From positions 1 through 40,904 of the forward strand of contig JALETK010000096.1 of the NCBI GenBank assembly GCA_022781505.1: a stretch of 40,904 nt of DNA. Reading direction: 5' to 3'. The notes beneath the pieces were generated by a model. The model was given only the letters and a program-made list of their open reading frames with translations, had not been told where the DNA came from and searched no databases. How positions within the stretch are numbered: the stretch's first letter is position 1; each line of letters starts with the position of its first letter. A program made the translations under genes and the position numbers. This document shows positions 1 to 40,904 of the stretch, in pieces. Origin of the DNA: Clostridiales bacterium. Lineage in GTDB: Bacteria > Bacillota > Clostridia > Oscillospirales > Oscillospiraceae.

Positions 1-1488
1 GAGAGCGTCTTCTCCGGAGCCGATGCCTTTAAGCTCTATGACACCTATGGCTTCCCCATCGACCTCACGGCGGAGATGGTGGAGGACGAGGGCATGACCG
101 TGGATCAGGCCGCCTTCCAGCAGCTCATGCAGGAGCAGAAGGTTCGGGCGAGAGAGGCCCGGAAGGCCCTGGGCGATCTGGCCTGGGCCGGCATTGATCT
201 GGGCCTGGACAACACCCCCACGGAGTTCACCGGCTACGAGAAAGATACGGACACCGGGAAGGTGCTGGCCGTGTGCGTGGGCGAGGAGGTCACCGGCTGC
301 ATCGCCGGTGGCGAGAGCGGCATTCTGGTGCTGGACAAGACTCCCTTCTATGCGGAGATGGGCGGCCAGACGGCGGACCACGGCACCATCACCGTGGGCG
401 GCTCCGTCTTTGCCGTCGCCAACGTCCAGAAGGACAAGGGCGGCAAGTACCTCCACCACGGAAAGCTCCTGTCCGGGGAGATCAAGGTGGATGACACCGC
501 CGTGGCGGCCATTGACACGGAGCGCCGGGCCGCCATCCGCCGGGCCCACTCCGCCACCCACCTGCTGCAAAGCGCTCTGGTGAAGGTTCTGGGAGACCAC
601 TGCCACCAGGCCGGTTCCCTGGTGGAGCCCGACCGGCTCCGCTTCGACTTCACCCACTATGAAGCCATCTCCAGAGAGGATCTGAAGAAAATCGAGAACG
701 AGACCATCCGGGAGATTCTCTCCGGCGCTCCTGTGGAGACCCTGGTGCTGCCCATTGAGGAGGCCAGGAAGCTGGGCGCCACTGCCCTGTTCGGGGAAAA
801 GTACGGCGATACCGTCCGGGTGGTGAAGATGGGCGACATCTCCCTGGAGTTCTGCGGCGGCACCCACCTGGACAACACCGCCAAGGCGGGCCTGTTCCAC
901 ATCGTCTCCGAGTCCTCCATCGCCTCCGGCGTCCGCCGGATTGAAGCCGTCACCGGCCCTGCTGTGCTGGAGCTTCTGGCCAGGGCCGACGAGACCATTC
1001 TGCGGGCCGCCGAGGCCGTGAAGGCCAACAGCCCCGCCGAGCTGGTGCGCAAGGCGGAGCAGACCACCCAGGAGCTGAAGGAAGCCAAGCGGGTGATTGA
1101 CCAGTACAAGGCCAAGGAATCCGCCGGCGGCGCGGACAGCATCCTGAAAAACGCCAGGGAGCTGGGGGGCCTCCATGTGGCCACCTGCAAGCTCACCCAG
1201 GGGGACGCCAACTCCCTGCGGAAGCTGGGCGACGTGCTCCGGGACAAGGACCCTGCCGTGGTGGCCGTGCTGGCCCTCCTGGGGGAGAAGCTCACCCTCC
1301 AGGCAGTCTGCGGCAAGGAGGCCGTGGCCAGGGGGGTCAAGGCCGGGGACATCATCAAGACCATCGCTCCCATCTGCGGCGGCCGGGGCGGCGGCAAGCC
1401 CGACTCCGCCATGGGCGGCGGCTCCGACCTTACCAAGGTGGATGAGGCCCTGGCAGCCGTGACGGACTTCGTTTCTGGGAAAGTATAA
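1..1488 (+). CDS. alaS: Alanine--tRNA ligase, C-terminal part (5' truncated by window edge)
   Basis: Frame is open from base 1 (ESVFSGADAFKLYDTYGFPIDLT...). AlaS editing/DHHA1 motifs: RRAHSATHLLQSAL, EFCGGTHLDNTAKAGLFHIVSESSIASGVRRIEAVTG. Confidence 0.97.
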   Translation, partial: ESVFSGADAFKLYDTYGFPIDLTAEMVEDEGMTVDQAAFQQLMQEQKVRAREARKALGDLAWAGIDLGLDNTPTEFTGYEKDTDTGKVLAVCVGEEVTGCIAGGESGILVLDKTPFYAEMGGQTADHGTITVGGSVFAVANVQKDKGGKYLHHGKLLSGEIKVDDTAVAAIDTERRAAIRRAHSATHLLQSALVKVLGDHCHQAGSLVEPDRLRFDFTHYEAISREDLKKIENETIREILSGAPVETLVLPIEEARKLGATALFGEKYGDTVRVVKMGDISLEFCGGTHLDNTAKAGLFHIVSESSIASGVRRIEAVTGPAVLELLARADETILRAAEAVKANSPAELVRKAEQTTQELKEAKRVIDQYKAKESAGGADSILKNARELGGLHVATCKLTQGDANSLRKLGDVLRDKDPAVVAVLALLGEKLTLQAVCGKEAVARGVKAGDIIKTIAPICGGRGGGKPDSAMGGGSDLTKVDEALAAVTDFVSGKV

Positions 1489-1496
1489 TTCCGGCC

Positions 1497-1527
1497 CATG
1501 GCTGTCCCGATTTCCGGGACAGCCATA
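1497..1527 (+). terminator. Hairpin after alaS
   Basis: CATGGCTGTCCC-gatttcc-GGGACAGCCAT stem-loop just after the stop codon; no clear U-tract. Confidence 0.5.
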
Positions 1528-1558
1528 GGGAAAATCCGGCGCACAGGTCAAAAAACAC

Positions 1559-1587
1559 TTGTAAACCGGAAACCGCTATACTATAAT
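1559..1587 (+). promoter_or_regulatory. Putative sigma70-type promoter for murC
   Basis: TTGTAA - 17 bp - TATAAT upstream of the murC start. Confidence 0.55.
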
Positions 1588-1629
1588 GGGGAGCTGAACC
1601 CAAATCGTGAATGATCCAGGGAGTTTAAT

Positions 1630-3000
1630 ATGGCTGCTTATCAAACGAATAAAATCAAATCCTATCTGAAGCCCGGCAAGCGGGTTCATCTGGTGGGAAT
1701 CGGAGGCGTCTCCATGCGTCCTTTGGGCCTGGTGCTCCAGGGCATGGGCATCCAGGTCACCGGCTCGGATATGAACGCCTCCGTGTCCACCGATGAGCTT
1801 CAGGCCCACGGCATTCAGGTCTTCATCGGGCACAGCGCGAAGAACGTCCAGGGGGCGGACTGCATCATCCGCACTGCCGCCGCCCACAATGACAATCCGG
1901 AAATTGCCGCCGCACGGGCCCGGGGCATTCCCGTCTTTGAGCGGGCTCAGGCCTGGGGTGTGCTGATGCAGAGCTACAAAAACGCCATCTGCATCTCCGG
2001 CACCCATGGCAAAACCACCACCACCTCCATGGTGACCCACATTCTCATGGCCGCCCAGTGGGACCCCACGGTTATGATCGGCGGGTACCTTCCCGCCCTC
2101 CACGCAGGCCATCGGGTGGGCAAGGGGGACTCCATCGTTCTGGAGAGCTGCGAATACTGCGATTCCTTTTTGAATTTCTTCCCCACCCTGGCGGTGGTGC
2201 TGAACATCGAGGCGGATCATCTGGATTACTTCAAGGATCTGCCGGACATTGAGAAGTCCTTCCGGAAGTTTGCCCAGCTGGTTCCCGCGGGCACCGGCCG
2301 GATCATTGCCAACGGGGACGACAAGAACACCATGGACGCCCTCCGGGGCATGGACTACATCACCTTCGGCCTGGAGGAGAAGAACAGGGTTCACGGTGAG
2401 AATTACTCCCAGGACTGGCGGGACTTCCAGGTGATCTGTGACGGGGAGCTCTACTGCACCCTCCAGCTCCACGTCTATGGCCGCCACAACGCCGCCAATG
2501 CCCTGGCCGCCGCCGCCGTGGCCTGGACCTTGGGCATCCCCGGCGAGGCCGTAGCCCGGGGCCTGGCCTCCTTCCGGGGAGCGGGCCGCCGCCTGGAGTT
2601 CAAGGGGAATTACAACGGTGCGGACATCTTTGATGACTATGCCCACCACCCCGGGGAGCTCCGGGCCACCATCGCCGCCGTGAAGGCCATGGGCTATCGC
2701 AGAATCATTCTGGCCTTCCAGCCCCACACCTACTCCCGTACCGCCGCCCTCTTCGACGACTTCGTCCGGGAGCTCCGCACGGTGGATCAGGTGGTTCTGG
2801 CGGAGATTTATGCCGCCCGGGAGCGGAACACCGTCGGTATCTCCTCCCGGGATCTGGCCAACAAGGTCCCCGGAGCCGTATACTTTGAGACGCTTCCGGA
2901 GGTGACCACCTACCTCCGCCGCATCGCCCAGCCCGATGACGTGATCCTCACCGTGGGCGCGGGAGATATTTACAAAGCCGGAGAGGCCATGCTGGAGTGA
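1630..3000 (+). CDS. murC: UDP-N-acetylmuramate--L-alanine ligase
   Basis: GIGGVSMRPLGLVLQGMGIQVTGSD, CISGTHGKTTTTSMV, DDYAHHPGELRATI, FQPHTYSRT: MurC motifs. Confidence 0.97.
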   Translation: MAAYQTNKIKSYLKPGKRVHLVGIGGVSMRPLGLVLQGMGIQVTGSDMNASVSTDELQAHGIQVFIGHSAKNVQGADCIIRTAAAHNDNPEIAAARARGIPVFERAQAWGVLMQSYKNAICISGTHGKTTTTSMVTHILMAAQWDPTVMIGGYLPALHAGHRVGKGDSIVLESCEYCDSFLNFFPTLAVVLNIEADHLDYFKDLPDIEKSFRKFAQLVPAGTGRIIANGDDKNTMDALRGMDYITFGLEEKNRVHGENYSQDWRDFQVICDGELYCTLQLHVYGRHNAANALAAAAVAWTLGIPGEAVARGLASFRGAGRRLEFKGNYNGADIFDDYAHHPGELRATIAAVKAMGYRRIILAFQPHTYSRTAALFDDFVRELRTVDQVVLAEIYAARERNTVGISSRDLANKVPGAVYFETLPEVTTYLRRIAQPDDVILTVGAGDIYKAGEAMLE

Positions 3001-3014
3001 CCTGCCGGGAAAAC

Positions 3015-3075
3015 CATATGGAAAACGTGCCCGCGGCCTGCGCCATCGCAGCGCCGTGGGCACGTTTTCCATATG
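3015..3075 (+). terminator. Long stem-loop downstream of murC
   Basis: CATATGGAAAACGTGCCC(G)CGGC pairs with GCCG(T)GGGCACGTTTTCCATATG; 18 perfect bp, then one mismatch, then 4 bp. Confidence 0.55.
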
Positions 3076-3179
3076 CTGAGGCTATGTACCTGTGAAAGAG
3101 GATTTCCCCCTTTTTACGGGGCTGAAACCGGCCTTTTGAGGAACACTATAGACAGTCTCAAAGGAAGGAGCTTCTAGAT

Positions 3180-4127
3180 ATGGCTGTCACGAATCACATA
3201 TATGATATGCTGATCATCGGAGGAGGCCCCGCCGGGTGCACGGCGGCGCTGTACGCCGCCCGGGCCGGGCTGGACGCCCTGGTTTTGGAAAAGCTGGCCC
3301 CCGGCGGGCAGATGGCACAGGCCCATTGGATTGACAACTACCCCGGCTTTGACGGGGGCATTGACGGCTTTTCCCTGGCGGAAAAAATGTGGCGTCAGGC
3401 GGAGCGCTTCGGCGCCAAAAGGGCGGCGGCGGAGGTTCTTTCCCTGGACCTCCGGGCCAATCCCAAGGAAGCGGGAACCGGCGAAGGGAGCTTCTATGGC
3501 AGAACCCTGGTGTTTGCCGCCGGGGCAGCACCCCGGGAGCTGGGGCTTCCCATGGCCGATGCGCTGATTGGCCGGGGGGTCAGCTACTGCGCCGCCTGCG
3601 ACGGCATGTTCTATCGGGGCAAGACCGTGGTGGTTGTGGGAGGCGGCAACACGGCGGCTGCGGACGCGATGCTTCTCAGCCGCGTGGCGGAGAAGGTGAT
3701 TCTGGTTCACCGCAGGGATACCTTGCGGGCAGCCAAAATCTATCACCGGCCTCTGATGGAAGCCGGGAACGTGGAATTCTGCTGGAACAGCACGGTCACC
3801 GGCCTGATGTACGGGGACAGGCTCACCGGCGTCCGCATCCGGGACCGGAATACCGGCCTGCAAAGGGAGCTGGCCTGCGACGGCGTGTTTGTCAGCATCG
3901 GCAGAAAGCCCGCCACGGAGCTGGTGCGGGGACAGCTGGAGCTGGATGATTCGGGCTATGTGGCGGCAGACGGTTCCACCGAGACCGGCATCCCCGGGGT
4001 CTATGCCGTGGGAGATGTGAGGGCCAAGACCCTCCGGCAGATTGTGACGGCAGTTGCCGACGGAGCCGTGGCCGCAGACCGGGCAGAGGCCTATCTTGCG
4101 CACCAGCGCCCCCATTTGTCATCCTGA
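3180..4127 (+). CDS. trxB: Thioredoxin reductase-like FAD/NAD(P) oxidoreductase
   Basis: GGGPAGCTAALYAARAG FAD site, YCAACDGMFYRG CxxC redox motif, VVGGGNTAAADA NADPH site, GVYAVGDV; SD AGGAGC upstream of ATG. Confidence 0.88.
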   Translation: MAVTNHIYDMLIIGGGPAGCTAALYAARAGLDALVLEKLAPGGQMAQAHWIDNYPGFDGGIDGFSLAEKMWRQAERFGAKRAAAEVLSLDLRANPKEAGTGEGSFYGRTLVFAAGAAPRELGLPMADALIGRGVSYCAACDGMFYRGKTVVVVGGGNTAAADAMLLSRVAEKVILVHRRDTLRAAKIYHRPLMEAGNVEFCWNSTVTGLMYGDRLTGVRIRDRNTGLQRELACDGVFVSIGRKPATELVRGQLELDDSGYVAADGSTETGIPGVYAVGDVRAKTLRQIVTAVADGAVAADRAEAYLAHQRPHLSS

Positions 4128-4142
4128 GGCGCAGCCGAAGGA
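4118..4142 (+). repeat. Dispersed repeat fragment (GTCATcCtGAGGCGCAGCCGAAGGA)
   Basis: Shares GAGGCGCAGCCGAAGGA exactly with the minus strand of 12055-12079; overlaps the trxB stop codon. Confidence 0.6.
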
Positions 4143-4355
4143 AGACAAGCCGGGGCTGTGGTTATTTCATTACAATGACACAGATGGGAGCCTTTACGGT
4201 TTGACAGGGGAGCCAAGGCTCCGGCAGGTGCCCTACGGACACAGGGGGCGGCTGAACAGGTGCGGGCAGAGTAAGCGAAAACACGCCAGGGGACAGGGAA
4301 CCGGCCTTGTACCATGACGTGTTTTTCCTATCAGGGGAGGGGAGAAGCGCCTGAC

Positions 4356-4724
4356 TCACTGCCGGGCAAAGCTCAGGTATCTGGTTCCCTGGAAGGAGAG
4401 CAGCCCCCGGTCTCCCTCTGCCAGCATTCCGTATTCCGCCGCGTTCATGGGCAGCTCCATCCGGTCCCCGCTGGGCACCTGGAAAGTGACGTAATAGCTG
4501 GTGGAGGAGGTGACACAGCCGCTGTGGCCAATGGGATCGTGGCGATGGTGGACGCTGTACCGCTTGGTGACCACGGTGGCCTCCACCGTCAGCCGGGGGG
4601 CGTGGTTGTTCCGGTTCCACTGCCGGAGGCCCTGGATGATGAAGAAAATCACCATGCCCAGAACCAGAAAAAAGACGATAAAAAAGAGAAGCTCAAATCC
4701 ACCGCCAAAAAAGAAGTCCGACAT
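4356..4724 (-). CDS. DUF2500-like small membrane protein
   Basis: MSDFFFGGGFELLFFIVFFLVLGMVIFFIIQGL (TM), then VEATVVTKRYSVHHRHDPIGHSG...YYVTFQVPSGDRMELPM...GMLAEGDRGLLSFQGTRYLSF. SD GAGGAGG lies 9 nt upstream of the internal ATG, so the ORF-track start is too early. Confidence 0.75.
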   Translation of the reverse strand: MSDFFFGGGFELLFFIVFFLVLGMVIFFIIQGLRQWNRNNHAPRLTVEATVVTKRYSVHHRHDPIGHSGCVTSSTSYYVTFQVPSGDRMELPMNAAEYGMLAEGDRGLLSFQGTRYLSFARQ

Positions 4725-5019
4725 AAGTAACATCCTCCTCTTTGCTTCTTTACCAATATTATACACAATTTTTTTGAATAAGTAAATATGAAACAGAGAA
4801 AAAGAGAAAAGCCGGGAGGCGGGCGGCGGTGGCGGAAGGGGCGAAAATTTGGATTTACATGGTGTTTTTGTAAAAGAAACCGGGGAAAGTATTGGAGCTT
4901 TTTGTCTCTTTTGCGGGAAATGAAAAAAAGTGTTGTTTCCTCCATAAAAATGGTGTAAAATAATCCGGATGAAGTTCTTATAGACAACCCGCAATACTGT
5001 ATTGGAGGTTTTATAAATT

Positions 5020-6585
5020 ATGAAAAAACCCATTGTTTTGGTAATCATGGATGGCGTTGGCCGGGGCGATGGCGGCCCCGGGGATGCCGTAAAGCAGGCG
5101 AACACCCCCACCCTGGACATGCTCCTGGAGAACTACCCCCACACCTGGCTGAAGGCCCACGGCACCGCCGTCGGCCTGCCCACGGATGAAGACATGGGCA
5201 ACTCCGAGGTGGGCCACAATGCCCTGGGCTGCGGCCAGGTTTACTCCCAGGGCGCCAAGCTGGTGGAGGAGTCCATCGAGTCCGGCAAGCTGTTCGCCTC
5301 CAGGACCTGGACCGACCTGGTCTCCAACTGTCTGGAGAATGACAAGGCCCTCCACTTCCTGGGCCTTCTGTCCGACGGCAATGTGCACTCCAACATCTCC
5401 CACCTGTTTGCCATGCTGAAGGCCGCCAAGGCCGCCGGCGTGAAGAAGGCCTACTGCCACATTCTCCTGGACGGCCGTGACGTGCCCGCTACCTCCGCCC
5501 TCACCTATGTGGATCAGCTGGAGGAGGTTCTGGCCTCCCTGCGGGAGCCGGGCTTTGACTATGCCATCGCCTCCGGCGGCGGCCGCATGACCATCACCAT
5601 GGACCGTTACCAGGCCAACTGGGCCATGGTGGAGGCCGGCTGGCGCACCCATGTCCAGGGCCAGGGCCGTCAGTTCGCCACCGCCGCCCAGGCCATCGAG
5701 ACCTACCGGGCGGAGACCGGCTGCATCGACCAGGACCTGCCCGCCTTCGTGGTGGCCCGGGAGGGTGAGCCTGTGGCGAAGATCGCCAACGGCGACAGCG
5801 TGATTCTCTTCAACTTCCGGGGCGACCGGGCCCAGGAGATCTCCCTGGCCTTTGACCGGGCGGACTTTGACAAGTTTGACCGGGGAGACTACACCGGCGT
5901 GAAGTTCGCCGGTATGCTGGAGTATGACGGAGATCTGAAGATCCCCCAGCACTATCTGGTGGAGCCCCCTGTGATTCGTAACACCCTCACCGAGGTGCTG
6001 TGCGCCCATGACATCCGGGAGTACGCCCTGTCCGAGACCCAGAAGTACGGCCATGTCACCTACTTCTGGAACGGCAACCGCTCCGGGAAGGTCAACGAGT
6101 CCCTGGAGGACTACGAGGAGATTCCCTCCGACGAGATCCCCTTCGAGCAGGCTCCCGCCATGAAGTCCGTGGAGATCACGGATCACATGATTGCAGCCAT
6201 GGCTTCCAGGAAGTACGACTTCCTCCGCTGCAACTTCCCCAACGGCGACATGGTGGGCCACACCGGCGTCCTGGAGGCGGTCATCACCGCCATGGAGTGC
6301 GTGGACAAGGGCCTGGCCCGGATTCTGGAGGCTGCCGACCAGCTGGGCTATACCGTCCTCATCACCGCCGACCACGGCAACGCCGACCAGATGACCGAGA
6401 CCAAGAAGGGCAAGACCTCCGTGCGCACCGCCCACAGCCTGAATCCCGTTCCCTTCATCATCTATGACAAGGAAAACAAGTACACCATCCGGGAGGGCGC
6501 CTACGGCCTTGCCAACGTGGCTCCCACGGTGGTGAAGATGATGGGCATTGTGCCCCCCGAGTGCTGGGAAGAGGCCATGATTTGA
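5020..6585 (+). CDS. gpmI: 2,3-bisphosphoglycerate-independent phosphoglycerate mutase
   Basis: VLVIMDGVGRG, GNSEVGHNALGCGQV, LLDGRDVPATSA, TADHGNADQM. Confidence 0.96.
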   Translation: MKKPIVLVIMDGVGRGDGGPGDAVKQANTPTLDMLLENYPHTWLKAHGTAVGLPTDEDMGNSEVGHNALGCGQVYSQGAKLVEESIESGKLFASRTWTDLVSNCLENDKALHFLGLLSDGNVHSNISHLFAMLKAAKAAGVKKAYCHILLDGRDVPATSALTYVDQLEEVLASLREPGFDYAIASGGGRMTITMDRYQANWAMVEAGWRTHVQGQGRQFATAAQAIETYRAETGCIDQDLPAFVVAREGEPVAKIANGDSVILFNFRGDRAQEISLAFDRADFDKFDRGDYTGVKFAGMLEYDGDLKIPQHYLVEPPVIRNTLTEVLCAHDIREYALSETQKYGHVTYFWNGNRSGKVNESLEDYEEIPSDEIPFEQAPAMKSVEITDHMIAAMASRKYDFLRCNFPNGDMVGHTGVLEAVITAMECVDKGLARILEAADQLGYTVLITADHGNADQMTETKKGKTSVRTAHSLNPVPFIIYDKENKYTIREGAYGLANVAPTVVKMMGIVPPECWEEAMI

Positions 6586-6595
6586 TATTTGCAGC

Positions 6596-6635
6596 TCCCT
6601 GGCCGGGTTTTCTCCCGGGAAAACCCGGCCAGGGA
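6596..6635 (+). terminator. Stem-loop after gpmI
   Basis: TCCCTGGCCGGGTTTTC / GAAAACCCGGCCAGGGA, 17-bp perfect stem. Confidence 0.6.
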
Positions 6636-6646
6636 CAACTTCCCCC

Positions 6647-6675
6647 TTGTGCTTTTGGCTCCCATGGGGTAAAAT
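6647..6675 (+). promoter_or_regulatory. Putative promoter for the Asp23/DAK2 genes
   Basis: TTGTGC - 17 bp - TAAAAT. Confidence 0.45.
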
Positions 6676-6719
6676 AGAAGCACATATTCAGCCGGGATAC
6701 CGGCGAAGGAGGTACCACA

Positions 6720-7073
6720 ATGATTCGTCAGAACACGGATAAGGGTGCTGTCGTGATTGGCAGCAGCGTATATACAAACATTGCCGGCGTCGCCGCGTCC
6801 AACTGCTTCGGCGTAAAGGGTATGGCCATGCGTTCCATGACCGACGGCCTGGTGCACCTTCTGCGGAAGGAGTCCATGAGCAAGGGCGTGCGGGTGCATT
6901 TCCATGAGGACGATTCCATTTCCATTGACCTTCACATCATGGTGGATCACGGTGTAAACCTGGCCGCCGTGGGCAGCTCCATTATCTCCGAGGTGCGCTA
7001 TGTGGTGAACAAATGCACCGGCACCCAGGTTCGCGCCGTGAATGTCTACATTGATTCCATGATGATTGGGTGA
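6720..7073 (+). CDS. Asp23/Gls24 family protein
   Basis: Size and family pattern: VVIGSSVYTNIAGVAASNCFGVKGM...ISIDLHIMVDHGVNLAAVGSSIISEVRYVVNKCTGTQVRAVNVYIDSM. Precedes a DAK2 gene, as is common in Firmicutes. Confidence 0.88.
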   Translation: MIRQNTDKGAVVIGSSVYTNIAGVAASNCFGVKGMAMRSMTDGLVHLLRKESMSKGVRVHFHEDDSISIDLHIMVDHGVNLAAVGSSIISEVRYVVNKCTGTQVRAVNVYIDSMMIG

Positions 7074-7123
7074 GCCCAATCCTGACTATGGGCTTGTCCC
7101 AGTTTTCGGAGGTGTAATTTCCA

Positions 7124-8755
7124 TTGAGGCAGACCATTAACGGGGCCGATTTTCGCAGACTGATCATCAGCGCGGCCGCCTCTATTGAGATCCACAAGCA
7201 ATCGATCAACGAACTGAACGTATTCCCTGTGCCGGATGGAGACACGGGCACCAATATGTCCATGACCATCAACGCCGCTGTGACGGATCTGAAGCGGGCG
7301 GAGGACCCCAGCCTGGAGAAGGCTGCCTCCATTGCCGCCTCCGCCATGCTCCGGGGCGCCCGGGGCAACTCCGGCGTCATCCTGAGCCTTTTGTTCCGGG
7401 GCATTTCCAAGGCCCTGAAGGGCGCCGGGGAGTGTGACGGCGTTCTGTGGGCCAAGGCCCTCCAGGAGGGCGTGGACGCCGCCTACAAGGCGGTCATGAA
7501 GCCTGCGGAGGGCACCATTCTGACGGTGGCCCGGCTGGCCGCCGCCAAGGCGGGCCAGGCCGCCCAGGAGAACAGCTATTTTGAGTTTGTCCACGAGGCC
7601 GCCACCCAGGAGGCCAAGGTGGCCCTGGCCAACACGGTGAATCAGAACCCCGTCCTCAAGAAGGCGGGCGTCATCGACGCCGGCGGCAAGGGCTGGCTGT
7701 GGGCCATGGAGGCCATGCTCGCCTCTCTGCGGGGGGAGGACGTGACCGTGCCGGAGGACTTCCAGGCGGAGGCGCCCAGGGAGCAGGCGGATTTCTCCGA
7801 GTTCAATACGGAGGACATCACCTTCACCTACTGCACCGAGTTCATCGTCTCCCGGGAAAATGACAAGGACCCGGAAAACCTCCGCGCCTTCCTCCAGGAG
7901 CTGGGCGACAGCCTGGTGCTGGTGGATGACGATGAGATCATCAAGGTCCATGTGCACACCAACAACCCCGGCACCGCCCTCCAGGAGGCCCTGACCTACG
8001 GCTCTTTTGTGACGGTGAAGATTGAGAACATGCGCCTGCAGCACACGGAGAAGGTCATGAGCGAGCAGGAGCTTCAGCCCCAGGTGGCCGCGCCGGAGAA
8101 GAAGTTCGGCGTGGTGACGGTGTGCGCCGGTGACGGCATTGCCTCCGTGTTCAAGGATCTGGGGGTGGACGGCATCATCTCCGGCGGCCAGACCATGAAC
8201 CCCTCCACCCAGGACATTCTCACTGCGGTGAATCAGGTTCCGGCGGAGATTGTGTTCGTGTTCCCCAACAATAAGAACATCATCATGGCCGCAGAGCAGG
8301 TGGATCCCCTCACGGAGAAGAAGGTCATTGTGATTCCCTCCAAGACCATCCCCCAGGGCATCACCGCCATGCTGAGCTACGATCCCGAGGGCAGCGAGGA
8401 GGCCAACGTGGAGGCCATGACGGAGGCTCTCTCCAATGTGGACACCATGCAGATCACCTATGCCGCCCGGGACTCCGATTTTGACGGCTATGAGATTCAC
8501 CAGGGGGACTATCTCGCCATGTACGGCAAGTCCCTATTCGCCACCTCCCGGGACATCAACACCGTTCTCCGGGGCCTGGCGGAAAAGGTCCGGGATCTGG
8601 GCCGGGAGTATATCACCATCTTCTACGGCGAGGACATCACCGAGAAGCAGGCCTCCAAGGCGGCGGACATCTTCAGCGATATCTGCACCGGCGCCGACGT
8701 AAACCTCCTGTCCGGCGGCCAGCCTGTGTATTACTACCTGATTTCCGCGGAATAA
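7124..8755 (+). CDS. DAK2 domain protein (FakA/YloV-like fatty acid kinase)
   Basis: FPVPDGDTGTNMSMTI, RGARGNSGVILSLLFRGI, VHVHTNNPG; TTG start with GGAGGT SD. Confidence 0.92.
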   Translation: MRQTINGADFRRLIISAAASIEIHKQSINELNVFPVPDGDTGTNMSMTINAAVTDLKRAEDPSLEKAASIAASAMLRGARGNSGVILSLLFRGISKALKGAGECDGVLWAKALQEGVDAAYKAVMKPAEGTILTVARLAAAKAGQAAQENSYFEFVHEAATQEAKVALANTVNQNPVLKKAGVIDAGGKGWLWAMEAMLASLRGEDVTVPEDFQAEAPREQADFSEFNTEDITFTYCTEFIVSRENDKDPENLRAFLQELGDSLVLVDDDEIIKVHVHTNNPGTALQEALTYGSFVTVKIENMRLQHTEKVMSEQELQPQVAAPEKKFGVVTVCAGDGIASVFKDLGVDGIISGGQTMNPSTQDILTAVNQVPAEIVFVFPNNKNIIMAAEQVDPLTEKKVIVIPSKTIPQGITAMLSYDPEGSEEANVEAMTEALSNVDTMQITYAARDSDFDGYEIHQGDYLAMYGKSLFATSRDINTVLRGLAEKVRDLGREYITIFYGEDITEKQASKAADIFSDICTGADVNLLSGGQPVYYYLISAE

Positions 8756-8807
8756 GCCGGGGGGCTTCCCAATTTCCCGCCCCACCGGCGCCAATGGAAT
8801 ATGCAAT

Positions 8808-8843
8808 CAAAAGGCTGCCCTGTACGGGCAGCCTTTTTAATGT
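8808..8843 (+). terminator. Rho-independent terminator after the DAK2 gene
   Basis: AAAAGGCTGCCC-tgta-CGGGCAGCCTTTTTAA. Confidence 0.85.
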
Positions 8844-8905
8844 TTAAAAAATCTTTAAGAAAGTCATAAACTTTTATAAAATCAGAAAAAACCCTTGCTT
8901 TTTCA

Positions 8906-8935
8906 TTGACAGGAGTGAGGAAATCACGGTATAAT
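8906..8935 (+). promoter_or_regulatory. Putative promoter for the alpha-oxoamine synthase gene
   Basis: TTGACA - 18 bp - TATAAT. Confidence 0.6.
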
Positions 8936-9035
8936 CCATTTGTTGCAATATCAACAAGAGGATGGGCGGCCGGAGGCGGCGGCCTCACGGCAATTGCGCC
9001 GCGCCTATGGCCTGTCCGGAAAAGGAGAAGAGAAA

Positions 9036-10223
9036 ATGGATCTGTTTGAAAAATGCAATCGACCCAGTCTGGTGGATGAGATCCGGGAGAAGGAGATTTA
9101 TCCCTATTTTCACGCTCTGGAGTCCAGACAGGCGGCTGTGGTGCAGATGGAGGGAAAGCGGCGGATTATGCTGGGCTCCAACAATTACCTGGGCCTCACC
9201 ACGGACCCGGCGGTTATGGAGGCGGGAATTCGGGCCCTGGAAAAATACGGAACAGGCTGCTCCGGCTCCCGGTTTTTGAACGGAACCCTGGAGCTGCATC
9301 TGGAGCTGGAGCAGGAGCTGGCGTCGTTTTTGCACAAGGAGCAGGCGGTTACATTTTCCACAGGCTTCCAGAGCAATCTGGGCATCATCAGCGCCCTGGT
9401 GGGGCTCCATGACTATGTGATCTGCGACCGGGAGAACCATGCCAGCATCTATGACGGCTGCAAGCTGAGCTATGGAAAGATGCTCCGCTACCGCCACAAT
9501 GATATGGAGGATCTGGAGCGGAAGCTGAAGCAGGTGCCGGAGAGCAGCGGCTGCCTGGTGGTGACCGACGGGGTGTTCTCCATGGGCGGAGACATTGCAA
9601 AGCTGCCGGAAATCGTCCGGCTGGCGAAACGGTACGGCGCCCGGGTGATGGTGGACGATGCCCACGGCCTGGGGGTCATCGGAGAGGGCGGCAGAGGCAC
9701 GGCCAGCTACTTCGGCCTGGAGGATGAGGTGGATGTGATTATGGGCACCTTCTCCAAGTCTCTGGCCAGCCTGGGCGGCTATATGGTTGCCAACGCCCGG
9801 GTGGCGGACTATGTGCGGCACAGCTCCCGCCCCTTTATCTTCTCGGCCTCCATTCCCCCTGCCAACTGTGCCACGGCGCTGGAGGCGCTGCGGCAGCTCC
9901 GGAAAAGGCCAGAGCTGGTGGAGCGGCTGGGAGACCTGGCGGCCTATGCCAGAAACGGCCTCGCCCAGCGGGGTATTGCCACCCGCCCTTCGGTCACGCC
10001 CATTGTGCCCATCTATACCTATGACGCATATACCACCCTGCTCCGGGACAAGGAGCTCTTTGAGGCGGGCGTCTATGTCAACCCAGTGCTGCCCCCTGCA
10101 ACCCCGGAGCGGGAGTGCCTCCTCCGGACCAGCTATATGGCCACCCACACAGAGGCGATTCTGGACGAGGCCATGGACATCATTGCCCGGGTCCTCCGGC
10201 CGGAGGGAAGGACAGCCCCCTGA
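9036..10223 (+). CDS. Alpha-oxoamine synthase family PLP enzyme (serine palmitoyltransferase / 2-amino-3-ketobutyrate CoA ligase-like)
   Basis: IMLGSNNYLGLT, GTGCSGSRFLNGTLELH, NHASIYDGCKLS, VDDAHGLGVIGEGGRG, MGTFSKSLASLGGYM (PLP Lys), RTSYMATHT. ATG after AAGGAGAAG SD; the ORF-track start is too early. Confidence 0.88.
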   Translation: MDLFEKCNRPSLVDEIREKEIYPYFHALESRQAAVVQMEGKRRIMLGSNNYLGLTTDPAVMEAGIRALEKYGTGCSGSRFLNGTLELHLELEQELASFLHKEQAVTFSTGFQSNLGIISALVGLHDYVICDRENHASIYDGCKLSYGKMLRYRHNDMEDLERKLKQVPESSGCLVVTDGVFSMGGDIAKLPEIVRLAKRYGARVMVDDAHGLGVIGEGGRGTASYFGLEDEVDVIMGTFSKSLASLGGYMVANARVADYVRHSSRPFIFSASIPPANCATALEALRQLRKRPELVERLGDLAAYARNGLAQRGIATRPSVTPIVPIYTYDAYTTLLRDKELFEAGVYVNPVLPPATPERECLLRTSYMATHTEAILDEAMDIIARVLRPEGRTAP

Positions 10224-10244
10224 GCCATGGGGAAATACAGCGTG

Positions 10245-10290
10245 AACATGCCCACAGAGGAAGGACAGGCCCTTCCTCTGTGGGCATGTT
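10245..10290. terminator. Perfect 20-bp hairpin between convergent genes
   Basis: AACATGCCCACAGAGGAAGG-acaggc-CCTTCCTCTGTGGGCATGTT. Confidence 0.65.
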
Positions 10291-10299
10291 GGCTACGGT

Positions 10300-11856
10300 T
10301 TACAGGGGTGCCAGAACGGCAAAGCCCCGGAGGGTCAGGGTGTCGTCCGTGAGCGCCGCGTCCCCCTGGGAGAAGAGGAGGCGGTACTTCCCGTCCAGGT
10401 TCAGGGTCAGTGCCTCTCTGCCGGGATTGACGGCGCATAGGAGCGTGCCCCGCTTGTAGGCGAGAAGACGGTTGCCCGGCTCGGCAAAATAGGGGAGGAA
10501 GGGAGATCTGGCCTGGAGCTCCGGCTGGCTGTGACGCAGGGCGATGAGGCGCCGGGTGTAGTTCAGCAGGGAGTCGGGGTCAGACTCCTGGGCCTCCACC
10601 GTGGGCGCGCCGGGGGCGGGGTCAACGGGCAGGTACAGATCCTCCGCCTTGCCCTGGGAGAAGCCCAGGTTTTCCCCGTTGGTCCACTGCATGGGGCTCC
10701 GGGAGCCGGTGCGGTTGAAGCCGCCCTCCTTGTTGGGGAGCTTGCGGTAGCGCATACCGATCTCATCGCCATAGTACAGGAAGGGAGCGCCGGGCATGGT
10801 GAAGATCAGGCTGTAGGCCAGCTTCAGCTCCTCAGGAGAGAGGTTGAACCGGGGGCGGACGGTGTCATGGTTGCAGGTGATGAAGCACCACAGGCCCTTG
10901 CCCCGGGTCTTGAGGTAGGTGGGGAGGTACTCCGCCAGGAAGGGCAGGGGATCGGCGTCCGTGTCCGCCTTGAAGTAGCTGCTGTCGCCGCCCTCGGGGC
11001 CCTCCTGGCCGATGACGGGATAGTTGCGCATGAGATGGCTGTAGCCGTTGCCGGCCCAGCTCAGGTAGAAGTCCATGTCAAAGCCGCAGTTCAGAGCCTG
11101 CTCCGGGGTGTTCCACTCAGCCACCAGAGCGGCCTCGGGGAACTGGGCGTCCAGCCGCTGCCGGAAGTCCTTGTAGACCTCCTGGGTGTAGGCCCGGTCG
11201 GGGGTGTCGTTTTTCACCAGAGCTCCGGCCATGTCCACCCGGAAGCCGTCGCAGCCCTTCTCCAGCCAGAAGCGCATCACGTCCCAGATGGCCTCCCGGG
11301 TCTCCAGGGTGTGGGCGCTGCCCGCCTGCTGCTGCCAGGGGGCCTTGGGGGTGCCGAAGCCGAAGTTCAGGGCGGGCTGGCACTTGAAGAAGCTGAGAAT
11401 GTAGCAGCCGTCCCGGGGAGCCTCACCGCCTACGAAGGGAATGTCCTCGGGGTGCTCCCAGCAGCTGTTTGTCCAGATGAACCGGTCGGAATACTCGTTG
11501 GGCTCCTCCTTGCTGCTCTCCCGGAACCAGGGGTGCTCCTCGCTGGTGTGGCAGGGCACCAGATCCAGCAGCACCCGGATGCCCCGCTTGTGGGCCTCCT
11601 CAAAGAAGTGAACCAGATCCTCGTTGGTGCCGTAGCGGGGGGCCACCTTCTTGTAATCCCGGACGTCATAGCCCGCGTCCTTGAAGGGAGAGTCGAAGCA
11701 GGGGTTAATCCACAGGGCGTTACAGCCCAGGGACTTCACATAGTCCAGCTTGGCGGTCATGCCGGGAATGTCGCCGATGCCATCGCCGTTGGTGTCAAAA
11801 AAGCTCTGGGGATAAATTTCATAAAATACTGCATCATTCAGCCAGGTTGCAGCCAT
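10300..11856 (-). CDS. GH13 alpha-amylase family glycosidase (oligo-1,6-/alpha-glucosidase-like)
   Basis: AVFYEIYPQSFFDTNGDGIGDIPG, LWINPCF, VLLDLVPCHTSEEHPWF, GFRVDMAGAL, ALVAEWNTPE, FITCNHDTVRP, GAPFLYYGDEIGMR, RTGSRSPMQW. Internal ATG preferred (MAATWLNDAVFYE). Confidence 0.92.
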   Translation of the reverse strand: MAATWLNDAVFYEIYPQSFFDTNGDGIGDIPGMTAKLDYVKSLGCNALWINPCFDSPFKDAGYDVRDYKKVAPRYGTNEDLVHFFEEAHKRGIRVLLDLVPCHTSEEHPWFRESSKEEPNEYSDRFIWTNSCWEHPEDIPFVGGEAPRDGCYILSFFKCQPALNFGFGTPKAPWQQQAGSAHTLETREAIWDVMRFWLEKGCDGFRVDMAGALVKNDTPDRAYTQEVYKDFRQRLDAQFPEAALVAEWNTPEQALNCGFDMDFYLSWAGNGYSHLMRNYPVIGQEGPEGGDSSYFKADTDADPLPFLAEYLPTYLKTRGKGLWCFITCNHDTVRPRFNLSPEELKLAYSLIFTMPGAPFLYYGDEIGMRYRKLPNKEGGFNRTGSRSPMQWTNGENLGFSQGKAEDLYLPVDPAPGAPTVEAQESDPDSLLNYTRRLIALRHSQPELQARSPFLPYFAEPGNRLLAYKRGTLLCAVNPGREALTLNLDGKYRLLFSQGDAALTDDTLTLRGFAVLAPL

Positions 11857-11995
11857 GGGGTATCCATCCTTTATGTATCGATTTTGGGCAAAGGGGCCCA
11901 CAGGGAAATTGTACCACAGGATTTCCCGTTTGTCTCCTGTTTTTTTGAGAGAATCGAAAGCCAATTGCCATGAAGCAGCCGCCGCATCCTTCGGC

Positions 11996-12085
11996 CTGTC
12001 ACCCTGAGCCAAAGGGGAAGGCGAGGGTTCCGGCATGGGGCGCGGTGCACGAGATCCTTCGGCTGCGCCTCGGAATGACAGGGGT
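11996..12085. repeat. Possible small dispersed element with imperfect terminal inverted repeats
   Basis: CCTGTCACCCTGAG...TCGGAATGACAGGG ends are imperfect inverted repeats; the inner 12055-12079 segment matches 4118-4142 on the opposite strand. Confidence 0.5.
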
Positions 12086-12184
12086 GGCCCGTCCTGGCCG
12101 GGTGCCGGACCGTGAAATCGTCTTGTGTTTTGCGGGGTTTTGTGGTACCATAGGCGAAGAAAGCTGCGGAAGAAGGAATGTGCC

Positions 12185-12703
12185 TTGGATCTTGTGGATG
12201 TGTACGACGGCCACCGGCGGCTTACGGGCCGGATTCACCGGCGGGGGGACAGGCTGGCCAAGGGAGATTATATCCTGGTGGTCTGCGTCTGGGTCTCCGA
12301 CGGGCGGGGGCGGCTGCTGCTGACCCTCCGGGCGCCGGAGAAGCTGGCCTCTCCCAATGCCTGGGAGAATTCCGGGGGCGCGGCCCTGGCCGGGGAGACC
12401 AGCCGGCAGGCCATCGCCCGGGAGCTCCGGGAGGAAACCGGAATCCTGGCCGGGGAGGATGATTTCCTCCTTTTGGATACGGATAAGACGTCGGACGCTT
12501 TTTATGATTTCTACTTTCTGATTCACCCAACGCCTCTGGAGGAAATTGTCCTGCAGCCCGGGGAGACCAGCGACGCCCGCTGGGTCACCATCCCCCAGCT
12601 TGAGGAGATGATTCACCAAGGGCTTGTGGCGAAGCCCATTGCCCGCCGGTTCCGGCTCCACCGGGAGCGGCTGGAGAAGCTGGTGTGGGCCGGCAGCCAA
12701 TAA
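12185..12703 (+). CDS. NUDIX hydrolase
   Basis: NUDIX box GGAALAGETSRQAIARELREETGI; likely TTG start (LDLVDVYDGHRRLTGRIHRRGD) with AAGGA SD. Confidence 0.88.
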   Translation: MDLVDVYDGHRRLTGRIHRRGDRLAKGDYILVVCVWVSDGRGRLLLTLRAPEKLASPNAWENSGGAALAGETSRQAIARELREETGILAGEDDFLLLDTDKTSDAFYDFYFLIHPTPLEEIVLQPGETSDARWVTIPQLEEMIHQGLVAKPIARRFRLHRERLEKLVWAGSQ

Positions 12704-12738
12704 AACTGGCGGGATTCCCGCCCGGGAGGAAAAACAAC

Positions 12739-13911
12739 ATGAATTACGCAGAAGAGTCCCTTCGGCTCCATGAGCAGTGGAAGGGCAAAATCGAGGTGGT
12801 GGCCCGGGTGCCTGTGGCCACCAAGGAGGACCTTTCCCTGGCCTATACTCCGGGGGTGGCCCAGCCCTGTCTGGAGATTCAGAAGGATGTGGAGAAATCC
12901 TATGACCTCACCCGGCGTCACAACCTGTGCGCCGTGATCACCGACGGCTCCGCCGTCCTGGGCCTGGGGGACATCGGCCCCGAGGCGGGAATGCCGGTGA
13001 TGGAGGGCAAGTGCGTTCTCTTCAAAGCCTTCGGGGATGTGGACGCCTTCCCCCTGTGCATCAAAACCAAGGATGTGGACGAGTTTGTAAACGCGGTCTA
13101 TCTGCTCTCCGGCTCCTTTGGGGGCATCAACCTGGAGGATATCTCCGCCCCCCGGTGCTTTGAGATTGAGCGGAAGCTGAAGGAAAAGTGCGATATCCCC
13201 GTGTTCCACGACGATCAGCACGGCACGGCCGTCATCACCCTGGCAGGCCTCACCAACGCCCTGAAGGTGGTGGGGAAGAAAAAGGAGGACGTGAAAATCG
13301 TCACCTCCGGGGCCGGAGCGGCGGCAATCTCCATTGTGAAGCTGCTGCTGTCCGCAGGCTTCCGGAACATTGTCATGACCGACCGCACCGGCGCCATTTA
13401 CGCCGGGCGGGAGAACCTGAACTGGATCAAGGAGGAGATGGCCCAGGTCACCAACCTCCGGAAGGAGCAGGGAAAGCTGGCGGACGTGATTCGGGGCGCG
13501 GATGTGTTCATCGGCGTGTCCGCTCCGGGCACCCTGACCACGGAAATGGTGAGAACCATGAACAAAGACGCCATCGTCTTCGCCTGCGCCAACCCCACCC
13601 CGGAGATCTTCCCCGAGGACGCCAAGGCCGGCGGCGCGGCGGTGGTCTCCACAGGCCGCTCCGACTATCCCAACCAGATCAACAACGTCCTGGCCTTCCC
13701 GGGCATCTTCCGGGGCGCCTTCGACGTGCGGGCCTCGGACATTAACGAGGAGATGAAAATGGCCGCTGCCGCCGCCCTGGCGGCCCTCATCCCGGAGGAG
13801 GAGCTCTGCGCCGACAACATCATCCCCAAGGCCTTTGACCCCCGGGTAGGCCCCGCCGTGGCAAAGGCCGTGGCCCAGGCCGCCAGAGACTCCGGTGTGG
13901 CGAGAATCTGA
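12739..13911 (+). CDS. Malic enzyme (NAD(P)-dependent malate dehydrogenase, decarboxylating)
   Basis: [94 protein letters not shown]. Confidence 0.95.
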
Positions 13912-13915
13912 AAAT

Positions 13916-13946
13916 GATCCCGGCATCGAATTTCGATGCCGGGATC
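13916..13946. terminator. Bidirectional terminator between convergent genes
   Basis: GATCCCGGCATCGA-att-TCGATGCCGGGATC, 14-bp perfect stem, A/T-rich flanks. Confidence 0.75.
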
Positions 13947-13955
13947 GTTGTAATT

Positions 13956-16505
13956 TTACACGTTTCTGGGCCAGCCGCTGAGAAGCAGTCCCGGGACGGA
14001 CCAGAGGAGCAGGAACAGGCCCAGGTTTGCCAGGGACATGATGCCCGGGGCGGAGAGGCTGGCCAGGATCCCCATGATGATCATGCCCATGATGCCTCCC
14101 GCCAGGGCCACCAGGGTGCCCCAGCGCACGGCGGTGCACAGGGCCCGGGCTCCGGAGACGGCCAGAGCCACGGCGGGGAACCGGTACTCCTGCAAAAGGA
14201 CGCAGGGCTTGGCCCCGGAGGAGCTCTCCCGCTTGGCAAGCTCTGAGCGAACCGTGAGGGAGGGGAGCTTGACCTTGGCGGTGTTCACCCGGAATTTGGA
14301 GCGGAGGAAGGGCTCGGAGATGATGAAATCCCCCGCCGTCACCACCGGGAGGACCCCCCGGCTGGCGGCCAGGGAACCGAGGCTCTGGGCGGCGCTTCGG
14401 GTGACGCCATAGTGAATGGCGAACACACCGGCTAGGCTGCCGTTGATGGCCACATACACAGCCTGGCTGACCCGGGTGCCCGCGGGCATCTCCACGCCCA
14501 TGGACTGCATGAACTGCAGGGAGCCCACCAGGACGGAGTCCGCGCCAATCTCCGCCCCGGCGCCGCCGGACTCGTACCGGCGGAACTTGGTCAGGGCGTA
14601 GCGTCTGGCGGCGCGAATTTCCATCTGCTCCTGGAACAGGGGCGCCAGCCCACTGCCGGCAGCCTCAATGACCGCTGCCCCGTAGGCCACCACCCGGTCC
14701 GGGGCCTGGCCGCCGTAATATTTGACCCCGTTGAGCTTGATGTTGTCCCGGGGAAACAGATCCTGGTCGGAGACGGGAACCGCCAGCTTGCCGCACAGGC
14801 GGCGGGCGCCGGTCCAGCCGTAGAGGGAGGCGCCCTGCTCCTGCAGGCGGCGGTTCAGGATTGCCCAGGGACGGTACCAGGCCACGGAGCCCAGGAGCGG
14901 CGTCCCGGCCAGGGCAATGGCTGTCCAGTATTGGAGAAAGGTGGGAATGTCCCCACCGCAGGTGAATCCGGCGATCAGGGCGGAGATCAGGAGCACCGCC
15001 GCCCCGTAGAACTCCAGAAGGAGCTGAGGCCCGGCGGCTCTGTCGTTTGCCTGGAGGAACTCGGGCATACTGCCCTTGCCCTTCAGCACACCGGCGGTCT
15101 TTTGATAGAGACCGGGCTCCCGGACCAGGGCGGTCTCGCCGCTGCAGTGCCTGGCCGGGGCCATGGCGTCGCGGGTGCCGGTGCTGCGCAGCAGCAGGCC
15201 CCACAGGGCGCAGGCCAGCAGCAGGCTTACCAGGGGACAGTAGGTGTACCGCAGGGACTGGAAAGCGTAAAAGCTGTCCGCCAGGCTCACCAGGATTTCC
15301 ACGGTTACCAGGGTGTTGAAGCCAAAGCCCGGCTTCAACAGCTGCCGGAGGCCGTCGGACAGGACGTCGTAGGCGGCGCAGGCGCACAGGAGCATCAGAA
15401 GAATCTCTCCCATGACCAGAAGGGACTGGGACTGAAACCGCTCCAGAAGCCCCTGGGAGTGGAAAAAGCCCAGAACCAGGTTGCACAGGGCAAACAGCAG
15501 GCAGACCGCCAGGCGGATGCCCCGGCGCTTTTGCTCCTGACCGGCCTGACGGAACCGGGCTTCCGGCGTCAGAATGGGCTTGGGCGGCTTTTTATCCCCG
15601 GGGGCTTTGGCCCGGCGGGGCGGCTTCCGCCTGTCCTCCGGGAAGGGGACGGCGGGACGGCCAGGCGCTCCGGGCCGGGCTGCCCTTTCCGGGGCGCGTT
15701 CCGGTTCCGCCGTGGGCGGTGCGGAGGGCCCGGCGGGAGGGATCTCCGGGGAAGGGTGTGCGGCCTTTTTGACCGGAGGCTCTTCCCGGTGGAGTTCGTT
15801 TTGCACAGGCTCCAGCCTCCCTTGAGAGGGCGTAGGCTCCGGCTTCGATTCGGGCTTCCGGCGGGGCGGTGTGGACTCCGGTTCCGGTTCGGACCTCCGG
15901 CGGGGTGGCGTGGGCTCCGGCTCCGGTTCGGGCTTCCGGCGGGAAGGACCGGGCTCCGGAGCGGGTTTCAGGCGGGAAATCCCGGCGGCAGCCTTCCGGC
16001 GGGGCGGCTGCTCCGCCTCCGGCGCCGCAGGCTTGCGCTTCCGGGGAGCGGCAGGCTCCTCCCTCCGGGGGGCCGCCTCCCGAACCTGGAATCCGGTGGA
16101 ATGGGCGGAGGCCGGGAAAGCGGGAGAGCCCGCGGGGGCGTCGGGAATTTTGGGCTTTACACCCAGAAGATCCGGGCCGGGAATGGGTTCTTCCTCCCAA
16201 TCCTCATCGGAATCCTGAAGAATAGAGGGTTGTTCCTCCACCATTGGCTGATTTGGAACATGCCGATCCGGAAGATCCTCCACATTGGGCTGATACCGCT
16301 GGGTCTCCGGATCGGCGTCCCGGGTGTGGTGCCGGGGAATCGGCGTCTGGAGCGCGGGGTCCTGGGGAGTCGGCTGCTCCCCGGACGGCTGCGACGCCCC
16401 GAATTCCTGCAGAATATCCTCCAGGGTAAAGCGCTCCTCCTCCTGAGGCGGCTGGGGAGGAGGGGAAAGGGGAGGCGTGCTCTGCTGCTTCTTTCTTTTT
16501 TTCAT
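13956..16505 (-). CDS. Large membrane protein: disordered Pro/Arg/Glu-rich N-terminus plus degenerate P-type-ATPase-like C-terminal module
   Basis: ATG with GGAGGT SD. C-terminal half has several hydrophobic segments plus YDVLSDGLRQLLKPGFGFNTLVTVEILVSL and GAGAEIGADSVLVGSLQFMQSMGVEMP...YVAINGSLAGVFAIHYGVTRSAAQSLGSLAASRGVLPVVTAGD, which resemble P1B ATPase TM and N/P-domain segments. Confidence 0.7.
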   Translation of the reverse strand: MKKRKKQQSTPPLSPPPQPPQEEERFTLEDILQEFGASQPSGEQPTPQDPALQTPIPRHHTRDADPETQRYQPNVEDLPDRHVPNQPMVEEQPSILQDSDEDWEEEPIPGPDLLGVKPKIPDAPAGSPAFPASAHSTGFQVREAAPRREEPAAPRKRKPAAPEAEQPPRRKAAAGISRLKPAPEPGPSRRKPEPEPEPTPPRRRSEPEPESTPPRRKPESKPEPTPSQGRLEPVQNELHREEPPVKKAAHPSPEIPPAGPSAPPTAEPERAPERAARPGAPGRPAVPFPEDRRKPPRRAKAPGDKKPPKPILTPEARFRQAGQEQKRRGIRLAVCLLFALCNLVLGFFHSQGLLERFQSQSLLVMGEILLMLLCACAAYDVLSDGLRQLLKPGFGFNTLVTVEILVSLADSFYAFQSLRYTYCPLVSLLLACALWGLLLRSTGTRDAMAPARHCSGETALVREPGLYQKTAGVLKGKGSMPEFLQANDRAAGPQLLLEFYGAAVLLISALIAGFTCGGDIPTFLQYWTAIALAGTPLLGSVAWYRPWAILNRRLQEQGASLYGWTGARRLCGKLAVPVSDQDLFPRDNIKLNGVKYYGGQAPDRVVAYGAAVIEAAGSGLAPLFQEQMEIRAARRYALTKFRRYESGGAGAEIGADSVLVGSLQFMQSMGVEMPAGTRVSQAVYVAINGSLAGVFAIHYGVTRSAAQSLGSLAASRGVLPVVTAGDFIISEPFLRSKFRVNTAKVKLPSLTVRSELAKRESSSGAKPCVLLQEYRFPAVALAVSGARALCTAVRWGTLVALAGGIMGMIIMGILASLSAPGIMSLANLGLFLLLWSVPGLLLSGWPRNV
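15816..15945 (-). repeat. 39-bp (13-aa) tandem repeat inside the disordered N-terminus
   Basis: Units RRKPEPEPEPTPP / RRRSEPEPESTPP / RRKPESKPEPTPS; nucleotide periodicity CTTCCGGCGGGGCGGTGTGGACTCCGGTTCCGGTTCGGA at 15855, 15894 and 15933. Confidence 0.75.
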
Positions 16506-16526
16506 GCCGGTCAAAACCTCCGTGGG

Positions 16527-16761
16527 GCGTTGTAACTTTTAAAATATTACTTTGGTGCATTGTAGGGGAGGGTCATGACCCTCCCGGAACAAAACGGAAC
16601 CACCCGGGCCTGTTCTGCTCCAGGGCCAAAGGATTCTGCGGATTTGCCAGAGTGCGCTGGGAAAGGAAGTCCCATACTGCGGGAGGGTCATGACCCTCCC
16701 CTACAGTTCATAGAATTGCGGCCCTTAGTTATCTGTAGTCGATTTTTAGAAGTTACAACGC
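16527..16761. repeat. Nested inverted-repeat (MITE-like) intergenic element
   Basis: Outer TIR GCGTTGTAACTT(T/C)TAAAA at 16527 and 16761 (17/18). Inner perfect 26-nt inverted repeat TGTAGGGGAGGGTCATGACCCTCCCG (16561-16586 vs 16680-16705). Each inner arm contains the perfect palindrome GGGAGGGTCATGACCCTCCC. Confidence 0.75.
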
Positions 16762-16794
16762 AGTAGGGCGTGTCAAGGGGCCCTTTGTGAAATC

Positions 16795-17574
16795 TTATCG
16801 CCGCTGGCGCACTGCCTCGTAAAGGAGGATTGCCGCAGTGGCGGAGGCGTTCAGAGAGGAGATGCGGCCCTTCATGGGAACGCGCACCAGCACGTCGCAG
16901 GTCTGCCGGACCAGGCGTCCCATTCCCTCGCCTTCATTTCCAATGACGATGGCTGTGGGGCCTCTGAGGTCGGCCTCGTACAGCTCCTTTTCACCGTCGG
17001 CGGCGGTGCCGTAGACCCACACACCCTTTTCCTGAAGCTCCTTCAGGGCGGTGGGGATGTTGGCCACCCGCACCACGGGCATGTACTCCACGGCGCCGGC
17101 GGAGGCCTTGGCCACCACCGGGATCAGGCCCACGCTCCGCCGCTTGGGAATCACCACCCCGTGAGCTCCGGCACACTCGGCGGAGCGGAGAATGGCTCCC
17201 AGATTGTGGGGGTCCGACAGCTCGTCGCACACCACCAGCAGGGGGGCCTCCCCCTTGGCCCGGGCGGCCTCCAGCACCTCGTCCAGGGTGGCGTAGGTGT
17301 GGGCGGCGGCCTGGGCAATGATGCCCTGGTGGGCGTGGGTCACGCTCATCTGATCCAGCTTCCGGCGGTCCACCGGCACCACCACGGCGCCGGCCTGCCG
17401 GGCCTCACCGGCCAGGCGGGAGAGATTCCGGTCCGTATCACCGGCGGCGATGAATACCTTGTCCAGAGCCCGGCCGCTGCGCAGGGCCTCCTGCACGGCG
17501 TTCCGCCCCTCCAGCTGGCCCTCCAGGGCGTCTAGCTCCGGCTCCGGCTGCTTCTTTCTGAATTCCTGTTTCAT
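16795..17574 (-). CDS. rlmB: 23S rRNA (guanosine-2'-O-)-methyltransferase RlmB / TrmH family SpoU methylase
   Basis: LEGRNAVQEALRSGRALDKVFIA, VVCDELSDPHNLGAILRSAECAGAHGVVIPKRRSVGL, AIVIGNEGEGMGRLVRQTCD, RISSLNASATAAILLYEAVRQR; SD AAGGAGA before ATG 17574. Confidence 0.94.
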   Translation of the reverse strand: MKQEFRKKQPEPELDALEGQLEGRNAVQEALRSGRALDKVFIAAGDTDRNLSRLAGEARQAGAVVVPVDRRKLDQMSVTHAHQGIIAQAAAHTYATLDEVLEAARAKGEAPLLVVCDELSDPHNLGAILRSAECAGAHGVVIPKRRSVGLIPVVAKASAGAVEYMPVVRVANIPTALKELQEKGVWVYGTAADGEKELYEADLRGPTAIVIGNEGEGMGRLVRQTCDVLVRVPMKGRISSLNASATAAILLYEAVRQRR

Positions 17575-17850
17575 GAATTGTCTCCTTGTGAATTTTTCAA
17601 AAGATCGAATAACCGCTTCCCGCAGGAGGAAAGCTATAGAATGTGAATTTGCATTTATTATAACAGAATTTCTCCAGGGGAACAACAACACTTTGTAACT
17701 TTCCCAAAAATCGATCCCCTCTCCGGGGGGAATTCACAGAAAATTTACGCCCTGTTCCGGAAAATTCATTGCCTGAATTTGGTTTGTGTGATATGATAGC
17801 GGAAACGCATGTGGGTCGTATGACCCGTGAAAAGGAGGCTGTTTGGCCGA

Positions 17851-19782
17851 ATGAACAACGATCAGGACAACAGAAATCAGAACGACAAGTCCGGCAAGGA
17901 CGGCAGAGGACCCTTAAGAACCGGGCTTCCGCTGCTGGTCATCGCCATTGTTGTGGTATTGCTGTTTAACTTTGTATACAATTCCATTGCCAGCGCCCAG
18001 CTGAAGAAGAAAACCTACACGGAGTTTCTGCAGATGGTGGACCGCGGCGAGCTGGCGGAGGTTCAGTTTGAACCGGATCGGGTGCAATTCCTCACCAAGG
18101 AGGAGGCGGAGAAGCCTGGCTCCGAGCAGACGGTGTTTTACACCGGCCTCATTTCCAACACGGACAATACCCAGCTGGTGAGCACCCTGAAGAATCAGAA
18201 TGTCAGCGTGTCTCAGGAGCCCCAGGAGGACAATTCCATCATCGGATTCATCCTCTCGAACCTCCTGATTCTGGGCCTGACCTTCTTCCTCCTGACCCTT
18301 CTCATGCGGAAGATGTCCAGCTCCATGGGCGGTGGCCTGGGGGGCATCGGCCAGAGCAAGGCCAAGGTCTACATGGAGCGCCGCACCGGTGTCACCTTTG
18401 CCGACGTGGCCGGTCAGGATGAGGCCAAGGAATCCCTGGAGGAGATCATTGACTTCCTCCACAATCCCCAGAAGTACGCCGCCATCGGCGCAAAGCTCCC
18501 CAAGGGTGCGCTTTTGGTGGGCTCTCCCGGCACCGGCAAGACTCTCCTTGCCAAGGCCGTTGCCGGTGAGGCCAACGTGCCCTTCTTCTCCATCTCCGGT
18601 TCGGACTTTGTGGAGATGTTTGTGGGCGTGGGCGCCAGCCGGGTCCGGGACCTGTTCCAGCAGGCCGCCAAGGTGGCTCCCTGCATTATCTTCATCGACG
18701 AGATTGACGCCGTGGGCCGCACCAGAGACTCCAAGTTCGGCGGCAACGACGAGCGGGAGCAGACCCTCAATCAGCTCCTGGCGGAGATTGACGGCTTCGA
18801 CTCCTCCAAGGGTGTGGTGTGCCTGGCCGCCACCAACCGGCCGGAGGTTCTGGACAAGGCCCTGCTCCGGGCAGGCCGGTTTGACCGGCGGATTATTGTG
18901 GACCGTCCCAACCTCCAGGGCCGTCTGGACACCCTGAAGGTACACACCAAGAAAATCCGCCTGGCGGAGGACGTGGATCTGCGGAAGATCGCCCAGGCCA
19001 CGGCCGGCGCCGTGGGCGCGGATCTGGCAAACCTGGTAAACGAGGCCGCTTTGCGGGCCGTCCGGAAGGGCCGTCAGGCGGTGAACCAGGAGGATCTGCT
19101 TGTTTCCTTCGAGACGGTCATTGCCGGTACGGAGAAGAAGAACACTGTCCTCACGGACATTGAAAAGCGGATGATCTCCTATCACGAGGTGGGCCACGCC
19201 CTGGTGGCCGCCCTGGAGAAGCACAGTATGCCCGTCTCCAAAATCACCATTGTCCCCCACACCTCCGGCGCCCTGGGCTACACCATGCAGATGCCCGAGG
19301 AGGAGAAGTACCTGTCCACCAAGGACGAGCTTCTCACGGAGCTGAAGACTCTGGTAGGCGGCCGGGCTGCCGAGGAGGTTGTGTTCGGGGTTCAGACCAC
19401 CGGCGCCTCCAACGACATCCAGCGGGCCACGGATCTGGCCCGGAAGATGGTCACCCAGTATGGCATGAGCGCCCACTTCGGCCCCATGTCCCTGGCCACG
19501 GTGCAGAGCGAGTACCTGGACGGCCAGTCCTACATGGACTGCTCCCAGGACACCGCCGCCCAGGTGGACCGGGAGGTGCAGGCCCTTCTCACCAAGGTGC
19601 TGAACGAGTCCAAGAACCTCCTGCAGGAGCACAGAGGTCTGCTGGACGAGGTGGCCCTGTACCTGCTTACCAAGGAGACCATCACCGGCGACGAGCTGAT
19701 GCGCTATGTGAACGCGGACAAAAGCGCCCTCCCTGCCTCCGTGTTGGAGGAGCCCGAAGAGACAGAGGCGCCCCAGGAATAA
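17851..19782 (+). CDS. ftsH: ATP-dependent zinc metalloprotease FtsH
   Basis: [58 protein letters not shown] (HExGH); N-terminal TM. Confidence 0.97.
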
Positions 19783-19791
19783 GCAATACAA

Positions 19792-19832
19792 CAGGCGTGC
19801 TGCAAAGGTGTTCCTGCAGCACGCCTGATTTT
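19792..19832 (+). terminator. Rho-independent terminator after ftsH
   Basis: CAGGCGTGCTGCA-aaggtgttcc-TGCAGCACGCCTG-ATTTTTA. Confidence 0.85.
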
Positions 19833-19894
19833 TATACCCGGCGGGATGTCCCCAGTCCGGCAGCCGGAGAACGGGAGGAGAATGGGGTTGCTTC

Positions 19895-21343
19895 CTATGC
19901 CGCAGGCCGGTTTACGACGCCGACAAACAGGGGAAGGCCTTCGGCGTTGGTGATGGCAAAGAGGAAGGGCCGGTCCAGGGTGAAGTCTATCTCCTCCTCC
20001 GGGGCCATTCCTTCGCCCGCCGTCATCATGACGGTATAGGCTGCGGCGGTCAGGCCCTCCTCGTCAATGGTGACCCGGGCGGCGTGTTGGACCCGGGAGA
20101 GGTAAATCCCCGCCGTGTCCTCCGTCATGGGAGAGAAGTCGGAAACCCCACTGTCAAACACGTCGGTGACGCCCAGGGCCTGCAGCCCTCCGGATAGCTC
20201 CAGATCCGAGGATACGTCAAATTTGGGCAGGGCCAGATTGACCGTCAGGTATTGGCTGTTCTCCTGGCGGCTGCTTTCGGACAGCAGAAAGTCCGTCAGC
20301 CCGGAGCCTGCCAGCAGTGCGTCCGGGGTGACGCCCGCCTCCGGCAGAATCAGCCACATGCTGCCGCCGTTTTCAATCCCCTGGGCCACGGCGGAGAAGC
20401 CCTCGCCCCGGTAGAAGCTCCGGGCAGTGCTCTGATGCATGAAGTCGCAGGTGATGTCTCCGGAAGGGGTGTGGAAGAGGCCGGGCTCCGTCATGGCCTT
20501 GCTGAAATCGTCTGTCCACTTCCCCCGGAAGTAGACTGTGGCAGCCAGGGCCAGAATGGTTTCCGGGCTCATTTCCAGATCGGAGGCCTGCTCCTCCAGG
20601 AGCCCCCCGGTCTGGGCGTTGAGCCAGTCCCGCAGGGCCTGGTTGAAATCCTGGGAGCCCATGGCCCCCCGGTAGGAGGAGGCGTAATAGACCTGGGCCA
20701 GGGTGTCCATGGTCTTCTGGTTGAAGTTTACATCCTGGCTCAGCCACACGGAGCCGGCGAGGATGCTGGTGAGCACGCCGTCGTCGCAGTAGTTTGCCTG
20801 CCAGAGGGCGGTGGCCTGGGCCCGCAGGGCCTCCAGATCCGCCGCACCCAGAAGGGACAGAATCTGTGCCCGGCTGTTTCCGTCGGTCAGCTCCGCCAGC
20901 ATGGCAAGGGCCATATAGACATTCAGAGGGGAATAGACCCGGTTCTCCTCCCCGCCGGTGAGAAACTGCCGGGTGGAGCGGGCAAAGAAGTCCTCCAGCC
21001 CACTGGCATACCCCTCGGGCTGGTTCCGGAGGGCCTGCCGGCTTTCCCACCAGGCATCGAAGGCCCGGGAATAGCCGTCGCTGTCAAATTCCCCGTCGGA
21101 GGCTTCAAAGGCGGACATGTCCGGGTAGGGGGCCATGTCCGGGTACCGGGCCTCGCTGATGGCGTAGGCCGTGGTCTGCATGGGCCCGCCCACCAGGGCG
21201 CAGACCAGGAGAACCACAGCCAGGGCCGCCGCCACCGTTCCAATCCACAGGGGGCGGCGCCTCTTGCGCTTTGCCTGGAGGGCCTGGGTGATATGTTCGT
21301 CGCTGACCTCATCCAGGGCTTTTGCAATGTAGTCTTCGTTCAT
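19895..21343 (-). CDS. Membrane-anchored serpin (serine protease inhibitor family) with sigma-associated N-terminus
   Basis: Serpin signatures: NRVYSPLNVYMALAMLAELT, ILALAATVYFRGKWTDDFSKA, VNLALPKFDVSSDLELSGGLQALGVTDVFD, VTIDEEGLTAAAYTVMM (RCL hinge), LDRPFLFAITNAEGLPLFVGVVNRP. One N-terminal TM (LWIGTVAAALAVVLLVCALVGG). Confidence 0.93.
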   Translation of the reverse strand: MNEDYIAKALDEVSDEHITQALQAKRKRRRPLWIGTVAAALAVVLLVCALVGGPMQTTAYAISEARYPDMAPYPDMSAFEASDGEFDSDGYSRAFDAWWESRQALRNQPEGYASGLEDFFARSTRQFLTGGEENRVYSPLNVYMALAMLAELTDGNSRAQILSLLGAADLEALRAQATALWQANYCDDGVLTSILAGSVWLSQDVNFNQKTMDTLAQVYYASSYRGAMGSQDFNQALRDWLNAQTGGLLEEQASDLEMSPETILALAATVYFRGKWTDDFSKAMTEPGLFHTPSGDITCDFMHQSTARSFYRGEGFSAVAQGIENGGSMWLILPEAGVTPDALLAGSGLTDFLLSESSRQENSQYLTVNLALPKFDVSSDLELSGGLQALGVTDVFDSGVSDFSPMTEDTAGIYLSRVQHAARVTIDEEGLTAAAYTVMMTAGEGMAPEEEIDFTLDRPFLFAITNAEGLPLFVGVVNRPAA

Positions 21344-21894
21344 ACGGTTACACCTTCCTTTTCCAAATAGGTTTTGAGCCTGCCCCGGAGGCGGGACAGC
21401 CGCACGGAGACGGTGTTCTCCCGGAGCCCCAGCTCTGCGGCAATGGTTCCCACAGGGTCGGAAAACCAGTACCGCCGCAGGAAGATGGCCCGGTTCTCCG
21501 GGTCCAGGGTGTCCAGAAAGGCGTCGATGGCGCGTCCCAGCTCCCGGGCGGAGCAGACCTCCTCCATGGATGGCCCGGGAAGACAGTCCTCCAGCTCCGC
21601 CAGGGGCAGGTCAGGGAGCGGCCCACGCTTCTGGGCCCGGTTGGCCCGGCGGCGGTTCAGGGCGGTGTTCCGGGCAATCCGGCACACGAAAGCTGCCAGG
21701 GGATCAGGCCGCCGGGGCGGGATGGCATTCCAGGCTCCGAGATAGGTGTCATTGGCGCACTCCTCCGCGTCCTCGCGGTTTGCCAGAATGTTGTGTGCGA
21801 TTTGGAAAATCAGCTTTCCGTATTTTGCCGCCAGCTGTCCGATGGCCGTTTCGGACCGGGACCAGAACAGGGCAATGATTTGAGCATCCTCCAT
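21340..21894 (-). CDS. ECF-type RNA polymerase sigma-70 family factor
   Basis: YGKLIFQIAHNILANREDAEECANDTYLGAWNAIPP (region 2), LDTLDPENRAIFLRRYWFSDPVGTIAAELGLRENTVSVRLSRLRGRLKTYLEKEG (region 4); ATGA overlap with the serpin start. Confidence 0.93.
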   Translation of the reverse strand: MEDAQIIALFWSRSETAIGQLAAKYGKLIFQIAHNILANREDAEECANDTYLGAWNAIPPRRPDPLAAFVCRIARNTALNRRRANRAQKRGPLPDLPLAELEDCLPGPSMEEVCSARELGRAIDAFLDTLDPENRAIFLRRYWFSDPVGTIAAELGLRENTVSVRLSRLRGRLKTYLEKEGVTV

Positions 21895-21910
21895 CTCTGT
21901 CTCACCTCCT

Positions 21911-21950
21911 TCTGCCTATTACCTACCGGTTCGGAAGGGAATCTTACAGT
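21911..21950 (-). promoter_or_regulatory. Possible ECF-type (autoregulated?) promoter upstream of sigma gene
   Basis: Minus strand ACTGTAAGATTCCCTTCCGAACCGGTAGGTAATAGGCAGA directly upstream of the AAGGAGG SD; resembles bipartite ECF promoters by eye only. Confidence 0.3.
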
Positions 21951-22026
21951 CCCTTTGAAAACCGGACACATGAAAATGGATGAAGCGGCAGCGTCCCGCA
22001 AAAGAATCCGGGGAACGCTAAAAAAC

Positions 22027-22077
22027 TGCGGCGGGGGTATCCTGAGGCAACGCCCTGGGACACCCCCGCCGTATTTT
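22027..22077 (-). terminator. Rho-independent terminator of the 22110-22442 gene
   Basis: Minus strand ACGGCGGGGGTGTCCC...GGATACCCCCGCCGC then AGTTTTTTAG. Confidence 0.75.
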
Positions 22078-22109
22078 TGAATTTTTCCTGAGGGATGGGG
22101 GACGGTTTG

Positions 22110-22442
22110 TCAGTCCACCACGTCTGCGAAGTCCTCTTCATCGGCAAAGTCGCTGCCGGGCTGGGGGGCCACATTTTTCTGGCTGCGGAGCTCTCCAATC
22201 CGGTGGAGGGAGGCCTCAATCCGGCTCAGCTGCTCGTCGTAGGCGGGGCCGGAGGGAGCTGTGCCGGAGAGCTTATCCTGATAGTACAGCTTGCCGATGG
22301 CCTGGTAGGCGGTCTTCACCTTGTCCTCCTCGGCGGCGATGGATATGGACAGCTTGGCGGTGGTGGCTGCCCGCTTGGTGGCGGCAGCGGCGGTCTGGGC
22401 CACGCTTCCTGCGCGGTTCAGAAAATCATCGAAATTGCTCAT
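22110..22442 (-). CDS. Small coiled/helical hypothetical protein with acidic C-terminus
   Basis: Complete ORF MSNFDDFLNRAGSVAQTAAAATKRAATTAKLSISIAAEEDKVKTAYQAIGKLYYQ..., SD AAGGAGG, own terminator. Confidence 0.75.
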   Translation of the reverse strand: MSNFDDFLNRAGSVAQTAAAATKRAATTAKLSISIAAEEDKVKTAYQAIGKLYYQDKLSGTAPSGPAYDEQLSRIEASLHRIGELRSQKNVAPQPGSDFADEEDFADVVD

Positions 22443-22530
22443 GACGGTTCCTCCTTACAGTTGATTCTATTTCCAGTATAGCACAAAAGGGGCTTGTTTG
22501 GTGCGGACATGGGGGAATTTTACAAAAAAT

Positions 22531-23640
22531 TCAAGATCGCAGCCAGGCGTCAAAGCGGCTCCAGAGGCCGGCTTTTTCGGGAAGCTCCGGAGACGCCTCC
22601 GCCGGGGGCTCATCACCGACAGGCGCCGGGGATTCCGGCGTGTCTTCGGACTCCGCCTCCTCTGCCGCCTCCCCGTCCGGGGCGGCGGGCGCTTCCGGAG
22701 TGGCCTCTTCGGTGGATCCTTCCGGGGCCTCACCGGCAGGGGCGTCGGAAGACTCAGGGGCTTCCGCATCCGGAGCAGCCTTCTCCGCCTCCTTCGCGGC
22801 CCGGGCGGCGGCCACCTGGTTTGCAAAGAGCTTGGCAGGGTCATGGCTCCGGCGGGACTGGATCAGGAGAAGAATCAGGGCGGCGGCGCACAGGACGATG
22901 GACAGCACCTGGCTGACCCGCAGGGCCGTGCCGGGAATATAGAGGCTGTCGGACCGCAGGCCCTCAATGAGGGCCCGGCCTGCGCCGTACCAGGCCAGGT
23001 ACTGAAGCGCCACCTGGCCGTCATATTTCCGGTACTTGGACAGGAAGTGGAGCAGCAGGAAGCCCGCCAGGTTCCACAAAGACTCATAGAGGAAGGTGGG
23101 GTGGACGTAGATGGTCTCTCCCGTGAAGCTGTTCAGCAGGCCCATGCGGAGGAAGCAGTCCGTGGTGCTGCCGAAGGCCTCCCGGTTGAAGAAGTTGCCC
23201 CAGCGGCCGATGCACTGGCCGATGAGGAAGCCCAGACACACCAGATCCAGGATTGCCCCCGGCTTCAGCTTCTTGACCTTGCAGAACACCAGAACGCCGA
23301 TGGCCGCTCCGATGATGCCCCCGTAGATGGCAAGGCCGCCCTCCCAGATATAGAGGCAGCTGATGGGGTTGGCTGCGTACTGATCCCAGGAGAAGACACA
23401 GTAATAAATCCGGGCGCAGACAATGGCGAAGGGGGTGACCCACAGAACGCCGTCAATGAGATCGTCCTCCGTAATGCCGAACTCCTTGCACTGGCGGCAG
23501 GCGTAGAGCACCGCCAGGCAGAGGCCCAGGGCGATGATCACTCCGTACCAGCGAATTTGCAGGCTGCCCAGGGAGAACCCGGTGGAGGGGTTCAGGGAGA
23601 TCCCCAGGCCGGGGAAGGAAATTTCCGTAAATGCTTGCAT
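22531..23640 (-). CDS. lgt: Prolipoprotein diacylglyceryl transferase with ~100-aa Ala/Glu/Pro-rich C-terminal tail
   Basis: LQIRWYGVIIALGLCLAVLYA, YYCVFSWDQYAANP, IWEGGLAIYGGIIGA, CIGRWGNFFNREAFGSTTD, HPTFLYESLWNL, PGTALRVSQVLS; low-complexity tail PDAEAPESSDAPAGEAPEGSTEEATPEAPAAPDG... Confidence 0.95.
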   Translation of the reverse strand: MQAFTEISFPGLGISLNPSTGFSLGSLQIRWYGVIIALGLCLAVLYACRQCKEFGITEDDLIDGVLWVTPFAIVCARIYYCVFSWDQYAANPISCLYIWEGGLAIYGGIIGAAIGVLVFCKVKKLKPGAILDLVCLGFLIGQCIGRWGNFFNREAFGSTTDCFLRMGLLNSFTGETIYVHPTFLYESLWNLAGFLLLHFLSKYRKYDGQVALQYLAWYGAGRALIEGLRSDSLYIPGTALRVSQVLSIVLCAAALILLLIQSRRSHDPAKLFANQVAAARAAKEAEKAAPDAEAPESSDAPAGEAPEGSTEEATPEAPAAPDGEAAEEAESEDTPESPAPVGDEPPAEASPELPEKAGLWSRFDAWLRS

Positions 23641-24923
23641 TATGATACCTCCTCTTGCCGGGGCCGGATGACGGCCAGGGCACAGTGCTCTTCCACGGCG
23701 AATTGCCGGATGAAGTCCTCCACCTGCTCCCTGGTCACAGCGTCATAGGCCGCGGGGAACTCCAGATAGGGCACGCCGTCAAAGTGGGCGGCGCACAGGC
23801 GGAAGCAGGTGCTGTCCAGACTGTCCAGGCTCCGGTACTGGCGGCCCAGGGCGGAGCGCTTCAGCCGGTTGAAGAGATCCTCCTCCACGCCCTCCCGGCT
23901 CACCCGGCGGGCCTCCTCCAATATGGCGTCCCGGACGGCCTCCGGGTTCCGGCTGTCTCCGCCGCAGCTGAGGAGCGCCACGCCAGGCAGATCCTCGTAG
24001 CCGGCGGAGAAGGAGGAGTCAATGAGGCCCTGGCGGTAGAGCCGGAGGTACAGGGGGGAGGACTCGCCCATAAGGGCCTCCGCAGCCAGATCCCCCACAA
24101 TCTGCTGCCGGAGGCAGGGGGCGCCCCGCCCCGGCCAGGGGCATTTGAAGCCCAGCTGGAAGGTGGGCATGGCCACGTCCATGGCCCGCTCCACCAGGGG
24201 CTTGGGGCAGGTGAGGGCTTCCGGGGGGCCGTAGTCCCGCAGGGCCAGGGCATGGGGAGAGCCGGGGAGAAGCCGCTCCGCCATATCCACCACTGCTTCC
24301 GGATCCACGTCGCCCACCACGCACAGCATCATGTTGGCCGGGTGATAGAAGGCGGCGTAGCAATCATAGAGGGTCTGGGGGGTGATTTCCCCGATGCTCT
24401 CCACGCTTCCCACAATGGGCACCCGAACCGGGTGGCTTTGGTACATGGCGGCGAACAGATCCTCGTAGACCTGGCTGTCGGCACTGTCCTCATACATCCC
24501 GATCTCCTGACCGATGATGCCCCGCTCCCGCTCCACGGACTCCGCCGTAAAATAAGGGGTGGAGACGAAGGTGAGGAGAAGCTCCAGGCATTTTTCAAAA
24601 TTGTCCGTGCAGCTGAAATAGTAGGCGGTGAGGGCGTAGCTGGTAAAGGCGTTGGGGTTTGCGCCCATGGCGGAGAACTCTGCCATCACGTCCCGGCCCT
24701 CCAGGTCGAACATCTTGTGCTCCAGATAGTGAGCCACCCCGGCCGGTGTGCGGAAGGACTGGCCGTTCCACTGAAAGGCCGTGTCAATGGAGCCGAAGTT
24801 GGTGACAAAATAGGCGCTCTTCTTGGCAAAGCCCGGCTTGGGAAGCACCGCCACGGGCAGCCCATTGGAGAGGGTGGCCTCATAGAGCCGCTCGTTCAGC
24901 CGGGGATAGTTTGTAACCTTCAT
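23640..24923 (-). CDS. M16 family metallopeptidase (YmfH-like, catalytic)
   Basis: GVAHYLEHKMFDL (HxxEH zinc motif); insulinase-family layout. Confidence 0.9.
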   Translation of the reverse strand: MKVTNYPRLNERLYEATLSNGLPVAVLPKPGFAKKSAYFVTNFGSIDTAFQWNGQSFRTPAGVAHYLEHKMFDLEGRDVMAEFSAMGANPNAFTSYALTAYYFSCTDNFEKCLELLLTFVSTPYFTAESVERERGIIGQEIGMYEDSADSQVYEDLFAAMYQSHPVRVPIVGSVESIGEITPQTLYDCYAAFYHPANMMLCVVGDVDPEAVVDMAERLLPGSPHALALRDYGPPEALTCPKPLVERAMDVAMPTFQLGFKCPWPGRGAPCLRQQIVGDLAAEALMGESSPLYLRLYRQGLIDSSFSAGYEDLPGVALLSCGGDSRNPEAVRDAILEEARRVSREGVEEDLFNRLKRSALGRQYRSLDSLDSTCFRLCAAHFDGVPYLEFPAAYDAVTREQVEDFIRQFAVEEHCALAVIRPRQEEVS

Positions 24924-26188
24924 TGGCTTGCCCCCTTTAAGAAAAAGATGGTGTCCAGCCGGATTTCCCGGGCGGCGGCTGCCGCGTCCTCCACGGTGAC
25001 GGCCCGGGCGGCGGCCCGGTATGCTTCCGGCTCCAGGGGGAAGTCATTCAGAATGCAGAACAGAGCGTAGTCCTCCATCCGCCCCACGGAGTCCGGCACG
25101 GTTTTGAGGCTGGAGCAGATGGCCTCCTGGGCGGCGGTGAGCTCCTCCGGGGTGATGTCCCCTGCCTGGCAGGCCTCCAGCTGGCGCAGGATTTCGTCCT
25201 TGGCAAGGGTGTAATTGGATGTGTCAATGCCGGAGGACACCATGACGATGCCCTTTGCCCCATAGACCATGGAGCTGACATAGTAACACAGGGACAGCCG
25301 CTCCCGGACGTTCTGAAACAGCTTGCAGGTGAGGCCGCCTCCGAACAGGGCGTTGCACACCATGAGAGCGGGGAACCGGGGGTCCCGGGTGGTGATGCCC
25401 GTGGTGAAGCCCATGGAGAGCTTTCCCTGGGTCAGCTCCATGGTCTCCTCCAGGTACTGGGGCTCCGGGCGGCGGGGCATGGGGGCAAAGGGCAGCCCGG
25501 CCAGGCTCTCCCGGGGAAGCTCCCGGAGAAGCGCCCGGAGCTGCTCTCCCAGGGCGGTGAGGTCGGCGCTTCCGGCGTAAAAAATCTCAATCCGGGAGGA
25601 GGCCAGCACCCTCCTGTAGTGACGGTACAAAGACGCCGGGGTGATGGCCCGGACGTCCTCAATCTCTCCCAGCCGGGGAACGCCGAAGCCGTCCTCCCGG
25701 CACATGGCCCGGAGCATCTGACGGTCGGCATAGGCCCGCTTGTCATTGAGGCCAGACTCGATGGTGCTGATGAGGTTTTCCTTTTCCCGCTCCACATAGG
25801 CCGGGAGAAAAGCGCCCTGCTCCAGCAGGGGCTCCAGAAGAATCTCTCTCAAAAGGTCCAGCATGGGCTCCAGAATCCGATCCCCGGTCATGGCGAAGCG
25901 GTCTTCCAGGAAGCTCAGGTAAAAGCCGCAGGTCTGGATTTCCCCGCACTTCCGAACCAGAGGCCCCATGGACGCGCCGTACAGCTGGTCCAGGGCCCGG
26001 GAGATGTCCTGCAAACTCTCATGCCGGGCGCTGCCCTGAATCAGAACGTTGGGAAGCAGGGCGTTGAGCGCGGCCTCCTGCCGGCACAGAGGGCGCAACA
26101 GGCTAAAGCTGAGGCAGGCGCTTTTGAACCGGTCCGTCCTGACGCCCTGAAGCCAGACCCCGGGCAGAAGTTCCATTCGTTGGTGCAT
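24920..26188 (-). CDS. M16 family peptidase-like protein (YmfF-like, HxxEH absent)
   Basis: MHQRMELLPGVWLQGVRTDRFKSACLSFSLLRPL...ALDQLYGASMGPLVRKCGE; ATGA overlap with the downstream M16 gene. SD AAGGAAG before ATG 26188; the 1138-aa ORF upstream of this is antisense read-through. Confidence 0.85.
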   Translation of the reverse strand: MHQRMELLPGVWLQGVRTDRFKSACLSFSLLRPLCRQEAALNALLPNVLIQGSARHESLQDISRALDQLYGASMGPLVRKCGEIQTCGFYLSFLEDRFAMTGDRILEPMLDLLREILLEPLLEQGAFLPAYVEREKENLISTIESGLNDKRAYADRQMLRAMCREDGFGVPRLGEIEDVRAITPASLYRHYRRVLASSRIEIFYAGSADLTALGEQLRALLRELPRESLAGLPFAPMPRRPEPQYLEETMELTQGKLSMGFTTGITTRDPRFPALMVCNALFGGGLTCKLFQNVRERLSLCYYVSSMVYGAKGIVMVSSGIDTSNYTLAKDEILRQLEACQAGDITPEELTAAQEAICSSLKTVPDSVGRMEDYALFCILNDFPLEPEAYRAAARAVTVEDAAAAAREIRLDTIFFLKGASQ

Positions 26189-26378
26189 ATCATTCTTCCT
26201 TTCGGCCGGAGGCTCCGGCCAGCGTTGCTCATACTGCATTATATACCAATTTGCCCAAAAGGGAAAGACATTTTTCATCTCCCGGCCCTGATTTTCAAAA
26301 AAGGGCGGGTGTGGGGAAAACCGGGGGCGCGGCGGTGGAGGGCCTGGGAAAAGGGACGGAAATGTCAGACTTTTTCTC

Positions 26379-26406
26379 TTGACTTTGACCAACGGCGTGA
26401 TATGAT
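26379..26406 (+). promoter_or_regulatory. Putative promoter for the ACP-MBOAT-SGNH operon
   Basis: TTGACT - 16 bp - TATGAT. Confidence 0.5.
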
Positions 26407-26458
26407 AGCTCTGGAGAAAATGAAAGATATACGGGCAATGGCCCGAAGGAGGAAAACC

Positions 26459-26689
26459 ATGGATGAATTGATGGAGATCCTGGAGGAAATCAATCCCGAT
26501 GTGGACTATGAGACGGAGGACCGGCTGATTGACGGCAAGGTGCTGGACTCTTTCAGCATTGTAACCCTGGTGTCCGAGATTTCGGACGCCTTTGACATTG
26601 AGATCAGCCCCAAGTATCTGGTGCCGGAGAACTTCAACAGCGCCCGGGCCATGTGGGCCATGATTCAGAAGATTCAGCAGGAGGAGTGA
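26459..26689 (+). CDS. Acyl/D-alanyl carrier protein-like
   Basis: 76 aa with DSFS phosphopantetheine motif (GKVLDSFSIVTLVSEISDAFDIEI); SD GAAGGAGG. Confidence 0.88.
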   Translation: MDELMEILEEINPDVDYETEDRLIDGKVLDSFSIVTLVSEISDAFDIEISPKYLVPENFNSARAMWAMIQKIQQEE

Positions 26690-26692
26690 GGA

Positions 26693-28273
26693 ATGTCTCT
26701 GGTGTCGGAGCAGTTCCTCCTGTTTGCAGCTGTGCTGGTGGCGGCATTTTATCTGGTGCCAAAGAGGCTTCAGTGGATCTGCCTGCTGGCGGCCAGCTGT
26801 GTTTTTTACTGCACCGCAGGGTGGGAGAACTGCATATACATATTGATTACCGCCCTTTCGGCCTACGGCGCGGCCCTGTGGATGCAGCGCCTGGGGGACA
26901 GAAGCCGGGCCCACCTCAAGGAAAACCGGGAGTCCATGGACAAAGAGGCCCGGAAGGCCTGGAAGGCCAGGACGACCAGGCGCCGCCGGTGGATTCTCGC
27001 CGCCTGCCTGTGCCTGAACTTTGGGCTGCTGTGCGTCTTCAAATACGGCGGCTTCGTGCTGGGGCAGGTCAATGAGCTGTCCCTGCTTCTGGGGGGCCGG
27101 GGGATTTCCACGGTCTGGCATCTCGTGGTTCCTCTGGGCATCTCCTTTTACACCTTTCAGACCATGGGCTATGTGACAGACGTGTACTGGGAGAAGTGCG
27201 AGGCGCAGCGGAGCTTTCCCAAGCTGCTGCTCTTTACCTCCTTCTTCCCACAGGTGACCCAGGGCCCCATCAGCGACTACCGGCAGCTGGCCCCCCAGCT
27301 CTTTGGGGAACACGCTTACTCGGATCACAACATGACCTATGGCTTTCAGAGGATGCTCTGGGGCTATTTCAAGAAGATGGTTCTGGCGGACCGGGCCGCG
27401 CCTCTGGTGCAGGCGGTGTTTGACAATTATGCCGCCCTGCCGGGAAACAATGTGCTCCTGGGCGCCTTCCTCTACAGTCTCCAGATCTACGCGGACTTTT
27501 CCGGCTATATGGACATCATCTGTGGCCTGTGTCAGATGCTGGACATCCGCCTGGCGGAGAACTTCCAGCGGCCCTACTTCTCCAAATCCATTGCCGAGTA
27601 CTGGCGGCGCTGGCACATCACCCTGGGGGCCTGGTTCAAGACCTACCTCTATTACCCCATTGCCGTGTCCCGCCTGTCCAAGCGGCTGACCAAGTGGGGC
27701 ACCCGGGTCTTTGGGCCCACCTTCGGAAAGACCCTGGCGGCCTCCTTCGCCCTGGTGGTGGTGTGGTTTACCACGGGCCTGTGGCACGGGGCCAACTGGG
27801 GCTACATCGTCTGGGGCGGCATCAACGGCCTGTTCATCATTGTGTCCTTGTGGCTGGAGCCCCTTTACGAAAAAGCGAAAAAGAGACTCCATATCCGGGA
27901 GCAGTCCTTCCCCTGGCGGGCCTTTGTGACCCTCAGAACCTTCTTCCTGGTGACCCTCATCAAGGTGTTTCCCGAGGTGGGGGGCTTCCGGAACGGTGTG
28001 GGCTTCTGGCGGGCCTGCTTCCGGGGTTGGAATCTGCGGGAGAATCTCCTGTATCCTTTTTCCGGGAAAACAGATGTGATAATTCTGAGCTTTGGCGTCC
28101 TGGCCTTGTTTCTGGTGAGTTTGATACAGCGCCGGAGCTCGGTTCGGGAGCAGCTGGCGAAGACTCCAAAGCTGTTGCGGCTTGTCTTGTTTGTGATATT
28201 GTTCTTTATAATCGTGTACTGGGGCATCCCCATGTCTACGAAGACAGGAGGGTTTCTGTATGCACAGTTTTAA
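26693..28273 (+). CDS. MBOAT family O-acyltransferase (DltB/AlgI-like)
   Basis: LVVPLGISFYTFQTMGYVTDVYWEK, FFPQVTQGPISDYRQLAPQL, FSGYMDIICGL, RWHITLGAWFKTYLYYPIA, VVWFTTGLWHGANWGYIVWGG (MBOAT His). Confidence 0.95.
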   Translation: MSLVSEQFLLFAAVLVAAFYLVPKRLQWICLLAASCVFYCTAGWENCIYILITALSAYGAALWMQRLGDRSRAHLKENRESMDKEARKAWKARTTRRRRWILAACLCLNFGLLCVFKYGGFVLGQVNELSLLLGGRGISTVWHLVVPLGISFYTFQTMGYVTDVYWEKCEAQRSFPKLLLFTSFFPQVTQGPISDYRQLAPQLFGEHAYSDHNMTYGFQRMLWGYFKKMVLADRAAPLVQAVFDNYAALPGNNVLLGAFLYSLQIYADFSGYMDIICGLCQMLDIRLAENFQRPYFSKSIAEYWRRWHITLGAWFKTYLYYPIAVSRLSKRLTKWGTRVFGPTFGKTLAASFALVVVWFTTGLWHGANWGYIVWGGINGLFIIVSLWLEPLYEKAKKRLHIREQSFPWRAFVTLRTFFLVTLIKVFPEVGGFRNGVGFWRACFRGWNLRENLLYPFSGKTDVIILSFGVLALFLVSLIQRRSSVREQLAKTPKLLRLVLFVILFFIIVYWGIPMSTKTGGFLYAQF

Positions 28274-29315
28274 AAGAACTCTTTGGAAAATGCTGGCGTT
28301 TGTTCTACTGGTCATTTTGGTTACGGAAGTGATCACGGAGCCGTATTTCCAAAATGAGATCTTCCACTATCAGGATGCAACGGTTCGGGATTCCTTTGCC
28401 GGAACCCTGGATGTGCTGATCTGCGGCTCCTCTCACGCATATCGGGGCATTTCACCCCAGATGCTGGATGAAAAGTTAGGCTGTTGCTCCTACAATCTTT
28501 CCACCTCCCTCATGACCATGACCGGCCGGTATGAAATGCTGAAGCGTGAGCTGGATCGCAATCCGGTGAACCTGGTGATTTTGGATGTTTCCTATAATTC
28601 TATGACCCGGGATCGGGACAAGGAGGGGCCGGAGGGCGACCTCTATCAGCTGGGCCGGTATACCAATCTCCTGGAGCGGATGTCCTACTTTTTCCGGCAT
28701 TTCCGGTTGAATGAATACGGCAGCGCATATTACGATACTTTGAACCGGGGTGTTACAGCCTGGAGGAAGCTTCTGAACGGCGAGGGCAAGCGGGGCTCTT
28801 CGGACAAGTACCAGACCAAGGGCTGGCAACCGGCGCCCAGCGATTTTTACCCCATAGTATCCATAGTAAAGGAAGAGAGCTTCCACACGAAAGCCCTGAA
28901 TACCCAGTTTAATGCCCAGGATGTGGAGTACATGCGGAAGATGGTGGAGCTGTGTAAGGAGCGGGATATTGCCGTGATTGTGGTCGCGGTTCCCATAACC
29001 CAGTACATGACACTGATGTACAGTGGAATGGATGAAATCTATGAGGGTTGCTGTTCTCTGTTCCAGGAGTGGGAGGTGCCCTTCTATGACTTTAACCTGT
29101 ATCGAGGTAAAACGAAACTGTTCCCCGATGAAACGGCTTATTATGATATTAATCACTTATCTGAATCCGGTGCATGGGCTTTCACGGCAGAGCTGATCAC
29201 ACTGCTGGAGGCCCTGAAGGCGGGGACGGACACCACAGCCTGGTTCTACACCTCCTATTCCGAGGCAGAGCAGGCGGCGCTGGGCGGCTATGACCAGCCT
29301 GTGACCAAAGAGTAG
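28260..29315 (+). CDS. Membrane-anchored SGNH/DltD-like acyltransferase partner
   Basis: N-terminal TM; VLICGSSHAYRGISPQML (Ser block); DINHLSESGAWAF (D-x-x-H block); overlaps the MBOAT ORF by 14 bp. Confidence 0.75.
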   Translation: MHSFKRTLWKMLAFVLLVILVTEVITEPYFQNEIFHYQDATVRDSFAGTLDVLICGSSHAYRGISPQMLDEKLGCCSYNLSTSLMTMTGRYEMLKRELDRNPVNLVILDVSYNSMTRDRDKEGPEGDLYQLGRYTNLLERMSYFFRHFRLNEYGSAYYDTLNRGVTAWRKLLNGEGKRGSSDKYQTKGWQPAPSDFYPIVSIVKEESFHTKALNTQFNAQDVEYMRKMVELCKERDIAVIVVAVPITQYMTLMYSGMDEIYEGCCSLFQEWEVPFYDFNLYRGKTKLFPDETAYYDINHLSESGAWAFTAELITLLEALKAGTDTTAWFYTSYSEAEQAALGGYDQPVTKE

Positions 29316-29334
29316 CGGACTGTAACAGATGTAA

Positions 29335-29364
29335 AAACTTCCGGCTTCTGCCGGAAGTTTTTTG
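29335..29364 (+). terminator. Rho-independent terminator of the acyltransferase operon
   Basis: AAACTTCCGGC-ttct-GCCGGAAGTTTTTTG. Confidence 0.85.
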
Positions 29365-29392
29365 TAAGTTTCTGAAAAAACACCGTGGGGTC

Positions 29393-29421
29393 TTGTCAAG
29401 TGCCCATATATTTGGTATAAT
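29393..29421 (+). promoter_or_regulatory. Putative promoter of the Hdr-Flx-Frd operon
   Basis: TTGTCA - 17 bp - TATAAT. Confidence 0.6.
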
Positions 29422-29474
29422 TTTATCGGTAAAAAACTATCGGAAATTATTTCCGAAGGGAAGGATATGCGATT

Positions 29475-30260
29475 ATGGTACTGAGCTATTATCCCGGCTG
29501 TACGCTGAAAAACAAGGCCGCCCAGCTGGACCGGTACGCCAGGGCCTCCCTGGAGGCTCTGGGCATCACCCTGGAGGAGCTGCCCCAGTGGCAGTGCTGC
29601 GGAGGCGTGTATCCCCAGGTCACGGATGAGATCGCCACCCGGCTCTCCGCCGTCCGGGCGCTGGCGGAGGCCAGGGATCGGACCGGAACCCTGGTGTCGG
29701 TCTGCTCCGCCTGCCACCATGTGCTGAAGCGGACCAACGAGGACCTGAAGCGGGACGAGACCTTCCGGGAGCGGGCCAACCGGTACATGCAGCTGGACCG
29801 GCCCTATGAAGGGGAGACAAAGGTGGTTCACTGCCTGGAGCTGCTGCGGGACACGGTTGGCTTTGACAACCTGAAAAAGGCCGTGGTGCGGCCCCTCACC
29901 GGGCAGAAAGTCGGGGCCTACTACGGCTGCCTCCTGCTCCGGCCCGGAAAGCAGATGCAGATGGACGATCCCGAGGACCCCAGAATCCTGGAGGACTTTC
30001 TCCGGGCCCTGGGGGCGGAGCCTGTGGTCTACGCCATGCGGAACGAGTGCTGCGGAGGCTATGTGACCCTGGAGAACAAGCCCCTGGCACAGGCGAAGGC
30101 CCAGAGCGTTCTGGACAACGCCGGGGCACTGGGCGCCCAGTGCCTGGTGACCGCCTGTCCCCTGTGCAAATACAATCTGACGAGAAATGCCTCGGGGGTT
30201 CCCGTGGTGTACTTTACCGAGCTGCTGGCCCAGGCCCTGGGCCTGACGGAGGAGGGCTGA
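29475..30260 (+). CDS. hdrB: Heterodisulfide reductase subunit B-like (two CCG domains)
   Basis: YYPGCTLKNKA...QWQCCGGVYP...VCSACHHVLK and YYGCLLLRP...NECCGGYV...CPLCKYNL. Confidence 0.93.
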   Translation: MVLSYYPGCTLKNKAAQLDRYARASLEALGITLEELPQWQCCGGVYPQVTDEIATRLSAVRALAEARDRTGTLVSVCSACHHVLKRTNEDLKRDETFRERANRYMQLDRPYEGETKVVHCLELLRDTVGFDNLKKAVVRPLTGQKVGAYYGCLLLRPGKQMQMDDPEDPRILEDFLRALGAEPVVYAMRNECCGGYVTLENKPLAQAKAQSVLDNAGALGAQCLVTACPLCKYNLTRNASGVPVVYFTELLAQALGLTEEG

Positions 30261-30261
30261 T

Positions 30262-30642
30262 ATGAGAGATTATTCCGAAGAAATCCGCCGCATCACCGGG
30301 ATCAACCCCCGGAAGTGTATGCGCTGCGGCAAGTGCTCCGCCGTATGTCCCGCCTATGAGGAGATGGAGTACCATCCCCATCAGTTTGTGGCCATGATCG
30401 AGCGGGGGGCGGTGGAGGAGCTCATGGCCTCCAGGGCCATCTGGAACTGCCTTTCCTGCATGGCCTGTCTGGAGCGGTGCCCCAGGAGCGTGGAGCCCTC
30501 CCGACTGGTGGAGGCTGCCCGGCTCATGGTCATTCGCCAGGCGGGGAAGAACCACCTGCTGCCGGATGAGATTCCGGGGCTTCTGGATGAGGAGCTTCCC
30601 CAGCAGGCGCTGGTGAGCGCCCTGCGGAAATACGGAAAGTGA
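30262..30642 (+). CDS. hdrC: Heterodisulfide reductase subunit C-like 4Fe-4S protein
   Basis: CMRCGKCSAVCPAYEEMEYHPHQFVAMIERG...CLSCMACLERCPRSVEPSRL. Confidence 0.92.
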   Translation: MRDYSEEIRRITGINPRKCMRCGKCSAVCPAYEEMEYHPHQFVAMIERGAVEELMASRAIWNCLSCMACLERCPRSVEPSRLVEAARLMVIRQAGKNHLLPDEIPGLLDEELPQQALVSALRKYGK

Positions 30643-30650
30643 GGGGCGTT

Positions 30651-32642
30651 ATGCAGAGAATCGGTGTTTTTGTATGCTGGTGCGGCTCCAACATCGCCGC
30701 CACCGTGGATGTGGCAAGAGTGGCCCAGACCCTGGCAAAGGAGCCTGGGGTGGTCTATGCCACGGATTATCAGTACATGTGCTCCGAGGCGGGGCAGAAG
30801 CTCATTGCCGACGCCATCCGGGATTACAGCCTCACCGGCGTGGTGATCTGCTCCTGCTCTCCCCGGATGCACGAGGCCACCTTCCGGAAGACCGCCGCCC
30901 GGGCGGGGCTGAACCCCTACCTGGTGGAGATCGCCAACATCCGGGAGCAGTGCTCCTGGATTCACAAGAACAAAGAGGATGCCACGGAGAAGGCGGTGAT
31001 TCTGGGCCGGGCGGCCATTGCCAAGGTTCATTTGAACGCCCCCTTAACCGCCGGAAAGAGCCCTGTGACCAAGCGGGCCCTGGTGATCGGCGGCGGCATC
31101 GCCGGCATCCAGACGGCTCTGGACATTGCGGACGCCGGCTTCGAGGTGGACATTGTGGAGAAAAAGCCCACCATCGGCGGCAAAATGGCCCAGATCGACA
31201 AGACCTTCCCCACCCTGGACTGCGCCGCATGCATTCTCACCCCCAAGATGGTGGACGTGGCCCAGAATGAGAAAATCAACGTCTTTGCCTACAGTGAGGT
31301 GGAGAAGGTTCAGGGCTTTGTGGGGAACTTCACCGTCACCATCCGGCACAAGGCCCGGTATGTGGACGAGACCAAGTGCACCGGCTGCGGGCTGTGCACG
31401 GAGAAGTGCCCCCAGAAGAAGGTGCCCAACGAGTTCAACCTGGGCATGGACAACCGCCGGGCCATTTACATTCCCTTCGCCCAGGCGGTGCCGAAGCTGG
31501 CCACCATCGACGCGGACTACTGCACCATGCTGAAGACCGGCAAGTGCGGCGTCTGCTCCAAGGTCTGCTCCGCCGGGGCCATTGACTATAAGCAACAGGA
31601 CCGGCTGGAGGAGCGGCAGTACGGCGCCATTGTGGCGGCCACGGGCTTCAACCCCATCTCCCTGGACGCCTACGGAGAGTACGCCTACAACCAGAGCCCC
31701 GACGTGGTCACCTCCCTGGAGTTTGAGCGGCTGATGAACGCCGCCGGCCCCACCGGGGGCACCCTCCTGCGGCCCTCCGACGGAAAGCACCCCCACACCC
31801 TGGTGTTCGTCCAGTGCGTGGGCTCCCGGTGCGACGGGGACGGGCGTGGGAAGAGCTACTGCTCCAAAATATGCTGCATGTACACCGCCAAGCACGCCAT
31901 GCTCTGCCGGGAGAAGTACCCGGACACGGAGGTGTATGTATTCTACATCGACGTCCGCACCCCGGGCAAGGGCTTTGACGAATTCTACCGCCGGGCGGTG
32001 GAGGAGTACGGGGTGCACTACATCAAGGGCCAGGTGGGCAAGGTGGTGCCTCAGGACGGGGTTCTGAAGGTGCAGGCCTCCGACCTCCTGGAGAACCGGC
32101 AGCTGCACATTGACGCGGACATGGTGATTCTGGCGGCGGCCATGGAGCCGGACAAGTCCGCCCGGCCCCTTGCCACCATGCTGACCGCCTCCATGGACAC
32201 CAATGACTTCTTCACCGAGGCCCATCCCAAGCTCCGGCCTGTGGAGAGTCCCACGGCAGGCGTGTTCCTCTCCGGAGCCTGCCAGGGGCCCAAGGACATT
32301 CCAGAAACCGTGGCCCAGGCAGGCGCTGCTGCGGCCAAGGTCATCGGCCTTCTGGCCAAGGACAGCCTGACCTGCAACCCCTGCGTGGCAAAGCCCGACG
32401 AGCTCATGTGCAACGGCTGCTCCTCCTGTGAGAAGGTCTGTCCCTACGGGGCCATCACCTATGTGAACAAGGAGTTCCGGGGCCCCAACCGCACGACGCT
32501 TTTGCGCCGGGTGGCCTCCGTCAATCCGGCGGTGTGCCAGGGCTGCGGCGCCTGCACCGTGGCCTGTCCCTCGGGGGCCATGGATCTTCAGGGCTTTTCT
32601 AACCGGCAAATCATGGCGGAGGTGGATGCCATATGCAAGTAA
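30651..32642 (+). CDS. hdrA: Heterodisulfide reductase subunit A-like FAD/Fe-S protein
   Basis: VCWCGSNIAATVDV, CSCSPRMHEATFRKTA, VIGGGIAGIQTALDIADAG, several CxxCxxCxxxC(P) clusters (CTGCGLCTEKCP, CNGCSSCEKVCP, CQGCGACTVACP). Confidence 0.95.
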   Translation: MQRIGVFVCWCGSNIAATVDVARVAQTLAKEPGVVYATDYQYMCSEAGQKLIADAIRDYSLTGVVICSCSPRMHEATFRKTAARAGLNPYLVEIANIREQCSWIHKNKEDATEKAVILGRAAIAKVHLNAPLTAGKSPVTKRALVIGGGIAGIQTALDIADAGFEVDIVEKKPTIGGKMAQIDKTFPTLDCAACILTPKMVDVAQNEKINVFAYSEVEKVQGFVGNFTVTIRHKARYVDETKCTGCGLCTEKCPQKKVPNEFNLGMDNRRAIYIPFAQAVPKLATIDADYCTMLKTGKCGVCSKVCSAGAIDYKQQDRLEERQYGAIVAATGFNPISLDAYGEYAYNQSPDVVTSLEFERLMNAAGPTGGTLLRPSDGKHPHTLVFVQCVGSRCDGDGRGKSYCSKICCMYTAKHAMLCREKYPDTEVYVFYIDVRTPGKGFDEFYRRAVEEYGVHYIKGQVGKVVPQDGVLKVQASDLLENRQLHIDADMVILAAAMEPDKSARPLATMLTASMDTNDFFTEAHPKLRPVESPTAGVFLSGACQGPKDIPETVAQAGAAAAKVIGLLAKDSLTCNPCVAKPDELMCNGCSSCEKVCPYGAITYVNKEFRGPNRTTLLRRVASVNPAVCQGCGACTVACPSGAMDLQGFSNRQIMAEVDAICK

Positions 32643-33073
32643 ACGAGAAATTCGAGCCCACCATTGTGGCTTTCTGCTGCAACTGGTGCTCCTACGCCGG
32701 AGCCGACTTGTCCGGCACCAACCGGCTCCAGTACCCGGCCAATGTGAAAATCATCCGCATTCCCTGCTCCTGCCGCTTGAACCCCATGTTTATTCTCCGG
32801 GCCTTTCAGCGGGGGGCGGACGGGGTGATCCTCTGCGGCTGCCACCCCGGGGACTGCCACTATACCACAGGCAACTATTACGCCCGGCGCCGGATGACCC
32901 TGATGTTCAGCCTCCTGGATTACCTGGGCATTGAGCGGGAGCGCACCCGGGTGGAGTGGGTCTCCGCCGCGGAGGGCGCCAAGTTCGCCGCCACCATGGA
33001 GGAGTTTACCGAGACCGTCCGCGCCCTGGGCGAGAACCGGAGATTGGAGGACCTGAGATGCAAGCAGATGTGA
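32633..33073 (+). CDS. MvhD-like hydrogenase iron-sulfur (delta) subunit / FlxD
   Basis: AFCCNWCSYAGADLSG, IPCSCRLNPMFILRAFQRGADGVILCGCHPGDCHYTTGN. Confidence 0.92.
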   Translation: MQVNEKFEPTIVAFCCNWCSYAGADLSGTNRLQYPANVKIIRIPCSCRLNPMFILRAFQRGADGVILCGCHPGDCHYTTGNYYARRRMTLMFSLLDYLGIERERTRVEWVSAAEGAKFAATMEEFTETVRALGENRRLEDLRCKQM

Positions 33074-34032
33074 AGCAAAGAGCCATCGCCCTTTTGAAGG
33101 AAGGGACAGCGGACCGGGTTCTGGGCTGGAAGGCCGGCGAGTTCTTCTACGACCTGACCCCGGCGGTGTTTGAGACTTCGGAGGAGGTGGAGCGGGACTT
33201 TGTGTGGTCGCCCTTCTCTGCCCCCAATCTCTCCAAATACCTGATTGGGGAGACCCGGAAGCCCGGGAAAATTGCCGCGTTTTTGAAGCCCTGCGACACC
33301 TATTCCTTCCAGCAGCTCCGCAAGGAGCACCGGATTGACAGGGAGAAGGTCTATGTGGTGGCCGTCCAGTGCGGCGGCATGTGCGACATTGAAAAGATCA
33401 AGGCCCTGGCCAAGGCCCCCACTGCCATCCGGGAGGAGGGGGATATGCTGGTGGTCTCCACCCTCTACGGGGAGAAGCGCCTGCCCCGGCAGGATGTGCT
33501 GGCGGAGCGTTGCCTCAGCTGCAAATCCACCAAAATGGCATATTACGACGAGCTCCTGGGAGACGATGGGGAGGACAAGGGCGACGGCCGGTTTGAGGGG
33601 GTGCGCCGCCTGGAGGCCATGACCCCGGAGGAGCGGTACCAGTTCTGGCGGGGAGAGCTGTCCCGTTGCATCCGGTGCAACGCCTGCCGGAATGTGTGCC
33701 CCGCCTGCTCCTGCGAGAAGTGCGTCTTTGACAATCCCACCTCGGGTGTGGAGAACAAGGCGGCGGCCAACAGCTTTGAGGAGAATATGTTCCACATTAT
33801 CCGGGCCTTCCATGTGGCGGGGCGCTGCACCGACTGCGGGGAGTGCTCCCGGGTCTGTCCCCAGCACATCCCCCTGCACCTTTTAAACCGGAAGCTGATC
33901 TCCGACATGAACGAGCTGTACGGCCCCTATCAGGCGGGGGCGGATCTGGAGACCCGGCCCCCTATGACGGACTTCCGGTATGACGACCCGGAGCCCAGTG
34001 TGGTCGCCAGGAGAGGAGGGGCCCAGGAATGA
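33058..34032 (+). CDS. 4Fe-4S dicluster protein (FlxB-like / FdhB-FrhB-related)
   Basis: FLKPCDTYSFQQLRKEHRIDREKVYVVAVQCGGMCD; CIRCNACRNVCPACSC; CTDCGECSRVCPQHIPLHLLNRKLI. Confidence 0.8.
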   Translation: MQADVKQRAIALLKEGTADRVLGWKAGEFFYDLTPAVFETSEEVERDFVWSPFSAPNLSKYLIGETRKPGKIAAFLKPCDTYSFQQLRKEHRIDREKVYVVAVQCGGMCDIEKIKALAKAPTAIREEGDMLVVSTLYGEKRLPRQDVLAERCLSCKSTKMAYYDELLGDDGEDKGDGRFEGVRRLEAMTPEERYQFWRGELSRCIRCNACRNVCPACSCEKCVFDNPTSGVENKAAANSFEENMFHIIRAFHVAGRCTDCGECSRVCPQHIPLHLLNRKLISDMNELYGPYQAGADLETRPPMTDFRYDDPEPSVVARRGGAQE

Positions 34033-35051
34033 AGAAAATCGCGAAATCAAACCTGCCGGAGCTTCTGGCGGCCATGGCCGCCCGGGGGAAGGTCTACTGC
34101 CCCCAGCCCGACGGCGCAGGCGGCAGCAAGTTCGCCCCCTGGACGCCGGGTACCCCTGTGGCCCAGGGCTGCAACACCCGGCTGGGGCCCAAGGGCCTGT
34201 TCTTCCCCCAGACAGAGGAGCTGGTGCGGTTCCGGGTCTCCGGGAAGGAGCTGGAAATCCGGGAGGCAGAGCTAAGGGAAGAGCCCTTTGTGGTCTTCGG
34301 CGTCCGGGCCTGCGACTGCCGGGCTCTGGAGATTCTGGACCGGGTGTTCCTGTCGGAGCCGGTGGATGGCTTTTACAAGGATCGCCGGGATCACGGCGTT
34401 GTGGTTACCCTGGCCTGCTCCCAGCCGGAGGAGACCTGCTTCTGCGGCACCTTCGGCATTGACCTGACGAACCCCCAGGGGGATGTGACCGCCTGGGAGG
34501 CGGAGGACTGCCTCTGGTTCCGGGCCAACACGGAAAAGGGCCGGGAGCTGCTGGAGCGTCTGCCCCTGGAGGATGGGGAGGACGCTGCCGTGGAGCGGGC
34601 CCGGGAGGAAGCCCGGGAGATTGCCGGGAGGCTGCCCCTCCACGGGCTCACCACCAAGGGCTTTGAGCGGGGGAGGATGCTGGAGCTGTTCCGCCGCCCG
34701 GAGTGGGCCGGGCTCTCTGAGAGCTGCCTGGGCTGCGGCACCTGCACCTTCGTCTGCCCCACCTGCCAGTGCTATGATGTCAAGGAGTTTGACAATGGCC
34801 GTGAGGTCTGCCGCTTCCGCTGCTGGGACAGCTGCATGTACTCCGACTTCACACTCATGTCCGCCGGTCAGCCCCGGCCCACCCAGAAGGAGCGGTTCCG
34901 CCAGCGGTTTATGCACAAGCTCCAGTATTTCCCGGACAACAACGAGGGTATCTACGGCTGCGTGGGCTGCGGCCGGTGCCTGCGGCAGTGCCCCATTCAT
35001 ATGAACATTGTGAAAGTGATGAAAACGCTGGGAGGTGGCGAGGATGCGTAA
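34029..35051 (+). CDS. 4Fe-4S dicluster protein (FlxC / AsrA-HydB-like)
   Basis: VFGVRACDCRALEILDRVFL, CLGCGTCTFVCPTCQCYDV, CVGCGRCLRQCPIHMNIVKVM. Confidence 0.82.
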   Translation: MKKIAKSNLPELLAAMAARGKVYCPQPDGAGGSKFAPWTPGTPVAQGCNTRLGPKGLFFPQTEELVRFRVSGKELEIREAELREEPFVVFGVRACDCRALEILDRVFLSEPVDGFYKDRRDHGVVVTLACSQPEETCFCGTFGIDLTNPQGDVTAWEAEDCLWFRANTEKGRELLERLPLEDGEDAAVERAREEAREIAGRLPLHGLTTKGFERGRMLELFRRPEWAGLSESCLGCGTCTFVCPTCQCYDVKEFDNGREVCRFRCWDSCMYSDFTLMSAGQPRPTQKERFRQRFMHKLQYFPDNNEGIYGCVGCGRCLRQCPIHMNIVKVMKTLGGGEDA

Positions 35052-35871
35052 GGAACCCCTGATTCCCATGGTGGCCCAGGTCACGGAGATTCGGGTGGAC
35101 ACCCCGGATGTGAAGACCTTCCGGGTGGTGGGCCTGGATGGAAAGAAGCCCTTTACCCATATCCCCGGTCAGTGCGCCATGCTGTCCATGCCCGGGGTGG
35201 GGGAGGCCCTGTTCTCCATCACCTCCTCGCCCACGAATCCCAATTTCCTGGAGTTCTCCATTAAAAAGTGCGGCTGCGTCACCGACTGGCTCCACGCCAT
35301 GGAGCCGGGCCAGCAGATCACCCTCCGGGGCCCCTACGGAAACGGCTTCCCGGTGGAGGGAGACTTCCGTGGGAAGGACCTTCTCTTCATTGCCGGCGGC
35401 ATTGGCCTGGCCCCCCTGCGCTCTGTGATCAACTACGTCCGGGACAACCGGGCCAATTACGGGGAAGTGGACATTGTCTACGGCGCCCGCTCCAAAGACG
35501 ACCTGGTGGACTACCCTGAGATTATGGAGCAGTGGTGCCGGGAGCCGGGGCTTCGGGTTCACCTGACCATCGACCGGGAGCAGGAGGGCTGGGACGGCCA
35601 TGTGGGCTTCGTCCCCAACTACGTCAAGGAGCTGGGCTTCGACGTGAACAAGACCGCCGTCATCTGCGGCCCTCCCATTATGATCAAATTCACCCTGTCC
35701 GCCCTTCAGGAGCTGGGCTTTGAGAAGACCCAGGTGTATACCACCATGGAGCTGCGGATGAAGTGCGGCATCGGCAAGTGCGGCCGGTGCAACATCGGCG
35801 ACAAATACGTCTGCAAGGACGGCCCCGTGTTCCGCTGCGACCAGCTGGACCGGCTGCCGGACGAGTACTGA
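35044..35871 (+). CDS. FAD/NAD(P)-binding subunit (FlxA / AsrB-HydG-like)
   Basis: FTHIPGQCAMLSMPGVGEALFSITSSP, LRGPYGNGFPV, FIAGGIGLAPLRSVINYV, AVICGPPIMIKFTL, MELRMKCGIGKCGRCNIGDKYVCKDGPVF. Confidence 0.92.
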   Translation: MRKEPLIPMVAQVTEIRVDTPDVKTFRVVGLDGKKPFTHIPGQCAMLSMPGVGEALFSITSSPTNPNFLEFSIKKCGCVTDWLHAMEPGQQITLRGPYGNGFPVEGDFRGKDLLFIAGGIGLAPLRSVINYVRDNRANYGEVDIVYGARSKDDLVDYPEIMEQWCREPGLRVHLTIDREQEGWDGHVGFVPNYVKELGFDVNKTAVICGPPIMIKFTLSALQELGFEKTQVYTTMELRMKCGIGKCGRCNIGDKYVCKDGPVFRCDQLDRLPDEY

Positions 35872-35881
35872 TGGAGGTGTT

Positions 35882-36559
35882 ATGATGGAAGAGATGGTAA
35901 ATGTCTACTTCTTCGGAAAGAAATATACGGTTCCCGGGTCCCTCACCATTATGCGTGCCATGGAGTACGCGGGCTATCAGCTGGTTCGGGGCTGCGGCTG
36001 CCGGAACGGCTTCTGCGGCGCCTGCGCCACCCTGTACCGAATCCAGGGGAAGCAGGAGCTGAAGTCCTGCCTGGCCTGTCAGACCCAGGTGGAGGAGGGG
36101 ATGTATGTGGCCACCCTGCCCTTCTTCCCCCTGGTGAAGCAGGTGTATGATATGGAAAAGATTCCTGTGAATCAGCAGATTATGATGCAGCTGTATCCGG
36201 AGATTTACGCCTGCATCGGCTGCAACGCCTGTACCAAGAGCTGCACCCAGGAGCTGAACGTGATGCAGTACATCGCCTATGCCCAGCGGGGAGACTTCGC
36301 CGCCTGCGCCGAGGAGTCCTTTGACTGCGTCATGTGCGGCGTGTGCTCCGCCCGGTGCCCCGCCGGAATCTCCCATCCCCAGGTGGCTATGCTGGCCCGC
36401 CGGATCAACGGCAAGTATCTGGCTCCCAAGTCCCAGCACCTGGAGGACCGGGTGCGGGAGATTGAGGAGGGCTCCTTCCGGGAGCTGCTGGAGGCCCTGA
36501 TGGACAAGCCTCTGGAGGAGATGCAGGAGCTGTACAACCACCGGGACATTGAGAAGTAA
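35882..36559 (+). CDS. Fumarate reductase/succinate dehydrogenase-like iron-sulfur subunit (soluble, 2Fe-2S + two 4Fe-4S motifs)
   Basis: RGCGCRNGFCGAC...CLAC (2Fe-2S), CIGCNACTKSCTQ and CVMCGVCSARCPAG. Confidence 0.85.
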   Translation: MMEEMVNVYFFGKKYTVPGSLTIMRAMEYAGYQLVRGCGCRNGFCGACATLYRIQGKQELKSCLACQTQVEEGMYVATLPFFPLVKQVYDMEKIPVNQQIMMQLYPEIYACIGCNACTKSCTQELNVMQYIAYAQRGDFAACAEESFDCVMCGVCSARCPAGISHPQVAMLARRINGKYLAPKSQHLEDRVREIEEGSFRELLEALMDKPLEEMQELYNHRDIEK

Positions 36560-36572
36560 GGAGGAACGCCCT

Positions 36573-38180
36573 ATGTACACACCGGAAATGCTGGAATCCA
36601 TCAGGAAGGTGGAGGCCAACCGGCAGAAAAATCTGGCCACGGAGCCCCGCCGGATGACGGCTCAGGAAAAGGAGGACCTCCTGGCGGCCTTTCACCCGGA
36701 TTATCGCAAGGATCAGTTCGCGGAGCTGCAGGTGGGCCCCAACGCCGGAGAGAAGGCGCCCCTGGAGCTGGCGGAGCTGCTTCAGTCCCGCCCCAGGGTG
36801 CTGGATCTTATGCCCGACCTGAGCAAAACGGACTTTGAGGCGGATGTGCTGGTCATCGGCGGCGGCGGCGCTGGCTGCGCGGCGGCCATTGAGGCCCAGA
36901 ACACCGGGGCAAAGGTGCTCCTCGTCACCAAGCTCCGGGTGGGCGACGCCAACACCATGATGGCAGAGGGCGGCATCCAGGCGGCGGACAAGCCCAACGA
37001 CTCTCCCGCCATTCACTTCCTGGACGCCTACGGCGGCGGCCACTTCGCCGCCAAGAAGGAGCTTCTGTACAAGCTGGTCACGGAGGCCCCGGAGGCCATC
37101 TCCTGGCTGAGCGGCCTGGGGGTGGAGTTTGACAAGGCCCCCGACGGCACCATGATCACCACCCACGGGGGCGGCACCTCCCGGAAGCGGATGCACGCCG
37201 CCAAGGACTACTCCGGAGCGGAGATTATGCGCACCCTCCGGGACGAGGTGCTGAACCGTCCCATTCAGGTGGTGGACTTCACCGCCGCCATTGAGTTGAT
37301 TCTGGACGAAGCCGGCCGGGCCTCCGGCGCGGTGCTCATGAATATGGAGACCCGGGAGATTCTGGTGGCCCGGGCCAAGACCGTGATTCTTGCCACCGGC
37401 GGCGCGGGCCGGATGCACTACCAGGGCTTCCCCACCTCCAATCACTACGGCGCCACGGCGGACGGCCTGGTGCTGGGCTACCGGGCCGGGGCAAAGCTCC
37501 TGTACCAGGATACGCTGCAGTATCACCCCACCGGCGCGGCCTACCCCCAGCAGATTTTCGGTGCCCTCGTCACGGAGAAGGTGCGCTCCCTGGGCGCCAT
37601 GCTCATCAACCGGGAGGGCGAGGCATTCATGCATCCCCTGGAGACCCGGGACGTGTCCGCCGCCTCCATCATCCGGGAGTGCAAGGGCCGGGGTAAGGGC
37701 GTCACCACGGCGGACGGCCAGGGTGTCTGGCTGGACACCCCCATGATCGAGATTAAGAACGGCCCGGGCACCATCGAAAAGCGGATTCCCGCCATGCTCC
37801 GCATGTTCGGCAAGTACGGCATCGACCTGCGGAAAGAGCCCATTCTGGTCTATCCCACACTGCACTATCAGAACGGCGGCCTGGACATCGGCACGGACTG
37901 CCAGACCCCTGCCGTGCCCAACCTGTATGTGGCCGGCGAGGCGGTGGGAGGCATCCACGGCCGGAACCGGCTCATGGGCAACAGTCTCCTGGATATCATC
38001 GTCTTTGGCCGGGATGCCGGGCGCAGCGCCGGAAACCGGGCCAGGGAGACGGAGCTGGGCACCCCCACCCTGGACCACGCCCGCCGCTACCAGGAGACCC
38101 TGGAGGCCGCAGGCATCGACACGGGCAAGGTGAGCCCCCGGCTGCTTCCCACCTACAACTCCATGGGAAAGGACTTCTGA
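36573..38180 (+). CDS. Fumarate reductase/succinate dehydrogenase-like flavoprotein subunit
   Basis: VLVIGGGGAGCAAAIEAQ, MMAEGGIQAA, QYHPTGAAYPQQIFGALVTEKVRSLGAML, TRDVSAASII, PTLHYQNGGLDI, GGIHGRNRLMGNSLLDIIVFGRDAG; SD AAGGAGG before ATG 36573. Confidence 0.93.
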   Translation: MYTPEMLESIRKVEANRQKNLATEPRRMTAQEKEDLLAAFHPDYRKDQFAELQVGPNAGEKAPLELAELLQSRPRVLDLMPDLSKTDFEADVLVIGGGGAGCAAAIEAQNTGAKVLLVTKLRVGDANTMMAEGGIQAADKPNDSPAIHFLDAYGGGHFAAKKELLYKLVTEAPEAISWLSGLGVEFDKAPDGTMITTHGGGTSRKRMHAAKDYSGAEIMRTLRDEVLNRPIQVVDFTAAIELILDEAGRASGAVLMNMETREILVARAKTVILATGGAGRMHYQGFPTSNHYGATADGLVLGYRAGAKLLYQDTLQYHPTGAAYPQQIFGALVTEKVRSLGAMLINREGEAFMHPLETRDVSAASIIRECKGRGKGVTTADGQGVWLDTPMIEIKNGPGTIEKRIPAMLRMFGKYGIDLRKEPILVYPTLHYQNGGLDIGTDCQTPAVPNLYVAGEAVGGIHGRNRLMGNSLLDIIVFGRDAGRSAGNRARETELGTPTLDHARRYQETLEAAGIDTGKVSPRLLPTYNSMGKDF

Positions 38181-38184
38181 GACC

Positions 38185-38865
38185 ATGAGACATCTGCCAA
38201 CGGTGGAGCAGCCCTCGGAGTCGGTTTTGGTGGGCTGCCTTCTGGCGGCCTCCGGCGGCCTGCAGGACGCCTATACCTATAACGTCCGGGATCAGGTCTT
38301 CGCCAACGCCCAGACCGGCAACATGCTCCTGGTGGGGCAGAACCTCGCCCTGGGGTACTGGGGGCCCGCCCTGGAGCACCTGGTTCCAGTGCTGGCCTTT
38401 ACCGCCGGAATCTTTGCGGCGGAGCAGATTCGCAACCGCTTCCACGGCAGGGGCGGCGCCTTCCACTGGCGGCAGGCGGTGGTGCTGCTGGAGACGGTGA
38501 TTCTGGCTCTGGTGGCCTTCATCCCCGGCAGCCTGAACATTCTGGCAAACCTGCTGGTGAGCTTCGTCTGCGCTATGCAGGTGGAGGCCTTCCGGAAAAT
38601 CGAGGGCAACGCCTATGCCACCACCATGTGCATTGGCAACCTCCGCAGCGGCTCGGAGTGCCTGTATTATTGGTACAAGACCCGGGAGCGGAGCTATCTC
38701 CACAAGGCCTATCTGTATTTCCTGATCATTCTCTTCTTCGTCCTGGGCGCCTCCCTGGGCGGCGTCATGTGCCGCGCCTGGGGCCTGTACACCATCCTCA
38801 TCTGCTGCCCCCTCCTCCTCCTGGCCGCGGCCCTCATGGCCATCATCCGCCGGAGACGCACATAA
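38185..38865 (+). CDS. YoaK/DUF1275 family membrane protein
   Basis: LAASGGLQDAYTYNVRDQVFANAQTGNMLLVGQNLALG, CAMQVEAFRKIEGNAYATTMCIGNLRSGSECLYYW; multi-TM. Confidence 0.88.
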   Translation: MRHLPTVEQPSESVLVGCLLAASGGLQDAYTYNVRDQVFANAQTGNMLLVGQNLALGYWGPALEHLVPVLAFTAGIFAAEQIRNRFHGRGGAFHWRQAVVLLETVILALVAFIPGSLNILANLLVSFVCAMQVEAFRKIEGNAYATTMCIGNLRSGSECLYYWYKTRERSYLHKAYLYFLIILFFVLGASLGGVMCRAWGLYTILICCPLLLLAAALMAIIRRRRT

Positions 38866-38875
38866 TTCCAATGAA

Positions 38876-38924
38876 AAGCGCCGCCTGAGCCGTCTGAAGC
38901 CGGACCCGGGCGGCGCTTCATTTA
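38876..38924 (+). terminator. Terminator-like hairpin after the DUF1275 gene
   Basis: AAGCGCCGCC...GGCGGCGCTT followed by CATTTAC. Confidence 0.6.
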
Positions 38925-38949
38925 CAGTTGAAAAATTTTCAGAAAGCCC

Positions 38950-38980
38950 TTGACTCTCACCCAACGTCATAGCCTATAAT
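38950..38980 (+). promoter_or_regulatory. MerR-type promoter with 19-bp spacer
   Basis: TTGACT - CTCACCCAACGTCATAGCC (19) - TATAAT, 23 bp upstream of the merR ATG. Confidence 0.65.
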
Positions 38981-39003
38981 CAGGGCAGATGGGAGGGAAT
39001 GCC

Positions 39004-39729
39004 ATGAAAACGGTGAAGGAGGTCAGCAAGCTGACCGGTGTGAGTGTGCGCGCGCTCCACCATTATGACGCCATTGGTCTGCTGAAGCCCACCCGGGTGA
39101 CGGAGGCGGGCTACCGGCTGTATGACGATACGGCCCTGGCGCGGCTGCAGTCGATTTTGCTGTTTCGGGAATTGCAGTTTCCCCTGCGGGAGATTGGGGA
39201 GATTCTGGATACGCCGGACTTTGACCCCATGTCTGCCCTGGAGCAGCAAATCCGGCTGCTGGAGCTCCGGCGGGAGCATCTGGATGAGGTCATATCCCAC
39301 GCCCGTCAGATTCAAAGAACAGGAGTGATGAATATGGATTTTTCCGCTTTTGACGAGACCAAGCTGGAGGCCTATGCCCGGGAGGCCCGGGCCAAGTGGG
39401 GCCAGACCCAGGCATATAAGGAATTTGAGGAGAAGACGGCTGGGCAGACCCAGGCCCAGCTTCAGGAGACCGGCGAGGCTCTGATGGATCATTTCCGCAG
39501 GCTGGGAGCTCTCCGCCATATGTCTCCCGGCGCCGGGGAGGTTCAGACCCTGATTGGGGAGCTGCGGGACTTCATTACCCGGCACTATTACACCTGCACC
39601 CCCCAGATTCTCCGGGGACTGGGTCAGATGTATGCTGCCGGCGGGGAGATGACGGAGAACATTGACAAAGCCGGTGGCCCGGGAACCGCGGCCTTTGCCA
39701 ACGCCGCCATTGAAATTTACTGCGGATAA
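39004..39729 (+). CDS. MerR family regulator with TipAS-like C-terminal domain
   Basis: MKTVKEVSKLTGVSVRALHHYDAIGLLKPTRVTEAGYRLYDDTALARLQSILLFRELQFPL; TipAS-like AKWGQTQAYKEFEEKTAGQTQAQLQETGEALMDHFRRL...YTCTPQILRGLGQMYA. Confidence 0.94.
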   Translation: MKTVKEVSKLTGVSVRALHHYDAIGLLKPTRVTEAGYRLYDDTALARLQSILLFRELQFPLREIGEILDTPDFDPMSALEQQIRLLELRREHLDEVISHARQIQRTGVMNMDFSAFDETKLEAYAREARAKWGQTQAYKEFEEKTAGQTQAQLQETGEALMDHFRRLGALRHMSPGAGEVQTLIGELRDFITRHYYTCTPQILRGLGQMYAAGGEMTENIDKAGGPGTAAFANAAIEIYCG

Positions 39730-39757
39730 ACCCGGAGGAGGCACAGACCCAAAAACA

Positions 39758-39800
39758 GCGGGGGCATATCAAAGTTCGCTTTGATATGCCCCCGCATTTT
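39758..39800. terminator. Strong bidirectional terminator between convergent genes
   Basis: GCGGGGGCATATCAAAG-ttcg-CTTTGATATGCCCCCGC with A/T-rich flanks. Confidence 0.85.
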
Positions 39801-39807
39801 AGCGGCG

Positions 39808-40362
39808 TCATATTCCGTATACCAGGATTCCCAGACCGGCGGAAATCACAATCAGGGCAATGGGGGAGAGCTTCCGCCGGAACAGAGCCTTGGACCCGAA
39901 CAGGAGCGCCGCCAGAAGGACGGTTATGGCGGCGGCTCTCCAATCCGGCGCGACCTCTGGGGCCAGGTTGGTGAGAATCATATAGAGGCCGGTGGCCAGG
40001 ATAATTCCGGTTACGCAGGGCTTGACCCCTCCCAAAACCGCCTGGGTCCAGGGATTCCGGAGCGCGGCATTCAGCAGCACCATCGCCAGCAGAATGATGC
40101 AGAAGGCCGGGAGAATCACCGCCAGGGTGGCGAGGAAGGCGCCGGGGAGGCCGCCCTGGCTGCTGCCGATGTAGGTGGCCATGTTGACCATGATGGGCCC
40201 CGGGGTGCTCTCGCTGACGGCGATCATATAGGAAAGGGTCTCTTCCTCCAGCCAGCCCTGGGACAGCACCACCTCCCGGATCAGGGGAATGGCTCCGTAT
40301 CCTCCACCAAAGGAGAAGCAGCCCACCTTCAGAAATCCCAGAAACAGCTCCCAGTAAATCAC
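39808..40362 (-). CDS. Chromate transporter family protein (ChrA half-size)
   Basis: FLKVGCFSFGGGYGAIPLIREVVL, ESTPGPIMVNMATYIGSSQGGLPGA; GTG start overlapping the upstream stop (GTGA). Confidence 0.9.
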   Translation of the reverse strand: MIYWELFLGFLKVGCFSFGGGYGAIPLIREVVLSQGWLEEETLSYMIAVSESTPGPIMVNMATYIGSSQGGLPGAFLATLAVILPAFCIILLAMVLLNAALRNPWTQAVLGGVKPCVTGIILATGLYMILTNLAPEVAPDWRAAAITVLLAALLFGSKALFRRKLSPIALIVISAGLGILVYGI

Positions 40363-40904
40363 GGCTTTCCACCCCTTCCGCTTAAGGCGTGGGCCACAAG
40401 GCCCAGGGCGCCGGCTATGAGAATCAGACTGATGGAGGAAAAGCTCCAGGAGAAGAAGTTGATGAGCAGCATGAGCCCGCAGGCCCCTCCGGCAATCCCC
40501 AGGGACAGGGGCGTTTTCTCCGTTTGCCGGAGGCTGTTCCATGCGGCCCGGAGGATCAGGAGACCCACGGCAATTTTAATGCCCCGGAAAGCATTGGCAA
40601 TGAGGGTGATTTCCAGAAAATTGTCCAGAAAATTGGAGATGGCGTAGATGATGAAAAAAGAGGGAAGGACAACCCCCAGCGTGGCGGCCACCGCCCCGGC
40701 AAAGCCCCCATGCCGGTAGCCCACGAAGGTCGCGCAGTTGATGGCGATGGGGCCCGGAGTGGACTCGGCAATCACGGTCACATTCATCATGTCGTCGTGG
40801 GTAATCCATCCCTTTCGCTCCACGCAGATGTCCTCAATGATGGAAATCATGGCGTATCCCCCGCCAAAGGTGAACAGCCCGATTTTCAAAAAGGTCAGAA
40901 ACAG
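40359..40904 (-). CDS. Chromate transporter family protein (ChrA half-size), N-terminus beyond window
   Basis: LTFLKIGLFTFGGGYAMISIIEDICV, ESTPGPIAINCATFVGYRHGGFAGA; frame open to the window end. Confidence 0.9.
   Translation of the reverse strand: MFLTFLKIGLFTFGGGYAMISIIEDICVERKGWITHDDMMNVTVIAESTPGPIAINCATFVGYRHGGFAGAVAATLGVVLPSFFIIYAISNFLDNFLEITLIANAFRGIKIAVGLLILRAAWNSLRQTEKTPLSLGIAGGACGLMLLINFFSWSFSSISLILIAGALGLVAHALSGRGGKP

Follow-up and report, generated by a model that had tools for sequence, protein, structure and literature searches.

In the window, a stretch of 40,904 nucleotides comprising contig JALETK010000096.1 of the Clostridiales bacterium assembly GCA_022781505.1, a gene on the minus strand (positions 13956 to 16505) codes for a protein of 849 amino acids, which consists of a long N-terminal tail and a pseudo-P1B-ATPase core. 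The open reading frame extends from 16514 to 13956 when counted from a TTG codon. However, the ATG at 16505 is preceded by a Shine-Dalgarno-like GGAGG and is the likely translation start, so that the gene span proposed in the original prediction was retained. The translation contains AAYDVLSDGLRQLLKPGFGFNTLVTVEILVSL, GAGAEIGADSVLVGS and YVAINGSLAGVFAIHYG...VVTAGD, together with ALAGTPLL, SDQDLFP and AAGSGLAPLF. Upstream on the same strand (16795 to 17574), the operon partner rlmB encodes the 23S rRNA G2251 2'-O-methyltransferase (TIGR00186, E=4e-72, over the cut-off). Between the two genes, a repeat element built of nested inverted repeats was identified (16527 to 16761, no strand assigned), with the outer inverted repeat GCGTTGTAACTTTTAAAA and the inner one TGTAGGGGAGGGTCATGACCCTCCC. 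Its 25-nt arm occurs at 167 sites in the 2.47-Mb genome when up to two mismatches are allowed, and the reversed control occurs at none. Judged from these counts, the element is an abundant MITE-like or palindromic repeat, and it was regarded as lying outside the system.

All features of the protein are encoded on the minus strand. The tail (residues 1-320, about 312 amino acids; 15546 to 16505) was assigned by composition as disordered, cytosolic and rich in Pro, Glu and Arg, with 25% Pro over residues 46-312, which agrees with the disordered cytosolic N-terminus of about 300 residues originally predicted. Within it, near the N-terminus, lies the short motif FTLEDILQEF (residues 26-35; 16401 to 16430). 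From about residue 330, eight hydrophobic segments follow in the order 4+2+2 in the family-averaged hydropathy, and this arrangement, characteristic of P1B ATPases, was also found in the profile alignment. TM1-TM4 (residues 330-437; 15195 to 15518) correspond to MA, MB, M1 and M2 of P1B ATPases, as supported by the hydropathy and by HMM, in which CopA residues 95-239 are matched with an i-Evalue of about 1e-13, the boundary between TM3 and TM4 being set by inspection only. At the place of the actuator (A) domain, a remnant of about 60 amino acids without TGES is found (15012 to 15194), followed by TM5-TM6, corresponding to M3-M4, in which the family alignment places GTPLL at the position of CPC (14868 to 15011). 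Between TM6 and TM7 lies a soluble head, about 250 residues long. It comprises SDQDLFP at the DKTGT position (residues 579-585; 14751 to 14771), an N-domain-like region (14436 to 14720), the sequence TAGD as the equivalent of TGD (residues 723-726; 14328 to 14339), in which Asp726 is 94% conserved, and the site of a missing GDGxND segment of about 33 amino acids (14196 to 14237). The protein ends with TM7-TM8, corresponding to M5-M6, with the conserved residues Trp835 and Pro838 at their end (13959 to 14117; hydropathy and conservation). AlphaFold models calculated from three rows (the window protein and the related loci L001 and L002) had a pLDDT of 35 for the 536-amino-acid core and of 31 for the head domain, values too low to be of use.

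Searches of Pfam, NCBIfam and PDB with the single protein sequence gave chance matches only, none of them significant, and no Pfam or NCBIfam entry covering this dead P1B-like family was found. With a family profile built from 48 relatives, the best match in PDB was Legionella CopA (LpCopA, 3rfu; E=3.9e-29), followed by HMA4 (1.6e-21), AfCopA (2e-17) and, more weakly, ZntA (1e-9). Judged by the criteria given along with the original prediction, its interpretation is supported. In hhalign, the family aligned to true CadA and CopA proteins from its own and related genomes with a probability of 99.2 (E=1.8e-19, 310 columns), and the identity as a pseudo-P-type ATPase was borne out by this homology, which extends over M3-M4 and the P and N domains. 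By HMM, the CopA of the same genome was matched both in the TM1-4 half and in the P/N half, and the NCBIfam CopA model was matched by 27 of 48 members, at best with 2.9e-16. Searched against the class genomes, the family profile retrieved real P-type ATPases in hundreds of genomes, with E-values as low as 2e-37. Membership in the P-type superfamily by descent is thus indicated by homology across the membrane, P and N domains. The window protein is almost certainly a dead descendant of a P1B-ATPase. Because of the profile, hhalign and CopA matches, the ancestor is taken to be a P1B pump, probably of the copper type (Cu+, P1B-1-like). It is hardly conceivable that hydrophobic helices and glycine-rich loops produce the resemblance by coincidence, as the lack of significant matches for the single sequence might suggest, since the profile E-values reach 1e-29 to 1e-37 in the soluble P/N regions and the motif order is matched with near-constant spacing; a chance look-alike was ruled out by the profile searches.

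The 8-TM pattern and the P/N head were inherited from a P1B ATPase, while the catalytic parts were lost. None of the motifs TGES, CPC, DKTGT, SEHP and GDGxND is intact in any of the 66 aligned members, so that neither the elements common to functional P-type ATPases (DKTGT, the GDGxND hinge and an actuator with TGE(S)) nor those of P1B pumps (CPx/SPC in M4, and SEHP in the N domain, with its HP for adenine binding) are found. The absence of CPC, DKTGT and GDGxND had been noted before for the single protein; as no aligned member retains them, an assembly error is not its cause. A lone DKTG string in one member (L058) falls inside its tail. No TGE motif was seen in the aligned M2-M4 region, in which the distance from the M2 Asn to the M4 Pro has a median of 140 residues in the family, compared to about 220-234 in real P1B ATPases, and the profile alignment to LpCopA is gapped at the A domain. 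From this spacing, most of the actuator domain, about 80-95 residues, is judged to be gone. Likewise, a segment of about 33 columns that includes GDGxND has no counterpart in the family in the hhalign comparison to real CadA and CopA, while the strand and helix beyond can still be aligned. The central TM4 (M4) proline is kept in 89% of the members, but the CPC cysteines are not. In the N domain, the profile alignment confirmed the loss of SEHP, with Gly661 invariant and Gly648 near-invariant (98-100% conserved).

The replacement of DKTGT by SDQDLFP held with respect to its position, and the register was changed in detail. By HMM, hhalign and residue counts, Ser579 falls on the catalytic Asp, D580 on the Lys and D582 on the Gly of DKTGT; all members have the same distance between the M4 proline and the motif, which would be one residue off that to DKTGT if D580 were the acceptor. 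The phosphoacceptor column contains Ser in 16, Thr in 14, Arg in 7 and Asp in 7 of the 66 members, in addition to others including Asn and Lys, and a Gly at +8 of the motif is kept in 41 of the 66. A reading of the conserved D-x-D as HAD motif I of a phosphatase was rejected, since in the ungapped register its two Asp residues align with Lys and Gly of DKTGT. The members with an Asp at the phosphoacceptor position are distant ones (L050, L053, L055, L057, L058, L059 and L065; for example, VIDSNYLFP). In these, DKTGT and GDGxND are gone as well, and they are possible intermediates of decay.

In a protein search, homologs were identified in 94 of 99 related genomes, and for ten close pairs, a Ka/Ks of 0.08-0.27 was determined. 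These low ratios indicate that it is a working gene, on which, by sequence comparison, purifying selection acts nearly throughout the order. An assembly error or a pseudogene was rejected on the basis of the same ratios and of the homologs in related genomes. In the order, which is probably the Oscillospirales of GTDB, since L001 and L002 derive from Oscillospiraceae metagenome-assembled genomes, 188 of 199 genomes carry a match with E<1e-60. Four of the 11 genomes without a match are at least 95% complete, and a few real losses within the order are therefore likely. In the 392 class genomes searched, full-length members are confined to the order containing the Oscillospiraceae; no full-length member was found in the 374 class genomes outside it, for which the best match was 2e-37 and the matches listed are limited to M3-M4 and the P/N part of ordinary pumps.

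The tail varies among relatives from nearly absent to more than 600 residues. Near the N-terminus, a strict FxLEDILxEF is present in 41 of 66 members, compared to 0.1 expected from shuffling, and near variants are present in many others. The coding pattern of the motif has a single match in its own genome, which lies within the window gene. In 60 genomes, 28 of 31 matches are at the family's own locus, and the reversed control gave none. The motif could form an amphipathic helix. In the members of family f10 (L052 with 545 and L056 with 544 amino acids), tail and motif are wholly missing, so that the tail is not essential to the core role everywhere; these proteins represent a natural test of its role.

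The rlmB gene was identified directly upstream of the family gene in 63 of 64 testable loci, testable being those with upstream sequence (L029 and L061, at contig ends, were left out). A simple search gave 59 cases on the same strand, and four more (L039, L047, L049 and L053) were added in which the start had been called too far upstream. In the sole exception, L043 (family gene at 3637-5001), obgE, coding for a 50S-binding GTPase, is located upstream instead. Most of the gaps between the two genes measure 3-24 nt, the median being about 17 nt, and in several loci they overlap by 4 nt; the window has a longer gap of 289 nt, owing to the inserted repeat element. Apart from a set of open reading frames antisense to rlmB, no other neighbour cluster occurs in more than eight loci, although the loci from the same genus have short flanks. 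The other neighbours include Obg, Era, YebC, an EF-G-like protein and RsmF. Since the downstream genes vary (EF-G-like, Era, YebC, RsmF and also unrelated enzymes), only the rlmB linkage carries weight. It suggests that the window gene is probably coexpressed with RlmB, and the linkage may reflect merely shared expression.

A replacement of yacP by the gene, downstream of rlmB, found no support, since a YacP domain occurs elsewhere in 26 of 45 relatives. In the order, YacP/Rae1 (PF05991) is located inside frames of 850-900 amino acids, as in L107 (1465-3300, G067), where it follows translational-GTPase-like sequence, and similarly in other relatives. Judged from these frames, it appears to be fused rather than a stand-alone gene after rlmB.

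As the best explanation overall, held with slightly more confidence than doubt, the protein would have descended from a Cu+-type P-type ATPase, lost its catalysis and taken on a new role as a scaffold or receptor anchored in the membrane; for the scaffold or receptor role taken by itself, confidence and doubt are evenly balanced. The window protein would be incapable of the usual MgATP binding, aspartyl phosphate formation and metal pumping. Instead, the P/N head would offer a rigid surface for docking at the membrane, and a cytosolic partner would be captured by the FxLEDILxEF helix, which is tethered by the flexible tail. Because of the probable coexpression with RlmB, the partner or process would most likely be tied to 50S ribosome biogenesis or translation near the membrane, a link that is suggested tentatively and with considerably more doubt than confidence. 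The complete scenario, in which a copper pump became an order-universal membrane receptor without enzymatic activity, docking a complex of ribosome biogenesis or translation via the motif and the dead head and coupling it to RlmB expression, is speculative and considered unlikely as a whole.

A possible, though doubtful, alternative is that of a membrane sensor for a metal or another ligand, in which the TM bundle inherited from P1B ATPases binds the ligand and the dead head relays the signal to a partner via the long cytosolic tail with its conserved motif. However, no conserved cluster of Cys, His or Met was found in the TM helices among the family members, and the residues conserved there are Pro, Gly and Trp, suggesting structure over ligand binding. 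It appears improbable that the protein is a non-canonical active transporter with a rewired catalytic site, as claimed for ERMA/TMEM94, which reportedly takes up Mg2+ despite its lost motifs (PMC13322241). This report implies that motif loss alone is no proof of absent transport, and the retained TM4 proline would fit such a pump. However, in most members the column of the Asp needed by ERMA is Ser, Thr, Arg or Lys, the family has lost, and not merely altered, the whole Mg2+ loop and the greater part of the A domain, and neither the CPC nor the other metal-site cysteines were retained. A third possibility, a regulatory partner of the true P1B ATPases of the genome, for example a heteromeric inhibitor or a chaperone, is consistent with the presence of true P-type ATPases in the same genome. 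This is very improbable, since linkage to copA or cadA did not recur in the loci examined, where the gene is linked to rlmB instead. In addition, P-type ATPases are usually monomeric.

The protein is near-universal and apparently single-copy in a major order of gut bacteria and represents a good target, and its conserved motif and rlmB operon make the role directly testable. The original prediction had not covered the two deletions (A domain and GDGxND segment), nor the motif near the N-terminus, the linkage to rlmB or the conservation throughout the order.

Pseudoenzymes are well described among kinases and proteases; in the open literature searched, no description of one was found among bacterial P-type ATPases. 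Soluble archaeal P-type ATPase-like HAD proteins such as MJ0968 likewise consist of a P/N head without an actuator domain. In contrast to these catalytic proteins, the window family is embedded in the membrane and its catalytic motifs are missing. With CopA (P1B-1; LpCopA 3rfu; NCBIfam PRK10671/TIGR01511), the window family shares the helix pattern, the P/N head and the order of the elements. It differs by the lack of the metal-binding domain, TGES, CPC, DKTGT, SEHP and GDGxND, by the largely deleted A domain and by the addition of the long disordered tail with a new motif. In the apicomplexan guanylyl cyclase-alpha, for which the conserved catalytic Asp of the P4-ATPase domain has been discussed (PMC7858053), a P-type ATPase domain is combined with a non-transport function, as proposed here; this domain is eukaryotic and of the P4 type, unlike the window family. 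The nearest precedent in kind is ERMA/TMEM94, a motif-poor eukaryotic P-type ATPase of the ER in which TGES and GDGVND are lost, DKTGT is altered to DKQGI, and ATP-dependent Mg2+ uptake requiring its Asp has been reported (PMC13322241). Whereas ERMA/TMEM94 keeps the A, P and N domains and still uses this Asp, the window family is bacterial and derived from P1B ATPases, has lost the A domain and usually also the Asp, the column being mostly Ser, Thr or Arg.

What the first reader, a model, noticed from the sequence alone, without database searches (positions are those of the whole stretch)
19895..21894. ECF sigma factor translationally coupled to a membrane-anchored serpin (possible serpin-based anti-sigma/protease sensor)
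The sigma stop and serpin start overlap (ATGA at 21340-21343). The serpin does not begin with a cleavable signal. It has a ~30-aa cytosolic segment (MNEDYIAKALDEVSDEHITQALQAKRKRRR), one TM, then an extracytoplasmic serpin domain. This matches the layout of membrane proteins encoded after ECF sigma genes in Clostridia, where the sensor domain varies. Serpins undergo a large irreversible conformational change when a protease cleaves the reactive-centre loop. The inference is that host or bacterial protease attack on the serpin could be transduced to sigma release, or that sigma simply controls serpin dosage. Gut Firmicute serpins such as siropins are known to inhibit human neutrophil proteases.
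Basis: partly seen in the sequence, partly recalled or inferred. Interest (0 to 1): 0.78.

Follow-up and report, generated by a model that had tools for sequence, protein, structure and literature searches.

The report
Serpin built into an anti-sigma switch
Many gut Clostridia carry a two-gene unit in which a membrane-anchored serpin (a one-shot protease trap) has on its inner end a short helix module that evolves in step with the neighbouring gene switch (an ECF sigma factor), so a protease attack outside the cell may directly turn on production of more serpin.

Summary
An ECF sigma gene (21340-21894, minus) overlaps by ATGA a serpin gene (19895-21343, minus) whose product has a 31-residue basic cytoplasmic segment, one TM helix and a full serpin domain. 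It is not chance: 33 such fused pairs occur in 31 of 136 genomes of the genus, and 50 among 80 named relatives across Lachnospiraceae/Oscillospiraceae. The cytoplasmic segment defines a module shared with many non-serpin membrane proteins; 44 of 44 sampled ones sit directly behind an ECF sigma gene. Segment and sigma evolve together (distance correlation 0.78; a published real ECF/anti-sigma set gave 0.82), while the neighbouring TM (0.31) and the serpin domain (0.47; 0.10 partial) do not. In a sister arrangement the order is sigma - small anti-sigma - lipoprotein serpin. An ECF-like element precedes the operon and is unique in this genome, and no third gene follows, so the circuit's output seems to be the serpin itself. 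Best reading: an RsiV-like anti-sigma whose ectodomain is the protease inhibitor. That serpin cleavage is the signal is inferred, not shown. An AxA site after the TM, possibly masked, could serve signal peptidase as in RsiV. I found no report of a serpin anti-sigma in the open-licence literature searched.

The parts
21340..21894 (-). ECF sigma factor gene (sigma2 + sigma4, 184 aa); nearest solved structure by sequence is CnrH (4cxf)
19895..21343 (-). membrane-anchored serpin gene (482 aa), start overlapping the sigma stop by ATGA
21251..21343 (-). cytoplasmic anti-sigma-like segment, residues 1-31, predicted as two short helices (3-11, 15-24) followed by a basic stretch
21191..21247 (-). transmembrane helix, about residues 33-51
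21161..21169 (-). AxA-type (AYA, residues 59-61) possible site-1 / signal peptidase motif just outside the TM, start of an ordered extension IxEAxYPxMAPYP
19898..21007 (-). extracytoplasmic serpin domain, residues 113-482
20033..20065 (-). reactive-centre-loop hinge DEEGLTAAAYT (residues 427-437), mean column entropy 0.42 bits for residues 427-436 against 1.34 in the serpin core
19988..20032 (-). variable reactive-centre loop VMMTAGEGMAPEEEI (residues 438-452); columns 440-442 have entropy above 2.7 bits
21918..21948 (-). ECF-promoter-like element TGTAAGAT-N14-GTAGGTAAT upstream of the sigma gene; footprint shared by relatives; only exact copy in this genome
21905..21910 (-). ribosome-binding site AGGAGG before the sigma start
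   Evidence: sequence
19792..19827 (-). terminator-like hairpin (15 pairs) after the serpin gene, between it and the convergent ftsH-like gene

Best explanation
The operon is an autoregulated ECF sigma / anti-sigma switch in which the anti-sigma protein's outer domain is an inhibitory serpin. Steps resting on computed evidence: (1) the N-terminal ~31 residues form an anti-sigma module, probably of the short two-helix class II (CnrY) type, that holds the sigma; (2) the sigma drives its own operon from the conserved upstream element, so its main product is more serpin; (3) the outer domain has an inhibitory-type serpin hinge and a variable loop. Inferred steps: a protease outside the cell attacks the reactive loop; the serpin traps it and snaps into its relaxed form (or is overwhelmed and clipped); this exposes the juxtamembrane AxA site to signal peptidase (site 1); the site-2 protease RseP then cuts the TM; the sigma is freed and more protease trap is made. 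This is the logic of RsiV, an anti-sigma that binds and inhibits lysozyme, with a serpin in place of the lysozyme-binding domain.
For: Pair conserved in 31/136 genus genomes with the gene overlap and in 50 of the serpins at 80 named loci. Module search: 108/136 genomes have it; 44/44 sampled proteins lie directly behind an ECF sigma gene, overlap 1-11 nt. Sigma-segment distance correlation 0.78, partial 0.71 given the serpin (0 of 1000 permutations as high); sigma-serpin 0.47, partial 0.10; sigma-TM 0.31; no gradient along the serpin. Published real ECF/anti-sigma pairs 0.82, controls 0.5-0.6 (PMC7406223). Sister loci: sigma - small protein with the same N-terminal module - lipoprotein serpin. 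A second serpin clade also has one fused case (L088). Upstream footprint, unique in the genome; no conserved third gene; terminator. Hinge near-invariant, loop variable. AlphaFold: two short helices, TM, serpin fold, hinge modelled as a strand. Nearest solved sigma is CnrH, partner of the two-helix anti-sigma CnrY. RseP homologue present. RsiV precedent: PMC5014341, PMC6066255.
Against: No binding, cleavage or inhibition data. Close serpins also exist as lipoproteins with no sigma nearby, and the fused/lipoprotein state changed at least 12 times on the tree (6 forced by starred branches; quick method), so the serpin works without being a sensor. In the sister arrangement the serpin is an output only. 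P14 of the hinge is V, L or C in most fused relatives rather than the usual T. The window protein has no DUF4179 domain, so the RsiV masking device is not the same. Start codons were chosen near the sigma stop, so the overlap lengths are partly by construction.
Confidence: 0.55

Rival explanations
1. Dosage control: the N-terminal segment is the anti-sigma, and sigma controls serpin level, but the serpin domain is only cargo. The signal (envelope damage, another protein, direct proteolysis of the stalk) acts on the stalk or TM, not through the serpin reaction.
For: Sister loci encode sigma, a separate small anti-sigma and a lipoprotein serpin, so the serpin can be a pure output. Serpin domains have been swapped onto the sigma/segment module repeatedly. 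Many linkers between TM and serpin are long and variable.
Against: The fused form is common and kept over wide divergence, and one fused case lies in the second serpin clade (L088). Fusing cargo to a protein that must be destroyed to signal would waste it unless the link matters. The juxtamembrane segment is ordered in the model and conserved.
Confidence: 0.25
2. Ordinary export: residues 1-61 are a long signal peptide cut by signal peptidase after AYA, the serpin is secreted, and the sigma gene only controls its expression; there is no anti-sigma role.
For: AxA-type motif shortly after the TM in 39 of 47 fused relatives.
Against: The cytoplasmic segment co-varies with sigma at 0.78 and is shared with non-serpin proteins always placed behind a sigma gene. 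The segment around AxA is conserved also in lipoprotein relatives, where it cannot be the export cleavage site. Several fused relatives have long linkers and no AxA near the TM.
Confidence: 0.08
3. Non-inhibitory serpin sensor: the serpin fold acts as a ligand-binding or conformation switch (as in hormone-carrier serpins) and does not trap proteases.
For: P14 is V, L or C in most fused relatives; AlphaFold models the hinge as a strand, a relaxed-like state.
Against: Hinge P12-P10 is Ala-rich and near invariant while the loop after it is the most variable part, the usual pattern of inhibitory serpins adapting to proteases.
Confidence: 0.1

Closest known systems
RsiV / sigma-V of Bacillus subtilis (ECF30; lysozyme receptor)
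   Same: ECF sigma plus membrane anti-sigma in one operon; short cytoplasmic part, one TM, outer domain that binds and inhibits an attacking host hydrolase; signal peptidase-type site next to the TM; RseP/RasP-type site-2 protease (PMC5014341, PMC6066255).
   Different: Outer domain is a serpin, not DUF4163/DUF3298; no DUF4179 found in the window protein; no lysozyme-resistance gene, the serpin is the only further product; the target is presumably a serine protease and the reaction would be irreversible.
CnrY-type (class II) anti-sigma factors
   Same: Very short cytoplasmic part predicted as two helices, one TM, partner sigma closest in sequence to CnrH among solved structures (PMC7406223).
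   Different: CnrY works in a metal-sensing system; here the outer domain is a large serpin and no separate sensor gene was found.
Siropins and other Group T bacterial serpins (miropin, tengpin, B. longum serpin)
   Same: Serpin fold, gut bacteria, inhibitory-type hinge (PMC5127057, PMC8233489).
   Different: The papers read do not describe a sigma-coupled cytoplasmic module; membrane-anchored prokaryotic serpins are mentioned (PMC8233489) but not an anti-sigma role.
RsgI / SigI sensors of Clostridium thermocellum
   Same: Anti-sigma proteins with one TM and exchangeable outer sensor domains, RseP-dependent release (PMC12203970).
   Different: SigI is not the ECF type used here; RsgI outer domains sense substrates of the cellulosome, not proteases; no RsgI_N match was found here.

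Membership tests
Serpin (PF00079) | Pfam profile match over nearly the whole domain | tested here: met
   3.7e-60, profile 18-370 of 370
Serpin (PF00079) | Serpin fold | tested here: met
   Foldseek: tengpin, antithrombin, PAI-1, conserpin, best E about 1e-29
Serpin (PF00079) | Inhibitory hinge (P17 E, P15 G, small residues P12-P9, T/S at P14) | tested here: inconclusive
   E, G and AAA met and near invariant; P14 is L here and V, L or C in most relatives; P9 is Y or F in most
Serpin (PF00079) | Forms covalent complex with a target protease | not testable with these tools
   needs biochemistry
ECF sigma factor | sigma2 and sigma4 only | tested here: met
   Pfam r2 and r4_2; TIGR02937 1.8e-22, 184 aa
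Class II (CnrY-like) anti-sigma factor | Short cytoplasmic part (<50 aa), helical, followed by one TM, gene next to an ECF gene | tested here: met
   31 residues, helices 3-11 and 15-24 at modest pLDDT (about 52-66), TM 33-51; adjacency 44/44
Class II (CnrY-like) anti-sigma factor | Binds and inhibits its sigma | not testable with these tools
   indirect only: co-evolution 0.78
RsiV-type anti-sigma (DUF4179, ECF30) | DUF4179 domain | tested here: not met
   no match in 47 fused serpins at E 0.05; one non-serpin protein with the module matches (9e-8) and five N-terminal segments match weakly, best E 0.06
RsiV-type anti-sigma (DUF4179, ECF30) | Signal-peptidase-type AxA next to the TM | tested here: met
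   motif present here and in 39 of 47; cleavage itself untested
Class I anti-sigma domain (zinc or non-zinc) | ASD of about 100 aa before the TM | tested here: not met
   only 31 residues; no Pfam anti-sigma match

The most novel reading that the evidence does not exclude
The serpin suicide reaction itself is the transmembrane signal: reactive-loop cleavage and loop insertion unmask the juxtamembrane site, so each trapped protease molecule is counted as one released sigma. This would be a protease-counting gene switch and a physiological role for a large class of gut bacterial serpins.
Probability: 0.38. Interest if true: 0.9.

Novelty: new variant of a known kind. Interest (0 to 1): 0.78.

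Why it matters
The physiological role of many prokaryotic serpins is called enigmatic in the literature (PMC8233489). A sigma-coupled anti-sigma form found in many gut Clostridia would give them a concrete role: measuring protease pressure in the gut and answering with more inhibitor. It would also extend the RsiV principle (the receptor is the inhibitor of the attacking enzyme) from lysozyme to proteases. Relatives occur in records that look like cultured isolates (Pseudoflavonifractor phocaeensis An507, Flavonifractor sp. An112 and AGMB03687, Cuneatibacter sp. NSJ-177), so it can be tested.

Tried and rejected
Pfam and NCBIfam on the cytoplasmic segment gave no anti-sigma family; PF09716 and similar weak hits are taken as TM-composition noise. 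A regulon beyond the operon: relaxed motif search found two 3-mismatch sites against two in the reversed control, so nothing. A conserved third gene: none. Endogenous subtilases as the target: presence of any PF00082 gene does not go with the fused serpin (15/31 against 41/105, p 0.41); the association at four or more copies (6/10 genomes, p 0.0095) is post hoc and uncorrected. Linkage as the cause of sigma-segment co-variation: rejected by the low TM correlation and the lack of a gradient. Literature: no paper with serpin + ECF sigma factor + anti-sigma; papers with serpin and 'anti-sigma factor' looked, from titles and abstracts, to be about cellulosomes, Bifidobacterium expression or unrelated matters; only open-licence papers were searched. 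Atomic coordinates of the model are not given, so the partner of the strand at 60-63 could not be read.

Full report
1. Observation. On the minus strand, an ECF sigma gene (21340-21894) overlaps a serpin gene (19895-21343) by ATGA. Sigma regions 2 and 4 and the serpin domain are clear. The serpin begins MNEDYIAKALDEVSDEHITQALQAKRKRRR, then a TM at about residues 33-52. The genome, a 2.47-Mb, 96%-complete assembly from a large genus whose named relatives are gut Clostridia, has one serpin. A terminator-like hairpin lies after it, before the convergent ftsH-like gene.

2. Conservation. In the genus, 46 of 136 genomes have serpins related to this one. I fetched and read about 60 loci. Thirty-three loci in 31 genomes have an ECF sigma gene overlapping a serpin with the same N-terminal segment and TM. 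The overlap lengths given (4-14 nt) depend partly on my start choice. In a scan of genomes with organism names, at least 546 relatives were found and the best 80 kept, mostly Lachnospiraceae, Oscillospiraceae and unplaced Clostridia. Of the 86 serpins at those loci, 50 are fused and sigma-coupled, 21 are lipoproteins without a sigma gene nearby, 7 carry a module-like N terminus without an adjacent sigma gene by my criterion, and 8 are other forms. Family-wide, 127 of 401 genomes in 51 of 106 genera have a strong match.

3. The cytoplasmic segment is an exchangeable sigma-partner module. A profile of the segment plus TM hits 108 of 136 genomes. I fetched 42 loci for proteins with the module, chosen mainly from the non-serpin hits; they hold 44 proteins, and every one sits directly behind an ECF sigma gene, with 1-11 nt overlap. 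Their lengths range from 160 to 984 residues and they rarely match Pfam: one beta-propeller, one DUF4179, one RHS-repeat and one WD40 match. In this genome the only other sigma of the group (contig C151) is followed by such a protein.

4. Co-evolution. For 68 fused pairs the distance matrices of sigma and segment correlate at 0.78. Sigma against serpin domain gives 0.47. Partial correlations are 0.71 (0 of 1000 permutations as high) and 0.10 (72 of 1000). Within the genus alone it is 0.76 against 0.21. The TM, next to the segment in the same gene, gives only 0.31, and blocks along the serpin show no gradient, so simple linkage does not explain the result. A published ECF/anti-sigma set gave 0.82, with 0.5-0.6 for non-interacting controls (PMC7406223). 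This is the strongest evidence for an anti-sigma role; it is not proof of binding.

5. A sister arrangement. A second serpin clade in the same genus is often encoded as sigma - small module protein - lipoprotein serpin, 12 loci among those read. One member of that clade (L088) instead has the module fused to the serpin and coupled to sigma. On a tree of 115 serpin domains the fused or lipoprotein state changed at least 12 times, 6 forced by well-supported branches (quick method, and the count cannot tell gain from loss). So the serpin was joined to, or freed from, the sigma-partner module many times. The lipoprotein forms show that the serpin is useful without the module.

6. Autoregulation. 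About 50 nt before the sigma start there is a two-part element, here TGTAAGAT-N14-GTAGGTAAT. In the genus loci the first half peaks sharply at -60 to -51 (20 matches in 45 loci, against at most 4 in any other 10-nt bin). Other sigma lineages have related ECF-like elements. It is the only exact copy in this genome, and loose copies are no more frequent than in the reversed control. No third gene is conserved. If the element is the sigma's promoter, the circuit makes chiefly sigma and serpin.

7. The serpin. The hinge DEEGxTAAAxT is near invariant (mean entropy 0.42 bits) while loop positions 440-442 are the most variable of the region (over 2.7 bits), which is what inhibitory serpins adapting to proteases look like. 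P14 is unusual (L here; V, L or C in most relatives). AlphaFold (mean pLDDT 84.7) gives two short cytoplasmic helices, a TM, an ordered extension from residue 61 and a serpin with the hinge as a strand, a relaxed-like state; best PDB matches include latent and cleaved serpins. Which strand pairs with residues 60-63 could not be read without coordinates.

8. Mechanism. RsiV of B. subtilis is a membrane anti-sigma that binds lysozyme, inhibits it, and on binding exposes a site near the TM to signal peptidase; RasP then frees sigma-V (PMC5014341, PMC6066255). Here an AxA lies after the TM (39 of 47 relatives have such a motif), an RseP homologue is present, and the nearest solved sigma is CnrH, partner of the two-helix anti-sigma CnrY. 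I therefore propose an RsiV-like receptor with a serpin as outer domain. Shown by computation: conserved pairing, module, co-evolution, upstream element, inhibitory-type hinge. Inferred: binding, inhibition, site-1 and site-2 cleavage, and that the serpin reaction is the trigger. A variant is that the serpin guards the stalk and sigma is freed only when protease exceeds its capacity.

9. Target. The host or microbial protease is unknown. By counting from P17, P1 would be Glu444 here and Ala in a subgroup of the genus, but the loop is longer than in alpha-1-antitrypsin, so the register is uncertain. The genome carries an unusual number of subtilase genes, but across the genus the link with the fused serpin is weak and post hoc.

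10. Novelty. I found no paper in the open-licence library that joins serpins with ECF anti-sigma factors. Membrane-anchored prokaryotic serpins are mentioned in a phylogenetic survey (PMC8233489). The sigma/anti-sigma kind is known; the serpin ectodomain is a new variant. Subscription papers could not be read, so prior mention there cannot be excluded.

Noticed in passing
G000 contigs C90, C165, C177, C43, C162, C68 and others (L281-L286): The window's 2.5-Mb genome has 23 subtilase (PF00082) matches, about 15 of them strong matches in open frames of 1300-2650 aa: a large set of probably giant proteases. Genomes with four or more such genes carry the fused serpin more often (6 of 10), but this is a post hoc cut.
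   Followed up: partly
L032 1608-5940 (G133; the same three appear in L203): Three tandem serpins of the same clade, all lipoproteins without a sigma gene nearby, with differing reactive loops.
   Followed up: partly
L213 2525-5440: One sigma gene followed by two tandem serpins that both carry the anti-sigma-like module: two possible sensors for one sigma.
   Followed up: no
L067 3093-5973: Same sigma group and nearly the same N-terminal module, but the outer domain is a 700-residue protein with a weak RHS-repeat match instead of a serpin, followed by what look like lipoprotein genes.
   Followed up: no
L068, L069, L070 (G094, G086, G097): Only the C-terminal 60-90 residues of a serpin of this clade remain in an open frame; in L069 they follow a 419-aa frame with the module and a sigma gene. 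Broken or diverged copies.
   Followed up: no
window 22110-22442: 110-aa minus-strand ORF upstream of the sigma gene with no Pfam match.
   Followed up: no
L087, L089, L090: A further serpin form of about 550 aa with a long N-terminal extension between lipoprotein-like signal and serpin domain, no sigma gene nearby.
   Followed up: no
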